45,233 bases of DNA. It comes from Treponema sp. (GTDB taxonomy: Bacteria; Spirochaetota; Spirochaetia; Treponematales; Breznakiellaceae). The notes under the pieces are model-generated. The model had not been told where the DNA came from. It saw nothing but the letters and a program-made list of their open reading frames with translations, and ran no database searches. Positions 1-45,233 of the stretch are shown in pieces. The number at the start of each line of letters is the position of its first letter. The first letter of the stretch is position 1. The stretch is taken from assembly GCA_031288495.1 (NCBI GenBank), contig JAITRH010000063.1:1-45233 (forward strand), in the 5' to 3' direction. The position numbers and the translations under genes were made by a program.

Positions 1-242
1 TATTCCGAGGCGTAGAGGTTCTTGATTACCTTGTCCTCCGCCACGCCCATGCCGGTCTCCGCCGCCGCCATCTTGGCCAGGGGTATCCGCTCCTTTGCCG
101 CGGCCCGCGCCGCTTCAAAAAATATGCTGTCCACCTCTTCCTGCCCGAAAGCCGCGTACTCTCCTTGAGCCGCCCGGATTTCCGCCAGCGCCTTTTTAAG
201 GCCCTCCGGTTCCGTTACCGGCTCATGTTTATTGTCTATCAT
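1..242 (-). CDS. adhE: Bifunctional acetaldehyde-CoA/alcohol dehydrogenase, N-terminal fragment (runs off the window)
   Basis: The minus strand from 242 encodes about 80 residues that match the beginning of AdhE. There is an acidic start, then a helix with FGQEEVDSIFFEAARAA, and then the family hallmark ETGMGVAEDKVIKNLYASE. AdhE reduces acetyl-CoA to acetaldehyde and then ethanol, re-oxidising NADH in fermentation. The ATG at 242 is chosen because GAGGGA lies about eight bases upstream; the ATG at 246 is out of frame. The rest of the gene lies beyond position 1, so completeness cannot be judged. The gene has its own strong promoter at 293-321, with an unusual repeat array over the leader. The identity is secure, since this N-terminal segment is very distinctive. 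Confidence 0.9.
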   Translation of the reverse strand, partial: MIDNKHEPVTEPEGLKKALAEIRAAQGEYAAFGQEEVDSIFFEAARAAAKERIPLAKMAAAETGMGVAEDKVIKNLYASE

Positions 243-255
243 ACATGTTCCCTCA

Positions 256-303
256 TTCGATACATAATAATCGATAATTGAATATCGATATAATAATATC
301 GAT
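256..303. repeat. Four TCGAT hexamers at exact 14-bp spacing in the adhE leader
   Basis: TTCGAT at 256 and ATCGAT at 270, 284 and 298 start exactly 14 bases apart; the intervening octamers are AT-rich and not conserved. The array covers the region from the -10 box to just before the ribosome binding site. Such regular short sites suggest cooperative binding of a regulator. No known operator was recognised. Confidence 0.7.
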
Positions 304-321
304 TATGACAATTTATGTCAA
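293..321 (-). promoter_or_regulatory. Sigma70-type promoter of adhE
   Basis: On the minus strand TTGACA (321-316) and TATTAT (298-293) are separated by exactly 17 bases. This is a near-consensus housekeeping promoter placed about 50 bases before the adhE start codon. The -35 box lies inside an inverted repeat and the -10 box touches the fourth member of a 14-bp repeat array, so regulation by a DNA-binding protein is likely. Confidence 0.7.
306..320. promoter_or_regulatory. Inverted repeat TGACA-N5-TGTCA over the adhE -35 box
   Basis: A perfect 5+5 bp inverted repeat with a 5-base centre overlaps the -35 hexamer. Its position would let a bound protein block RNA polymerase. It does not match the Rex consensus TTGTGAA-N-TTCACAA that often controls adhE, so the binding protein is unknown. 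Confidence 0.5.
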
Positions 322-377
322 ATGCTTCAATTAACCATAACTACTAGGCGTTTGACCGGTACCCTCGGTACCTTCAG

Positions 378-1643
378 CTAGTATTTTCGCAATATCTCCA
401 GGGGACGGAGTTTCCCAGCCCGGCGTGCAGGAATCCAGGAAGCGAGGATGGAACTGAGGATGGTAAAAATCCCGATGAGCGCCACCGCGGTCCAGTCAAT
501 AATAATAGGAATAGTTTCCAGATAGTACCCAGGGTCCAGGATTTTGACCGTTTCTTTCTGGAAGGGCCGGGAAAAAAATCCCAGCACCCCTTCCAATCCA
601 TGAATGATATGGTTGATACTGCTCCCCAAAAACAGCCCCGCGCCAATGCCGATGATTGCCCCGGTGAAGCCTGTCAGAAAAGAGCCCCAGAGAAAGATCC
701 GGCTTGTAGCTCCGGGACTTGCCCCGGCGGACTTGAGAACCGCAATGTCCCGCTGCCGTTCAATCACCAGCATGGAAGTGGCAGAAGATACGTTCACCGC
801 CGCCACGAGTACGATGAGGGCCATGATAAAGAGCAAGAGCTGCCGGGTGGATTCATAGGAACGGTACTGGGAGTGCTGGAGTTCCTTCCATGTGTACACA
901 CTGTACTCGGATCCCAAAAGTTTCTTCAAGAATGGGGCCATGGCATCGGCTTGGCGGTACGGGTCCTGCATCTTGACCATGAGGTATGATGAGGATAAGT
1001 CCGGGGGGAGTATCCTTTTACCCGCTTCATAGCCGATGATACACCAGAGGGCATCCAATTCCCGGTATCCCGAGGAGATGATCCCCCGGACGGTAAAAGG
1101 GGTCATCCGGGGGATGGTTCTGCCTTCAGAACTAAGCCGAATGGTCATGATTCGGATAGTATCCCCTATACCCACCTTGAGGGACCGTGCTAAGGCTTCC
1201 CCTAAGAGTACATCCTGGTCAGAGGCGATCTTTGCCTCCCCTGCCACGGTAACCAGGTAGGCGCTGCTTCCTGGATCCTCCCAGAAGGAGGGTTCAGTTG
1301 CCCGGATAGTCGCACCGGTTTTTCCCTGTTTACCCACCAGCACCCCCAAGCCGTGCTGTTCAGCCCAGACCCCCCGAATACGTTCCAGCTTCCCGATACG
1401 AGGAACCATGGAGTCAAGGTTGGCGGAGTTCCTGAAATTATAGATCTGTAAGTGGCCGGTTCCCAGCTCTAGGTACCGGTCGGTGATCCCAAAGATCATA
1501 CCATCCGCCAGGATGAGCGTAACGATGATGGGGACCAGACTCAAGGCGATCCCGGTGGCCGCGCCGAGGAGGTACCGGCCCCCCTCATGGGCTCGACCCA
1601 TGAGGTAACGAAGGGCAATGAAGAAACCAGCCCCGCCCTTCAT
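378..1643 (-). CDS. ABC transporter permease, LolC/LolE (FtsX) family
   Basis: This 421-residue protein has the LolC/E layout. One membrane helix lies near residues 24-48, followed by a periplasmic domain of roughly 210 residues and three C-terminal helices near 268-290, 315-340 and 383-405. The cytoplasmic motif RQRDIAVLKSAGAS and the closing PARRAGKLRPLEILRKY are typical of FtsX-type permeases. With the ATPase just upstream (ATGA overlap at 1640-1643) and the second permease at 2346-3740 it should form a complex that extracts lipoproteins from the inner membrane or exports a related substrate. Which permease is the LolC and which the LolE equivalent cannot be told from sequence, so no symbol is given. 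It is the last gene of the operon. Confidence 0.85.
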   Translation of the reverse strand: MKGGAGFFIALRYLMGRAHEGGRYLLGAATGIALSLVPIIVTLILADGMIFGITDRYLELGTGHLQIYNFRNSANLDSMVPRIGKLERIRGVWAEQHGLGVLVGKQGKTGATIRATEPSFWEDPGSSAYLVTVAGEAKIASDQDVLLGEALARSLKVGIGDTIRIMTIRLSSEGRTIPRMTPFTVRGIISSGYRELDALWCIIGYEAGKRILPPDLSSSYLMVKMQDPYRQADAMAPFLKKLLGSEYSVYTWKELQHSQYRSYESTRQLLLFIMALIVLVAAVNVSSATSMLVIERQRDIAVLKSAGASPGATSRIFLWGSFLTGFTGAIIGIGAGLFLGSSINHIIHGLEGVLGFFSRPFQKETVKILDPGYYLETIPIIIDWTAVALIGIFTILSSILASWIPARRAGKLRPLEILRKY

Positions 1644-2353
1644 GGCCGCCTCTGTGCCGGATCAAGGGTCTGCTGAGGCCCGATAAGCACCCCTCCCTCA
1701 AGGGTATACCGGTACATGGCCCGGCGGGCCACGGTTTCATCGTGGGTAACCACCATGAGGGTCTTGCCCCACTTCTCCGCCGCAGCATAGAGCAGTTCTG
1801 CTACGGCGGAACTGTTATCCGGGTCCAAATTGCCCGTGGGTTCATCTGCCAAGATCAGATCCGGATCGTTTACCAATGCCCGGGCCACTGCAACCCGCTG
1901 CCGTTCACCGCCGGAAAGGGCCGAGGGAAAATGGTGGAGCCGGGCATCCAGGTGTACCTCTTCCAGCAGGCGCCGGGCTTTTTCCAAGGCCGCCTTTTTC
2001 TTCATGCCTGTCATATAGGCCGGAAGCATCACGTTTTCCAGAGCCGTAAAATCTTTTAAGAGGTAATGAAACTGAAAGATGAAGCCCACCCGGTCCCGCC
2101 GGTACACGGAAAGGCTGCTTTCTGAGAGGCCGGTAATGTCCACCCCAGCGACTTCCACAGAACCGGCATCAGAGCGGTCAAGCCCGCCTAGAATATTAAG
2201 GAGCGTGCTCTTCCCGCTCCCGCTCTGACCGCTCACCGCCACGGTACTTCCCCTAATGACCCCAAAACTGATGCCTCGGAGTATATGCAGAGTTTCCGTA
2301 CCGGAGGTATAATCTTTTACCAGGCGCTTCACCCCTACGAGGAACTCACTCAT
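1640..2353 (-). CDS. lolD: ABC transporter ATP-binding protein, LolD family
   Basis: This 237-residue ATPase has all the ABC motifs: Walker [11 protein letters not shown], signature [15 protein letters not shown], Walker [13 protein letters not shown] and the H-loop in VVTHDE. The order and spacing match the LolD/MacB-ATPase group that energises FtsX-type permeases. The start MSEFLVG at 2353 is preferred over an in-frame start at 2434, because GGAGG sits nine bases before it and the longer form would add an unrelated tail overlapping the upstream permease. The gene overlaps the upstream permease by eight bases and the downstream one by four. This points to translational coupling and equal expression of the transporter parts. 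Confidence 0.9.
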
Positions 2354-3740
2354 ACCGTAACACCTCCGCCGGCCTAGTCCGGGAAACCTTTCCAGAGGCA
2401 AACCAGGCCGCCAGTAGGGCAGACAAAAAACCAAAGAGGTATATCAGAAACACCTCCTGAGGTATGATCCTGGAAGGAATCTCTTTGATATAAAAAATCG
2501 CCGGTGAAAAGACCGCAAAGTCCTCTAAATCCGGAGAATGTCCCATGAGTACACCTGCCAAGGAATTCAAACCATGGATGATTCCATTCACCCCTGCTTC
2601 GAGGGCGGTAAAGCACTGGCTGATATGGGTCGCAATCAAAAGCCCTAAGGCCATACCAAGCCCTGCTCCGGTAAAACCGATGATAAAACCGTCCCAGACA
2701 AATACCAGCCGAACCGCCCGGTCTCCGGCACCCAGCGCTCGAAACAAACCAATCTCTTCCCGCCGTTCCAGAACCATCCGTCGCTGGGCCTGGAAGATAT
2801 TAAGGCCCACCACGATAAAGATGAGGCCCACCACCACAAACATGAGGAGTTTTTCAGTACGCAGAGCCCCGAAAAAAGCCCGGTTATACTCCCGCCAGGT
2901 ACTCAAGACCACAGGTTCTCCCGGAAGGGAGGCGGCCAAGACAGGGCGGATGAGCCCCGCTGCCCGGCTATCCTGCCAGCGGTTTTTGAGCTTAATCCCC
3001 AAGAACAGTGCCCCTCCCCCGAGGGTTTCTGCCGTGTCCAGGTTGATAAATCCCCAACCCAGATCGTATTCATAGAAGCCGGAACGGAAAATACCCCTTA
3101 CGGTGAGAGAGGAATCTGTAGCAGCGGCAGAGGCTTCCGGATCATCCCCTAAAAGACCGGCCACGGAAACCAGGGTAATTTCATCCCCCAGCCCTACCGA
3201 AAGACGCCTGGCTAGTTCAGCTCCAAGGAGGAGAGAGCCTTCGGTCCGCAGGTCAAAGGAACCGGCCTCAAATACGAGCTTTTCCGCCATACCCTGGTCG
3301 TGCTCCAGCACATCTGGAGGCAGTCCTCGGATGAGGGCCACCTGTGGTTCTCCCCGGTTTCCCCGGACAAGTCCATAGAATTCCCTCATGGGAGTAACTG
3401 ACCCAATCCCCGGAAGGCCGCTTAGAGGGAACATGACATCCTGCAAGGAGGACGGGTCTTTGGGCTCCGCTGCTTCAGGAACCGGCTCCTCTACCCTGAT
3501 ATGGTATGAAGCGATTTCCAGAATACTTTCGATAAAGCCCAGTTGAAAACCGTTCATTACTGCAAGGATTACCGTCAGGGCCAGTACGCCGGTGGCGATA
3601 CCTAAGACAGCAAGCATAGGAGAAGGAGAATTCCGGCGCTTCCTGGACATATACCGGGAGGCCACAAAGCCGATCCACCTCACATGGGGCAAGATGCCTC
3701 CTCCCCAAAGGGATTTCTGTACTACCGCAATGCGTTTCAC
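2346..3740 (-). CDS. ABC transporter permease, LolC/LolE (FtsX) family
   Basis: This 464-residue permease has a first helix near residues 42-66 (LAVLGIATGVLALTVILAVMNGF), a long extracytoplasmic domain, and three C-terminal helices. It carries the family motif LERREEIGLFRALGA. The start is a GTG at 3740, supported by AGGAA seven bases upstream. The protein is longer than the second permease of the locus (421 residues), and the two share the fold rather than close sequence. This fits a LolC/LolE heterodimer as opposed to a duplicated gene. It follows the secreted protein gene at 3803 after 62 bases. Confidence 0.85.
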   Translation of the reverse strand: MKRIAVVQKSLWGGGILPHVRWIGFVASRYMSRKRRNSPSPMLAVLGIATGVLALTVILAVMNGFQLGFIESILEIASYHIRVEEPVPEAAEPKDPSSLQDVMFPLSGLPGIGSVTPMREFYGLVRGNRGEPQVALIRGLPPDVLEHDQGMAEKLVFEAGSFDLRTEGSLLLGAELARRLSVGLGDEITLVSVAGLLGDDPEASAAATDSSLTVRGIFRSGFYEYDLGWGFINLDTAETLGGGALFLGIKLKNRWQDSRAAGLIRPVLAASLPGEPVVLSTWREYNRAFFGALRTEKLLMFVVVGLIFIVVGLNIFQAQRRMVLERREEIGLFRALGAGDRAVRLVFVWDGFIIGFTGAGLGMALGLLIATHISQCFTALEAGVNGIIHGLNSLAGVLMGHSPDLEDFAVFSPAIFYIKEIPSRIIPQEVFLIYLFGFLSALLAAWFASGKVSRTRPAEVLRYE

Positions 3741-3802
3741 CTAGGTTCCTTTCATAGATACTATGGGAGGCCGAAAGCCTCCGAGGGATGGGCCCTCTCC
3801 GC

Positions 3803-5011
3803 TTAAGGACGGACCCGTTCTTCCGATATTTTACGGCCATCTTCCCAGACAGCCCGGAGGATTAACCTCCCGTTCATATATAACTCTTCGATTTCCTGCC
3901 CCTTATCCTTACGGACAAGCCGTTCCAAAACCCCCTTGAGGTAATTCCGTTCCAAGATACGATCCCCGGCTTCATCGTAGGTGTATTCAATGCGCCGTTC
4001 CTCTTCTCCGGCCTTCCAGTCTACCGAAGCCAGCCGGTCCCCGTTCCAGGTATTGTGGATATCCCTTACAATGGTCCCGGCTTCATCCTGGGTGATCTCC
4101 GTTACTATCCGTCCTCGCTCGTCGGTGGTGTATATCACGCGATCACCCGCATGCGGGGCCTCCAAGAAAAGGTCCTGCATGAATTCCGAACCATAAGCCG
4201 TACTGGGGCTGACAAACGCCGCTTTTTGTTCCTCCACCGCAGCTTGAAGCCCAAGATGGGGAAAGTGCAGCCGGGTTAAACCGGTATCCGTAGAAACCTC
4301 CTGATGATACACTCGCTCTACCGCTCGCAGGGCATGGGAACGGCTATACCGGTAATAGTCGCTCAGCACCGGTTCGATCTTTTCTTCCATGGCTCCGGAG
4401 GATGCATCCTCCCCTCCTTCAACCGGGACAGCAGTTTTGAGCCGGGTTTCCGCCCGAATAAGCAGTTGCTGGCTATAGAAGTAGGCGGTGATGGTTTCAG
4501 TACCATCCTCGGCAATGTGGCGTTCTTCCCGAAGCAGGTTAGTGCCATTAAGAACATCATAGATTTCGATGAATCCGGTGAACCCTTTTTTTTCAGGGCT
4601 AGATTCCGGAGGCGGTTCTTCTGAAGCAGGGGCCGGTTCACCTTCCTCATCAGGCTCCGGTATGGGGATACTCACCAAAGAGGAAACCAGCATGGTCTTC
4701 CCCTGCTCATTCCTGAAGATCCATTGCCGCCGGGATTCCTCCCCATCTTCATAAAGGGTGTGCAATTCGATTCGGTATGAGGGCCGGTAATAGGCTTGTA
4801 GAGGTTCGGGAAGATCCAGGGCAGCCATGAACTCCACCGAAAGGCAGTATTGGTTTCGTAATGCCGCAAGCCGGGAGGAAATGCCCTCTAAGATCATTCC
4901 TGCAGCATTGGAACGATACCAATCCACCGGCGCGGCATCTCTGGTCGTGGTTATAAGTAAGACCAGCGCGAGTCCATAGCCCTTACGCAAGGCCGACAAA
5001 TTCCAGGGCAT
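3803..5011 (-). CDS. Secreted hypothetical protein with YD-like C-terminal repeats
   Basis: I do not recognise a named family. The 402-residue product starts with a likely signal peptide (basic NLSALRKGYG followed by LALVLLITTT) and has no lipobox cysteine. The middle is acidic, with a Pro/Glu-rich stretch near residues 125-150. The C-terminal third has short units of the type YTYDEAGDR, YLKGVLERL and YMNGRLILR, which resemble YD or MORN-like beta repeats. The ATG at 5011 is used because the upstream alternative at 5026 is TTG and lacks a ribosome site. It overlaps the end of ftsY by 29 bases. Lying directly before a Lol-type exporter, it may be a periplasmic or outer-membrane partner of that system, which is inference. 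Confidence 0.65.
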   Translation of the reverse strand: MPWNLSALRKGYGLALVLLITTTRDAAPVDWYRSNAAGMILEGISSRLAALRNQYCLSVEFMAALDLPEPLQAYYRPSYRIELHTLYEDGEESRRQWIFRNEQGKTMLVSSLVSIPIPEPDEEGEPAPASEEPPPESSPEKKGFTGFIEIYDVLNGTNLLREERHIAEDGTETITAYFYSQQLLIRAETRLKTAVPVEGGEDASSGAMEEKIEPVLSDYYRYSRSHALRAVERVYHQEVSTDTGLTRLHFPHLGLQAAVEEQKAAFVSPSTAYGSEFMQDLFLEAPHAGDRVIYTTDERGRIVTEITQDEAGTIVRDIHNTWNGDRLASVDWKAGEEERRIEYTYDEAGDRILERNYLKGVLERLVRKDKGQEIEELYMNGRLILRAVWEDGRKISEERVRP

Positions 5012-5870
5012 AACGGTGAGGATCAAAGGGATGTATATCCGGGTATTTTTCCCCGGTACAGATAAAAATCACCGGCAGTTTGAGCTCCTCGGCCAGGGAA
5101 AAAACCACCCCTCCCTTAGCACTGGAGTCGTATTTGGTCAGGATAACCCCATCAAGGGGAACTGCGTGGTGAAAGGTTGCCGCCTGAACCAGGGCATTCC
5201 TACCGGTGGTAGCATCCAGCACGAGCCATTTGATATACCGGGCTCCTTCAGCCTTGGATTCCACTACCCGATCTATCTTCTTTAATTCCTCCACCAGGGC
5301 GGATTTGGTATGCATCCGGCCTGCGGTATCCCCAATGATTAGGTCCCCAGCCCCTGAACGAGCCGCTTCAATGGCATCATAGATCACCGCTGCCGGATCA
5401 CCGCCGTGTTTGTGGGCCACTACCCGTACCCCCAGGCGCTCGCCGTGGATTTTAAGCTGATCAATGGCGGCAGCCCGGAAAGTATCCCCCGCCGCGAGAA
5501 TCGGTTTTTTATGCTGAGAACGATACCGATCCGCCAATTTAGCCGCCGTAGTGGTTTTTCCCACTCCGTTCACCCCTAACAAGAGAATCACCTGTAAGGT
5601 TTCTGCAGGCATGTCCAGGGATACCGTGGTACCCTGTCCTAGTTCTAGGAGCAGTTCTTCCAGCAGTTTGGCTAAACCCTTCCGTACCCCCTGGGCTTCG
5701 GTGATCTTTTCTTTTTTACAGAGGGTCCGTAAGGTATCCACGGTCTTGTAGGCCCCTGCAGCTCCAAAATCACCTTCTACCAGTAGATCCGTCAATTCTT
5801 CAAATAATGATTCGGAAACGACATTTTGGATACCAAAAAATTTCTTTAAGCGTTGGGCAAAACTTCCCAT
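4983..5870 (-). CDS. ftsY: Signal recognition particle receptor FtsY
   Basis: The product is the SRP receptor GTPase that docks ribosome-SRP complexes at the membrane. The NG domain is complete: a helical N domain in residues 1-90, G1 GVNGVGKTTTAAKL, the AGDTFRAAA motif, G3 DTAGRMHTK, G4 TKYD, and the closing GEKYPDIHPFDPHRYALEFVGL. At about 295 residues it lacks the long acidic A domain of the E. coli protein, as in many bacteria. The second ATG (5870) is preferred, because AGGA is eight bases before it but only two before the ATG at 5876. The gene lies between a PEGA-domain protein gene and a secreted protein gene that overlaps its 3' end. Confidence 0.92.
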   Translation of the reverse strand: MGSFAQRLKKFFGIQNVVSESLFEELTDLLVEGDFGAAGAYKTVDTLRTLCKKEKITEAQGVRKGLAKLLEELLLELGQGTTVSLDMPAETLQVILLLGVNGVGKTTTAAKLADRYRSQHKKPILAAGDTFRAAAIDQLKIHGERLGVRVVAHKHGGDPAAVIYDAIEAARSGAGDLIIGDTAGRMHTKSALVEELKKIDRVVESKAEGARYIKWLVLDATTGRNALVQAATFHHAVPLDGVILTKYDSSAKGGVVFSLAEELKLPVIFICTGEKYPDIHPFDPHRYALEFVGLA

Positions 5871-5894
5871 GGTCATGATCCTTCTTCTTTACCG

Positions 5895-7361
5895 CTACTG
5901 TTTTGCTAGGAAGGCCGCATCTTCACCACCGGTCCTGATATAACGGAATATACGGTAAAAGGTTTCAGCTAAAGCCACCCCGGCAACGATACTTGTTCCT
6001 ATGGAAATATAATACCGGGTCAGGGACCCCTCATACAAATCAGGGTTACCCGTCCTATTGTAGGCGTTTATATGAGCAGTGGCTATCCCGTTTATGACAA
6101 AGGCCACCGGCAAGGCAATCCAGAATCTTCCATAGGCACTGTACAGGCGCCTTCGGGATTTTTCTACCCGCTGTTCCTCTGCACTATGGCTTGGTTTGGG
6201 TTTTACCGTCAGGGTGGCCTGGTTTGTTTCGGCCTGTTCTTCTCCCTGAATGAGCACCGATGCCACCTTTCCTTCGGGGGTTTCAATCTGGAAATGCTCC
6301 AATGCGGTGAGGGGTATTTTTACCGGTAACGGGGTCTCTCCCCGATAGAGGGCCCCCTGGTACACCTTGGCTTCCCCGGGAACCGCTATGGTAAGGGATC
6401 CGTAACTCAAAGGCTGTAAATTAATATACAACTCTGCTAATTCCCCCTCAATAAGGTCCAAAGGCATGCTAAGGGGCTTATAGTTATCCGCAAAGCTCTC
6501 AATCTCTATGGAACCAGGGGGGTATTCCCGGGGGCCTACGGTACCCCGGCCTGCAAAGGAGCCGTCTACCAAGAGGATGGCCTCTTCCGGCTTGGTGTGG
6601 ACCAAGAGGGACGCAGGTGGGGCTTCAGAAACCACTGCTACAAGCCTATTGGCCAATTCATCCACCGCCTGGACCATATCCTCGCTGGAGAAAATACTGC
6701 TGTCTTCATACTGAAAGGAGTCGGTATACAGGGTATATAGTTTCACGCTGATATATAAACGACTATGAAATGTCGCAATAGTCCCGGCAAGAAAGGCATC
6801 GGCCTTTTGGTTGACACAAAACCGGTATTCTCCTCCGGGCTTGGGCGGAGGCGGAAAAGTACCTTTCAGCATATCATCGGTAAACTTAAAAGCCGGTCTC
6901 TCCGCGATAAGCGGTACCTCGGCTTCAGCCTTACCCAGGGCTTCTTCAAGTTTCTGGATCTCCTGCTCCAGGGTCTTGAGATTTTTTCGATATTTCCACG
7001 GAGGATCCCCTCCAAAAAGCAGCTTGTCCCGTTCCCCTCGTTTTGCCACCAGCGTTTTAGCCGCCGCAGCCTTGGACTTGGACCATGCGTAATGGGTATA
7101 ATAGAGGTACTCCTCAGAAGGCCGGATCCGATGATCCACTTTTTTCAAGGCTTCCACGAGGTTTCGGGTCATGACTTCCCCTAAAAGCTGCTGGGAAGGG
7201 GGAAGAGCAGAAACATCCAAAGCAGTTACGGACAAGACCCATTCCTTGTTCTGAGTTGGGGGGGGCTCCCCGGCATCGGTCCTGCCCAACCCTTGTACTG
7301 GTCCGCATACAGGCCAAAACAGGAGGATGAGCAAAAAACAAGCCGTCCTTAGAACCAGCAT
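5895..7361 (-). CDS. PEGA-domain membrane-associated protein
   Basis: The 488-residue protein begins with a signal peptide (MLVLRTACFLLILLFWPVCG). Residues 40-270 are a lysine-rich, partly coiled region that includes LAKAEAE-type heptads. A PEGA-like domain near 270-350 (LVHTKPEEAILLVDGS, then PREYPPGSIEIE) follows. Two hydrophobic segments lie near the C-terminus (FWIALPVAFVINGIA and YYISIGTSIVAGVAL). PEGA domains occur in surface and envelope proteins. The start at 7361 is chosen for its signal peptide; an in-frame start at 7592 would overlap prfB. The function is unknown; an envelope role is inferred. Confidence 0.7.
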   Translation of the reverse strand: MLVLRTACFLLILLFWPVCGPVQGLGRTDAGEPPPTQNKEWVLSVTALDVSALPPSQQLLGEVMTRNLVEALKKVDHRIRPSEEYLYYTHYAWSKSKAAAAKTLVAKRGERDKLLFGGDPPWKYRKNLKTLEQEIQKLEEALGKAEAEVPLIAERPAFKFTDDMLKGTFPPPPKPGGEYRFCVNQKADAFLAGTIATFHSRLYISVKLYTLYTDSFQYEDSSIFSSEDMVQAVDELANRLVAVVSEAPPASLLVHTKPEEAILLVDGSFAGRGTVGPREYPPGSIEIESFADNYKPLSMPLDLIEGELAELYINLQPLSYGSLTIAVPGEAKVYQGALYRGETPLPVKIPLTALEHFQIETPEGKVASVLIQGEEQAETNQATLTVKPKPSHSAEEQRVEKSRRRLYSAYGRFWIALPVAFVINGIATAHINAYNRTGNPDLYEGSLTRYYISIGTSIVAGVALAETFYRIFRYIRTGGEDAAFLAKQ

Positions 7362-7398
7362 TTTTCTTCTGAGGCTCCTTCCAGCATAACCTGCACCC

Positions 7399-8506
7399 TT
7401 AGACCTGGGAATTCCATGCAAAACGCAAGTACTCCTCGATAAACAGATCGATATCCCCATCCATGACCGCTTGTATATTACCGCTCTCCGTCTTGGTCCG
7501 GTAATCCTTAACCAGGGTATAGGGTTGGAAGACGTAAGAACGGATCTGATTCCCCCAGGAAATATCCTTCTTTTCCTGGGCAAACTTTTCATGTTCCTTT
7601 TCTTTTTCCTGCCGGTAATAGGTATAGAGCCGGGCCTTGAGCATACTCATGGCAATGGCCCGGTTTTTGATCTGGCTCCGCTCATTCTGGCAGGCTACCA
7701 CGATTCCTGTGGGAAGGTGGGTAAACCGGACCGCGCTGTCCGTCTTGTTGATATGCTGCCCGCCCGCCCCCCCTGAACGGTAGGTATCCACTCGGAGATC
7801 TTCCGGTCTAATGATTACTTCTACGGAATCGTCGATTACCGGGAAAATGTATGCTGAGGCAAAGGACGTGTGCCGCCTCGCATTAGCGTCAAAAGGAGAA
7901 ATGCGAACCAGCCGATGTACCCCGGATTCGCCTTTGAGGTAGCCGTAGGCATAATCCCCTTCGAGCCGAGCCGTAGCGGACTTGATACCCCCTTCCGCTT
8001 CCAGCCGATCCACCTCTTCGATGGAAAATCCCTTTCGTTCTGCCCAGCGAAGGTACATACGGTAGAGCATCTGAGACCAGTCACAGGCTTCAGTACCTCC
8101 TGCACCGGAATGAATGGTGAGGAAACAGCCGTTTTTATCCACTTCTCCACCCATGAGTTCAAAAATATTCTGCCTTTTATATCGGGCACAGAGTTCCGTC
8201 AAGGTAGTCTCGATTTCCTCATCCTGAGACTCGTCTTTGGCTTCTGCGGCCAGTTCGTAGAGTACTACCAGATCATCGATCTCCCTTCGCAGGCTTCTCC
8301 ACGGTTCATACCGACCCTTGAGGAGCTTGAGTTCCCCCATGAGTTTTTCCGCCTGCCCCGGATCATTCCAAAAGTCTGGGGTTCCCGCTTTTTGTTCCAG
8401 TTCCCCTATGCGCTGTCCAAAGGAAGCGTCCTCAAAGACGCCTCCAGGTTTCATAGATTTGAGCCCTCAAACTTTCAATAGGGGCGCCTAATTCAGATAA
8501 CAACAT
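7399..8506 (-). CDS. prfB: Peptide chain release factor 2, expressed through a programmed +1 frameshift
   Basis: RF2 recognises UGA and UAA stop codons and releases the peptide. Frame one starts at ATG 8506 behind AGGAAAGG, encodes 24 codons and stops at TGA 8434-8432. Slipping by one base on CTT joins it to the main frame (8433-7399) and gives a protein of about 368 residues, close to the 365 of E. coli RF2. The main frame has the UGA-specific SPF tripeptide (near residue 203) and the catalytic GGQ (near 248). An internal ATG at 8454 would give a truncated 351-residue protein and is not the real start. The frameshift makes RF2 synthesis self-regulating. Confidence 0.93.
8432..8445 (-). promoter_or_regulatory. 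RF2 programmed +1 frameshift site
   Basis: The minus strand reads GGAGG CGT CTT TGA G. A Shine-Dalgarno-like GGAGG lies three bases before CTT, and CTT precedes an in-frame UGA. This is the known RF2 autoregulatory slip site. When RF2 is scarce, the ribosome pauses on UGA and moves forward one base. Confidence 0.9.
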
Positions 8507-8561
8507 AACACCTTTCCTTATAGTTCCTGCTGCAATGGGTTTATACCGGCAACCTTTGGAC

Positions 8562-9683
8562 TTACTGGTCCGTTAATTCCATGAGGGGAATAGGCTTGGG
8601 GGAATCATCTTCACCCTCAACCCGGGCAAGCTCTTCCATGAGTTCTTTACCCCTCCTTGAGAGTTTGGTAGGGATCTGAATCATAAGTTTGATATAGAGG
8701 TTACCCCGTCTCCCCCCTGGGCCTGGGGGAATCCCTTCATCCCGGATCCTGAGCATTTTACCATTCTGGATCCCCGGAGGAACTTTAACCTTAATGGTTT
8801 TCCCGTCTAGGGTCATGACATGAATATCCGCTCCCAGGGTGGCTTGGCTTATGGAAATGGGGACCGCGCAATACAGGTCCATGTCTTGGCGCTCAAAATA
8901 TTCGTGGGATTTAACCCGGAAGAACACATAGAGGTCTCCTGGAGGACCTCCGTTGGGACCGGTATCTCCTTGCCGGGGAATAATCACCCGCTTGCCGTTT
9001 TCTACCCCCGGCGGGACGGTAACCATGATCTTTTGACGTTTCTTTTGGGTCCCAGAACCGTTACATTCCTTACAGGGGTGCTCGATAATATACCCCTCCC
9101 CTCCACAGTTCGGACACGTAGAGGCCACGGAAAAAAAACCCTGGCTATGGCGCACCTGCCCGGATCCGCCACAGGTAGCACAAACCTTTTTGCCCGTACC
9201 GCTGGAGGCTCCGGTTCCTTTACAGGTCGGACAAGCCTCATTCCGAGAGTACTGAATCTCCACTTTGGTACCGAACACCGCATCTTTAAAAGATATATCC
9301 ACGTCATAGCGGAGATTTGCCCCCTGCCGGACACCAGAACCGCCCGAGGAACGACGGCCGCTGTTGCCAAAAAAGGTATCAAAGATACTGGAAAAATCCC
9401 CAAAAAGATCTCCAAAGTCGTGGAACGCAGCAGAAAAATCCTGCTGCCCCCCCATACCTTCAACTCCAGCAAAACCAAACTGATCGTACGCAGCTTTCTT
9501 CTGATCATCCGAAAGAATTTCGTATGCCTCGGTGGCTTCCTTAAATTTCTCTTCCGCTTCTTTGTTGCCCTGATTCTTATCCGGGTGATATTGAATGGCC
9601 AACTTCCGGTATGCCTTCTTTATATCGTCTTTGGTAGCGCCCTTCTGTACCCCCAGGACTTCGTAGTAATCACGCTTTGCCAC
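8562..9683 (-). CDS. dnaJ: Chaperone DnaJ (Hsp40)
   Basis: The 373-residue protein is a full type I DnaJ. It has a J domain with the HPD motif (YHPDKNQ) in residues 1-70, a Gly/Phe-rich linker at about 72-125, and four CxxCxGxG zinc-binding repeats ([32 protein letters not shown]). The C-terminal substrate-binding domains follow. It stimulates the ATPase of DnaK and delivers unfolded proteins to it. The start codon is GTG at 9683 with AAAAGGG upstream. The gene follows dnaK after 88 bases, as in many heat-shock operons. No CIRCE element was found upstream. Confidence 0.95.
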
Positions 9684-9771
9684 AATAACACCCTTTTAAC
9701 CTTAGTAAACTTCATTACAATTCCCTTGATTCCCTTTTTACCCGGCCCAAGAATTGCAGATGAAGGTCTTG

Positions 9772-11691
9772 CTATTTGTCATCCACCACTTCGTAATCCA
9801 CATCTTCGGCTCGCTTAGTATGGTCAGCACTATCCTGAGCAGCGCCGCTTCCTGCAGGATGAGCATCAGGCTGCTGCCCCGGCTGAGCCCCGGTCTGTTT
9901 GTATACCTCTTCTGCAATCTTGTAGGATACCTGTTTCAGGGCTTCGGTTTTGTCTCGGATGGCCTGAACCTCGCCCCCTTCCAGGGCCCGCTTAAGGTCT
10001 GCAATGGCTTCCTCAGCCTTGGCTTTATCCGCCGCATTGATCTTATCCCCCAGATCCTTGATGTTCTTCTCGGTGCTGTAGATCATGGTATCCGCTTCGT
10101 TTCGGACTTCCGCTCGTTCCCGTTCCTTCCGGTCTTCTTCAGCGTGGAGTTCCGCTTCCTTAACCATGCGGTCAATGTCAGCATCCGAAAGCCCTGAAGA
10201 ACTCTCAATACGGATCTTCTGTTCTTTACCGGTGCCTAAATCTTTGGCAGATACATGCACAATGCCATTGGCGTCGATATCAAAGGCTACCTCTATTTGG
10301 GGTATACCCCGAGGCGCAGGAGGGATGCCTACCAGATCAAACCGGCCCAGGGTACGGTTCTGATTGGCCATTTCCCGCTCCCCTTGAAGTACTTGGATGG
10401 AAACCGCGGTTTGACCGTCAGCAGCCGTAGAGAAGATCTGGCTCTTCCTGGTGGGGATGGTGGTATTCCGAGGAATAAGCTTGGTCATCACGCCCCCCAA
10501 GGTTTCAATTCCCAAGGAGAGGGGGGTTACATCCAGGAGCAGCACATCTTTGACATCTCCTCCCAAGATACCTCCCTGGATTGCCGCGCCAATGGCCACT
10601 GCCTCATCAGGATTGACCCCCTTATTGGGTTCTTTCCTGAAAAGATCCTTGACGATCTGCTGTACCGCTGGAATCCGGGTAGAACCTCCCACCAGGATGA
10701 TCTCGTCAATCTGGTCTGCGGTGAGTCCCGCATCAGAGAGGGCCTTTTTACAGGGCTCTTTGGATCGTTCCAAAAGGTCCGAAACCATCTGTTCAAATTT
10801 CGCCCGGGTAAGGGTTTTCTGCAGGTGCTTAGGCCCTGATTGATCTGCGGTAATAAAGGGAAGGTTCACCTCAGTGGTCTGCATCGCGGAAAGCTCGATT
10901 TTGGCTTTCTCGGCCGCTTCCCGGAGGCGCTGCAAGGCCATACGATCCTGCCCAAGGTCTATAGCGGTATCTTTCTTAAATTCCGCAATGAGCCATTCCA
11001 TGATCCGGCGGTCAAAATCATCCCCCCCGAGGTGGGTATCTCCATTGGTGGACTTCACTTCAAAGACCCCTTCCCCCAGTTCCAGAATGGAAATGTCAAA
11101 GGTGCCGCCTCCCAGATCATAGACCGCGATGGTTTTTTCCTTTTTTTGATCCTTGTTAAAGCCGAAAGCCAAAGACGCTGCAGTGGGCTCATTGATGATA
11201 CGCTTAACCTCAAGCCCTGCAATCTTCCCGGCGTCTTTGGTAGCCTGCCGTTGAGCGTCGTTGAAGTAGGCCGGCACGGTGATTACCGCTTCGGTAACCG
11301 CTTCCCCCAGGTAATCTTCCGCGGTTTTTTTCATTTTTTGCAGGACAAAGGCGGATATTTCTTGGGGAGAATACTTTTTCCCGTCAATATCCACTCGTAC
11401 ATCATCCCCCTGTTCTACCACCCGATAGGGGACCAATTTCATTTCATTGCCCACCTCAGAATACCGGCGCCCCATGAAGCGTTTAATAGAATAAATCGTG
11501 TTCTCAGGGTTCGTGATCATCTGATTCTTTGCCGGTTGACCGATTACCCGTTCACCCTTACTGGTAAAACCGACGATAGAAGGGGTGGTTCGCCCACCCT
11601 CAGAATTCTGAATAACGATGGGTTCACCCCCCTCAAGCACCGATACGCATGAGTTGGTGGTTCCCAGATCGATTCCAATTATTTTACCCAT
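9772..11691 (-). CDS. dnaK: Chaperone DnaK (Hsp70)
   Basis: The 639-residue protein is a complete Hsp70. It has the nucleotide-binding signature [11 protein letters not shown] at the N-terminus, DLGGGTFD and [11 protein letters not shown] in the ATPase domain, the linker and [14 protein letters not shown], a substrate-binding domain, and a short acidic tail ending DYEVVDDK. It folds and protects proteins with DnaJ and GrpE, both encoded next to it. The ribosome site AAAGGAG precedes the ATG at 11691. A long AU-rich hairpin lies in the leader between grpE and dnaK (11714-11745). Confidence 0.97.
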
Positions 11692-11713
11692 ATATGATAA
11701 ACTCCTTTACCGT

Positions 11714-11745
11714 TTTTCCTATTTTTCTTATAAAAAATAGGAAAA
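11714..11745 (-). other. AU-rich hairpin in the grpE-dnaK spacer
   Basis: TTTTCCTATTTTT (714-726) pairs perfectly with AAAAATAGGAAAA (733-745) around a six-base loop. It lies about 25 bases before the dnaK start. No T-run follows the stem on the transcribed strand, so it is not a standard terminator. It may mark mRNA processing or temper dnaK translation. Confidence 0.5.
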
Positions 11746-11819
11746 TATAATTAATGCCATCTTAATAAATATACTAAAAAATCACCTGCTTGCGATCATA
11801 CGCCTCCTGTCCTGTATAA

Positions 11820-12515
11820 TTATGAGGGATTTTCCGCTGCCCCGGCGTCTTCGTTATACTGGGCCTTTTCCGGTTCCCTGTCGGTCCCCGGCTGCTCAGG
11901 CATCAGAACCTTTACTTTGGCGCTCCTCACGACCCGATCCTTTAAGAGGTACCCTTTAATGAAATCTTCTTTTACCACCGGCTCGTCTATATCTAGAGAC
12001 TTCTCCACCATGATCGCTTCATGCCGATTGGGATCAAAGGGTTCTCCCGCGGAATCGTACCGTTTGAGACCCCACTTATGCTCCAACTGGGAAGACAGGC
12101 GCTTTTCTATCATGCTGATCCCTTCGTAAAAGACGGTGAAGTCCGCAGCAACCTTCTGGGAGGTATCTGCCGCTTTGATAGCCCGTTCAAAATCATCAAT
12201 AATGGGGATAAGGTCCAAAAGCAGGCTCTGATTTGCAAAATCAATGGCTTCCTGTTTCTCCCGGTTCATACGCTTGCGGAAATTCTCAAATTCTGCGGCT
12301 TTGCGTAGATACTGATCCTGAAGCTCCGCGATCTGGGCTTCCATACCTTTGAGTTTTTCCTCTGGGGCGAGGTTCTCAGGCGGCTCTACCCCCTGTTCGT
12401 CCTGAGGTGGCTCAGCTTCAGGGGTACAGAGTTCTGGGGAGGCCTTGGAAGTTTCCGCTGCCTGTTCCGGATGATGATTTTCTTCGTGATCATGAGCGTA
12501 ATTTTCTGTTGACAT
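11820..12515 (-). CDS. grpE: Nucleotide exchange factor GrpE
   Basis: The 231-residue product has a long acidic, low-complexity N-terminus (Glu/Pro-rich, residues 1-60). A coiled coil follows (LKGMEAQIAELQDQYLRKAAE, with the family motif FENFRKRMNREK), then the beta domain with the typical HEAIM and KGYLLKDRVVRSAKV motifs. GrpE releases ADP from DnaK. The ATG at 12515 is preferred over the one at 12527, because GGTGAG stands eight bases upstream of it. The gene leads the operon with dnaK and dnaJ; hrcA, often found just before grpE, is absent. The C-terminal tail after residue 200 is longer than usual and acidic. Confidence 0.92.
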   Translation of the reverse strand: MSTENYAHDHEENHHPEQAAETSKASPELCTPEAEPPQDEQGVEPPENLAPEEKLKGMEAQIAELQDQYLRKAAEFENFRKRMNREKQEAIDFANQSLLLDLIPIIDDFERAIKAADTSQKVAADFTVFYEGISMIEKRLSSQLEHKWGLKRYDSAGEPFDPNRHEAIMVEKSLDIDEPVVKEDFIKGYLLKDRVVRSAKVKVLMPEQPGTDREPEKAQYNEDAGAAENPS

Positions 12516-12646
12516 AACAATTCTCACCTTTTTATGAATTCTGGATGCATGGTGTAGTCTCGTGAAACCTATACACCCTAAAACATACTATATATGGGTC
12601 TCAACCTGAAGGATGTTTAAATCCCTAAGATTAATACTCAATTAAA

Positions 12647-12676
12647 AACATACTTAACCAGTACTATAAAGGTCAA
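12647..12676 (-). promoter_or_regulatory. Possible promoter of the grpE-dnaK-dnaJ operon
   Basis: The minus strand has TTGACC (12676-12671) and TATGTT (12652-12647) with an 18-base spacer, about 130 bases before grpE. The match is moderate. No CIRCE inverted repeat (TTAGCACTC-N9-GAGTGCTAA) is present in the 12516-12796 spacer. Confidence 0.35.
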
Positions 12677-12784
12677 GAAAATTTTGTTACCCCACAGAAA
12701 TCCGGGGAAGGACAGGCAAAGGTTTCCTTATGAAACCAAGGGGAAGGTTCATGCCGGGATCTAGTATCTCATAAGGCATGTATA

Positions 12785-12790
12785 TATAAT
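12785..12790 (+). promoter_or_regulatory. -10 box immediately before the start codon at 12797 (leaderless candidate)
   Basis: A perfect TATAAT ends six bases before the ATG at 12797, so transcription should begin at or next to the start codon. No Shine-Dalgarno sequence lies between them (GCCCCT). No good -35 box is seen 16-18 bases upstream. Confidence 0.5.
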
Positions 12791-12796
12791 GCCCCT

Positions 12797-13915
12797 ATGA
12801 TTCTCTATGATCCAGATCTCATACAAGCCCATACTGATTACGGTATCATGATCCCGATTTCCCCTGCCCGGGCGTCGCGGATTATTGCTTTTCTTACCCA
12901 GACCGGAGTCCTTCGTACCCATCCCCTCAAGCCGGTTTTTGATTGCCCCGGGGCCCGCTGTTTTTTAGGCGAATCCCCGGGGCCGCTCATAAACCGGGAG
13001 GATCTGGAACGGGTCCATCAAAAGGAGTTCATCGCTATGTTGTACGAAGAGGGCCCGGAAGGTTCCCAAGGATTGCTGAAAGCCCTCCTCCATGCCTACG
13101 AGCTTATAGACAGCCAGGGGCAGCCCCACCGTTATGAGCCGGATCGGGCGGTGAAGCCCTTGAAAGCGCTGTTTCACCTTACCCTAGCCCAGGTTGAAGG
13201 TACCTACCTAGCCTGCCGGCTTGCCCTAAAGCATGAGGGCCCTACGCCGGGGTTCTGTTATTATCTGGGCGGGGGCATGCACCATGCCCGGTATGACCAA
13301 GGGGCAGGGTTTTGTCTTATCCATGATATCATGATTGGGGCTCGGAAATTGCAGGCTGAGCACCGGGCCCGCGGGATATGGATTATAGACCTGGATGCTC
13401 ATAAAGGATGCGGTACTGCAGAATTGGTACATTTTTCCCGAATCCGCGGGGAGCTGGGAGGGAATGAAGGCGCAGCACCGGCTCCGGAGATCCGTACCCT
13501 CTCCATACACATGGCCAAAGGATGGCCCTTGGATGAGGAAACCTTGCGCGCAGCACCCCTGGGACGGGCTCCCTGGATCAAGGGGGATGTAGAGATCTGC
13601 ATCGAAGCGGGAGCAGAGGATACCTATGTGCCGGAATTACAGAAGGGTTTAGAACTGCTGGAGAAAGATTCCAACCTGCAACCGGACCTGGCCATCGTGA
13701 TTGACGGGTCCGACCCGTATGAACATGACGGTCTCCCTTCCAGCAGCCTCCTCAAGCTGAGCCTGGACTGTTGCATTGAACGGGACCGGCTCATCTATCA
13801 GTACCTCCGGCAACAGAGGATTCCCTCTGCATGGATCATGGCGGGCGGTTATGGGGAACGGGCCTGGGAACCGAATGGGTACTTTTTACAGACCTTGTCC
13901 GAAGGGAACCGGTGA
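12797..13915 (+). CDS. Histone deacetylase-superfamily (arginase/deacetylase fold) protein
   Basis: The 372-residue protein has the main zinc-deacetylase landmarks. These are GGGMHHARYDQGAGFC (residues 158-173, matching GGGxHHA and the GFC motif), the metal-binding DLDAHKGCGT (198-207) and the later ligand region DGSDPYEHDGL. An AGGYG motif near the C-terminus replaces the usual GGGY. The family includes acetoin-utilisation proteins, acetylpolyamine amidohydrolases and histone deacetylases; the substrate cannot be predicted. The second position of the usual HHGNG is Lys, which is worth noting. It is transcribed divergently from grpE and converges with the synthetase gene at 13940. It appears to lack a ribosome binding site. 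Confidence 0.8.
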   Translation: MILYDPDLIQAHTDYGIMIPISPARASRIIAFLTQTGVLRTHPLKPVFDCPGARCFLGESPGPLINREDLERVHQKEFIAMLYEEGPEGSQGLLKALLHAYELIDSQGQPHRYEPDRAVKPLKALFHLTLAQVEGTYLACRLALKHEGPTPGFCYYLGGGMHHARYDQGAGFCLIHDIMIGARKLQAEHRARGIWIIDLDAHKGCGTAELVHFSRIRGELGGNEGAAPAPEIRTLSIHMAKGWPLDEETLRAAPLGRAPWIKGDVEICIEAGAEDTYVPELQKGLELLEKDSNLQPDLAIVIDGSDPYEHDGLPSSSLLKLSLDCCIERDRLIYQYLRQQRIPSAWIMAGGYGERAWEPNGYFLQTLSEGNR

Positions 13916-13939
13916 GAACCAGAGCGTTTTTCCCGAGCG

Positions 13940-15208
13940 CTACCGTTGTAGTTTATCCAGAAGGAGCTTCTGGAATCGCCTTATCGATTGAGAACCAGGT
14001 TCCAAGGCTAAGGCTGTTTCACAATCTGCGAGCGCTTGGGGAAGGTCATCCAGATGATAATAGGCCTGCCCTCGGCGATAGCGACAAAATGCCTGATAGG
14101 GGTTTATCTTGAGGGACAGGGTAAAATCCTCAATGGCATCCAGGTACTGTTGCAAAACCGTTTTGACAATACCCCGAAAATAAACGGCTTTATAGGATTC
14201 ACCGTTCAGTTCTAAAGAACGGGTAAAATCCTCTATAGCATCGTCATAGTGAGAGCAGGCGAAACTAGCCATCCCTCGATGCTTATAAATAAGGGAAGCG
14301 ATGGTATTTTTAGGCTCCTTGTTCAGAATAGCGGTGTAGAAGGCAATCGCTTCTGTAAACCGATGCTCATTATGAGCATACAGGGCGGTAAGGAGCAACT
14401 CATCAATGGAATTGCTTTCCGGTAAATCCTGGGATGCTGGAACAAGAGCTGCTCCGTCTCTAGAAGTTTTCTTTCGGGGATGATGCAGGGGCTTGTTCAG
14501 TTTTTCATGGGCAAAGAGGGGGATATCAATGGATGCTTCAATTTTCTTAAAAAAAGAGTCCCGACGCTTTTCCAACTCCCCGTTAAGCCGCCGCTGATAG
14601 GTCCTGACTTCCTGAAAAACCGTATCGGCTAAGGAAAGACTGGCATTAAGGGCTGCTAATTTCCGTTTCATCGGTTCATCGAAGGGGGTAAATGCCGCTT
14701 TATACACCAATTCATGTTCCACTTCAGCCCAGGCATCCTGGAGAATAGTACGAATCTGAATCTCCATTACTTCCAATCCACAGTCTCCCCGTCTTTTTAT
14801 AAGGGCCTCAGGAATTTTTATCAAGAAGTGAATTGATTCATAGCCGAATTCTTTGAAAGAATAATCAGAACCCTTTCGCTCCACCTCAACAACTTCAAAG
14901 TTCCCTTTTAAACACTGCTCAACTATGGCGAGATCTTCAAAAAAAGGGCATACAATCCTGATGCCGATTACATCGGTAATGCATAAAGAGTGAGAACAGG
15001 ACGGATCTTTTTGCAGTAGCTGGAGGTATTTTTTATAATAACTCTCAAAGTCCTTGACCCGGCCTTTGACTATCGGACGGGATGAAAGAAACTTGAGCTT
15101 TTCCTCAAGGGTGGTTTCCATATCCCTGGCAATTAAAACCCGTACCAGGGCATAGGCTTCATAGGCTTTCCGGAAGGTATTCTGATCGGGAATTGTGCGG
15201 TTATACAT
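13940..15208 (-). CDS. RelA/SpoT-type (p)ppGpp synthetase domain fused to TPR repeats
   Basis: The 422-residue protein starts with an alarmone-synthetase domain (about residues 40-200). Its motifs fit the small alarmone synthetase pattern: GRVKDFESYYKKYL, the metal-binding DVIGIRI, FGYESIHFLI, and the EIQIRTILQDAWAEVEHELVYK region. There is no HD hydrolase and no ACT/TGS regulatory domain. A basic linker at about 230-260 leads to four TPR-like units (for example YKHRGMASFACSHYDDAIEDF and VYFRGIVKTVLQQYLDAIEDF), which usually bind proteins. It probably makes ppGpp or a related nucleotide, with the TPR part controlling or placing it. The weak GGGG/AGG before the ATG suggests low translation. 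It lies downstream of flaA but behind a terminator. Confidence 0.75.
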   Translation of the reverse strand: MYNRTIPDQNTFRKAYEAYALVRVLIARDMETTLEEKLKFLSSRPIVKGRVKDFESYYKKYLQLLQKDPSCSHSLCITDVIGIRIVCPFFEDLAIVEQCLKGNFEVVEVERKGSDYSFKEFGYESIHFLIKIPEALIKRRGDCGLEVMEIQIRTILQDAWAEVEHELVYKAAFTPFDEPMKRKLAALNASLSLADTVFQEVRTYQRRLNGELEKRRDSFFKKIEASIDIPLFAHEKLNKPLHHPRKKTSRDGAALVPASQDLPESNSIDELLLTALYAHNEHRFTEAIAFYTAILNKEPKNTIASLIYKHRGMASFACSHYDDAIEDFTRSLELNGESYKAVYFRGIVKTVLQQYLDAIEDFTLSLKINPYQAFCRYRRGQAYYHLDDLPQALADCETALALEPGSQSIRRFQKLLLDKLQR

Positions 15209-15231
15209 CCTACGGCCCCGTTTTCCCTATA

Positions 15232-15289
15232 GAAAAAAATCAAAGGCTACCTAAAAAACTACTCAGAATTTCTCAGATAGCCTTCGATT
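15232..15289 (-). terminator. Rho-independent terminator of flaA
   Basis: On the minus strand, AATC-c-AAGGCTA pairs with TAGCCTT-GATT (15286-15289/15278-15284 with 15243-15249/15238-15241), with one mismatch. Seven T residues follow the stem (15239-15233). It lies 35 bases after the flaA stop and separates flaA from the synthetase gene. Confidence 0.75.
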
Positions 15290-15323
15290 CATAGTACTAC
15301 TGTAAGCAACCACTTACCGGGCT

Positions 15324-16385
15324 TTATTCTTCAGCTTCGCCGCCGCTAGCACCATCGGTAGGAGTAAAGGTAGTCTCGGTAGCCTGGCGCTGCTGATCCA
15401 GCATCCGCTGAATTTGAGCTTGACCAATCCGCTGCAATTCTGCTGTCTTTCGTGCAGTCTCCCGATCCTGGATAATATTCCAGAGGGCTTCATCCTCAAT
15501 ATCCCGTTCGGTATCAAGGATCGCTTTATCGTAGATGAGTTTAACATCCTTGAAATAGCCGATAAAATCGCCACCAGGGTTCGCGGCATTCCGCTGAATG
15601 AGGAATCCGCCAAACTTCACAAAAGGCGTTGAATCAGGATAGAGGGGGTACAAGCGTAATTCACGATTCCGCACATTCTGCACATACGCAGGATTATCCC
15701 ACCGGAGTTCTCCCCAACCTTCAAAGTTAAGATACCCCATGAAGAAGGTCTTTTCGTTCCCTTTATCATCAACGAGGATCACCGAAAGGCCATGGGGAAA
15801 ATTGAGGCCATAAGCATTGACCGCTATGGACTTAATGGTCCCTACGTTCTTGACCACCCCTAAACCGCCGGCAGGTTTACCCTCCTCATCAGGCTCGCCT
15901 TCAAAACGACTAGGACCAGTAACCCCTGATTCTTCACTAGCTTCGATATTGCCATCGTCATCAATGGTTGCCGGAGGTTCAAACGCGGGAATTTCAAAGG
16001 GAGGCTTCACAACAGCCCAAGAATTAAAGGGCTCCACGGGGAAGTGGATACGAACACCCATTACCTTTTCCCATTCTTTAGAGGGGGCTTCTTTAGTATA
16101 ACTAAGATGCTTGGTAGTGACATTCTGCGAAGAAGATGAAAATACCACATCCCACCGCTCTATAGCTAAAGAAGATTTCATCACTTCTTTTTGCCGGGCG
16201 GTGAAGTTGCTGGTGGCCTCATTGGTAAAATCCATCAAGGTCGCACGGTTTTGAGTGGGCACGTCATTTTGATCGGGAACAATATCAGCCGTTAATTTTG
16301 AAAAGTCGATAAGCACCGACTCATCAGCAAACACCGATCCCATTAGTAACAACGTGACGACGACAAGAATGAAGATACGTTTCAT
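15324..16385 (-). CDS. flaA: Flagellar filament outer-layer (sheath) protein FlaA
   Basis: The 353-residue protein begins with a signal peptide cut after VFADE and continues with VLIDFSKL. FlaA is exported by the Sec route into the periplasm and coats the FlaB core of spirochaete periplasmic flagella. Typical features are the WEKVMGVRIHFP and INVPIW-type beta-sandwich segments (here NFPHGLSVILVDDKGNEKTFFMGYLNF) and the conserved LYPLYPDS, then the FKDVKLIYDKA stretch. A long Pro/Glu-rich insert lies around residues 130-175. A strong sigma70 promoter and AAAGGAG site stand upstream and a terminator downstream, so it is a single, highly expressed gene. The neighbours (GerMN, amidase) match the flaA locus I recall from T. 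pallidum. Confidence 0.92.
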   Translation of the reverse strand: MKRIFILVVVTLLLMGSVFADESVLIDFSKLTADIVPDQNDVPTQNRATLMDFTNEATSNFTARQKEVMKSSLAIERWDVVFSSSSQNVTTKHLSYTKEAPSKEWEKVMGVRIHFPVEPFNSWAVVKPPFEIPAFEPPATIDDDGNIEASEESGVTGPSRFEGEPDEEGKPAGGLGVVKNVGTIKSIAVNAYGLNFPHGLSVILVDDKGNEKTFFMGYLNFEGWGELRWDNPAYVQNVRNRELRLYPLYPDSTPFVKFGGFLIQRNAANPGGDFIGYFKDVKLIYDKAILDTERDIEDEALWNIIQDRETARKTAELQRIGQAQIQRMLDQQRQATETTFTPTDGASGGEAEE

Positions 16386-16434
16386 TCACAGCTCCTTTCA
16401 ATTGTCTGTAATTTTAACATACTAGTTATTAACA

Positions 16435-16462
16435 AGTATACAAAATATAATTTATTTGTCAA
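16435..16462 (-). promoter_or_regulatory. Promoter of flaA
   Basis: TTGACA (16462-16457) and TATACT (16440-16435) are spaced by 16 bases on the minus strand, about 50 bases before the ATG. The region around them is AT-rich. This is a sigma70-type promoter, not the sigma28 type used by many flagellin genes. Confidence 0.8.
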
Positions 16463-16514
16463 TGTCTTTTTATCGCAATTTCTGCAATATGGGTAAATTT
16501 TAAAATACTTAGGT

Positions 16515-16551
16515 GAGGCTGCTTCAGCATGTCCAATGCTGAAGCAGCCTC
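16515..16551 (-). terminator. Perfect 16-bp hairpin after the GerMN gene
   Basis: GAGGCTGCTTCAGCAT and its exact complement enclose the loop GTCCA. The stem starts three bases after the stop codon of the gene at 16554. There is no clear T-run after it on the minus strand, so it may act as a mRNA stabiliser or a weak terminator protecting flaA transcription. Confidence 0.6.
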
Positions 16552-16553
16552 AT

Positions 16554-17084
16554 TTATCCCCATACCTCACCCATTTGCATGACCGGTACTTCATGGCCAT
16601 AGATAAAAAGCCTGACCTCCTGTACCGAAGGAAAATTCCGTCGGATTCCCTGTTGGAGTGTACCCAGACCCCACAAGGCATCCCTCATCGGAGCTTCCAA
16701 CAGGGGTAAAGCGGCGCTTTCCGAAAGATCGAGGTATACCACCTTATCCCGGTATAATAATGAACGAAGCCTGGTTTCTCGGGGAAACAAAGGCAGGGAA
16801 TCCGGTACCGTCGGTCCAAGAAGAACTTCCTCCACGTACCGTCGGAGGGCCATTTCTTCTGTAGAGGCTCGGGAAAGCATGCGGTTTTCTACCGCCGGTT
16901 TTCCATCCTCCAAGGTATAAAATATAAAGGTCCGTCTCACCTGGTTCATTTGCCGGAATTCGATGAAGGTGAAGATGCCCAGCAAGAACAGGTAAACCAA
17001 ACGCCGAATATACGATTTTACCCTAAAACCGCCTTTTTTTTTAATGGTTCTCGTACCACCGCCTACCATACCCATTCTTTTCAT
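16554..17084 (-). CDS. GerMN-domain membrane protein
   Basis: The 176-residue protein has a basic cytoplasmic N-terminus, a single membrane helix near residues 28-45 (LVYLFLLGIFTFIEF), and then a GerMN domain. Diagnostic parts are the RRYVEEVLLGP helix, the FPRETRLRSLLYRDKVVYLDLS core and LGTLQQGIRRNFPSVQEVRLFIYG. GerMN domains occur in spore-germination GerM and in cell-envelope proteins of non-sporing bacteria, often beside amidases. Here an N-acetylmuramoyl-L-alanine amidase gene lies 30 bases upstream in the same operon. The product may therefore act in peptidoglycan remodelling near the periplasmic flagella (inference). Confidence 0.75.
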   Translation of the reverse strand: MKRMGMVGGGTRTIKKKGGFRVKSYIRRLVYLFLLGIFTFIEFRQMNQVRRTFIFYTLEDGKPAVENRMLSRASTEEMALRRYVEEVLLGPTVPDSLPLFPRETRLRSLLYRDKVVYLDLSESAALPLLEAPMRDALWGLGTLQQGIRRNFPSVQEVRLFIYGHEVPVMQMGEVWG

Positions 17085-17114
17085 TCGACCATTGTATATG
17101 GTGGCCCTGCATCC

Positions 17115-18182
17115 TTACAACCCTTCAAACTCCTTCACAAAATCCAGGATACCCTTATATAAGGCCTCTGAAAAGTGCTGCAAGTAGGTTTCATCGGTTA
17201 AAAGAGTAGCGTCCCGCTCATTACTGAGAAAACCTAACTCCACCAAGACCGAAGGCATCCGAGCATTCCGTACTACAAACCATTCCTCCTCCTTGATACC
17301 CCGGGAAGGAAAAGAGCTGCCAAGGGCTTCATCAAAGCGTTTCATAATAGATTCGGCCATTCTGATACTTTCAGAAGTAAATTCCTCCTCAAGCATCGCA
17401 TTAAGAATAGGAATCACCTCCTGAGCATCTTTATATTTCGAATGGTCAATGACGGTTCGCCGATACTCGGGATTGAGGTACCACACCTCATAGCCCCTTA
17501 CGTGTTTATTGAAGGAGGCGTTGGCGTGAATAGAAATGAATACCGTAGCTTCGTTCTCTTTCAGGGGAATCCCATTGGCTATGGCCACCCGATCGTCCAA
17601 ACTGATAAAGGTGTCCTGGTCCCGCGTTAATAAGACCTGTTTATCTGGAAAGTTACGGGAAAGCCGACTATGGAGGTCCTTGGACATCGTGAGAACAAGG
17701 TCCTTTTCCTCCACCCGCAAGGATTTTCCATCAATAGTATGGTTTCCCACGGCTCCGGTATCTTTACCTCCATGACCAGGATCCACAATAATCGCCGCAA
17801 TACGAAACTGGACCGGCGCTTCCTGGGGAAGGTCATCTTCTAGGGCCTTGCTGAGGGCGCTCACAAAGGCGTGGGGAAACTGCAGCGTTCCTTGCTCAAG
17901 AAAGGGGGATGGAAGGGAGAGTATTTCCTTACCGTTACGTATCATCAGACCGGTTTCACCGGGCAGCCCAACCCGGAAAGATAGGTCCTGATCTGCCCAT
18001 GACAAAACGCCGGTCTGAAAAAAGGGATCCCAGCGGAATGTGGCGGCCCTTCCAGGAGAGCCGAGGTTTTTGAGGGTTTCATCTAAGGTGAGGGCCTTCT
18101 CATCCCCAAAACCCACTATTTGTGCGGATATAAAGAGAATGTTGGAAAATACGAGCCCTATCAAGAAACGCCGATTATACAT
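17115..18182 (-). CDS. N-acetylmuramoyl-L-alanine amidase (Amidase_3)
   Basis: This enzyme cuts the bond between MurNAc and the stem peptide of peptidoglycan in the periplasm. The 355-residue protein has a signal peptide (FLIGLVFSNILFISAQ) and an N-terminal region of about 130 residues. The catalytic domain carries the zinc ligands His in VDPGHGGKD, Glu in RVEEKD and His in FISIHANAS, plus a late glutamate in VLVELGFLSN. The ATG at 18182 (AGGT eight bases upstream) is chosen over a TTG one codon earlier. It leads an operon with the GerMN gene. Confidence 0.9.
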   Translation of the reverse strand: MYNRRFLIGLVFSNILFISAQIVGFGDEKALTLDETLKNLGSPGRAATFRWDPFFQTGVLSWADQDLSFRVGLPGETGLMIRNGKEILSLPSPFLEQGTLQFPHAFVSALSKALEDDLPQEAPVQFRIAAIIVDPGHGGKDTGAVGNHTIDGKSLRVEEKDLVLTMSKDLHSRLSRNFPDKQVLLTRDQDTFISLDDRVAIANGIPLKENEATVFISIHANASFNKHVRGYEVWYLNPEYRRTVIDHSKYKDAQEVIPILNAMLEEEFTSESIRMAESIMKRFDEALGSSFPSRGIKEEEWFVVRNARMPSVLVELGFLSNERDATLLTDETYLQHFSEALYKGILDFVKEFEGL

Positions 18183-18248
18183 CAATAGTACCTACAGAAA
18201 GCCTTTTCATGGAACTTGAAGAAGCGCTGAACCAATACCTCAGGAACC

Positions 18249-18356
18249 GTGAGTAATGAGGCCGGTGAGAGGGCTCAGCACCTCGGTACTATGGATACTA
18301 ACGAAACTAACCGCGTTTCAGAAGAACCTACCGCTTGTACCCTCGCTATTACTCAC
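18249..18356. repeat. Distant 9-bp inverted repeat between the amidase and ATP-grasp genes
   Basis: GTGAGTAAT at 18249-18257 and ATTACTCAC at 18348-18356 flank about 90 bases of non-coding DNA. Related bases (CTCATTACTCA) recur at 25370-25380, just before the spiro-SPASM gene. No gene is seen in 18183-18382 apart from a possible 15-codon plus-strand frame at 18210, which is too short to claim. Confidence 0.4.
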
Positions 18357-18382
18357 TACCCTTGGACGTACCGGTTCTTGCT

Positions 18383-20002
18383 TCAAAAGGAATGAAACGG
18401 TACCAGGGTATCTACTATATATACCGCCCCCTGATACCCTCCTCGGATCAGGGCTGCCCAAAAACGGCGGCCCAAAACCAGGGTTCCTGGTTCCCGAATC
18501 TGAGCTGGGGCATCTGTCCCAGCTTCCTCCAGGGGAAGGGGAAACCCGGTGATTGCCCGGACCGCTTCAAGACTTTCTTGCACGGTCCTCCCGGTATAAT
18601 CTTGCAAATCTGATTCGATTAAGGGCTGAAACCGAAGGAGGACCACCGGAGGCTTTGCAAGGGAAGCCTTACCCCGTATCGGCGCATATTCCGGTTCCGG
18701 GAAAGCCGCGAGCAGGGAACTCAAGGATTCGGGAATGGCAAAAGCCGCAGGGGGAAATACCCGGTCCCTTGCATCGGAAGCAAGGAACTGCTCGGTTTCA
18801 CTATCCGGCGCCTCAAGACGGATCAAAACGGCACGAGCAGCCTGTTCCGCTGCGTGTACCGCGGCTTCCCGTGTAGGAGCGGCGCTGATACTATTCCCGC
18901 ACTTGCTTACGTTGTTTTCAGGAAACCGAACCCGGGTTCCTGGCCCAATCCGAAGGAACAGATCCCGTATGTATTCAAGGGATTGGGCCCGTTCAATACC
19001 TTGAATACTCCGAACCTTTCCGGGTATGGAAATAAACGCCCGTTCCGCACTGGTCCACTGCCGGATCGGTTCAAGGCCTTTGGGGGGTCTTCCTAAAGCG
19101 ATCTGGATGGCTCCCCGGGTAACTTCCACCCCTGAGGAGTAGGGGTAGGTCCAGCCCGACATATAGCCCCCGGAAAGCCGAGCCGCAATTTCCCCTATCA
19201 TCGGCCCCTGGGGAGTGAGTTTCATATCTCCCTTCGCTGCCCCGTTGGTGATACCCAAGGCCCTGATCCCTGCTCTAAAGACCGCAAGAAGGGATTCAGC
19301 CGCAGTGGTGTTCAGGGTGGTGGGCATGGTATGGCCCATTTCAATGAAATACGGGGGGAAGAAGATATGCCGGTCCGCTAAGCCGTGGATGCAGATCTCC
19401 CCTTGGTATACCAAGGCGTCTACCGAAAATTCAGGCCCTTCCATGTATGCTTCCAGAATAACCCGATTTGTTCGGGAGAATCTCAGGGCATCGGCCACCG
19501 CAGAGCTGAGCATTTCAGGATGGTCAACCCTGCAACAGCCCCGGGCGCCCATATTGTCCACAGGCTTGACCACCAGGGGATACCCAAACGGAGGGGAAAA
19601 CCCCGAATCAGGTACCGCTTCCACCACCACAAATGCAGGCGAAGGGAGTCCTGCCGCTTGAAAACACCGGCGCATCCGTTCCTTGTCCGAAGCATTGAGG
19701 GCAGCCTCATAGGGGATCCCAGGAAGCCCTAATTGGGCTGCAACCCAGGCGACGGTAGCAGAAAAATCCGTTCCTGCGGTCATGATCCCCCCCAATCCCC
19801 CCTGGGCTTTAAGGGAAACTCCCAAGGCTGCAATACCCTCTTTGTCTTTTAAATCGATCCGCTCAAAGCGATCCGCTAAGGAGACGCAGGGGGCATGAGG
19901 ATCCGCATCCACTACTACGGTTTCAAGGCCCAATGCCTTGGCAATGCTGATAGCAGGTCCCTGCATCACCCCTGCTCCCAGGATCATTAATCGTTTTTGC
20001 AT
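18383..20002 (-). CDS. ATP-grasp ligase
   Basis: The 539-residue protein has a Rossmann-like pre-ATP-grasp domain (LMILGAGVMQGPAISIAKALG, then VVVDADP). An ATP-grasp domain follows, with the lysine motif PLVVKPVDNMGARG, the loop ILEAYMEGPEFSVDALV and the metal-binding EIAARLSGGYMSG near residue 275. Such enzymes join a carboxylate to an amine or thiol through an acyl phosphate. The C-terminal 150 residues match no domain I recognise. The ATG at 20002 is selected because GGGAG lies six bases upstream and because it begins one base after the stop of the previous gene. It is the last gene of the putative flagellin-glycan operon. Confidence 0.8.
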   Translation of the reverse strand: MQKRLMILGAGVMQGPAISIAKALGLETVVVDADPHAPCVSLADRFERIDLKDKEGIAALGVSLKAQGGLGGIMTAGTDFSATVAWVAAQLGLPGIPYEAALNASDKERMRRCFQAAGLPSPAFVVVEAVPDSGFSPPFGYPLVVKPVDNMGARGCCRVDHPEMLSSAVADALRFSRTNRVILEAYMEGPEFSVDALVYQGEICIHGLADRHIFFPPYFIEMGHTMPTTLNTTAAESLLAVFRAGIRALGITNGAAKGDMKLTPQGPMIGEIAARLSGGYMSGWTYPYSSGVEVTRGAIQIALGRPPKGLEPIRQWTSAERAFISIPGKVRSIQGIERAQSLEYIRDLFLRIGPGTRVRFPENNVSKCGNSISAAPTREAAVHAAEQAARAVLIRLEAPDSETEQFLASDARDRVFPPAAFAIPESLSSLLAAFPEPEYAPIRGKASLAKPPVVLLRFQPLIESDLQDYTGRTVQESLEAVRAITGFPLPLEEAGTDAPAQIREPGTLVLGRRFWAALIRGGYQGAVYIVDTLVPFHSF

Positions 20003-20003
20003 A

Positions 20004-21986
20004 TCATCTCCCACCCGCTGATTTCACGACCGTCCCTTCTTGGGCCGCCGTTTTTCTGACTGCATACACCTCGAAGGTATCTCCAAGATGGAATATACGA
20101 CTTATCCATAGAAATAAACCGTATGCCATACCGTTTTTTCTCCATGCTTTATCCAAAAACCTTCCTACCAAGGGAAAACGTTCCGGATGATGTCCGGAAA
20201 TAACTACCTTTTTGAGCTTAAACCCAAAGCGTTTGAGAATATTTCCGGTCCGAGAAGGCTGCCAAAGGGTCCAATGATCCGGAGGACTTTGTTCTAGGAA
20301 CCCTCGGAAGGATTTACGGCCTGATATACCAGAACCAGAAGGGGTTGAAAAGGTCAATACCCCCCCGGGTTTGAGGAGTTGGTACAGTTCTGTGAGTACC
20401 GCTCCGGGCCGTTCAAAATGTTCCAGCACATACCAAAGGGAGATAAGGTCAAACCCTGTAGCCCGTATCTCTGCAGGCACAGGGGTTTCCGGGAAAAACC
20501 CCTGGAATGCAGGGATATGCAGTTCATCCCGTACATACCGAACCGCATCTTCTGCCGGGTCCATGCCAAAAGGCAAAAACCCTTCTTCCCGAGCAGCCGC
20601 CAGGAAGGGGCCATAGGCACAACCTATATCTAAGAGTCGAACTGGGGCCCTGGAAGACTCTCCTTCGTGGTTCCTTCGGGAGCGGCGGAGTAGCTGCTTA
20701 CTATACTGAAGCCGTTTTCTTCCATTTTGTACCAGATTCGGAAAATCTTCCAGGTAGGTTTTGCCGTATTGCTGCTTATAAAAGGAAAAAAAATAATCCC
20801 TCGCATATGCAATGGGATGCAACGTAGAACGGAGAAGGTACACTATACCACAGCGCCGACACCGCCGGTAGGTTCTATCCGGGAACCGGGCACAGACCGG
20901 ATCCTGAGCAGGAAGCGTCCCCCCGCAGACCGGACAAACTGTGGGAACCCGAAGGGTATAGCGTCTCACCAGATCCCCCAGCCCTTGGGGGGAAGCAGTT
21001 TCATCCTCTGGCGGATTAAGCCCATACCGCACCCTGAGCCGCTCGCAACGATCCCCCACGGATTTAAGGGCTTCATCATTGAGGAGGAGGGATTTCCGGT
21101 CCTTGGGATCCTGCGTATCAAGCACAGGCTTGGTATAGAGGATGTGTCGTAAACGGTACGCTCCTTTTTTTCCCATACCCCCTGAAATAAACCCTGTATG
21201 TACCGCCAGTTTTTCATGATAGGCACCGGGAGATAGGAGTAACACCGGTACCCGAGCAGCAAGGCTTTCAAAGGCCGTGAGGCCGAAATGGGTAACCACG
21301 AGATCATAATAAGCAAGCTGTTCCCGGAGTTCTACCATACCCTCTACAACCCGAATTCCTGCGGCCACCAGGGCTGCCTTGTGCTGCTCCTTCACCCGGT
21401 TCTCGTGGAGCCCGCCGAAGAGGGCGGTAAGTTCCGTTTGTCCCGGCGCCTTCAAGGCCAGACATACCGGCAGGGTAAGCCCCCCAGGATCTTCAGCACC
21501 GAAGGTCACCAGGATTTTCAGCGTCTCTCTCCGAGGAACCGTAAAGGAAGACCGCCGATGCTTAGGCAGCGGGAGGAGGTTCGGGGCAAGGATATTGGGA
21601 GGAACCCTACCCGGAGGACCAGGAAGCAGATCAATGAGAAAGTCAAAGCTATCCCGCTGCGATCCTCCTTCATCAATACCGATCAGGGGAGCTAAGGCCG
21701 CCCATTGGGCAAATTCTTCCGGGGCGGTTCTGAAACGATCCAGGATAATACATTCCCAGCGCCGTTTCCTGATGGTTTCGGTATCCCCTATAAACCAAGA
21801 AGCTTCAACCGTTACTGCGTGCATCATATATACCACGGCATCCTGGGGTTCAAGCTCTGGAATATAGAGATAGGCCTCCTGATTCAGGGAACGGAAGGAC
21901 CGGACCAGAACCAGAGACCGCACCAAGTGCCCTCCCCCGCGGCCTTTTTCAGCGGTGGAAACCACCAGCAAGGGGCCATGCATCAT
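20004..21986 (-). CDS. Fusion of a PseG-like GT-B domain, a zinc ribbon and a SAM methyltransferase
   Basis: Residues 1-330 resemble PseG/SpsG proteins: a GGGHLVRSLVL motif near the start, then ILVTFGAEDPGGL and a VTHFGLTAFESLAARVPVLLL donor-site-like segment. PseG removes UDP from an activated amino sugar in nonulosonic acid synthesis. Residues 350-390 hold a four-cysteine zinc ribbon (CPVCGG and CRRCG). Residues 440-640 form a class I methyltransferase with DIGCAYGPFL, LISLWYVLEHF and LLKPGGVLTFSTPS. The parts are in one open frame with no sign of an assembly break. It overlaps the SpsF-like gene by four bases. It probably modifies a sugar nucleotide or glycan. Confidence 0.78.
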   Translation of the reverse strand: MMHGPLLVVSTAEKGRGGGHLVRSLVLVRSFRSLNQEAYLYIPELEPQDAVVYMMHAVTVEASWFIGDTETIRKRRWECIILDRFRTAPEEFAQWAALAPLIGIDEGGSQRDSFDFLIDLLPGPPGRVPPNILAPNLLPLPKHRRSSFTVPRRETLKILVTFGAEDPGGLTLPVCLALKAPGQTELTALFGGLHENRVKEQHKAALVAAGIRVVEGMVELREQLAYYDLVVTHFGLTAFESLAARVPVLLLSPGAYHEKLAVHTGFISGGMGKKGAYRLRHILYTKPVLDTQDPKDRKSLLLNDEALKSVGDRCERLRVRYGLNPPEDETASPQGLGDLVRRYTLRVPTVCPVCGGTLPAQDPVCARFPDRTYRRCRRCGIVYLLRSTLHPIAYARDYFFSFYKQQYGKTYLEDFPNLVQNGRKRLQYSKQLLRRSRRNHEGESSRAPVRLLDIGCAYGPFLAAAREEGFLPFGMDPAEDAVRYVRDELHIPAFQGFFPETPVPAEIRATGFDLISLWYVLEHFERPGAVLTELYQLLKPGGVLTFSTPSGSGISGRKSFRGFLEQSPPDHWTLWQPSRTGNILKRFGFKLKKVVISGHHPERFPLVGRFLDKAWRKNGMAYGLFLWISRIFHLGDTFEVYAVRKTAAQEGTVVKSAGGR

Positions 21987-22684
21987 GGCTGCTTACCCTC
22001 TAAAGGGGTATAACTCCTGCGGTATGCCGTGATAATGGTCTCCCCCTGGAAACGCTCCCCTCCAGACGCTGCCAGAGCCTCGAACAAGACCTGGGCCCGC
22101 TGGTAATCTTCCAGAGTATCCAGGCTTATCCGCAAAGAAGGGGCCTGCCATACCAGCGGAGCCAAGGGCCGGTGGAGCTGAAACAAGTCAGGATGGGTAT
22201 ACAAATAGGGACACACATGTTCCCGTTCAGCCTTGAGGGAAGCGTCCCGCTCAGCCCGAAGCAGGGCTTCTGCAGCGACCGATTCGACCCCGGCACCATA
22301 GGGCAGTCCGCTATAACCGGCATAATCAGCCTTACGGCTAAGGGCCTCTTGGCTCAGGGTATTCGCCGCATCTACAAATACAAAGGGATTGTCCCCTGTG
22401 GCCCGGATAAGGCGGTCTAGGGTGAAGCGTCGTACCGCTACGCAATAACGGCTTAACACATCTTCCTTAGAACCTGCTACCAGGTCGAAGCCGGCCTGTT
22501 CCGCTAAGGGACCAAAGGCGGCGACACAGTCCTCGGGACAGGCAAGTACATACCGATCACCCCATACCCCCTTGAGGGCCTCCATCACCCGCAGGACCAG
22601 CGGCTTCCCCCCTAGAGGCAGGAGGGATTTTCCAGGAAGACGGGTCGAATCAAGCCGCGCTTGAAGTATCACCGCAGTCGTCAT
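21983..22684 (-). CDS. SpsF-like cytidylyltransferase
   Basis: The 233-residue protein has the N-terminal pattern of CMP-sugar synthetases, ILQARLDSTRLPGKSLLPLGGKPLV, which binds CTP. Further family features are the DRLIRATGDNPFV motif and a late EDYQRAQVL segment. SpsF proteins are named from spore-coat polysaccharide loci and are thought to activate an acidic sugar with CMP. Both ends show four-base ATGA overlaps with the neighbouring genes, so it is translated with them. It supports a role for the block in building an activated sugar for a surface or flagellin glycan. Confidence 0.82.
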   Translation of the reverse strand: MTTAVILQARLDSTRLPGKSLLPLGGKPLVLRVMEALKGVWGDRYVLACPEDCVAAFGPLAEQAGFDLVAGSKEDVLSRYCVAVRRFTLDRLIRATGDNPFVFVDAANTLSQEALSRKADYAGYSGLPYGAGVESVAAEALLRAERDASLKAEREHVCPYLYTHPDLFQLHRPLAPLVWQAPSLRISLDTLEDYQRAQVLFEALAASGGERFQGETIITAYRRSYTPLEGKQP

Positions 22685-23802
22685 TCCAAAGATCCTGACC
22701 CTTCCGTGCTTTTCGGTTCACTTTTCGGATGTTCAAGCCGGGGCCCTTCTGTTCCCGAACTTTCGGTTCTTCCTTCTTCTATCCGGGTATGATCCTCGGA
22801 CAGTTCACCCATATCCTCCCAAAGCTCGGTTATGGCTCGGGCATCGCTTCGGAACCGGTAACGATTCGTCTTTACCCATTGGCGCCCCTGAGAGAAATCA
22901 TCCCATGCAGCCACGAGGGTCCTGCCGCTCCCCCAAAAATACCGGGGGAAACACCGAAGCGGAAGCGTGGCAGAATCCCCTCGGAAAACCGGAGCCAAAT
23001 TCTTGAGATAAAAACGCCGATAACTTTCATCGGCGGTACTATCTTCAGGCGGGGTTTCTCCGTCATAGGAAAGGCGGATCAGTTGCGTGGCGCCGATCTG
23101 TTCTCCCCAGAGATAAGCCCGGAACCCGAAATCCATCAGCTGCCAATGGGTACTTTTTAAGGTGCTGTCAAAGCCCCCTAGCCGGATAAACCGGATCCGG
23201 TCATAAATGCCGACTCCATCAAAGGGGTAAAGGGAGGGCTGCCCTTCTTTGGCAGGGGCAAAGAAGAGCGGTTTGACCGTAGCCCGGAACACCGCCGGTG
23301 CGATAAGGGTGGGCAGGGTTTCAAAATGGGAATTTTGAATCAAAGGAACCGTACAAAGTCGTTTGTACAGGCTTTTTTGCCCATCTCCCTTGTATAATTC
23401 TTCCTTGCCCAGTCGAAGCCGTTCCTCCATTCGGGAAGCTCCACCGCTATGGAGGATCCTCAGATCATTCCACAATACAAAAAAGAGGGGGCTCGATAGT
23501 TCCGATGCCGCCAGATTGATCTGTTCGCCGATACTTACCGCCTCCTTTAATAAAATAAAACGAACCTGGGGGAAAAGCCCCGAAAGCTCTTCCACATCGT
23601 ACCGTTCCTGGGGACCTTCCATAGAGATGATATAATCAAACCCAATTTTTTCCAGTTCCTGAAAACGGGTACGCCGAGGATATCGGCCTCCCCCTCTGCC
23701 CAGAAGTACCGCAGAAAGCCCGGTAGAAGCTCTCCGTTCAGTGCCTCCCACAGCCGTATATGAAGGCAGGGTATCGTTAAAAGTTGTAGGTATAGTATTC
23801 AT
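22681..23802 (-). CDS. GT-A-like glycosyltransferase, spirochaetal
   Basis: This 373-residue protein is not closely matched to any family I know. It shows glycosyltransferase-like features: an early YIISMEGPQERYDVEE, the strand FFVLWNDLRIL, and late GGFDSTLKSTHWQLMDFGFRAYLWG, which resembles the acceptor region of family 2 enzymes. No clear DxD is visible, although WNDL could take that place. The C-terminal 50 residues are Glu/Ser/Gly-rich and low complexity. The start MNTIPTTFND at 23802 follows GAGG at four bases; the longer frame to 23901 would overlap the upstream gene heavily. It overlaps the spiro-SPASM gene by 26 bases and the SpsF-like gene by four. Confidence 0.6.
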   Translation of the reverse strand: MNTIPTTFNDTLPSYTAVGGTERRASTGLSAVLLGRGGGRYPRRTRFQELEKIGFDYIISMEGPQERYDVEELSGLFPQVRFILLKEAVSIGEQINLAASELSSPLFFVLWNDLRILHSGGASRMEERLRLGKEELYKGDGQKSLYKRLCTVPLIQNSHFETLPTLIAPAVFRATVKPLFFAPAKEGQPSLYPFDGVGIYDRIRFIRLGGFDSTLKSTHWQLMDFGFRAYLWGEQIGATQLIRLSYDGETPPEDSTADESYRRFYLKNLAPVFRGDSATLPLRCFPRYFWGSGRTLVAAWDDFSQGRQWVKTNRYRFRSDARAITELWEDMGELSEDHTRIEEGRTESSGTEGPRLEHPKSEPKSTEGSGSLE

Positions 23803-25330
23803 CACACCTCGCGCATATCCCCGTATAAACCGGTATACACTGGTCTCGGTAGAGCGCTGCCCCCCGAGACCAGATGGTTTCCAGGGGATCAGAAAAAACA
23901 TTTCCCCATATCCCTTTTTCCGATTCCCCGGTCAGAGCCGCTAGATCTTCCCTACAGCAGGGAACGGTGCCGTCAAGCAATATCACCATATCCCGCAGGA
24001 GATGCCAACAGGGCTGGCGCTTTACCGGCGAGAGATCCGCTGCCCCCCGTGCAGGTAGGGACCCACAAAAATGATCGTATTTTTGAATAATGATATGAGC
24101 CCCCGCTTCTTTCCAAGACCGATAGAATTGTTCAATATCATCTTCAGCTCCTTGGACTCTGACTGCTTGCACATAGGCATCCTGAGGAAACAGCCGGATC
24201 AGGGCTTTGGCAGTTGCCAGAGCCTCCGCATAACCGGGGCCCCGAATTTCCCGGTACCGTGCCGGATCCTGGGCATCCAGCGCAATTATCCACGAGAGGG
24301 ACGCCATGCTAGTACTCCGAGGCGGGGCCTTTTGGGCTTCCGCTGCAGCCTGCTCCAGTTCATCCGTTTTCCAGCCAAGACCGGAACTTTCAATAATGAG
24401 GGATAGTTCAGGCCTTGAGAGGACCCGGCGAATAAGCTCCATCTTTTCTGGGTGAAGGCTCAGTTCCCCCCAGAGGGACAGATCGATCACCCCGTCCCCA
24501 GCAAAGGCGATGATACGGGTTAAGAGTTCCTCGAAACGATCGATCCCCAAGAAGTCGGTTTTTTGGGTAATCCCTCCTGAACCCTGGAATCGAGGATAGG
24601 GACAGAGGGTACAGCTCTGTGGACAGGGACCGGCTACCTGAATACTAAAGAAATTGGGAAGGGTCCGCAGGAGCCCTGGTTTTTCCGCAATAATAATTTC
24701 CGCATCCTGGGCCCGGGAAAAGCCTGCTTCCGCAAACCGGGTCAACAGGAGGAGGTTTCGCTTAGAATCTGCGGTAAGGCTCAGGCGGTGGCAACGGAGA
24801 TCCACCGGGGAAAGAACCGTTTCAATATCAAAGGCGTTGATATCTTTTTGTATAACCGAAAACAGGATATCCCGCTCTACCGGACCATCCCCATCTCCCA
24901 GTATTTTTGAGAGAATCCCCCCCATACCTGGAGCCAGAATTTCCGGAGAAACTCCGTAGGGCCAGCCGTCAGCATAAGAATATTCCGCAGCATACTGGAG
25001 ATGCCGTTCTGCTATAGCCTTGGCCAAGTCCGGATCCAAAAAAGGACAATCAGCCCAGGCAAAATAGGTGAGATCAAACCCGGCTGATTCCCTGGCGAGG
25101 GTATCCAGGACTTGTTTTTTTGTCCATTCCGCCGCCTGAATCAGCTCAATTCCTTGAACTAAATCGGCCTGCGGGGTCGGCGTTGTTTGGAGTAATAGAA
25201 GAATCTTACAGGTCCCTGGAAACGCAGCCGCCCGTTCCACCGCAAGGGCAAGGGCACTTTTTCCTGAAAAGACCTGTTCATAGGCCGCCTCGGTAAGGCT
25301 GCCCCCATATAATACTGCCAGGGCATTCAT
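23777..25330 (-). CDS. Spiro-SPASM radical SAM protein with an N-terminal nucleotidyltransferase-like domain
   Basis: The 517-residue protein joins two parts. Residues 1-220 resemble a GT-A/cytidylyltransferase fold (LYGGSLTEAAY near the start, then FAWADCPFLDPDLAKAI). Residues 225-517 are a radical SAM enzyme with the cluster motif CPQSCTLC (CxxxCxxC), a DLSLWGELSLHP strand, and a cysteine-rich SPASM tail (GTVPCCRED and GICARCDEY). SPASM enzymes often modify peptides or sugars and bind extra iron-sulfur clusters. A family limited to spirochaetes with this layout is known as spiro-SPASM. It is the first gene of the tightly overlapping block that ends at 18383. The ribosome site is weak (GGTAAAG). 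Confidence 0.85.
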   Translation of the reverse strand: MNALAVLYGGSLTEAAYEQVFSGKSALALAVERAAAFPGTCKILLLLQTTPTPQADLVQGIELIQAAEWTKKQVLDTLARESAGFDLTYFAWADCPFLDPDLAKAIAERHLQYAAEYSYADGWPYGVSPEILAPGMGGILSKILGDGDGPVERDILFSVIQKDINAFDIETVLSPVDLRCHRLSLTADSKRNLLLLTRFAEAGFSRAQDAEIIIAEKPGLLRTLPNFFSIQVAGPCPQSCTLCPYPRFQGSGGITQKTDFLGIDRFEELLTRIIAFAGDGVIDLSLWGELSLHPEKMELIRRVLSRPELSLIIESSGLGWKTDELEQAAAEAQKAPPRSTSMASLSWIIALDAQDPARYREIRGPGYAEALATAKALIRLFPQDAYVQAVRVQGAEDDIEQFYRSWKEAGAHIIIQKYDHFCGSLPARGAADLSPVKRQPCWHLLRDMVILLDGTVPCCREDLAALTGESEKGIWGNVFSDPLETIWSRGAALYRDQCIPVYTGICARCDEYYTYNF

Positions 25331-25406
25331 ACTTTACCAATATCGGCATTCTTGGTACCCGCCAATAGAGGCTCATTACTCAACCCATACTAAACCGAGG
25401 CCGCTC

Positions 25407-25468
25407 CCCATGAGGTACGTTTGAAGGTTGAGGGACCTCCCCATTTCGCCTCCCCCCTACCTCATGGG
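25407..25468. repeat. 11-bp inverted repeat after the CBM9-like gene
   Basis: CCCATGAGGTA (25407-25417) and TACCTCATGGG (25458-25468) enclose 40 bases in the spacer between the spiro-SPASM and CBM9-like genes. It lies eight bases after the stop of the latter. No T-run follows, so it may be a structured 3' end. Confidence 0.45.
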
Positions 25469-25476
25469 TGCCTTAC

Positions 25477-26199
25477 TTAGGGCGCCAGCCTAAACCGGCC
25501 AAAGGATGCGGCCAGATGTATATCCGGCGTTTCGGTTACCGATGCTAAATCATCAATCCATGATATCCACCGGGGCTCTTCTCCGTCAGTACTCCAATCA
25601 GTACGGAAAGCCCCTACCAAAAGCACGGTCTCATTGTCTTCATTGAGCAGCCCCACTTCCCGGAATGATTCCAGGGGGATTACTCCCTCAACTGAATAGC
25701 GGCCATCAAAAATCCTGCCCGCTACTTGTTGGTCCGTGAAGGCCCAGTCATTATCCTGATCCCGAAGATAATAGACCACCGAATAATCATGCACATGCCC
25801 CAATGCATCCAGAGAGACCACATAGTACGGAGGAAGTTCACCCTCCCGCGGCCGGTCTATCTGATGGGAAGCAAAGAACAGATGCACCGCATCTAAAGCG
25901 TCAACCCCTTCTTCATCCTCCACTTCTTCCGCGGATACGATATCCTCATCTTCAAGAACAAAGGAGAAGTAAAAGTTATCTGCGTCATGATAGGCCTTGA
26001 ATACCGTTGCAGGAGCCACCTCTTCTTCCCAGGGGAGAACAAAAGTACCGATAGCCGGCACCCTGTCCCACACGCGCTCATCCACAACCCCGTCAAGTAC
26101 GAACACGGCTTCTTCACGGTTGACCACATCATAGGTTTCCGCGAAAACCGTCCCGGCTGCACCGATTAGCACCATAGCTAATACCCATTTTCTTAACAT
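25477..26199 (-). CDS. Secreted protein with a CBM9-like sugar-binding domain
   Basis: The 240-residue product has a clear signal peptide (LRKWVLAMVLIGAAGTVFAE) and a single domain resembling the carbohydrate-binding module 9 fold of xylanases. Supporting parts are VLDGVVDERVWDRVP near residue 35, the DADNFYFSFVLEDEDIV strand, DAVHLFFASHQ, and VEGVIPLESF. The protein is strongly acidic. It is probably periplasmic or outer-surface and may bind a glycan, but no catalytic domain accompanies it. It has its own promoter and is flanked by the glycan block and flaB, so binding of flagellar or cell-wall sugar is one possibility (inference). Confidence 0.72.
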   Translation of the reverse strand: MLRKWVLAMVLIGAAGTVFAETYDVVNREEAVFVLDGVVDERVWDRVPAIGTFVLPWEEEVAPATVFKAYHDADNFYFSFVLEDEDIVSAEEVEDEEGVDALDAVHLFFASHQIDRPREGELPPYYVVSLDALGHVHDYSVVYYLRDQDNDWAFTDQQVAGRIFDGRYSVEGVIPLESFREVGLLNEDNETVLLVGAFRTDWSTDGEEPRWISWIDDLASVTETPDIHLAASFGRFRLAP

Positions 26200-26269
26200 G
26201 TAATCGACCCCCGATACATAATGATAATGAAGGCTTTTTCAATATCTAAGATCTAGAAAAGCCTTTTTG

Positions 26270-26298
26270 AATCTAGCATATATTTGTATGCGTGACAA
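26270..26298 (-). promoter_or_regulatory. Promoter of the CBM9-like gene
   Basis: TTGTCA (26298-26293) and TAGATT (26275-26270) lie 17 bases apart on the minus strand, about 70 bases before the start codon at 26199. Confidence 0.5.
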
Positions 26299-26420
26299 TA
26301 AACCCGGCAGGATAAACGTATAGAAATTGGTACTTCCTTACAAAATAAGGAGTTAGATAAAACGGCGAACCCCAGGTTCCGTTTGTTAATTCTTTATACA
26401 ATACAGAATTAGTAAATTCC

Positions 26421-26444
26421 CTGGGTTTATCCTGATAAACCCAG
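26421..26444. other. Perfect 11-bp hairpin with a 2-base loop
   Basis: CTGGGTTTATC-CT-GATAAACCCAG is an exact inverted repeat in a non-coding spacer. No T-run follows on either strand. A related string (AATAAACCCGGCAGGATAAA) occurs at 26299-26318. Confidence 0.5.
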
Positions 26445-26566
26445 CAGATAACGGAAGCGTCTAGGGGGAGAGGGCATATAAAAGTAAAAGAGCGCCCTTA
26501 GGCCCGTTTTCCCGAAAACCCTTTCATGGACCATGGGTCCGCCCTAACCGGGGTTTAAAACTGGCT

Positions 26567-26604
26567 CAAAAAAAGACACCCTTCCAGAAAGAAGGGTGTC
26601 TTTT
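26567..26604 (-). terminator. Terminator of flaB
   Basis: AAAAGACACCCTTC pairs perfectly with GAAGGGTGTCTTTT around a six-base loop. On the minus strand the stem runs into seven T residues. It lies 47 bases after the flaB stop codon and makes flaB a single transcription unit. Confidence 0.9.
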
Positions 26605-26651
26605 GTATAGTCTTAGGGATAAACCTCCCGGGAAGGCTTAATAACCCGGCC

Positions 26652-27512
26652 TTACTGCAACAACTGGAGAATACCTTGGCTGCGCTGATTAGCCTGAGCC
26701 AACATAGCCGTACCGGCCTGGCTAATGATCTGATTCTTGGTAAAGGAAACCATTTCACTGGCCATATTGGCATCCCGAATACGGGATTCAGAGGCTTGCA
26801 GGTTTTCCGCTCCGATATCAATGCCGCGGATCGCCTGTTCCAAGCGGTTCTGGTAGGCTCCCAGATCTGCCCGCTGCTTACTGACTATCTTGAGAGCTTC
26901 ATCAAGGGTTCCGAGGGCCCGATTGGCACTATCCGGATCCGCCAGGGTAAGCAAGCTATCGTCTCCCACATTCCGAATCCCCAGGGATTTGGCGGTCATG
27001 GTACCGATAAACACCTGTTCCCGCTGATCCATATTAGCCCCAATATGGAGCCACAGCGAAGCGGTCACTACATTCTCACCCCCTTGCCGGGCGAACCGAC
27101 CGGTAAGCAGGTTCATCCCATTGAATTGGGCATGGGAAGCAACCCGATCCAGTTCGTCGATAAGGGCTGATACTTCGATCTGAATATACGTCCGATCTTC
27201 TTCGGTATAAATCCCGTTGGAAGACTGGACCGCCAACTCACGAATCCGCTGTAAGATATCCTGGGTTTCTTGGAGATACCCCTCAGTGGTCTGAATAAAC
27301 GAAATCCCATTCTGGGCATTGGCAGATGCCATGTTTAAGCCCCGAATTTGACTTCGCAACTTTTCGGAGACTGCAAGACCCGAAGGATCATCCCCCGATC
27401 GATTGATCCGCAAACCGCTGGACAATTTCTCAATGTTCTTTTCAAGGGCTGTCTGGGTTGATTTAAGGGACCTATCAGCAAACATGGCACTTATGTTGTG
27501 ATTAATGATCAT
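26652..27512 (-). CDS. flaB: Flagellin FlaB (periplasmic flagellar core protein)
   Basis: The 286-residue protein is a typical spirochaete core flagellin. The N-terminal D0/D1 region starts [16 protein letters not shown] and includes [26 protein letters not shown]. The C-terminal region has [20 protein letters not shown] and ends in GILQLLQ. The variable middle is short, as expected for filaments that stay in the periplasm. FlaB is exported by the flagellar type III system and in other treponemes is reported to be glycosylated. The GGAG ribosome site lies seven bases before the ATG. Just downstream lies the CBM9-like gene and then the glycan block. Confidence 0.95.
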
Positions 27513-27674
27513 ACTGTCACTCCTTTGGCTTTTCCGGCGCTCTCTTATCTTAAATCAGAATTCTCAACGCCGCGGCATCCATGCCGTCTGAATTATTGTT
27601 CGTAACAAAAAAGCCTGTTTTTTGAAATCCTCCATCTATCTTTATTCTAAAGTAGCATGAAGATACCTGAACCT

Positions 27675-27714
27675 ACTAAACCATGGGAAGGCCCGACAAG
27701 TACATGGTTTTAGT
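27675..27714. promoter_or_regulatory. Inverted repeat upstream of flaB
   Basis: ACTAAACCATG (27675-27685) and CATGGTTTTAGT (27703-27714) form a 12-bp imperfect inverted repeat with one extra base and a 17-base centre. It lies about 160 bases before the flaB start. On the plus strand a T-rich run follows. A weak promoter-like pair (TTCAGG and TAGAAT) lies just downstream of it on the minus strand. No gene is seen in the 490 bases 27513-28002, and no sigma28 box (GCCGATAA) was found. Confidence 0.45.
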
Positions 27715-28002
27715 TTAATTCTTTTATTATATCGGAGATTATCAGGAACGGCTTTAGAGAAAATTTGATTCAGCCCCGGCATAGTACCTTGAGCGGATTG
27801 CAAAACCTCCTGTTTTGAAAGGCACCCTGTGTTTGTCACGCTGCCTTAGTATGGAGAGGCTTACAGTCCGCAGCCACTTTTGGTTACGTTAAGAAGGAGC
27901 CGTTTCAAACAGCTGCCCCGGGCAAAATCCGCAACTGCTCTCAAACACTACGAAGGGTATGAGAAAAATACAAAAACAGCAGGATTAAGCCGATATACAA
28001 TC

Positions 28003-28668
28003 ATGCAACCGCGTATTTGGTTTTTATGTATCCTGGCCGTAGGGATATGCTTTTCCTGCGTTACCAGTCCTGGGAGCGGGACACCTGAAAATCCTGTTCC
28101 ACCATCCGTAGTTTCCGCAGTCCCCCAAGGGAAGGTCCCGGAATATCCTCCCATCCCTCCGGTCCCTGAATATATTATGGGACAGGGCCGTACAGCCCCC
28201 GACAAGCTGGCTTCGTTTTTACTTGCTTCTAATCCCGAAGCGGAAGCCTCTTTTGTAAAGAACTTAGCGGCGATCTATGTGGAAGAAGCGGGTATTGAAG
28301 GGGTAAATCATGACGTAGCCTTTGCCCAGATGTGTCTTGAAACCGGATTCCTCCGGTATGGAAACTTGGTAACTCCGGATATGAACAACTTCTGCGGCCT
28401 CGGCTCGGTGGGTCCTGGACAGCCTGGGGAATGGTTCCCGGATCCCCAAACCGGTGTCCGGGCCCAAATCCAGCATCTCAAGGCCTACGCTACCGAGGCC
28501 CCGCTCAAGCAAGAACTGGTAGATCCTCGATACCGCTGGGTCCGGTATGGTTCGGTTCCGGGAATTACCGGGCTTGCAGGAACCTGGTCTGCGGATCGAT
28601 TCTATGGGGACAAGATCAAAGGTATCTTGGAACGGCTCTATAGATTCTCATTTGGGGAAACGTCTTAA
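28003..28668 (+). CDS. Lipoprotein with a glucosaminidase (FlgJ/LytG-like) domain
   Basis: The 221-residue protein starts with a lipoprotein signal, MQPRIWFLCILAVGICFSC, with the lipobox cysteine at residue 19, then a proline-rich linker to about 60. The rest is a glucosaminidase domain with the helix FVKNLAAIYVEEAGIEGVNHDVAFAQ, the catalytic-region glutamate in MCLETGFLRYG, NNFCGLG and a FPDPQTGVRAQIQHLKAYA segment. Such enzymes cut peptidoglycan glycan strands, and the FlgJ type opens a path for the flagellar rod. The start at 28003 is chosen for the signal peptide; the frame is open to 27880 but without one. No good ribosome site is seen. It is adjacent to flaB but on the opposite strand. 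Confidence 0.78.
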   Translation: MQPRIWFLCILAVGICFSCVTSPGSGTPENPVPPSVVSAVPQGKVPEYPPIPPVPEYIMGQGRTAPDKLASFLLASNPEAEASFVKNLAAIYVEEAGIEGVNHDVAFAQMCLETGFLRYGNLVTPDMNNFCGLGSVGPGQPGEWFPDPQTGVRAQIQHLKAYATEAPLKQELVDPRYRWVRYGSVPGITGLAGTWSADRFYGDKIKGILERLYRFSFGETS

Positions 28669-28744
28669 AGGCACTTCTTGAAAAACAGGGAACGTGAATC
28701 GGGAAGATACCGACGGCAGAGTCCTTTAAAAGGTCAGGCGGTAC

Positions 28745-28969
28745 CTATCGTTCCCGGTAAATAATACGACCCCGGTTTAAATCATAGGGGGAAAGGGCAA
28801 TCCGTACCCGGTCACCGGGTACAATACGGATATAATGTTTACGCATCTTACCGGAAAGATGGGCAAGTATCAGGTGTCCATTTTGATTGTCCAGCTCGAC
28901 CCGAAACATGGTATTCGGGAGGGCATCCCGGACTATCCCTTCTACTTCAATCGCTTCTTCTTTAGCCAC
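28745..28969 (-). CDS. infA: Translation initiation factor IF-1
   Basis: The 74-residue protein is a complete S1-fold IF-1: [23 protein letters not shown], the [19 protein letters not shown] strand set and [21 protein letters not shown]. It binds the ribosomal A site during initiation. The start codon is GTG at 28969, preceded by AAGGAG at five bases. It stands alone here, away from ribosomal protein genes. Confidence 0.96.
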
Positions 28970-29257
28970 AATAACTCCTTGGCATTGTAAAAGAATCTGA
29001 GGACTTGGTCGTTTTCAACCAGGATGGGCATCATGGCTGGGCTAAACCCCAAGTACGGAACTCTTTAATTTTTGACTTGTTCCTTATGCTATAGCAGAAG
29101 CGTAAAAAATGCAAGATGAAACGGGCAGGTCTCAGCATAAACGCAGAGCAAATCACCCCGCCGGGGGCCTTGCATAGCCCGGGCCTTAGGGTGGGGGCCT
29201 GTTCCTCGATACACCCGCCCAATCGTCAGACCAAGCCTGTGTGACCCTTGACACCGG

Positions 29258-29495
29258 CTATAGGGCCGTGGGTTTCACCGTAACGGACAGGGCCTTCTCA
29301 TGGCGCTTCGCCTCCGTGTCGACGCGCCCGGCAAAGTCCGTAACCTTTGCCTTGGGGATGTGGTCTCATTCCGGGGCCTGCCGCTCGTCATCTTCACCAT
29401 ATAGTTCTTGAGGTTCTCAAACCGGCGGTCAAAATCCGCGTCTTTTTGAGGAATGCAATCTTTGTGGTGGGACCTATGCTTTTCTTGCGCTCCAT
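29258..29495 (-). pseudogene. Frameshifted remnant of a treponemal hypothetical-protein family
   Basis: Reading the minus strand in pieces gives MERKK at 29495. A different frame then reads IPQKDADFDRRFENLKNYMV, followed by KMTSG, and a third reads HIPKAKVTDFAGRVDT, ending in TVKPTAL and a stop at 29258. Joined, they resemble the N-terminal part of a hypothetical protein family I recall as common in treponemes, with IPxKDADFxxxF and WTHIP motifs. At least two frameshifts and a premature end show it is dead. The surrounding 28970-29912 contains no other gene that I can support. Confidence 0.6.
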
Positions 29496-29585
29496 GATTG
29501 ATGCGTCATTGTACCCGGGCCCGGGGATTTTTGTCTGTAAAAAATGAGGAAGCGGCCTGCTTCGCAGGACCTGCGGCTCAGCGGT

Positions 29586-29757
29586 AAAGATGAGCGGTAT
29601 GATCCTGACGGTCCACCGCAACCTGCTGCCGCAGGTTGCTTGGGAGTTTTTCCGCCGGCAAAGACGCCGAAGGGCTTAGGGATATCCGGGGCGGCCCGGA
29701 GTCGAAACCGAATCGCTCCGAGTCAAAAATGAGCGGCATGATCCTGACCGTCCACCG
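29586..29757. repeat. Two copies of a 33-bp direct repeat in the non-coding stretch before mnmE's end
   Basis: Positions 29586-29618 and 29725-29757 match at about 29 of 33 bases (core GAGCGG-ATGATCCTGAC-GTCCACCG). Between them lies a perfect 9-bp hairpin, GCAACCTGC-TGCC-GCAGGTTGC, at 29618-29639. The copies could be leftovers of a duplicated, decayed gene upstream of the remnant at 29258-29495. Confidence 0.5.
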
Positions 29758-29912
29758 AATTTCTATGCCTGTATCCCGGGCAGGTCTTTAGGATAAACCC
29801 TGCAGAACAGCCCGGAACAGAAGAGCGGGCTCCCCGGCGTTCTTAGTCTGCAAGCCGCTGTACCGATATGCCCCCGTCCCGAGGGCGTTTCCTGCGGAGG
29901 ATCTCCCTGATA

Positions 29913-31358
29913 CTACTTGCCTACACAGAAACGGCTGAACATCACCTCCAGCATATCCGCAGTAGACACCGCCCCGGTGATCTCTCCCAGGGCATCTACC
30001 CCTTCCCGGAGGAGCGGAGCGATAAGATCCAGCGGCTCTCCCCGGTCTGCTAATGCCAGGGCCTCTTCCACACGGTCTATGGCTAAGCGGATACGCCCTT
30101 TCTGCCGTTCCGTACCTATTCCCGATGCGGTTCCCAGGGCTTCCTTGCCTCCCCGGTCACGGGTCAGCCGGCCGGCTATGCTTGATGCCAGTTCCGGGAT
30201 CCCCCATCCGGTTTTGGCACTGATCCTCTGGAAAGCCTCGGATGACAGGGCGCCCCGTTCCGGCATAGCCCCCGGAGAGCACAGGTCAATCTTATTCCAC
30301 ACCGGGAGGATCCCCTTCCTATCCCCGGGAAGAAAATCAGGAAAAAACACCCTCCTATCCCCGGTATCGGATTGGCAGGAACCATCTACCACGTAGAGCA
30401 CCAGATCCGCGTCTTGGAGTAGTTCACGACTCCGTTCCATGCCCAGTTTCTCTATAGCTTCCCCGGGCTCAGCCTCGCGGATCCCCGCAGTATCCACCAG
30501 GCGGATGGGTATCCCTTCAATGGAAATCCACCCCTCTATCCAGTCCCGGGTCGTGCCGGGTATGTCCGTAACAATGGACCGGTCTTCTTTGAGGAGCAGG
30601 TTGAAAAGACTGGACTTCCCCGCATTAGGCCGTCCGGCAATCACCACCAAAGCACCCTCATGGTACAGCCGTTCCATACGGTAGGTCCAAGCGAGCCCCC
30701 GAAGCCGGGTAAGGGCTTCCTCTGCCAGGGCGCGGTCCGGCAGCCTGCCTGCCGCCTCATCATCCGGCCCGCCGGGGCTCCCCATAAACTCGTCCTCGGA
30801 ATAGTCTAAAAAAATTTCCGTTCCCGCGAGGACCTGTACGAGATGGTCCCGGATACCCAGGACTTCCTGTTCCAGGCTGCCGCTGAGCCGGTGCACCGCA
30901 TGAGCCCTTGCCCTATCGGTCTTGGCGGAAACCAGTTCCATCACCGATTCCGCCCGGGTGAGGTCCAGTTTCCCGTTCATAAACGCCCGGAAGGTGAATT
31001 CTCCCGGCAGGCTATCCCGGAACCCTGCGTTACGCAGCGCCCCCATCACCCCTCGGACCGTGGCAATACCTCCGTGGCAGGAAATATCCGCGCCGTCCTC
31101 GCCGGTATAACTTCGGGGGCCCCGGTATACCGAAACCAAGACTTCGTCGATTTTTTCGTTTTTTTCCAGGATCCAGCCATGAACCACGGTATTTCCCGGA
31201 GCCTCAAGCAGTTTGCGAGGCCGGGAAAAAACCGAAGCTACCAAGGGCAGGGCCCTTTTTCCAGAGGTTCTGATGACGGCCAGGGCGCATTCCGCCAAGG
31301 GCGTGGCCGGCGCGGCGATAGGGGCATCATCACCATAGGTATAACACAAAGGATTCAT
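29913..31358 (-). CDS. mnmE: tRNA modification GTPase MnmE
   Basis: MnmE, with MnmG, makes the cmnm5 modification of the wobble uridine in several tRNAs. The 481-residue protein has the N-terminal tetrahydrofolate-binding domain (TPLAECALAVIRTSG, then PRSYTGEDGADISCHGG). The inserted G domain carries G1 GRPNAGKSSLFN, DIPGTTRD, DTAGIRE and NKID. The C-terminal signature FCVGK is also present, equivalent to the usual FC(I/V)GK with the catalytic cysteine. The ATG at 31358 is chosen because the protein then starts in the family's usual place; the frame is open to 31499. Confidence 0.95.
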   Translation of the reverse strand: MNPLCYTYGDDAPIAAPATPLAECALAVIRTSGKRALPLVASVFSRPRKLLEAPGNTVVHGWILEKNEKIDEVLVSVYRGPRSYTGEDGADISCHGGIATVRGVMGALRNAGFRDSLPGEFTFRAFMNGKLDLTRAESVMELVSAKTDRARAHAVHRLSGSLEQEVLGIRDHLVQVLAGTEIFLDYSEDEFMGSPGGPDDEAAGRLPDRALAEEALTRLRGLAWTYRMERLYHEGALVVIAGRPNAGKSSLFNLLLKEDRSIVTDIPGTTRDWIEGWISIEGIPIRLVDTAGIREAEPGEAIEKLGMERSRELLQDADLVLYVVDGSCQSDTGDRRVFFPDFLPGDRKGILPVWNKIDLCSPGAMPERGALSSEAFQRISAKTGWGIPELASSIAGRLTRDRGGKEALGTASGIGTERQKGRIRLAIDRVEEALALADRGEPLDLIAPLLREGVDALGEITGAVSTADMLEVMFSRFCVGK

Positions 31359-31503
31359 ACTGAAGCAGTATAAAACACCCCGGATGCGCTGTATACCTGG
31401 GTTCCTCCCGGCGAATACCGGATGTACTGTTTCCCTGCCCCGGAAGCCGCCATGGACGGCGTAATCAAGGGCTGCGATGCCCGTGTCCCCGCCGTGCAAA
31501 AGC

Positions 31504-31637
31504 CCTTAGGGGATAATCCCCTCCGCTACCGGCGGCCCCGGGCCTGCGGCGTCCTTGCCGGAAGCGGGCTTCTCCCCCTGCCTGCCGGGCGTAGCGCAGT
31601 CCCCGGGCGTCCGCGGAGGGGATATAATCTAAAGGGG
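31504..31637. repeat. Imperfect long inverted repeat upstream of mnmE
   Basis: TCCCCTCCGC at 31517-31526 pairs with GCGGAGGGGA at 31613-31622, and the flanking bases (CCCTTAGGGGATAA and ATATAATCTAAAGGG) extend the pairing imperfectly to about 24 bases per arm. The GC-rich interior of about 86 bases holds no gene. It could be a small MITE-like element or a structured RNA. Confidence 0.4.
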
Positions 31638-31711
31638 GCATACAAACACCGTAACAATGTGACCGGCTCAATACAGAGCGGCCTTTTACCGTTACAGGCC
31701 GGCCTTCCGGC

Positions 31712-32118
31712 GGTATGCCCTCTATGTCTGCCGGTATACCGTCTGAAGCTCCGGTTATACCGGCTAAGGTCTACGGTATACCGTCTATGTCTGCCGGTAT
31801 ACCCTCTGAAGCTCCGGGTATACCGGCGAAGGTCTACAGTATACCCTCTATGTCTGCCGGTATACCCTCTGAAGCTCCGGGTATACCGGCGAAGGTCTAC
31901 AGTATACCGTCTATGTCTGCCGGTATATCGTCTGAAGCTCCGGGTATACCGGCGAAGGTCTACGGTATACCCTCTATGTCTGCCGGTATACCCTCTGAAG
32001 CTCCGGGTATAAGCGCCGTTTCAGGCATTACCCGGTCCAAAGCCGCCGGTATACCGGGGAAGGTTCCGCTTACAAGCGCCGGGGTTCCCCTTATGCGGGC
32101 AATATCCTGCGGTATAAG
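31712..32118. repeat. 21-bp tandem array with a palindromic GGTATACC core in most units
   Basis: GGTATACC or a one- or two-base variant starts at 31712 and then every 21 bases through 32006, with further in-phase copies at 32048 and 32111. The 13-base spacers cycle through three types, so the array also has a 63-bp period. GGTATACC is its own reverse complement. Read on the plus strand, an open frame at 31715-32137 gives heptapeptides of the type GIPSMSA, GIPSEAP and GIPAKVY. A second plus frame is also open, and neither has a ribosome site, so coding is doubtful. The flanking 31359-31711 and 32138-32397 hold no gene I can support. Confidence 0.9.
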
Positions 32119-32397
32119 GGCGGAGGCATTCCGATAAGGGTATACCGCCTTACCCGTTTTAAAGGTGACCCGCAAATTGCACGGTCCACGCTCTAATGCT
32201 CCCCATAGGAGCCGCAAGCGGGCCGGAGCGCGCGCCCCGTGATGGCCCGCGGGGAGTGAAAACGATATGGACAGGGCGTATGAAGCGGCATATCGGGAGT
32301 ACCCCATCTGATTTTGTGGGTCCGGTTTAGGGCTTTGCCGGCGGTATGGCCTGGTCTGGCCCTTGACGCAGCCTATGCCTGAGGATGGGGCGGGGCC

Positions 32398-33525
32398 TTA
32401 CAGCCGGATGATCCGGGCATTGGTCAACACCTCCACCCCCGCCTCGGTGAGGAGTATGTCGTTTTCCAGACGGCAGCCTCCCTGTGCAGGGTCATAGAGA
32501 CCCGGCTCCAGGGTAAAGATCATACCCGGTTTCAGCACCCAGTCGTTGTCCGCCCGGTTACGCAGCGCCGGGGCCTCATGGGCCTCAAGCCCAATGCCAT
32601 GACCCAAGGCATGGGGCATGCTTTTCTTGGCATTGCTGAAAAAAACGTCCACTGCCGCAGCTATGGTTTTAGCCGCGACCCCGTCCCCGACCATAGCCAG
32701 GGCCAGCCGGTAGGCCCGCTCGGTGAGGGCGACCAGTCTTTCCTGGGTCCGAGAAAGGGGGGGCCGGGCAAAGGTCAGGGTAACATCGCTGGTATATCCC
32801 GCATACTTGATCCCAAAATCCAGAATGGAAAGCCCTGGAGCGGCAAAGTCCCCCCCGGTATAGGCCGGGAAGGGATGGATACCGAAACTCCGCTGCGGCC
32901 CTGCCGCCAGGGTCTCAAAACCCATGCCCTCGCAACCCCGCTTCCGGCATGCGGCTTCAATAAAGAGGGCCACCGCCTCTTCGGTCCGTAGTTCGCCGGA
33001 ACGGATCCGCTGTTCCAGTACGTGGATGAGTTCATTGGTGATGGCCGATAGGGTCCGGTATATCCCCAGCTCCTCCGCGTCTTTGATCGCCCTGAGCACC
33101 TCCACTTCCCGGTGGATCCCCCCATTCCGGCATAAGACCTCAAAATCAAAGAGGGCCCCCACGTAATGCAGGAAAAGGGGATAGGGCGTAACCGGAGGGA
33201 TTTCCACTTTGCAGCCCATGGGGATCTTGAAATAGGCAAGGGCGCCCTGGAGGGCCCTCAGGGGCTGCCGCTCAAATTCGGTATAGGCGATGACGCTGTC
33301 TGCCTCGGCATAGATCAGCGCTATATTGATATCCCAGGGAACCAAGAGGGAATGGCTTTTTCCATAGCGATCAAACCCCAAAAACAGCAGCCCATCCCCG
33401 GGATGCCCGGTCATCCAGCGAATCGCCGGATCCTGCCGGGCCTCGGTATGCTCAAACATCGCGAGGCTAACCCGCTCTTCGGCCATCCACCGGTACAGTT
33501 TGTTCCTACGCTCTTCATAACTCAT
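32398..33525 (-). CDS. M24-family aminopeptidase (Xaa-Pro peptidase)
   Basis: The 375-residue protein has the two-domain layout of Xaa-Pro aminopeptidases and dipeptidases: an N-terminal creatinase-like domain up to about 150, then the pita-bread catalytic domain. All five metal ligands are present: Asp236 in ILDFG, Asp247 in TSDVTL, His309 in GHGIG, Glu340 in TLEPG and Glu354 in RLEND. It is probably cytoplasmic and helps recycle proline-containing peptides. Its ATG overlaps the stop of the upstream threonine aldolase gene by four bases, so the two are coupled. Confidence 0.88.
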   Translation of the reverse strand: MSYEERRNKLYRWMAEERVSLAMFEHTEARQDPAIRWMTGHPGDGLLFLGFDRYGKSHSLLVPWDINIALIYAEADSVIAYTEFERQPLRALQGALAYFKIPMGCKVEIPPVTPYPLFLHYVGALFDFEVLCRNGGIHREVEVLRAIKDAEELGIYRTLSAITNELIHVLEQRIRSGELRTEEAVALFIEAACRKRGCEGMGFETLAAGPQRSFGIHPFPAYTGGDFAAPGLSILDFGIKYAGYTSDVTLTFARPPLSRTQERLVALTERAYRLALAMVGDGVAAKTIAAAVDVFFSNAKKSMPHALGHGIGLEAHEAPALRNRADNDWVLKPGMIFTLEPGLYDPAQGGCRLENDILLTEAGVEVLTNARIIRL

Positions 33526-34577
33526 GACGCCTCTGATGTTCCTCCTCGAAATGCAGTCCGGGAAGCCTCCAGAATGCGCTCTAGTTCCCGGTCCCCTATC
33601 CAGTAATGGGTAACAAACCGGAATACCCCCTTGGAAGGAGGATTGATGCGTATGTCCTGTCGGGCAAAAAAAGCCTGGATCCGGGCGGCTACCCCGGGAT
33701 CCGCTGCCGGAGGAAAGGAGAAAAAAACCATGTTGATATCTATTTCCCTGAGATTGATTTGAATGCCCGGTATGGCCGCAAGGCCTTGAGCCAGCTTCTT
33801 GGCCCGCGCGTGATCCAAGGAAAGGGTTTTGGTCTGCTCCTGCAGGGCGATGATCCCTGCGGCAGCCAAGATGCCCGCCTGACGCATAGCGCCGCCTAAG
33901 ATCTTCCGCTTCATCCGGGCTTGGGCCACAAAGTCTTTAGGCCCTGCCAAGAGAGAGCCTACCGGAGCGCAGAGCCCCTTGGATAGGCAGCACATCACCG
34001 AGTCCGCCCGGGCTGCGATGGCTTGTACCTCCACCCCAAGGCTAAGGCCGGCATTGAAAATCCGGGCGCCGTCCAGATGCACCGGAAGTCCCCAGGTATC
34101 TGCCAGGGCCCGTACCCCATCCAGCGCGGCTATGGGTACCGCTCTCCCCAGGGAATGGGCGTTCTCAAGGCAAATGAGGGAAGTCGCGGGCTCCTGGAGA
34201 TCCCCCTTCCGCAGCCGCTCGTGGATCCGGTCAGGGTCGAGCACCCCCGAAGGAGCGGCAATGGGCCTTGTCTGTACCCCTGCAATGATCGACGCGGCCC
34301 CGGCCTCATGCTGGAGGATATGGCACTCCTCACCCAGGATCACCTCGGTCCCCCGCTTGCACCAGGTAAAGAGGGCTAATTGGTTTCCAAAGGTCCCGGA
34401 GGGTACAAAGACCGCCCCCTCTTTCCCCAGGAGCTCCGCTCCCAGGGATTCCAGTTCCTGTACCGTTGGATCATCTCCATACACATCATCTCCCACCACC
34501 GCAGCGGCCATAGCCCGGCGCATCTGCCCGGTAGGTTTGGTTACCGTATCACTGCGAATATCAATTGTTTCTTTCAT
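33522..34577 (-). CDS. Low-specificity threonine aldolase
   Basis: This PLP enzyme splits L-threonine or L-allo-threonine into glycine and acetaldehyde. The 351-residue protein has the family start IDIRSDTVTKPT, GDDVYGDDPTV, EECHILQHEAG, the cofactor aspartate in HLDGARIFNA (Asp169) and the PLP lysine in CLSKGLCAPVG (Lys200). The start MKETIDIRSD at 34577 follows AGGA at five bases and gives the normal length; nine further residues are possible up to 34604. It is followed with a four-base overlap by the peptidase gene, which fits joint use in amino acid breakdown. Confidence 0.9.
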   Translation of the reverse strand: MKETIDIRSDTVTKPTGQMRRAMAAAVVGDDVYGDDPTVQELESLGAELLGKEGAVFVPSGTFGNQLALFTWCKRGTEVILGEECHILQHEAGAASIIAGVQTRPIAAPSGVLDPDRIHERLRKGDLQEPATSLICLENAHSLGRAVPIAALDGVRALADTWGLPVHLDGARIFNAGLSLGVEVQAIAARADSVMCCLSKGLCAPVGSLLAGPKDFVAQARMKRKILGGAMRQAGILAAAGIIALQEQTKTLSLDHARAKKLAQGLAAIPGIQINLREIDINMVFFSFPPAADPGVAARIQAFFARQDIRINPPSKGVFRFVTHYWIGDRELERILEASRTAFRGGTSEAS

Positions 34578-34685
34578 CCTGATCCTGCATACTGTTCTCC
34601 TCAAACCCTGAGCTTCGATCCCCCCCTCTGGGGTGGCTTACCGGTTCTTCCCAGGGCCATCCTTCACCGTATTACAAAAAGTCCA

Positions 34686-35195
34686 CTACCGGAAGGTGGT
34701 GTTGACCCATTGGATAAATTCCGTAAGGGAAAATACCCTGATTTCCTTATCCTGGTTTGTACCGGTGGTGTATTTTTTATACTTCGCCGCATCCTTAAGC
34801 CAGGCAACGGCACCACTGCGGGCGCCGTTGCCATCCACAATAATCACCAGTTCCTTTTCCGGCATGGCCTCAATAAAATTAAGGTACAGATAGGGAAATT
34901 TCTCATCCACGCTCCCTGAAGACTGCTGCCATTTACACTCGATCCGGATTGGCCCTTTTGCGCTTTGACAGGTTTTGGGGAGTACCAAAAATTCCGTATA
35001 TCCGGGATGCTTATAAATCGTGTTAAAGGGACAATGCTTTAAAAGTACATCCTCCCCATAGGCATCCTTCCGCTGCGCCCAATCACGGAACATGACGATT
35101 TCAAACCCCTTGGCCTTAAAGGTGGATTCTACGGTACGCTCCAGTACTTTGCCCTGATGACAGGCATAGGCGCCTTGGGTATTATTGCACCGCAT
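34686..35195 (-). CDS. PD-(D/E)XK nuclease, probable type II restriction endonuclease
   Basis: The 169-residue protein has an endonuclease-like core: a helix HQGKVLERTVESTF, then the strand GYTEFLVLP and the E-x-K pair in IRIECKWQQSSGS (Glu86, Lys88), followed by VDEKFPYLYL. This matches the active-site order of PD-(D/E)XK nucleases. The start at 35195 is preceded by GGAGG at five to six bases; the frame is open to 35225. It overlaps the end of the adenine methyltransferase gene by 14 bases, the usual arrangement of a restriction-modification pair. The recognition site is unknown. Confidence 0.72.
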   Translation of the reverse strand: MRCNNTQGAYACHQGKVLERTVESTFKAKGFEIVMFRDWAQRKDAYGEDVLLKHCPFNTIYKHPGYTEFLVLPKTCQSAKGPIRIECKWQQSSGSVDEKFPYLYLNFIEAMPEKELVIIVDGNGARSGAVAWLKDAAKYKKYTTGTNQDKEIRVFSLTEFIQWVNTTFR

Positions 35196-36099
35196 AGGCC
35201 CCTCCCGCCGCCCCTTCATCCTCATCCAGGGCGGCCTGTAATCGTCTTTCCGTTACTTCACAGAACCCCCGCTCGATCTCGACGCCGATATAAAACCGCT
35301 CCCCAAGCCTCCTGCAGGCAAGGCCGGTGGTACCGCTCCCATTGAAGGGGTCAAGGATAATATCCCCCGGTTTGGTGGAAGCCAGGATGATCCGGGTCAA
35401 GAGGTTCAAAGGTTTTTGGGTTGGATGTTTACCGGTTTGCTTTTCCTGTTTCGCCGGCGTGGGAATCGACCACACGGACCGCATTTGGACCCCTTCTTTT
35501 TTGAGCTTATCCTCGGGAAAGACGCCGTTTTTCATGGCCTGGTAATTAAAGTAATGCTTCGCCTTTTTATCCTTCCGGGCCCAGAGCAGGGTTTCATGGG
35601 AAGCGGTAAAAAACCGGCAGCTTAGATTAGGGGACCCATTGGGCTTAAACCAGATAATATCGTTTAAGACATGAAAATGCTGCTTCTGCAAGGCATAGCC
35701 GCACTGATAGATGCTATGATAGGTCCCGCTTATCCACAGAGTTCCTTCAGGCTTTAAGATGCGGCGGCAGGCGGCTATCCAGGCCTCATGAAAGGCCGTA
35801 TCCTCGGCCACTCCCTTGCTGGTATCCCAGGCCCCTTTGTTCACCGGCGCCATGCGGCCATTATGACAGGTAACCCCGTTATTTGACAGCTTATACGGCG
35901 GGTCCGCAAATATCATGTCGATGGTATTCTCGGGAATACGAGGCAGGACTTCCCGGTAATCTTCATTATAGATGATGGCCTGTGCCGAAGTATAAAAAGG
36001 GCTTAACGCGGTTTGAGGCTGCGTAATCCCCGCAATAATCCGGTTAAAGGCTTTTTCAGGCATCCGTTCTATCACCTGAAAGGGTTCTCTCGTACCCAT
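35182..36099 (-). CDS. DNA adenine-N6 methyltransferase (beta class) of a restriction-modification pair
   Basis: The 305-residue enzyme has the catalytic motif DPPY at residues 66-69 and the SAM-binding FNGSGTT at 252-258. This order defines beta-class N6-adenine (or N4-cytosine) methyltransferases. The surrounding segments (LKPEGTLWISGTYHSIY, NLSCRFFTASHETLLWARK and GKHPTQKP) resemble the DpnA-like enzymes that I recall acting on GATC-type sites, but the specificity cannot be fixed by eye. It should protect host DNA from the nuclease encoded next to it. GGAGG lies just before the ATG. A 21-bp repeat array is located 160 bases upstream. Confidence 0.88.
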   Translation of the reverse strand: MGTREPFQVIERMPEKAFNRIIAGITQPQTALSPFYTSAQAIIYNEDYREVLPRIPENTIDMIFADPPYKLSNNGVTCHNGRMAPVNKGAWDTSKGVAEDTAFHEAWIAACRRILKPEGTLWISGTYHSIYQCGYALQKQHFHVLNDIIWFKPNGSPNLSCRFFTASHETLLWARKDKKAKHYFNYQAMKNGVFPEDKLKKEGVQMRSVWSIPTPAKQEKQTGKHPTQKPLNLLTRIILASTKPGDIILDPFNGSGTTGLACRRLGERFYIGVEIERGFCEVTERRLQAALDEDEGAAGGAYAVQ

Positions 36100-36260
36100 G
36101 TACCCTCCCTGGTTCTTATAATACCATATTTTTCCGTTTTTAGGAAGCTCCTGCCCAGGGTATCGGCGTTTATACGGGTATTTCCCTCTATACTACGGAT
36201 GCGCTTATGGACCCCCAGGGCGGCTGCAGGGATTCCATCTTCATATCCGCTCCGGGTGAA

Positions 36261-36441
36261 GTCTTGAGACAATGGGTTGCTGTCTAAAGACGGCAGGTTA
36301 TTGTCTAAAGACAATGAGCTGTTGTCTAAAGACGGCAGGGTGAAGTCTTGAGACAATGAGCTGTTGTCTAAAGACGGCGGGTTATTGTCTAAAGACAATG
36401 AGTTGTTGTCTAAAGACGGCAGGGTGAAGTCTTGAGACAAA
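36261..36441. repeat. Nine-copy 21-bp tandem array with a palindromic GTCT-NN-AGAC core
   Basis: GTCTTGAGAC or GTCTAAAGAC begins at 36261, 36282, 36303, 36324, 36345, 36366, 36387, 36408 and 36429, exactly 21 bases apart. Spacer and core variants repeat every four units, giving an 84-bp higher period. Each core is a near-perfect palindrome. On the minus strand an open frame (36072-36467, TTG start, no ribosome site) reads heptapeptides like SLDNNSL and SQDFTLP, but its 3' end overlaps the methyltransferase start and coding is doubtful. Confidence 0.92.
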
Positions 36442-36569
36442 AGGAACGCTCTTTTTCGTCCCCACAATCCGCTTCACCGGCGTCGGGCTTGAGCCCCCAA
36501 TCCGGGTAATCGGTGGACACCATTCCGGCGGCTTCACCGCACCCCTTGGGCAGGGGGATCCCTTTCCTG

Positions 36570-37709
36570 CTACCAGGCGGGGATAATGGTGAGCTCTTCC
36601 TTTTTTACCGGAGAGCCTCTCCCGATTTTGACCACAAAGAAGCTCCCCGGAGCAGTCCCGGTGGTGCCATGGGCCTCGGCGCGGGGGGTGTCGTCCGGGG
36701 TGTCCTCGATCCCATTCCTGATGGTCCAGGCCTTCCCTCCCGAATCCGGGGTGCCGAAGGCGTAATACTGCAGGTCAAACTGGAGCAGGGCGTCCACATC
36801 CCGCGTCGGCATGGTGGAGTCCCGGTAGACCTCAAAACAAGCAATAAAACCATCTTGACCACTCCTATAAACAAGGGGAGCATAAATCCGAGTCCAGAGG
36901 CCATTATATTGAGAACTACCCTTGTTGTGGTAATAGGGTTGTAAGGTAACCGGGGGAAACTCCTCTCCCACATACCGGGGCCACAGGCGCACATGGTGAT
37001 CCGTAATGGTCAACTGCCCGCCCCCTTCCGCCGCAATTAAAGGCCCCAATCGGGGGACCCGAAACTCTATTGAAAATAAATCCTCCTTGGGCTGATAATC
37101 AGGGCCATTATTGTGGCGCTCCCCCGGAGGAGCCAGGTTAATATACCGATCGCGGATGTACAGAGCAGGATCCTTGTGCTGGACGGAGATATATGAATAG
37201 GTCATAAATACGAAGTCATTGGAGTCAGTGTATGTATTCTTCGCGCCGGTGTCCCACTGGGGGGAGACGGGGGTAAGCCCTATGGTAACCATGTTCATTG
37301 CACCGGCCTTAATCGGTACAGTCCCTTCATACCCCGCCGCCAGGAGAACCCGGCCCTTCCCCGCAAGGAGCAGGACCTCATAGGTTTTCCCCGGTAGCAC
37401 CCACAGATTGATAGCGGCGGCTCCCGCAGCGGCCTCCCCCCGGTAGTAGGTCTTCCCGGTCCCCACCGGAGCGGTGTCCTTGAACAGAACCTCATAGGCA
37501 TCAACAAACCGCTCTATCAGATTTGGATTCACGGAACGGCTTTCGCTGCCGGCCCCGGTTCCCACGGCCACCCGCACCGGCGCCAGCTCTTCCTGGGAAG
37601 CGGGGAGGGAGGTATCGGTTAATCCGCTTGAACAGGCCCCCAAGGCCGCCAAAACCATCCCCAGCCAAAACCCGGAATGGAACCGTCCCTTCGTCGCATC
37701 TTGTCTCAT
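36570..37709 (-). CDS. Lipoprotein of unknown function
   Basis: The 379-residue product has a lipoprotein signal sequence (RQDATKGRFHSGFWLGMVLAAL, lipobox LGAC, then a Ser-rich linker). I do not recognise its family. The body is rich in aromatic residues and beta-strand-like segments (TYEVLLLAGKGRVLLAAGY, then FVFMTYSYISVQ), and no catalytic motif is apparent. The ATG at 37709 has AAGGAG nine bases upstream; the frame is open to 37778. It is probably anchored to the inner or outer membrane. Confidence 0.75.
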   Translation of the reverse strand: MRQDATKGRFHSGFWLGMVLAALGACSSGLTDTSLPASQEELAPVRVAVGTGAGSESRSVNPNLIERFVDAYEVLFKDTAPVGTGKTYYRGEAAAGAAAINLWVLPGKTYEVLLLAGKGRVLLAAGYEGTVPIKAGAMNMVTIGLTPVSPQWDTGAKNTYTDSNDFVFMTYSYISVQHKDPALYIRDRYINLAPPGERHNNGPDYQPKEDLFSIEFRVPRLGPLIAAEGGGQLTITDHHVRLWPRYVGEEFPPVTLQPYYHNKGSSQYNGLWTRIYAPLVYRSGQDGFIACFEVYRDSTMPTRDVDALLQFDLQYYAFGTPDSGGKAWTIRNGIEDTPDDTPRAEAHGTTGTAPGSFFVVKIGRGSPVKKEELTIIPAW

Positions 37710-38053
37710 ACCTTTACTCCTTAAAAAGCCTTCGCAAGAAACGGGTTGTGCCCGGCAAAGGCCCCGGACTTGCCCCATGAAAAAACGCCCTCAAAACCCT
37801 GTTACCGAACCCGAACAGCTCCTGGAAGCGGCGCGGCGGCAGCCATGCAGGAACCGTGAAAAGGACCCAATAAAATAGCTATACACCATAAATCCCCGGA
37901 TGGCAACCGGTTTTTCATCCATTACCCGGATAAACGCAACGCCCTGGGGAGGGGACTGGTCCTGCGGCTTTGCACGAGGCGGAGGATGTATACCGATAGG
38001 GGGCCGGAAAGCTCCCGGAAGTTTGCTTTGGGTATACTGGGGCTTGGCGGCCT
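37710..38053. other. Spacer without a gene between the lipoprotein gene and cysN
   Basis: No gene, repeat or terminator could be supported. The segment should hold the promoter of the lipoprotein gene, but no good -10/-35 pair was found. Confidence 0.4.
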
Positions 38054-39394
38054 TTAAAACCGATGGGGAAAATAGCGCTTCAATACCGTAAAGAGGGCTT
38101 CTTCAAAATCACCGGCTATGGGGGGGACTTTTGGCGCTTCCTCCGGTTCAAGGACAATGCCCCCCCCGGCGGCGTTGTATGCATCGACGATAACAAAGCG
38201 GCCCAGAGAAGGGTTGTCGTAGAACGAGGATACCCCGATAGGCTCGGAAAGGCGTAAGGTAACGCTGCCACAATCATGCCGCCTGAGCTCGGTATAATCC
38301 CCTTCCCGGTCTCCCAAAAACCGCTCTATTCCTTCAAGGCGGGCGTTCACCTTGGCGCTTCCCAGCTTAAAGAGATAGGACCTATGGAAGGTCAGGGGCT
38401 TTTCCCCAAGCCATATCAGGTTGGCCCTGATTTTCTCGCTCACCCGGACCGGGGCCTGCTCCCGCTTCCGCACCATCACCTCCCCGGGTTTCACGTAGAT
38501 TTCTTCTTCCAGGGTAAAGCCGCTGGCTTCGTTGGTTTTGGCGGTGGTTTTGGGCGGCGCATTCCAGACTTCAATGGTTTTGATATGGGCGGTTTTACGG
38601 GAGGGTAAAAAGAGCACCTCCTCCCCGACCTGTACCTCACCGCTGACAATGGTTCCTGCATAGATCCGCCGCCGGTCGTTGTCGTTGCTGAACCGGTACA
38701 CATCCTGCACGGGCATGGCGAAAAAGGCCTGTTCATTGGAAGGGGGATTATGAAAACTATCCAGCACTTCGAGGATCGTTTTCCCCGTATACCAGGGCAT
38801 CTCCTGAGCTCTGGCGACGATGTTCTTCCCTTCCCGGGCGCTGATGGGTACAAAGGCCAGGGGTTTCACCTTGAGGGTTTCCAGGTAGGCCCCGTAGGCC
38901 TGCCGGATGGCGTTAAACACCCCTTCATCATACTGAAGGGCATCCAATTTATTCACCGCTACCAAGACCTGGGAAATCCCCAGCAGGGAAAGCAAAAGCC
39001 CATGCCGCCGGGAGTTTTCCGCCACCCCCTCAAGGGCGTCGATCACCAGTACCGCCGCCACCGCCCGGGACGCGCCGCTGAGCATGTTCCGCAAAAATTC
39101 ACTATGCCCCGGGGCGTCAATAATAATGTATTCCCGGAGGGGACTCTTGAAAAATATCCGGGCGCTGTCAATGGTAATGCCCTGTTTCTGCTCGTCGTCC
39201 AGGGCGTCCAGCAAGAAGGCGTATTCAAAGACCCGGCCCTTTTTCTTACACCCCTGCCGCACCGCCTGGAGTTTGCCCTCAGGCAGGGAGTGGGTATCTG
39301 CGAGGAGCCGTCCCACCAGGGTACTCTTCCCGTGATCCACATGACCGGTAATAACAATATTCATCCGTTCTAAAGAAGTCTCTCCTTCAGCCAT
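38054..39394 (-). CDS. cysN: Sulfate adenylyltransferase large subunit (GTPase) CysN
   Basis: With CysD it makes adenosine 5'-phosphosulfate from sulfate and ATP, using GTP hydrolysis. The 446-residue protein is an EF-Tu-like GTPase with GHVDHGKST near residue 17, [20 protein letters not shown] and NKLD, followed by beta-barrel domains. The C-terminus has no APS kinase (CysC) extension. Start and stop are coupled to cysD: the sequence TAATG joins them. The reduction step enzyme CysH is encoded in the same operon. Confidence 0.9.
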
Positions 39395-40272
39395 TACATG
39401 TACCCCGCTCTTCTGAGGATTTCCAGGGTGCCCCCGCCGTCCACATCCTGAGCCCTCCCGGAACGTTCCGCAATATTCCTGAATTTGCCGCTTAACAGTT
39501 CTTCAATAATTTCCCGGGGATTCCGGGCGCTTGACTCAACCGGGCTCGTACAGGGATAACAGCCCAGAGAACGGTACCGGGTATTATCCCCCTGGTTGTA
39601 ATAGATGGGGATGGTGGGGATCCGCTCCCGGTCAATATATTCCCAGATGTTAAGCTCGGTCCATTCCAGCAGGGGATGCACCCGGACATGGGTTTTCGGG
39701 GCAAATTCGGTCTTATATAAATTCCACAGTTCCGGCGGCTGGGTACTGGCGTCCCATTCGCTTTTTTCATCCCGGGCGGAAAAGACCCGCTCCTTGGAAC
39801 GGCTGCCTTCTTCATCGCTGCGGGCGCCGACAAGGACCGCATGGTAGGGCGGGGCCTGTTCCACTTCTTCCCAGCAATCCCGGTGGGGATCATACACCCG
39901 GCGGCTGCCGGTGCCGTCCAGGGTCTCTTTCAAGGCCAGGGTTTTCAGTTCCTGGCAGCAGGAAATCCGATCAAGCCCTTCCGGAAAACTGCGTTTTGCC
40001 GCCAATGCCCGCTTGTTTTGCCCCACCACCAGCCGCAGTTTTAAGGCTTTGGCAAGCTGGTCCCGGTAGGCAATCATGGCAGGGATCTTATAGTTCGTGT
40101 CGATATGGATGAGCTCAAAGGGAACATGCCCGAAAAAGGCCTTCTTCGTAAGCCAGAGCAGCACCGTGCTGTCCTTACCAATAGACCAGAGCATCCCGAT
40201 ATTCTTAAATGACTTATAGGCTTCTCGAATGATAAAGACGCTTTGGGATTCTAACATATCCAGTTTATGCAT
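39394..40272 (-). CDS. cysD: Sulfate adenylyltransferase small subunit CysD
   Basis: CysD is the ATP pyrophosphatase half of ATP sulfurylase. The 292-residue protein carries the PP-loop [10 protein letters not shown] near residue 31, [19 protein letters not shown], the [13 protein letters not shown] loop, and the C-terminal [18 protein letters not shown]. These fit CysD in order and length. It lies 16 bases after cysH and overlaps cysN by one base, so the three form one transcript from the cysH promoter. Confidence 0.93.
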
Positions 40273-40288
40273 GGCTTTCTCTTTAGGG

Positions 40289-40960
40289 TTACTCCGGTTT
40301 TTTCAGGTGGATTCCACATTCTTTATGCTCAGGGTTTTCCCACCACCAGCGCCCGGCGCGGCTGTCCTCCCCTTCCCTGACCGGCCTGGTGCAGGGGGCG
40401 CAGCCGATACTCTTGAAGCCCTGGGCATAGAGGGGATGCAGGGGAAGGTCATGGGTGTGCAGGTAATCCGCCACGTCCTGATCCGTCCAGGAAACCAGGG
40501 GATTTATTTTCAGAAGCCGGTGCTCCTCATCATACTCAAGGATTTGCAGGCCCTTTCGGGTTAGGGACTGGGCCGCCCGAAGACCCGTTACCCAGGCGCT
40601 CTTTCCGGCGAGGGCCTGCCTGAGGGGATTTACTTTCCGGACATGGCAGCAGGCATGGCGGTCTTCCAGGCTGCCCCGCATTCCCCATGCACCGAGTTGT
40701 TCCTCGAGCTTCTGGGCTTCATCAGGGAGGGGATAATATTTTTTAATGGAAATCCGGAAGAAGGCTTCCACCTTTTCGTGATACCCCTGGGTCTCAGGAA
40801 AAAGTTTGAGGGTATCCAGCGTAAATATTTCCAGTTCCAGCGATTTCGGGGTATAGCGGAGCAGGAGATGTAATGCCGCCACATCTTCCGCCTGATAACT
40901 AAAGGCCAGGGCAATGGGGCCTTTGATTCTATCCAAAATACCCGGTATATACGTTTCCAT
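40289..40960 (-). CDS. cysH: Adenylyl-sulfate (APS) reductase CysH
   Basis: The enzyme reduces APS to sulfite with electrons from thioredoxin. The 223-residue protein has the paired cysteines [10 protein letters not shown] (104-105) and GCAPCTRP (about 185 and 188) that bind a 4Fe-4S cluster, which marks the APS-using form. It also has the catalytic C-terminal Cys in KECGIH. The absence of APS kinase (CysC) in the operon agrees with APS being the substrate. The gene leads the operon cysH-cysD-cysN from a promoter at 41070-41099. Sulfite reductase and transporter genes are not in this window. Confidence 0.92.
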
Positions 40961-41069
40961 AGGCTATCCTATAAACCGGAGGCTTTCCTAAAAACCGTAC
41001 TGCAGGACAAACCTCACCTTCATTATGAAACCCCTCGGGGTATTCCCAGTAATCACGTCAAGTTTGTTG

Positions 41070-41099
41070 AGTATAGCCTTTCTTATCTATCTAAGACAA
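41070..41099 (-). promoter_or_regulatory. Promoter of cysH-cysD-cysN
   Basis: TTGTCT (41099-41094) and TATACT (41075-41070) lie 18 bases apart on the minus strand. The roughly 100-base leader contains the palindrome ACCCCTCGGGGT (41030-41041). No known riboswitch was recognised. Confidence 0.5.
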
Positions 41100-41211
41100 G
41101 AGGCTTACAGAGACATCCCGGTAAAAAGGGTGGAGCCTTGCAAAAAGTGGGGCCTATGCTCCGGCAGGAATGGCCGTCTTACGCTGCCGGCCTGAAACAC
41201 CCCTCCTTAAG

Positions 41212-41261
41212 GCTAAAGGTAAAATGACCGGGATCCCGTGATGCCGCGGGTTACCTTTAGC
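41212..41261. repeat. 11-bp inverted repeat beside the IS remnant
   Basis: GCTAAAGGTAA (41212-41222) and TTACCTTTAGC (41251-41261) are exact inverted copies around 28 bases. The stretch 40961-41305 holds the cysH promoter, this repeat and the end of the IS remnant, with no gene. Confidence 0.5.
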
Positions 41262-41275
41262 AGTTAGCGGACCCT

Positions 41276-41554
41276 TGTCAAGTCCTGAAATAGGTTGTCA
41301 GATTTTCATGCAATCTTACGATGCATTTTTTCAGGCGTTTCGTAGTTAAGGGACAGATGAGGCCGCTTGGTGTTGTACAAAAACATCGCCTCATCTGTCG
41401 CCGCCAGCGCCTGCTTTTTCCTCCGAAACGAACAGCCAAGCCCGTATTCCTGCTTCAATATCCCGTTCAACCACTCGGCATTGGCATTTTCGTAACAGTG
41501 CATCTCCTCGGTCATGCTTATCTGAAGCCCATGAGCTTGGAGCCTCTCAACATA
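41276..41554 (-). mobile_element. Remnant of a second IS3-family element (3' end only)
   Basis: This piece encodes the last part of an IS3-type transposase OrfB, with the DDE-region motif YENANAEWLNGILKQEY and the C-terminal YNTKRPHLSLNYETPEKMH. It ends near TGTCAAGTCCT (41276), a plausible IS terminus. The 5' half of the element is absent. The piece abuts the terminal repeat of the neighbouring IS at about 41555. Confidence 0.7.
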
Positions 41555-41581
41555 CTGGACTTTACCCCTTTCGGTAGACAC
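41306..41581 (-). pseudogene. C-terminal fragment of an IS3-family transposase OrfB
   Basis: About 83 residues of the rve-type transposase domain remain. VERLQAHGLQISMTEEMHCY is followed by the catalytic glutamate in NANAEWLNGIL, and the fragment ends in the usual YNTKRPHLSL tail. It is read from inside the adjoining element's terminal repeat, so the first eight residues are not native. It has lost the first two catalytic acids and cannot work. Confidence 0.75.
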
Positions 41582-41583
41582 CG

Positions 41584-42482
41584 TTAAGCGACCCGCCCCG
41601 AGTTAAACATAGCAGGCGCCACAGAGTCAAGCGCCGAATGCAGGCGAACCCGATGGTAATAGGCCTCAAGGTACATAAACACTGATTGTCTGAGCTCCGC
41701 CGCGGAGTGTTTGCCGTCCAGGGTTTCCAACTCCCGTTTCAGGGTCTTGAAAAAGGATTCGGCGCAGGCCTTGTCCCCACCGTTCCCCTTCCGGTTCATG
41801 CTCTGGCGAACCGTGGGACAGCAGGCGGCCAAAAGACCGCGAAACCGTTGTGAGCAATACTGCGCCCCCCGGTCGGAATGGAAGACCAGGCTTTCTCGGG
41901 CCGTGTGGTTGTGAAAGGCCATCCTGAGGGCGGGAATGGTCGTCTGGACCGTCTCAAGGCCGACGCTGAAGGCCCAGCCAATGACATTCCGGTCATACAA
42001 GTCCAACACCACCGTCAGGTAGAGCCACCCGCCCAGGACACGTAGATACGTAATGGCAGACCCCATAGGGGTCTGACAACACCCATTTTGCTCCCGCCGT
42101 TTCCGCCTGAAACTTCCGGTTCAACACGTTCTCACAGACCGGCAGCCCGTGGTTCGAGTTGGTGGTGGGGATACACTTCCTCCGCCGGCGAGCGTTCAGG
42201 CCGTTTTCCCGCATTAATCGGGCCACTTTTTTCAAACTAACCCGTTTCCCGTAGGTGTTCCGCAGCACTTCCCGCACCCGCGGACTCCTCTACCGCCGGT
42301 GATGCTGTCGCACAATCTCCCGGATGAGGTCGAGCAGTTCGGCGTCCTCCCTGCTCCGTCTTTCCGACGCCCCCTGTTTCGCCCATTGGTAATACGCGTT
42401 GGTTGACACCCCGAAAACTCACGTCCATCTTCCTGATGCTGTATTCGTTCTTGTGTTCCTGCATGAACTGATACACCCTCAC
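41584..42482 (-). pseudogene. Broken IS3-family transposase OrfB (integrase core)
   Basis: The product would start with a GTG at 42482 (VYQFMQEHKNEYSIRKM). The frame then changes near VSTNAYYQW and is stopped by TAG at a site where RRYGSP is expected. It continues with VREVLRNTYGKRVSLKKVA, is interrupted after KWV by a 19-base palindromic insertion, and finishes with ITYLRVLGGWLYLTVVLDLY, FHSDRGAQYCS and the glutamate of ACAESFFKTLKRE. At least two frameshifts and one nonsense change make it inactive. Confidence 0.8.
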
Positions 42483-42790
42483 CGGGGTTCGGTCTGCGCG
42501 AAGATGACCGCCGCTTTTTTTAGGATTTCATTCGCCTCCCGTAGCGCCTTGTTTTCTTTCCTCAGCCGGGCCAACTCCTCGTCCCGGGGCCGTCCGTGGC
42601 CCGGAAACGGGGGCAATCCCCCCTGCGCCGACTCACGGGCCTGCTGCATCCACCGGCGCAGCACGCTCTCGTTCACCCCCAAATCTACCGCAATCTGGCT
42701 TATAGGTTTTTCCCGCTTTTCGGCCAGCGCCGCCGCCTCGGCTTTGAACTCCTTCGTGTACGTCCGCCGTTCTTGGTCCTTTTTTCCCAT
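42479..42790 (-). CDS. IS3-family transposase OrfA (HTH protein)
   Basis: The 103-residue protein has the helix-turn-helix ISQIAVDLGVNESVLRRW after a start typical of IS3 OrfA (RRTYTKEFKAEAAALA), and a leucine-rich coiled coil near the end (LARLRKENKALREANEILKKA). An A7 tract at 42521-42515 with a following G is a classic -1 slip site. The -1 frame stays open into orfB, which starts by overlapping the orfA stop. GGAG lies seven bases before the ATG. The protein itself is intact, although its partner is broken. Confidence 0.88.
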   Translation of the reverse strand: MGKKDQERRTYTKEFKAEAAALAEKREKPISQIAVDLGVNESVLRRWMQQARESAQGGLPPFPGHGRPRDEELARLRKENKALREANEILKKAAVIFAQTEPR

Positions 42791-42854
42791 CTGTTTCTCC
42801 TTCTTGTTTGTATTCCATGCTTATTTTTCTGTCTACCAGAGGGGGTAAGGTCCA

Positions 42855-44756
42855 GACAACCATACGGCCAGGATAGGCGCCTTGCAAGCCGAGGCCTTTG
42901 CCACAGCCCACGTCACGGTCCTGACCAAAACGACCGATATTGTTATGCTCGCCGACAAAGCCGATGTCGATGCCGCGCTGGATGCGTACAACGCCCTGGG
43001 CGCGGACGCAAAGACCCTGCTGGCCGACGAAAAACGACTGCTGGACAGCCTCAAGACAAAAATTGAGGAGTTGAAAGGCATAAAACCGGATGAGTTTATT
43101 GAAGTGTGGGATGCCGTGGACATGACGCTGCTAGGCGCGGACGGAGCCTACCCGTTGGAAGGAAATTACATCCTTATGGCTGATATCCAACTGAGAAACT
43201 GGACGCCCATCGGCGGCGCCGAAGAGCCCTTCTCCGGCGCCTTTAACGGCAACAGTTATACTATCACTATAGAAAGTTTTGATGAACGCCTTTTCAACGA
43301 TGGCGAAAAACAGGAACCGGGCATCGGCCTCGGCATATTCGGCTGGACCCGGGGAAGCTCCGAAGCGCCCGCCCGTGTCAGGAACCTTGTCGTCAGGGCG
43401 GATCTGGACCAGTTAGTCAGCGACACGGACGCCTGTTATATCGGCGCCGTTGTCGGCTATGCCGATGAATACACGGAACTGAGCGCCATCACTGTTGTAG
43501 GGTCCCTCAAATTTACCAATAAAAACAGGGAAGAGCCCCAAAAGCCCGTGTATGTCGGCGGCATTGCCGGCGCCCTTATCGCCTCGGAAGTAAAAGACAG
43601 CATCGTTAGCGCATCCATAACGGGTTTTGGCACGGCCGGAAACGGCTTGTACAACTATGTGAGAGGCGTGGTAGGGATGTTCGACAGGAACCAGGCAAAC
43701 CGGGGCCTAAACCCCGCCCCCGTTGCCGGAGCTCCCTTTGCTGGCTCGTCCATCACAAACTGCCGCAGCGCCGGCGCTGTTTCCGGCTCAACGGAAGGCA
43801 GTTTTACTAACGTGATTGTCGGTGGCATCGCCGGCGGCGCCTTTTACGGGACAAAGACCTACTATAGCGGCGCCATCGAAGACTGTTCCTCCTCAGGAAA
43901 TGTAACGGCATCAGGCGGCGGCTACTGGTCTTGGGCCGGCGGCATAGCCGGAACCATCAGCGGCGACGGCCACGACGACCCGGACGCCGAGGGAGGCGGG
44001 CCCCCCGCAACCGGCCCCACCCGCATCGTCCGCTGTTACGCCACGGGCGTCATTGCCGCCGTCGGCTCCCGAGGCAGTTGGCCCTATGCGGGCGGAATAG
44101 TTGGGAACAACTACTACGGCAGCCTGGTGTCCCAATGCCGGTTTGACGGCACGGTTAAGGCGGAAGGAGACGGGATCAGCGATTATACCGGCGGCATCGC
44201 TGGGTATAACTCGAAACAGTATTACGGACACAGTTCCCGTATAGAAGATTGCTGGTCTGCCGGGTCGGTGGAAGGGTATCTTAACGCGGGAGGCATAGTG
44301 GGCCAGAACCAGGTAGCCGCGATAACCGAACGCTGTTATTCCACCGCGCTTGTTTCAGTGCGGGCGGAGAAGGATGCTGTGGGCAGCCAGGCGCAGAAAG
44401 GCGCGGGAGGCATAGCGGGGTACAATTCCATAACCGACGGGAGGGGGGAGCCCAGAACAGTTCGTAACTGTGTTGCCCTTAACCCCTCAATCGTGTCAAG
44501 CGGCGGTTTTGAGTTTCTCTCCCGCGTTGTTGGGAATGGAGACGGCGACCATAGCAACAACCTGGCGCGGGCGGATATGGCGGTTGCTATCAGCGGCAAC
44601 CCCTTTCCGTTGGAAGATAAAGGCATCAATGGCAAAGACGGAGCGGATACGGCCGCGCAGCCATCCCAGGCCGACTATGCGGCGTTGGAATGGAATTTTG
44701 CAACTGTGTGGAAAATGGGCGGAAACGGATATCCTGTTTTACTGTGGGAACCGTAA
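42855..44756 (+). CDS. GLUG-repeat surface protein, 5' end lost at the IS junction
   Basis: The open frame (about 630 residues from the IS edge) starts in the middle of a helical domain (TAHVTVLTKTTDIV, then DKADVDAALDAYNALG). It then contains eight or more GLUG-type units such as GGIAGALI, GGIAGGAFYG, GGIAGTISG, GGIVGNNYYG and GGIVGQNQ. These beta-helix repeats occur in large cell-surface and adhesion proteins. A TTG at 42882 could serve as a start but has no ribosome site. The missing part should have included the signal peptide, so it is probably not functional. Hairpins that could end transcription follow at 44796. Confidence 0.75.
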   Translation, partial: DNHTARIGALQAEAFATAHVTVLTKTTDIVMLADKADVDAALDAYNALGADAKTLLADEKRLLDSLKTKIEELKGIKPDEFIEVWDAVDMTLLGADGAYPLEGNYILMADIQLRNWTPIGGAEEPFSGAFNGNSYTITIESFDERLFNDGEKQEPGIGLGIFGWTRGSSEAPARVRNLVVRADLDQLVSDTDACYIGAVVGYADEYTELSAITVVGSLKFTNKNREEPQKPVYVGGIAGALIASEVKDSIVSASITGFGTAGNGLYNYVRGVVGMFDRNQANRGLNPAPVAGAPFAGSSITNCRSAGAVSGSTEGSFTNVIVGGIAGGAFYGTKTYYSGAIEDCSSSGNVTASGGGYWSWAGGIAGTISGDGHDDPDAEGGGPPATGPTRIVRCYATGVIAAVGSRGSWPYAGGIVGNNYYGSLVSQCRFDGTVKAEGDGISDYTGGIAGYNSKQYYGHSSRIEDCWSAGSVEGYLNAGGIVGQNQVAAITERCYSTALVSVRAEKDAVGSQAQKGAGGIAGYNSITDGRGEPRTVRNCVALNPSIVSSGGFEFLSRVVGNGDGDHSNNLARADMAVAISGNPFPLEDKGINGKDGADTAAQPSQADYAALEWNFATVWKMGGNGYPVLLWEP

Positions 44757-44795
44757 TATAAGGAAGGAAAATCAGCGCCTCCTCAAAAATAAATA

Positions 44796-44901
44796 GACTT
44801 GTTTAAGAACCCGGTTGGTTCTTAAACAAGTCTTGCAAAATGCATGGCATTTTGCTATTTTTAAGCGGAAGTTGTTTAAAAACTGAAGTTTTTAAACAAC
44901 T
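44796..44901. repeat. Triple-hairpin element, copy 1
   Basis: Three hairpins lie in a row. The first is GACTTGTTTAAGAACC with loop CGGTT and an exact 16-bp complement (44796-44832). Then comes GCAAAATGC-ATG-GCATTTTGC (44835-44855). After the linker TTTTTAAGCGGAAGT, AGTTGTTTAAAAACT pairs with its complement around GA (44870-44901). The same order with a conserved loop and linker but different stems recurs at 45122-45233. The first two may also act as terminators for the gene ending at 44756. Confidence 0.75.
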
Positions 44902-45131
44902 CTAATATCCTTCCGCATACTGATATTTTTACGTTTTTTGTTGTTCATTTCATCATTTGCCAAAAAACCGTTTTTTGGGTAAAAAGCGAGGACGCTCTCA
45001 TTGTGTTCTATGTCGGCGTCTACCGTAAGGAAACGGCAGGCGAAATAATCCCTGTTGCATTTCCGTGAAAAGGTAATGGCGGAGGAAATCATAAAAGAGC
45101 CGATGCCTTTATATTTAGTGTCTGTCCACAA
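44892..45131 (-). pseudogene. C-terminal part of a GNAT acetyltransferase
   Basis: The 79 residues correspond to the second half of a GNAT protein: the acetyl-CoA-binding turn KYKGIGSFMI, the strand CRFLTVDADIEHNESV and FYPKNGFLA. GNAT proteins have about 150-170 residues, so the N-terminal half is missing. The apparent start (TTG) and the stop both fall inside hairpin elements, which seem to have cut the gene on both sides. Similar acetyltransferases occur as toxins in treponemal accessory regions (from memory). Confidence 0.7.
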
Positions 45132-45233
45132 AGTCGGTTACTTTGTGGACAAACCTTGCATTTTCTCGCCTAAAGGCTGCGAAAATGCGGTTTTTAAGGA
45201 AGTCTGTCCATAATGTGTCTACATTATGGACAG
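45122..45233. repeat. Triple-hairpin element, copy 2 (reaches the window edge)
   Basis: TGTCCACAAAGT with loop CGGTT and its 12-bp complement (45123-45151) is followed by a GCATTTTC/GAAAATGC hairpin with a GCC-TAAA-GGC top (45158-45188). The linker TTTTTAAGGAAGT comes next, then CTGTCCATAATGT-GTCT with its 13-bp complement (45204-45233). Order, first loop and linker match copy 1 at 44796-44901. Confidence 0.75.

What the first reader, a model, noticed from the sequence alone, without database searches (positions are those of the whole stretch)
31712..32118. 21-bp array of GGTATACC palindromes
About fourteen consecutive units carry the 8-bp palindrome at an exact 21-bp step, two turns of B-DNA, so all sites face the same side of the helix. 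Phase is kept even in the decayed end (32048, 32111). Spacers cycle in threes. This looks more like a designed binding array or nucleoid site than a simple satellite, though it can also be read as heptapeptides.
Basis: partly seen in the sequence, partly recalled or inferred. Interest (0 to 1): 0.68.

Follow-up and report, generated by a model that had tools for sequence, protein, structure and literature searches.

The report
Intergenic 21-bp hairpin-like repeat arrays
The array is real, but it is one of perhaps ninety non-coding tandem arrays scattered between genes in this termite-gut spirochete genome: the arrays share an almost rigid 21-bp step while their sequences differ, so it looks like a structured satellite with an unexplained preferred unit length rather than a binding site for one protein or a gene.

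Summary
Fourteen consecutive 21-bp units (31712-32010) carry GGTATACC with at most one change each, the spacers cycle in threes (63-bp order), and phase is kept to 32111. The array lies between mnmE and an M24 peptidase gene, in a termite-gut Breznakiellaceae-like MAG (placement inferred from kinship and named relatives). It is not called as coding. It belongs to a genome-wide class: about 12 period-21 arrays in 355 kb of unselected contigs (~34/Mb), with fewer at 22-24 and none at 15-20. All are intergenic, apart from two weak calls made by the repeats themselves. Cores differ from array to array. GGTATACC is not enriched outside arrays, and control palindromes also form 21-bp arrays in the family. 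Units tend to be dyad-symmetric (Stouffer z 6.3 in 19 unselected arrays), indels inside arrays are very rare, and several arrays have stops in all six frames. Changes at paired positions show no G-U over A-C bias, so there is no general sign of RNA-level constraint. The flanks of mnmE and of the peptidase gene lack this array in congeners. Best reading: a hairpin-prone intergenic minisatellite amplified in register; no dedicated ligand shown. What fixes the length at 21 is open.

The parts
31712..32010 (.). Intact part of the array: 14 units of 21 bp with GGTATACC-like core; spacers cycle A-B-C (63-bp higher-order unit)
32011..32138 (.). Decayed end; phase kept, exact core at 32048, GGTATAAG at 32111
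36254..36440 (.). Second array of the same class: 21-bp units, 84-bp order, core TTGTCTAAAGACAA; + strand RNA folds to one rod, -93 kcal/mol, z -13.9
29913..31358 (-). mnmE (tRNA modification GTPase) left of the array; context, not part of the element
32398..33525 (-). M24 family metallopeptidase right of the array; context

Best explanation
The array is a non-coding intergenic minisatellite: short, partly dyad-symmetric 21-bp units that multiply in tandem by slippage or unequal exchange in register, probably helped by hairpins that units form while single-stranded. It is one of roughly 90 such arrays in this genome, each with its own sequence. In-register growth explains the tandem orders of 63 and 84 bp and the kept phase; dyad symmetry explains why a palindromic core is visible. 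Shown: intergenic, non-coding, many cores, one preferred period, dyad tendency, few indels, position not conserved between species. Inferred: the slippage mechanism, and the absence of a dedicated ligand or function. Not explained: why the unit length is 21 (sometimes 22-24) and never 15-20.
For: Unselected contigs of the window's genome hold 12 period-21 arrays in 355 kb, a few at 22-24 and none at 15-20. All real arrays fall between called genes although only 26% of the sample is intergenic; the only two array loci inside calls (L028, L032) are weak calls (scores 9-11) made by the repeats themselves. Cores differ; control palindromes form 21-bp arrays too. Units are dyad-symmetric more than random intergenic 21-mers with the same conservation weights: Stouffer z 6.3 (19 arrays), 3.6 for periods 22-24 (11 arrays), about 60% of period-21 arrays contributing. 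About 2000 mismatches against roughly 5-10 internal indels in 30 arrays. Array absent next to mnmE or the M24 gene in congeners; G006 has a different array downstream of mnmE. Higher-order repeats of 63 and 84 bp.
Against: A plain slippage model does not predict one unit length across unrelated sequences, nor the same length in other phyla. Several arrays show no dyad symmetry (L176, L294, L305, L309), so hairpins cannot be the whole mechanism. The scarcity of indels could equally mean selection on phase. No strain or read data were available to show copy-number change.
Confidence: 0.55

Rival explanations
1. Phased platform for an architectural (nucleoid) protein that reads dyad symmetry, bendability or helical phase rather than a fixed sequence; 21 bp puts all sites on one face of the DNA.
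For: Near absence of indels while about 23% of bases differ from the unit consensus; two symmetry centres one helical turn apart; conserved core against variable spacer in the GGTATACC arrays.
Against: Periods of 22, 23 and 24 bp occur in the same genome; one array shifts from 22 to 21 (L290 12484-12806); core sequences unrelated; positions not conserved between species.
Confidence: 0.2
2. Transcribed element: the array acts as a long hairpin RNA (mRNA stabiliser, terminator or regulatory RNA).
For: Window arrays fold far better than shuffles on both strands (z -7.8, -9.0, -13.9, -9.8); array 2 has 14 G-U pairs on its + strand and none on the other.
Against: Changes at dyad positions are G-U or A-C equally often (134 against 118) with no per-array strand preference; several arrays do not fold better than shuffles; no consistent orientation to flanking genes; no Rfam match in the window.
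Confidence: 0.1
3. Hairpin elements spread by a single-strand (Y1, REP-associated-like) transposase and then amplified.
For: Some array families sit at several loci (GGTATACC type on contigs C10, C51, C92, C181 and related units on C39; 24-bp and 23-bp types at three loci each); Y1 transposases are strongly expanded in some congeners.
Against: The window's genome has only two weak Y1 matches; a 40-kb stretch of a congener with 18 Y1 copies (G009) showed no array. No GTAG or CGTC tag is kept in all units. Most arrays do not share flanks.
Confidence: 0.08
4. Heptapeptide-coding repeat (plus-strand frame 31715-32137, GIPxxxx).
For: Frame open for 140 codons; 21 is a multiple of 3; a sister array (L176) begins after a ribosome-site-like stretch and an ATG.
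Against: Not called as a gene; no significant codon-phase bias (p 0.39 and 0.18 for the two segments); sister arrays with stops in all six frames (L038, L186 9275-9519); periods 22, 23 and 24 exist; Ile is ATA in nearly every core although ATA is 16% of Ile codons in the genome.
Confidence: 0.05

Closest known systems
Bacterial intergenic minisatellites / VNTR loci
   Same: Tandem, intergenic, lineage-specific, higher-order copies
   Different: Here a single unit length dominates across dozens of unrelated sequences in one genome, with dyad-symmetric units and very few indels
REP / BIME elements (repetitive extragenic palindromes; PMC3733652, PMC2817692)
   Same: Short intergenic palindromes in many copies, some clustered; stems of 8-9 bp with short loops fit some units
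   Different: No GTAG or CGTC tag kept in all units, many unrelated sequences per genome, units abut head to tail every 21 bp, no linked transposase shown
Plasmid iterons
   Same: Direct repeats near two helical turns apart
   Different: Chromosomal-type gene context, many loci, no common core, no replication initiator gene next to the array

Membership tests
REP/BIME | GTAG or CGTC tag at one end of each palindrome | tested here: not met
   In the window array GTAG (as CTAC) flanks only spacer type C, one unit in three; CGTC appears only in part of units A and B
REP/BIME | Linked REP-associated tyrosine transposase | tested here: inconclusive
   Two weak Y1 matches in own genome, none next to the array; expanded in some congeners
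REP/BIME | Extragenic location | tested here: met
Minisatellite | Tandem copies of a unit of about 10-60 bp with higher-order duplication | tested here: met
Minisatellite | Copy-number variation between strains | not testable with these tools
   No second genome of the species or reads were used
Dedicated protein-binding array | Same core shared by arrays in the genome | tested here: not met
Heptapeptide-repeat protein | Open frame with codon-level constraint | tested here: not met
Structured RNA | Strand-specific retention of pairing through G-U | tested here: not met

The most novel reading that the evidence does not exclude
A length-determining, sequence-blind process (an enzyme or a replication intermediate with a 21-24-nt step) writes and maintains tandem arrays in intergenic DNA of these and some other bacteria, so that period is inherited while sequence is free.
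Probability: 0.12. Interest if true: 0.85.

Novelty: new variant of a known kind. Interest (0 to 1): 0.5.

Why it matters
Tandem repeats normally conserve sequence better than period. Here dozens of arrays of unrelated sequence keep one period, without coding, in one genome and, as by-catch, in other termite-gut and free-living bacteria. If the period is set by a mechanism, it would reveal how bacterial satellites arise; if by a protein, it would be a sequence-blind phased DNA platform. The arrays would also be candidate strain markers for uncultured termite symbionts.

Tried and rejected
Viral origin: 21 viral contigs, each with a single pair, near chance level by my rough estimate. Sharing of the CGAGACTTTCGT unit with viruses: none. 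Restriction-site or avoidance signal for GTATAC: observed 128, expected 144, none. Rfam: no match in the window. TIGR arrays considered because of alternating short repeats: described as encoding 36-nt guides (from memory; PMC12045711 listed but not read), does not fit a 21-bp step. A first dyad test with column shuffles (z 9) used too weak a null; replaced by random intergenic 21-mers (consensus only: z 2.9; conservation-weighted: z 6.3). Literature searches found no description of this class.

Full report
Observation. The window lies in contig C237 of a 2.72-Mb, 83% complete MAG. Its relatives with named records are termite-gut Treponema/Spirochaetaceae MAGs. I place it in the Breznakiellaceae by inference: a family member, G038, has exactly the length that I recall for T. 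azotonutricium ZAS-9 (from memory, not checked). Fourteen consecutive 21-bp units start at 31712. Nine have GGTATACC exactly and five have one change; three spacer types alternate, giving a 63-bp order with 94% identity and no indels. The decayed tail keeps phase to 32111.

Context. The array sits between mnmE (start at 31358, minus strand) and an M24 peptidase (end at 32398, minus strand). A second array with a different core lies at 36254-36440, between an N6/N4 DNA methylase gene and an uncharacterised predicted gene.

A class, not a single site. In 355 kb of unselected contigs of the same genome a lag scan found 12 arrays of period 21, with a few at 22, 23 and 24 and none at 15-20. Extrapolated, this is about 90 in the genome. 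Congeners G006 and G008 have several, G002 and G001 a few, G003 none in 95 kb. Two closed genomes of the family (G037, G038) have none in 440 kb, and 20 genomes sampled from other families of the order show no comparable arrays (three weak period-21 hits in 284 kb). Own-genome arrays lie between genes, while 26% of the sample is intergenic; the only exceptions are two weak calls on L028 and L032 that rest on the repeats themselves. GGTATACC arrays were found because they were searched for. None of the 12 arrays in unselected contigs has that core, control palindromes also form 21-bp arrays in the family, and outside arrays GGTATACC occurs as often as expected.

Shape of the unit. Conserved columns tend to be complementary to conserved columns around a dyad. 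Against random intergenic 21-mers carrying the same conservation weights, the combined z is 6.3 for 19 unselected arrays of period 21 and 3.6 for 11 arrays of periods 22-24. Six of the 19 show no sign of it. With consensus letters only, the excess is modest (5.9 pairs against 5.2, z 2.9). So dyad symmetry is a tendency of the class, not a definition.

Phase. Wrap-around alignment of 30 arrays gave about 2000 mismatches against consensus and only about 5-10 indels inside arrays, the remaining gaps lying in the padded flanks. From general knowledge neutral bacterial DNA has roughly one indel per 10-20 substitutions, so indels are scarce. In-register amplification can produce this without function, and so can selection on phase; I cannot separate them. 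The lag-based detection favours arrays without indels. Arrays with period 22-24, and one that changes from 22 to 21, show that exact two-turn phasing is not required.

Coding and RNA tests. Codon-phase bias is absent or inconsistent, and some arrays have stops in all six frames. The frame at 31715-32137 is not called as a gene. The window arrays fold very well as RNA, but across 39 arrays changes at paired positions give G-U and A-C equally often (134 and 118), with no per-array strand preference. Symmetry therefore looks like a property of double-stranded DNA or of the mutation process, not of a transcript.

Evolution. Homology to congeners upstream of mnmE ends within about 60 bp of its start, and neither gene has an array of this sequence beside it in congeners. 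In congeners the two genes lie on different contigs, so a full empty site could not be shown. The array's only relative elsewhere in the genome is a 170-bp stretch on contig C178 at 68% identity.

Conclusion. Most likely a hairpin-prone, in-register-amplified intergenic minisatellite. What sets the unit length at 21 is the open question, and gives the finding its interest.

Noticed in passing
window 34686-36099: Putative restriction-modification pair on the minus strand (PDDEXK_11 nuclease and N6/N4 DNA methylase), next to the second array. Recognition site unknown; no avoidance signal for GTATAC.
   Followed up: partly
window 36451-36526; L031 2077-2222; L166 7493-7648; L287 7348-7518; L285 105-271; L286 259-389; L183 12540-12604: Dispersed intergenic repeat of about 75-150 bp, with a CGGGCTTTAGCCCG-like palindrome in some copies, found next to arrays of different sequence and period in several loci.
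   Followed up: partly
G002, G005, G009, G022: Y1 transposase-like genes expanded to 17-25 copies in some relatives, only 2 weak ones in the window's genome.
   Followed up: no
L139 2560-2720, L156 7485-7593: Nostoc genomes hold 21-bp arrays with an ACTCATTAATGAGT-like palindrome, unrelated in sequence.
   Followed up: no
L096 1-154 and L116 2337-2809: Termite-gut MAGs labelled Prevotellaceae and Planctomycetaceae share the spacer CGAGACTTTCGT in their 21-bp arrays: horizontal transfer, mis-binning or chance, not tested.
   Followed up: partly
G000:C69:8302-9705: A second, 62% identical MnmE in the same MAG, possibly contamination of the bin.
   Followed up: no
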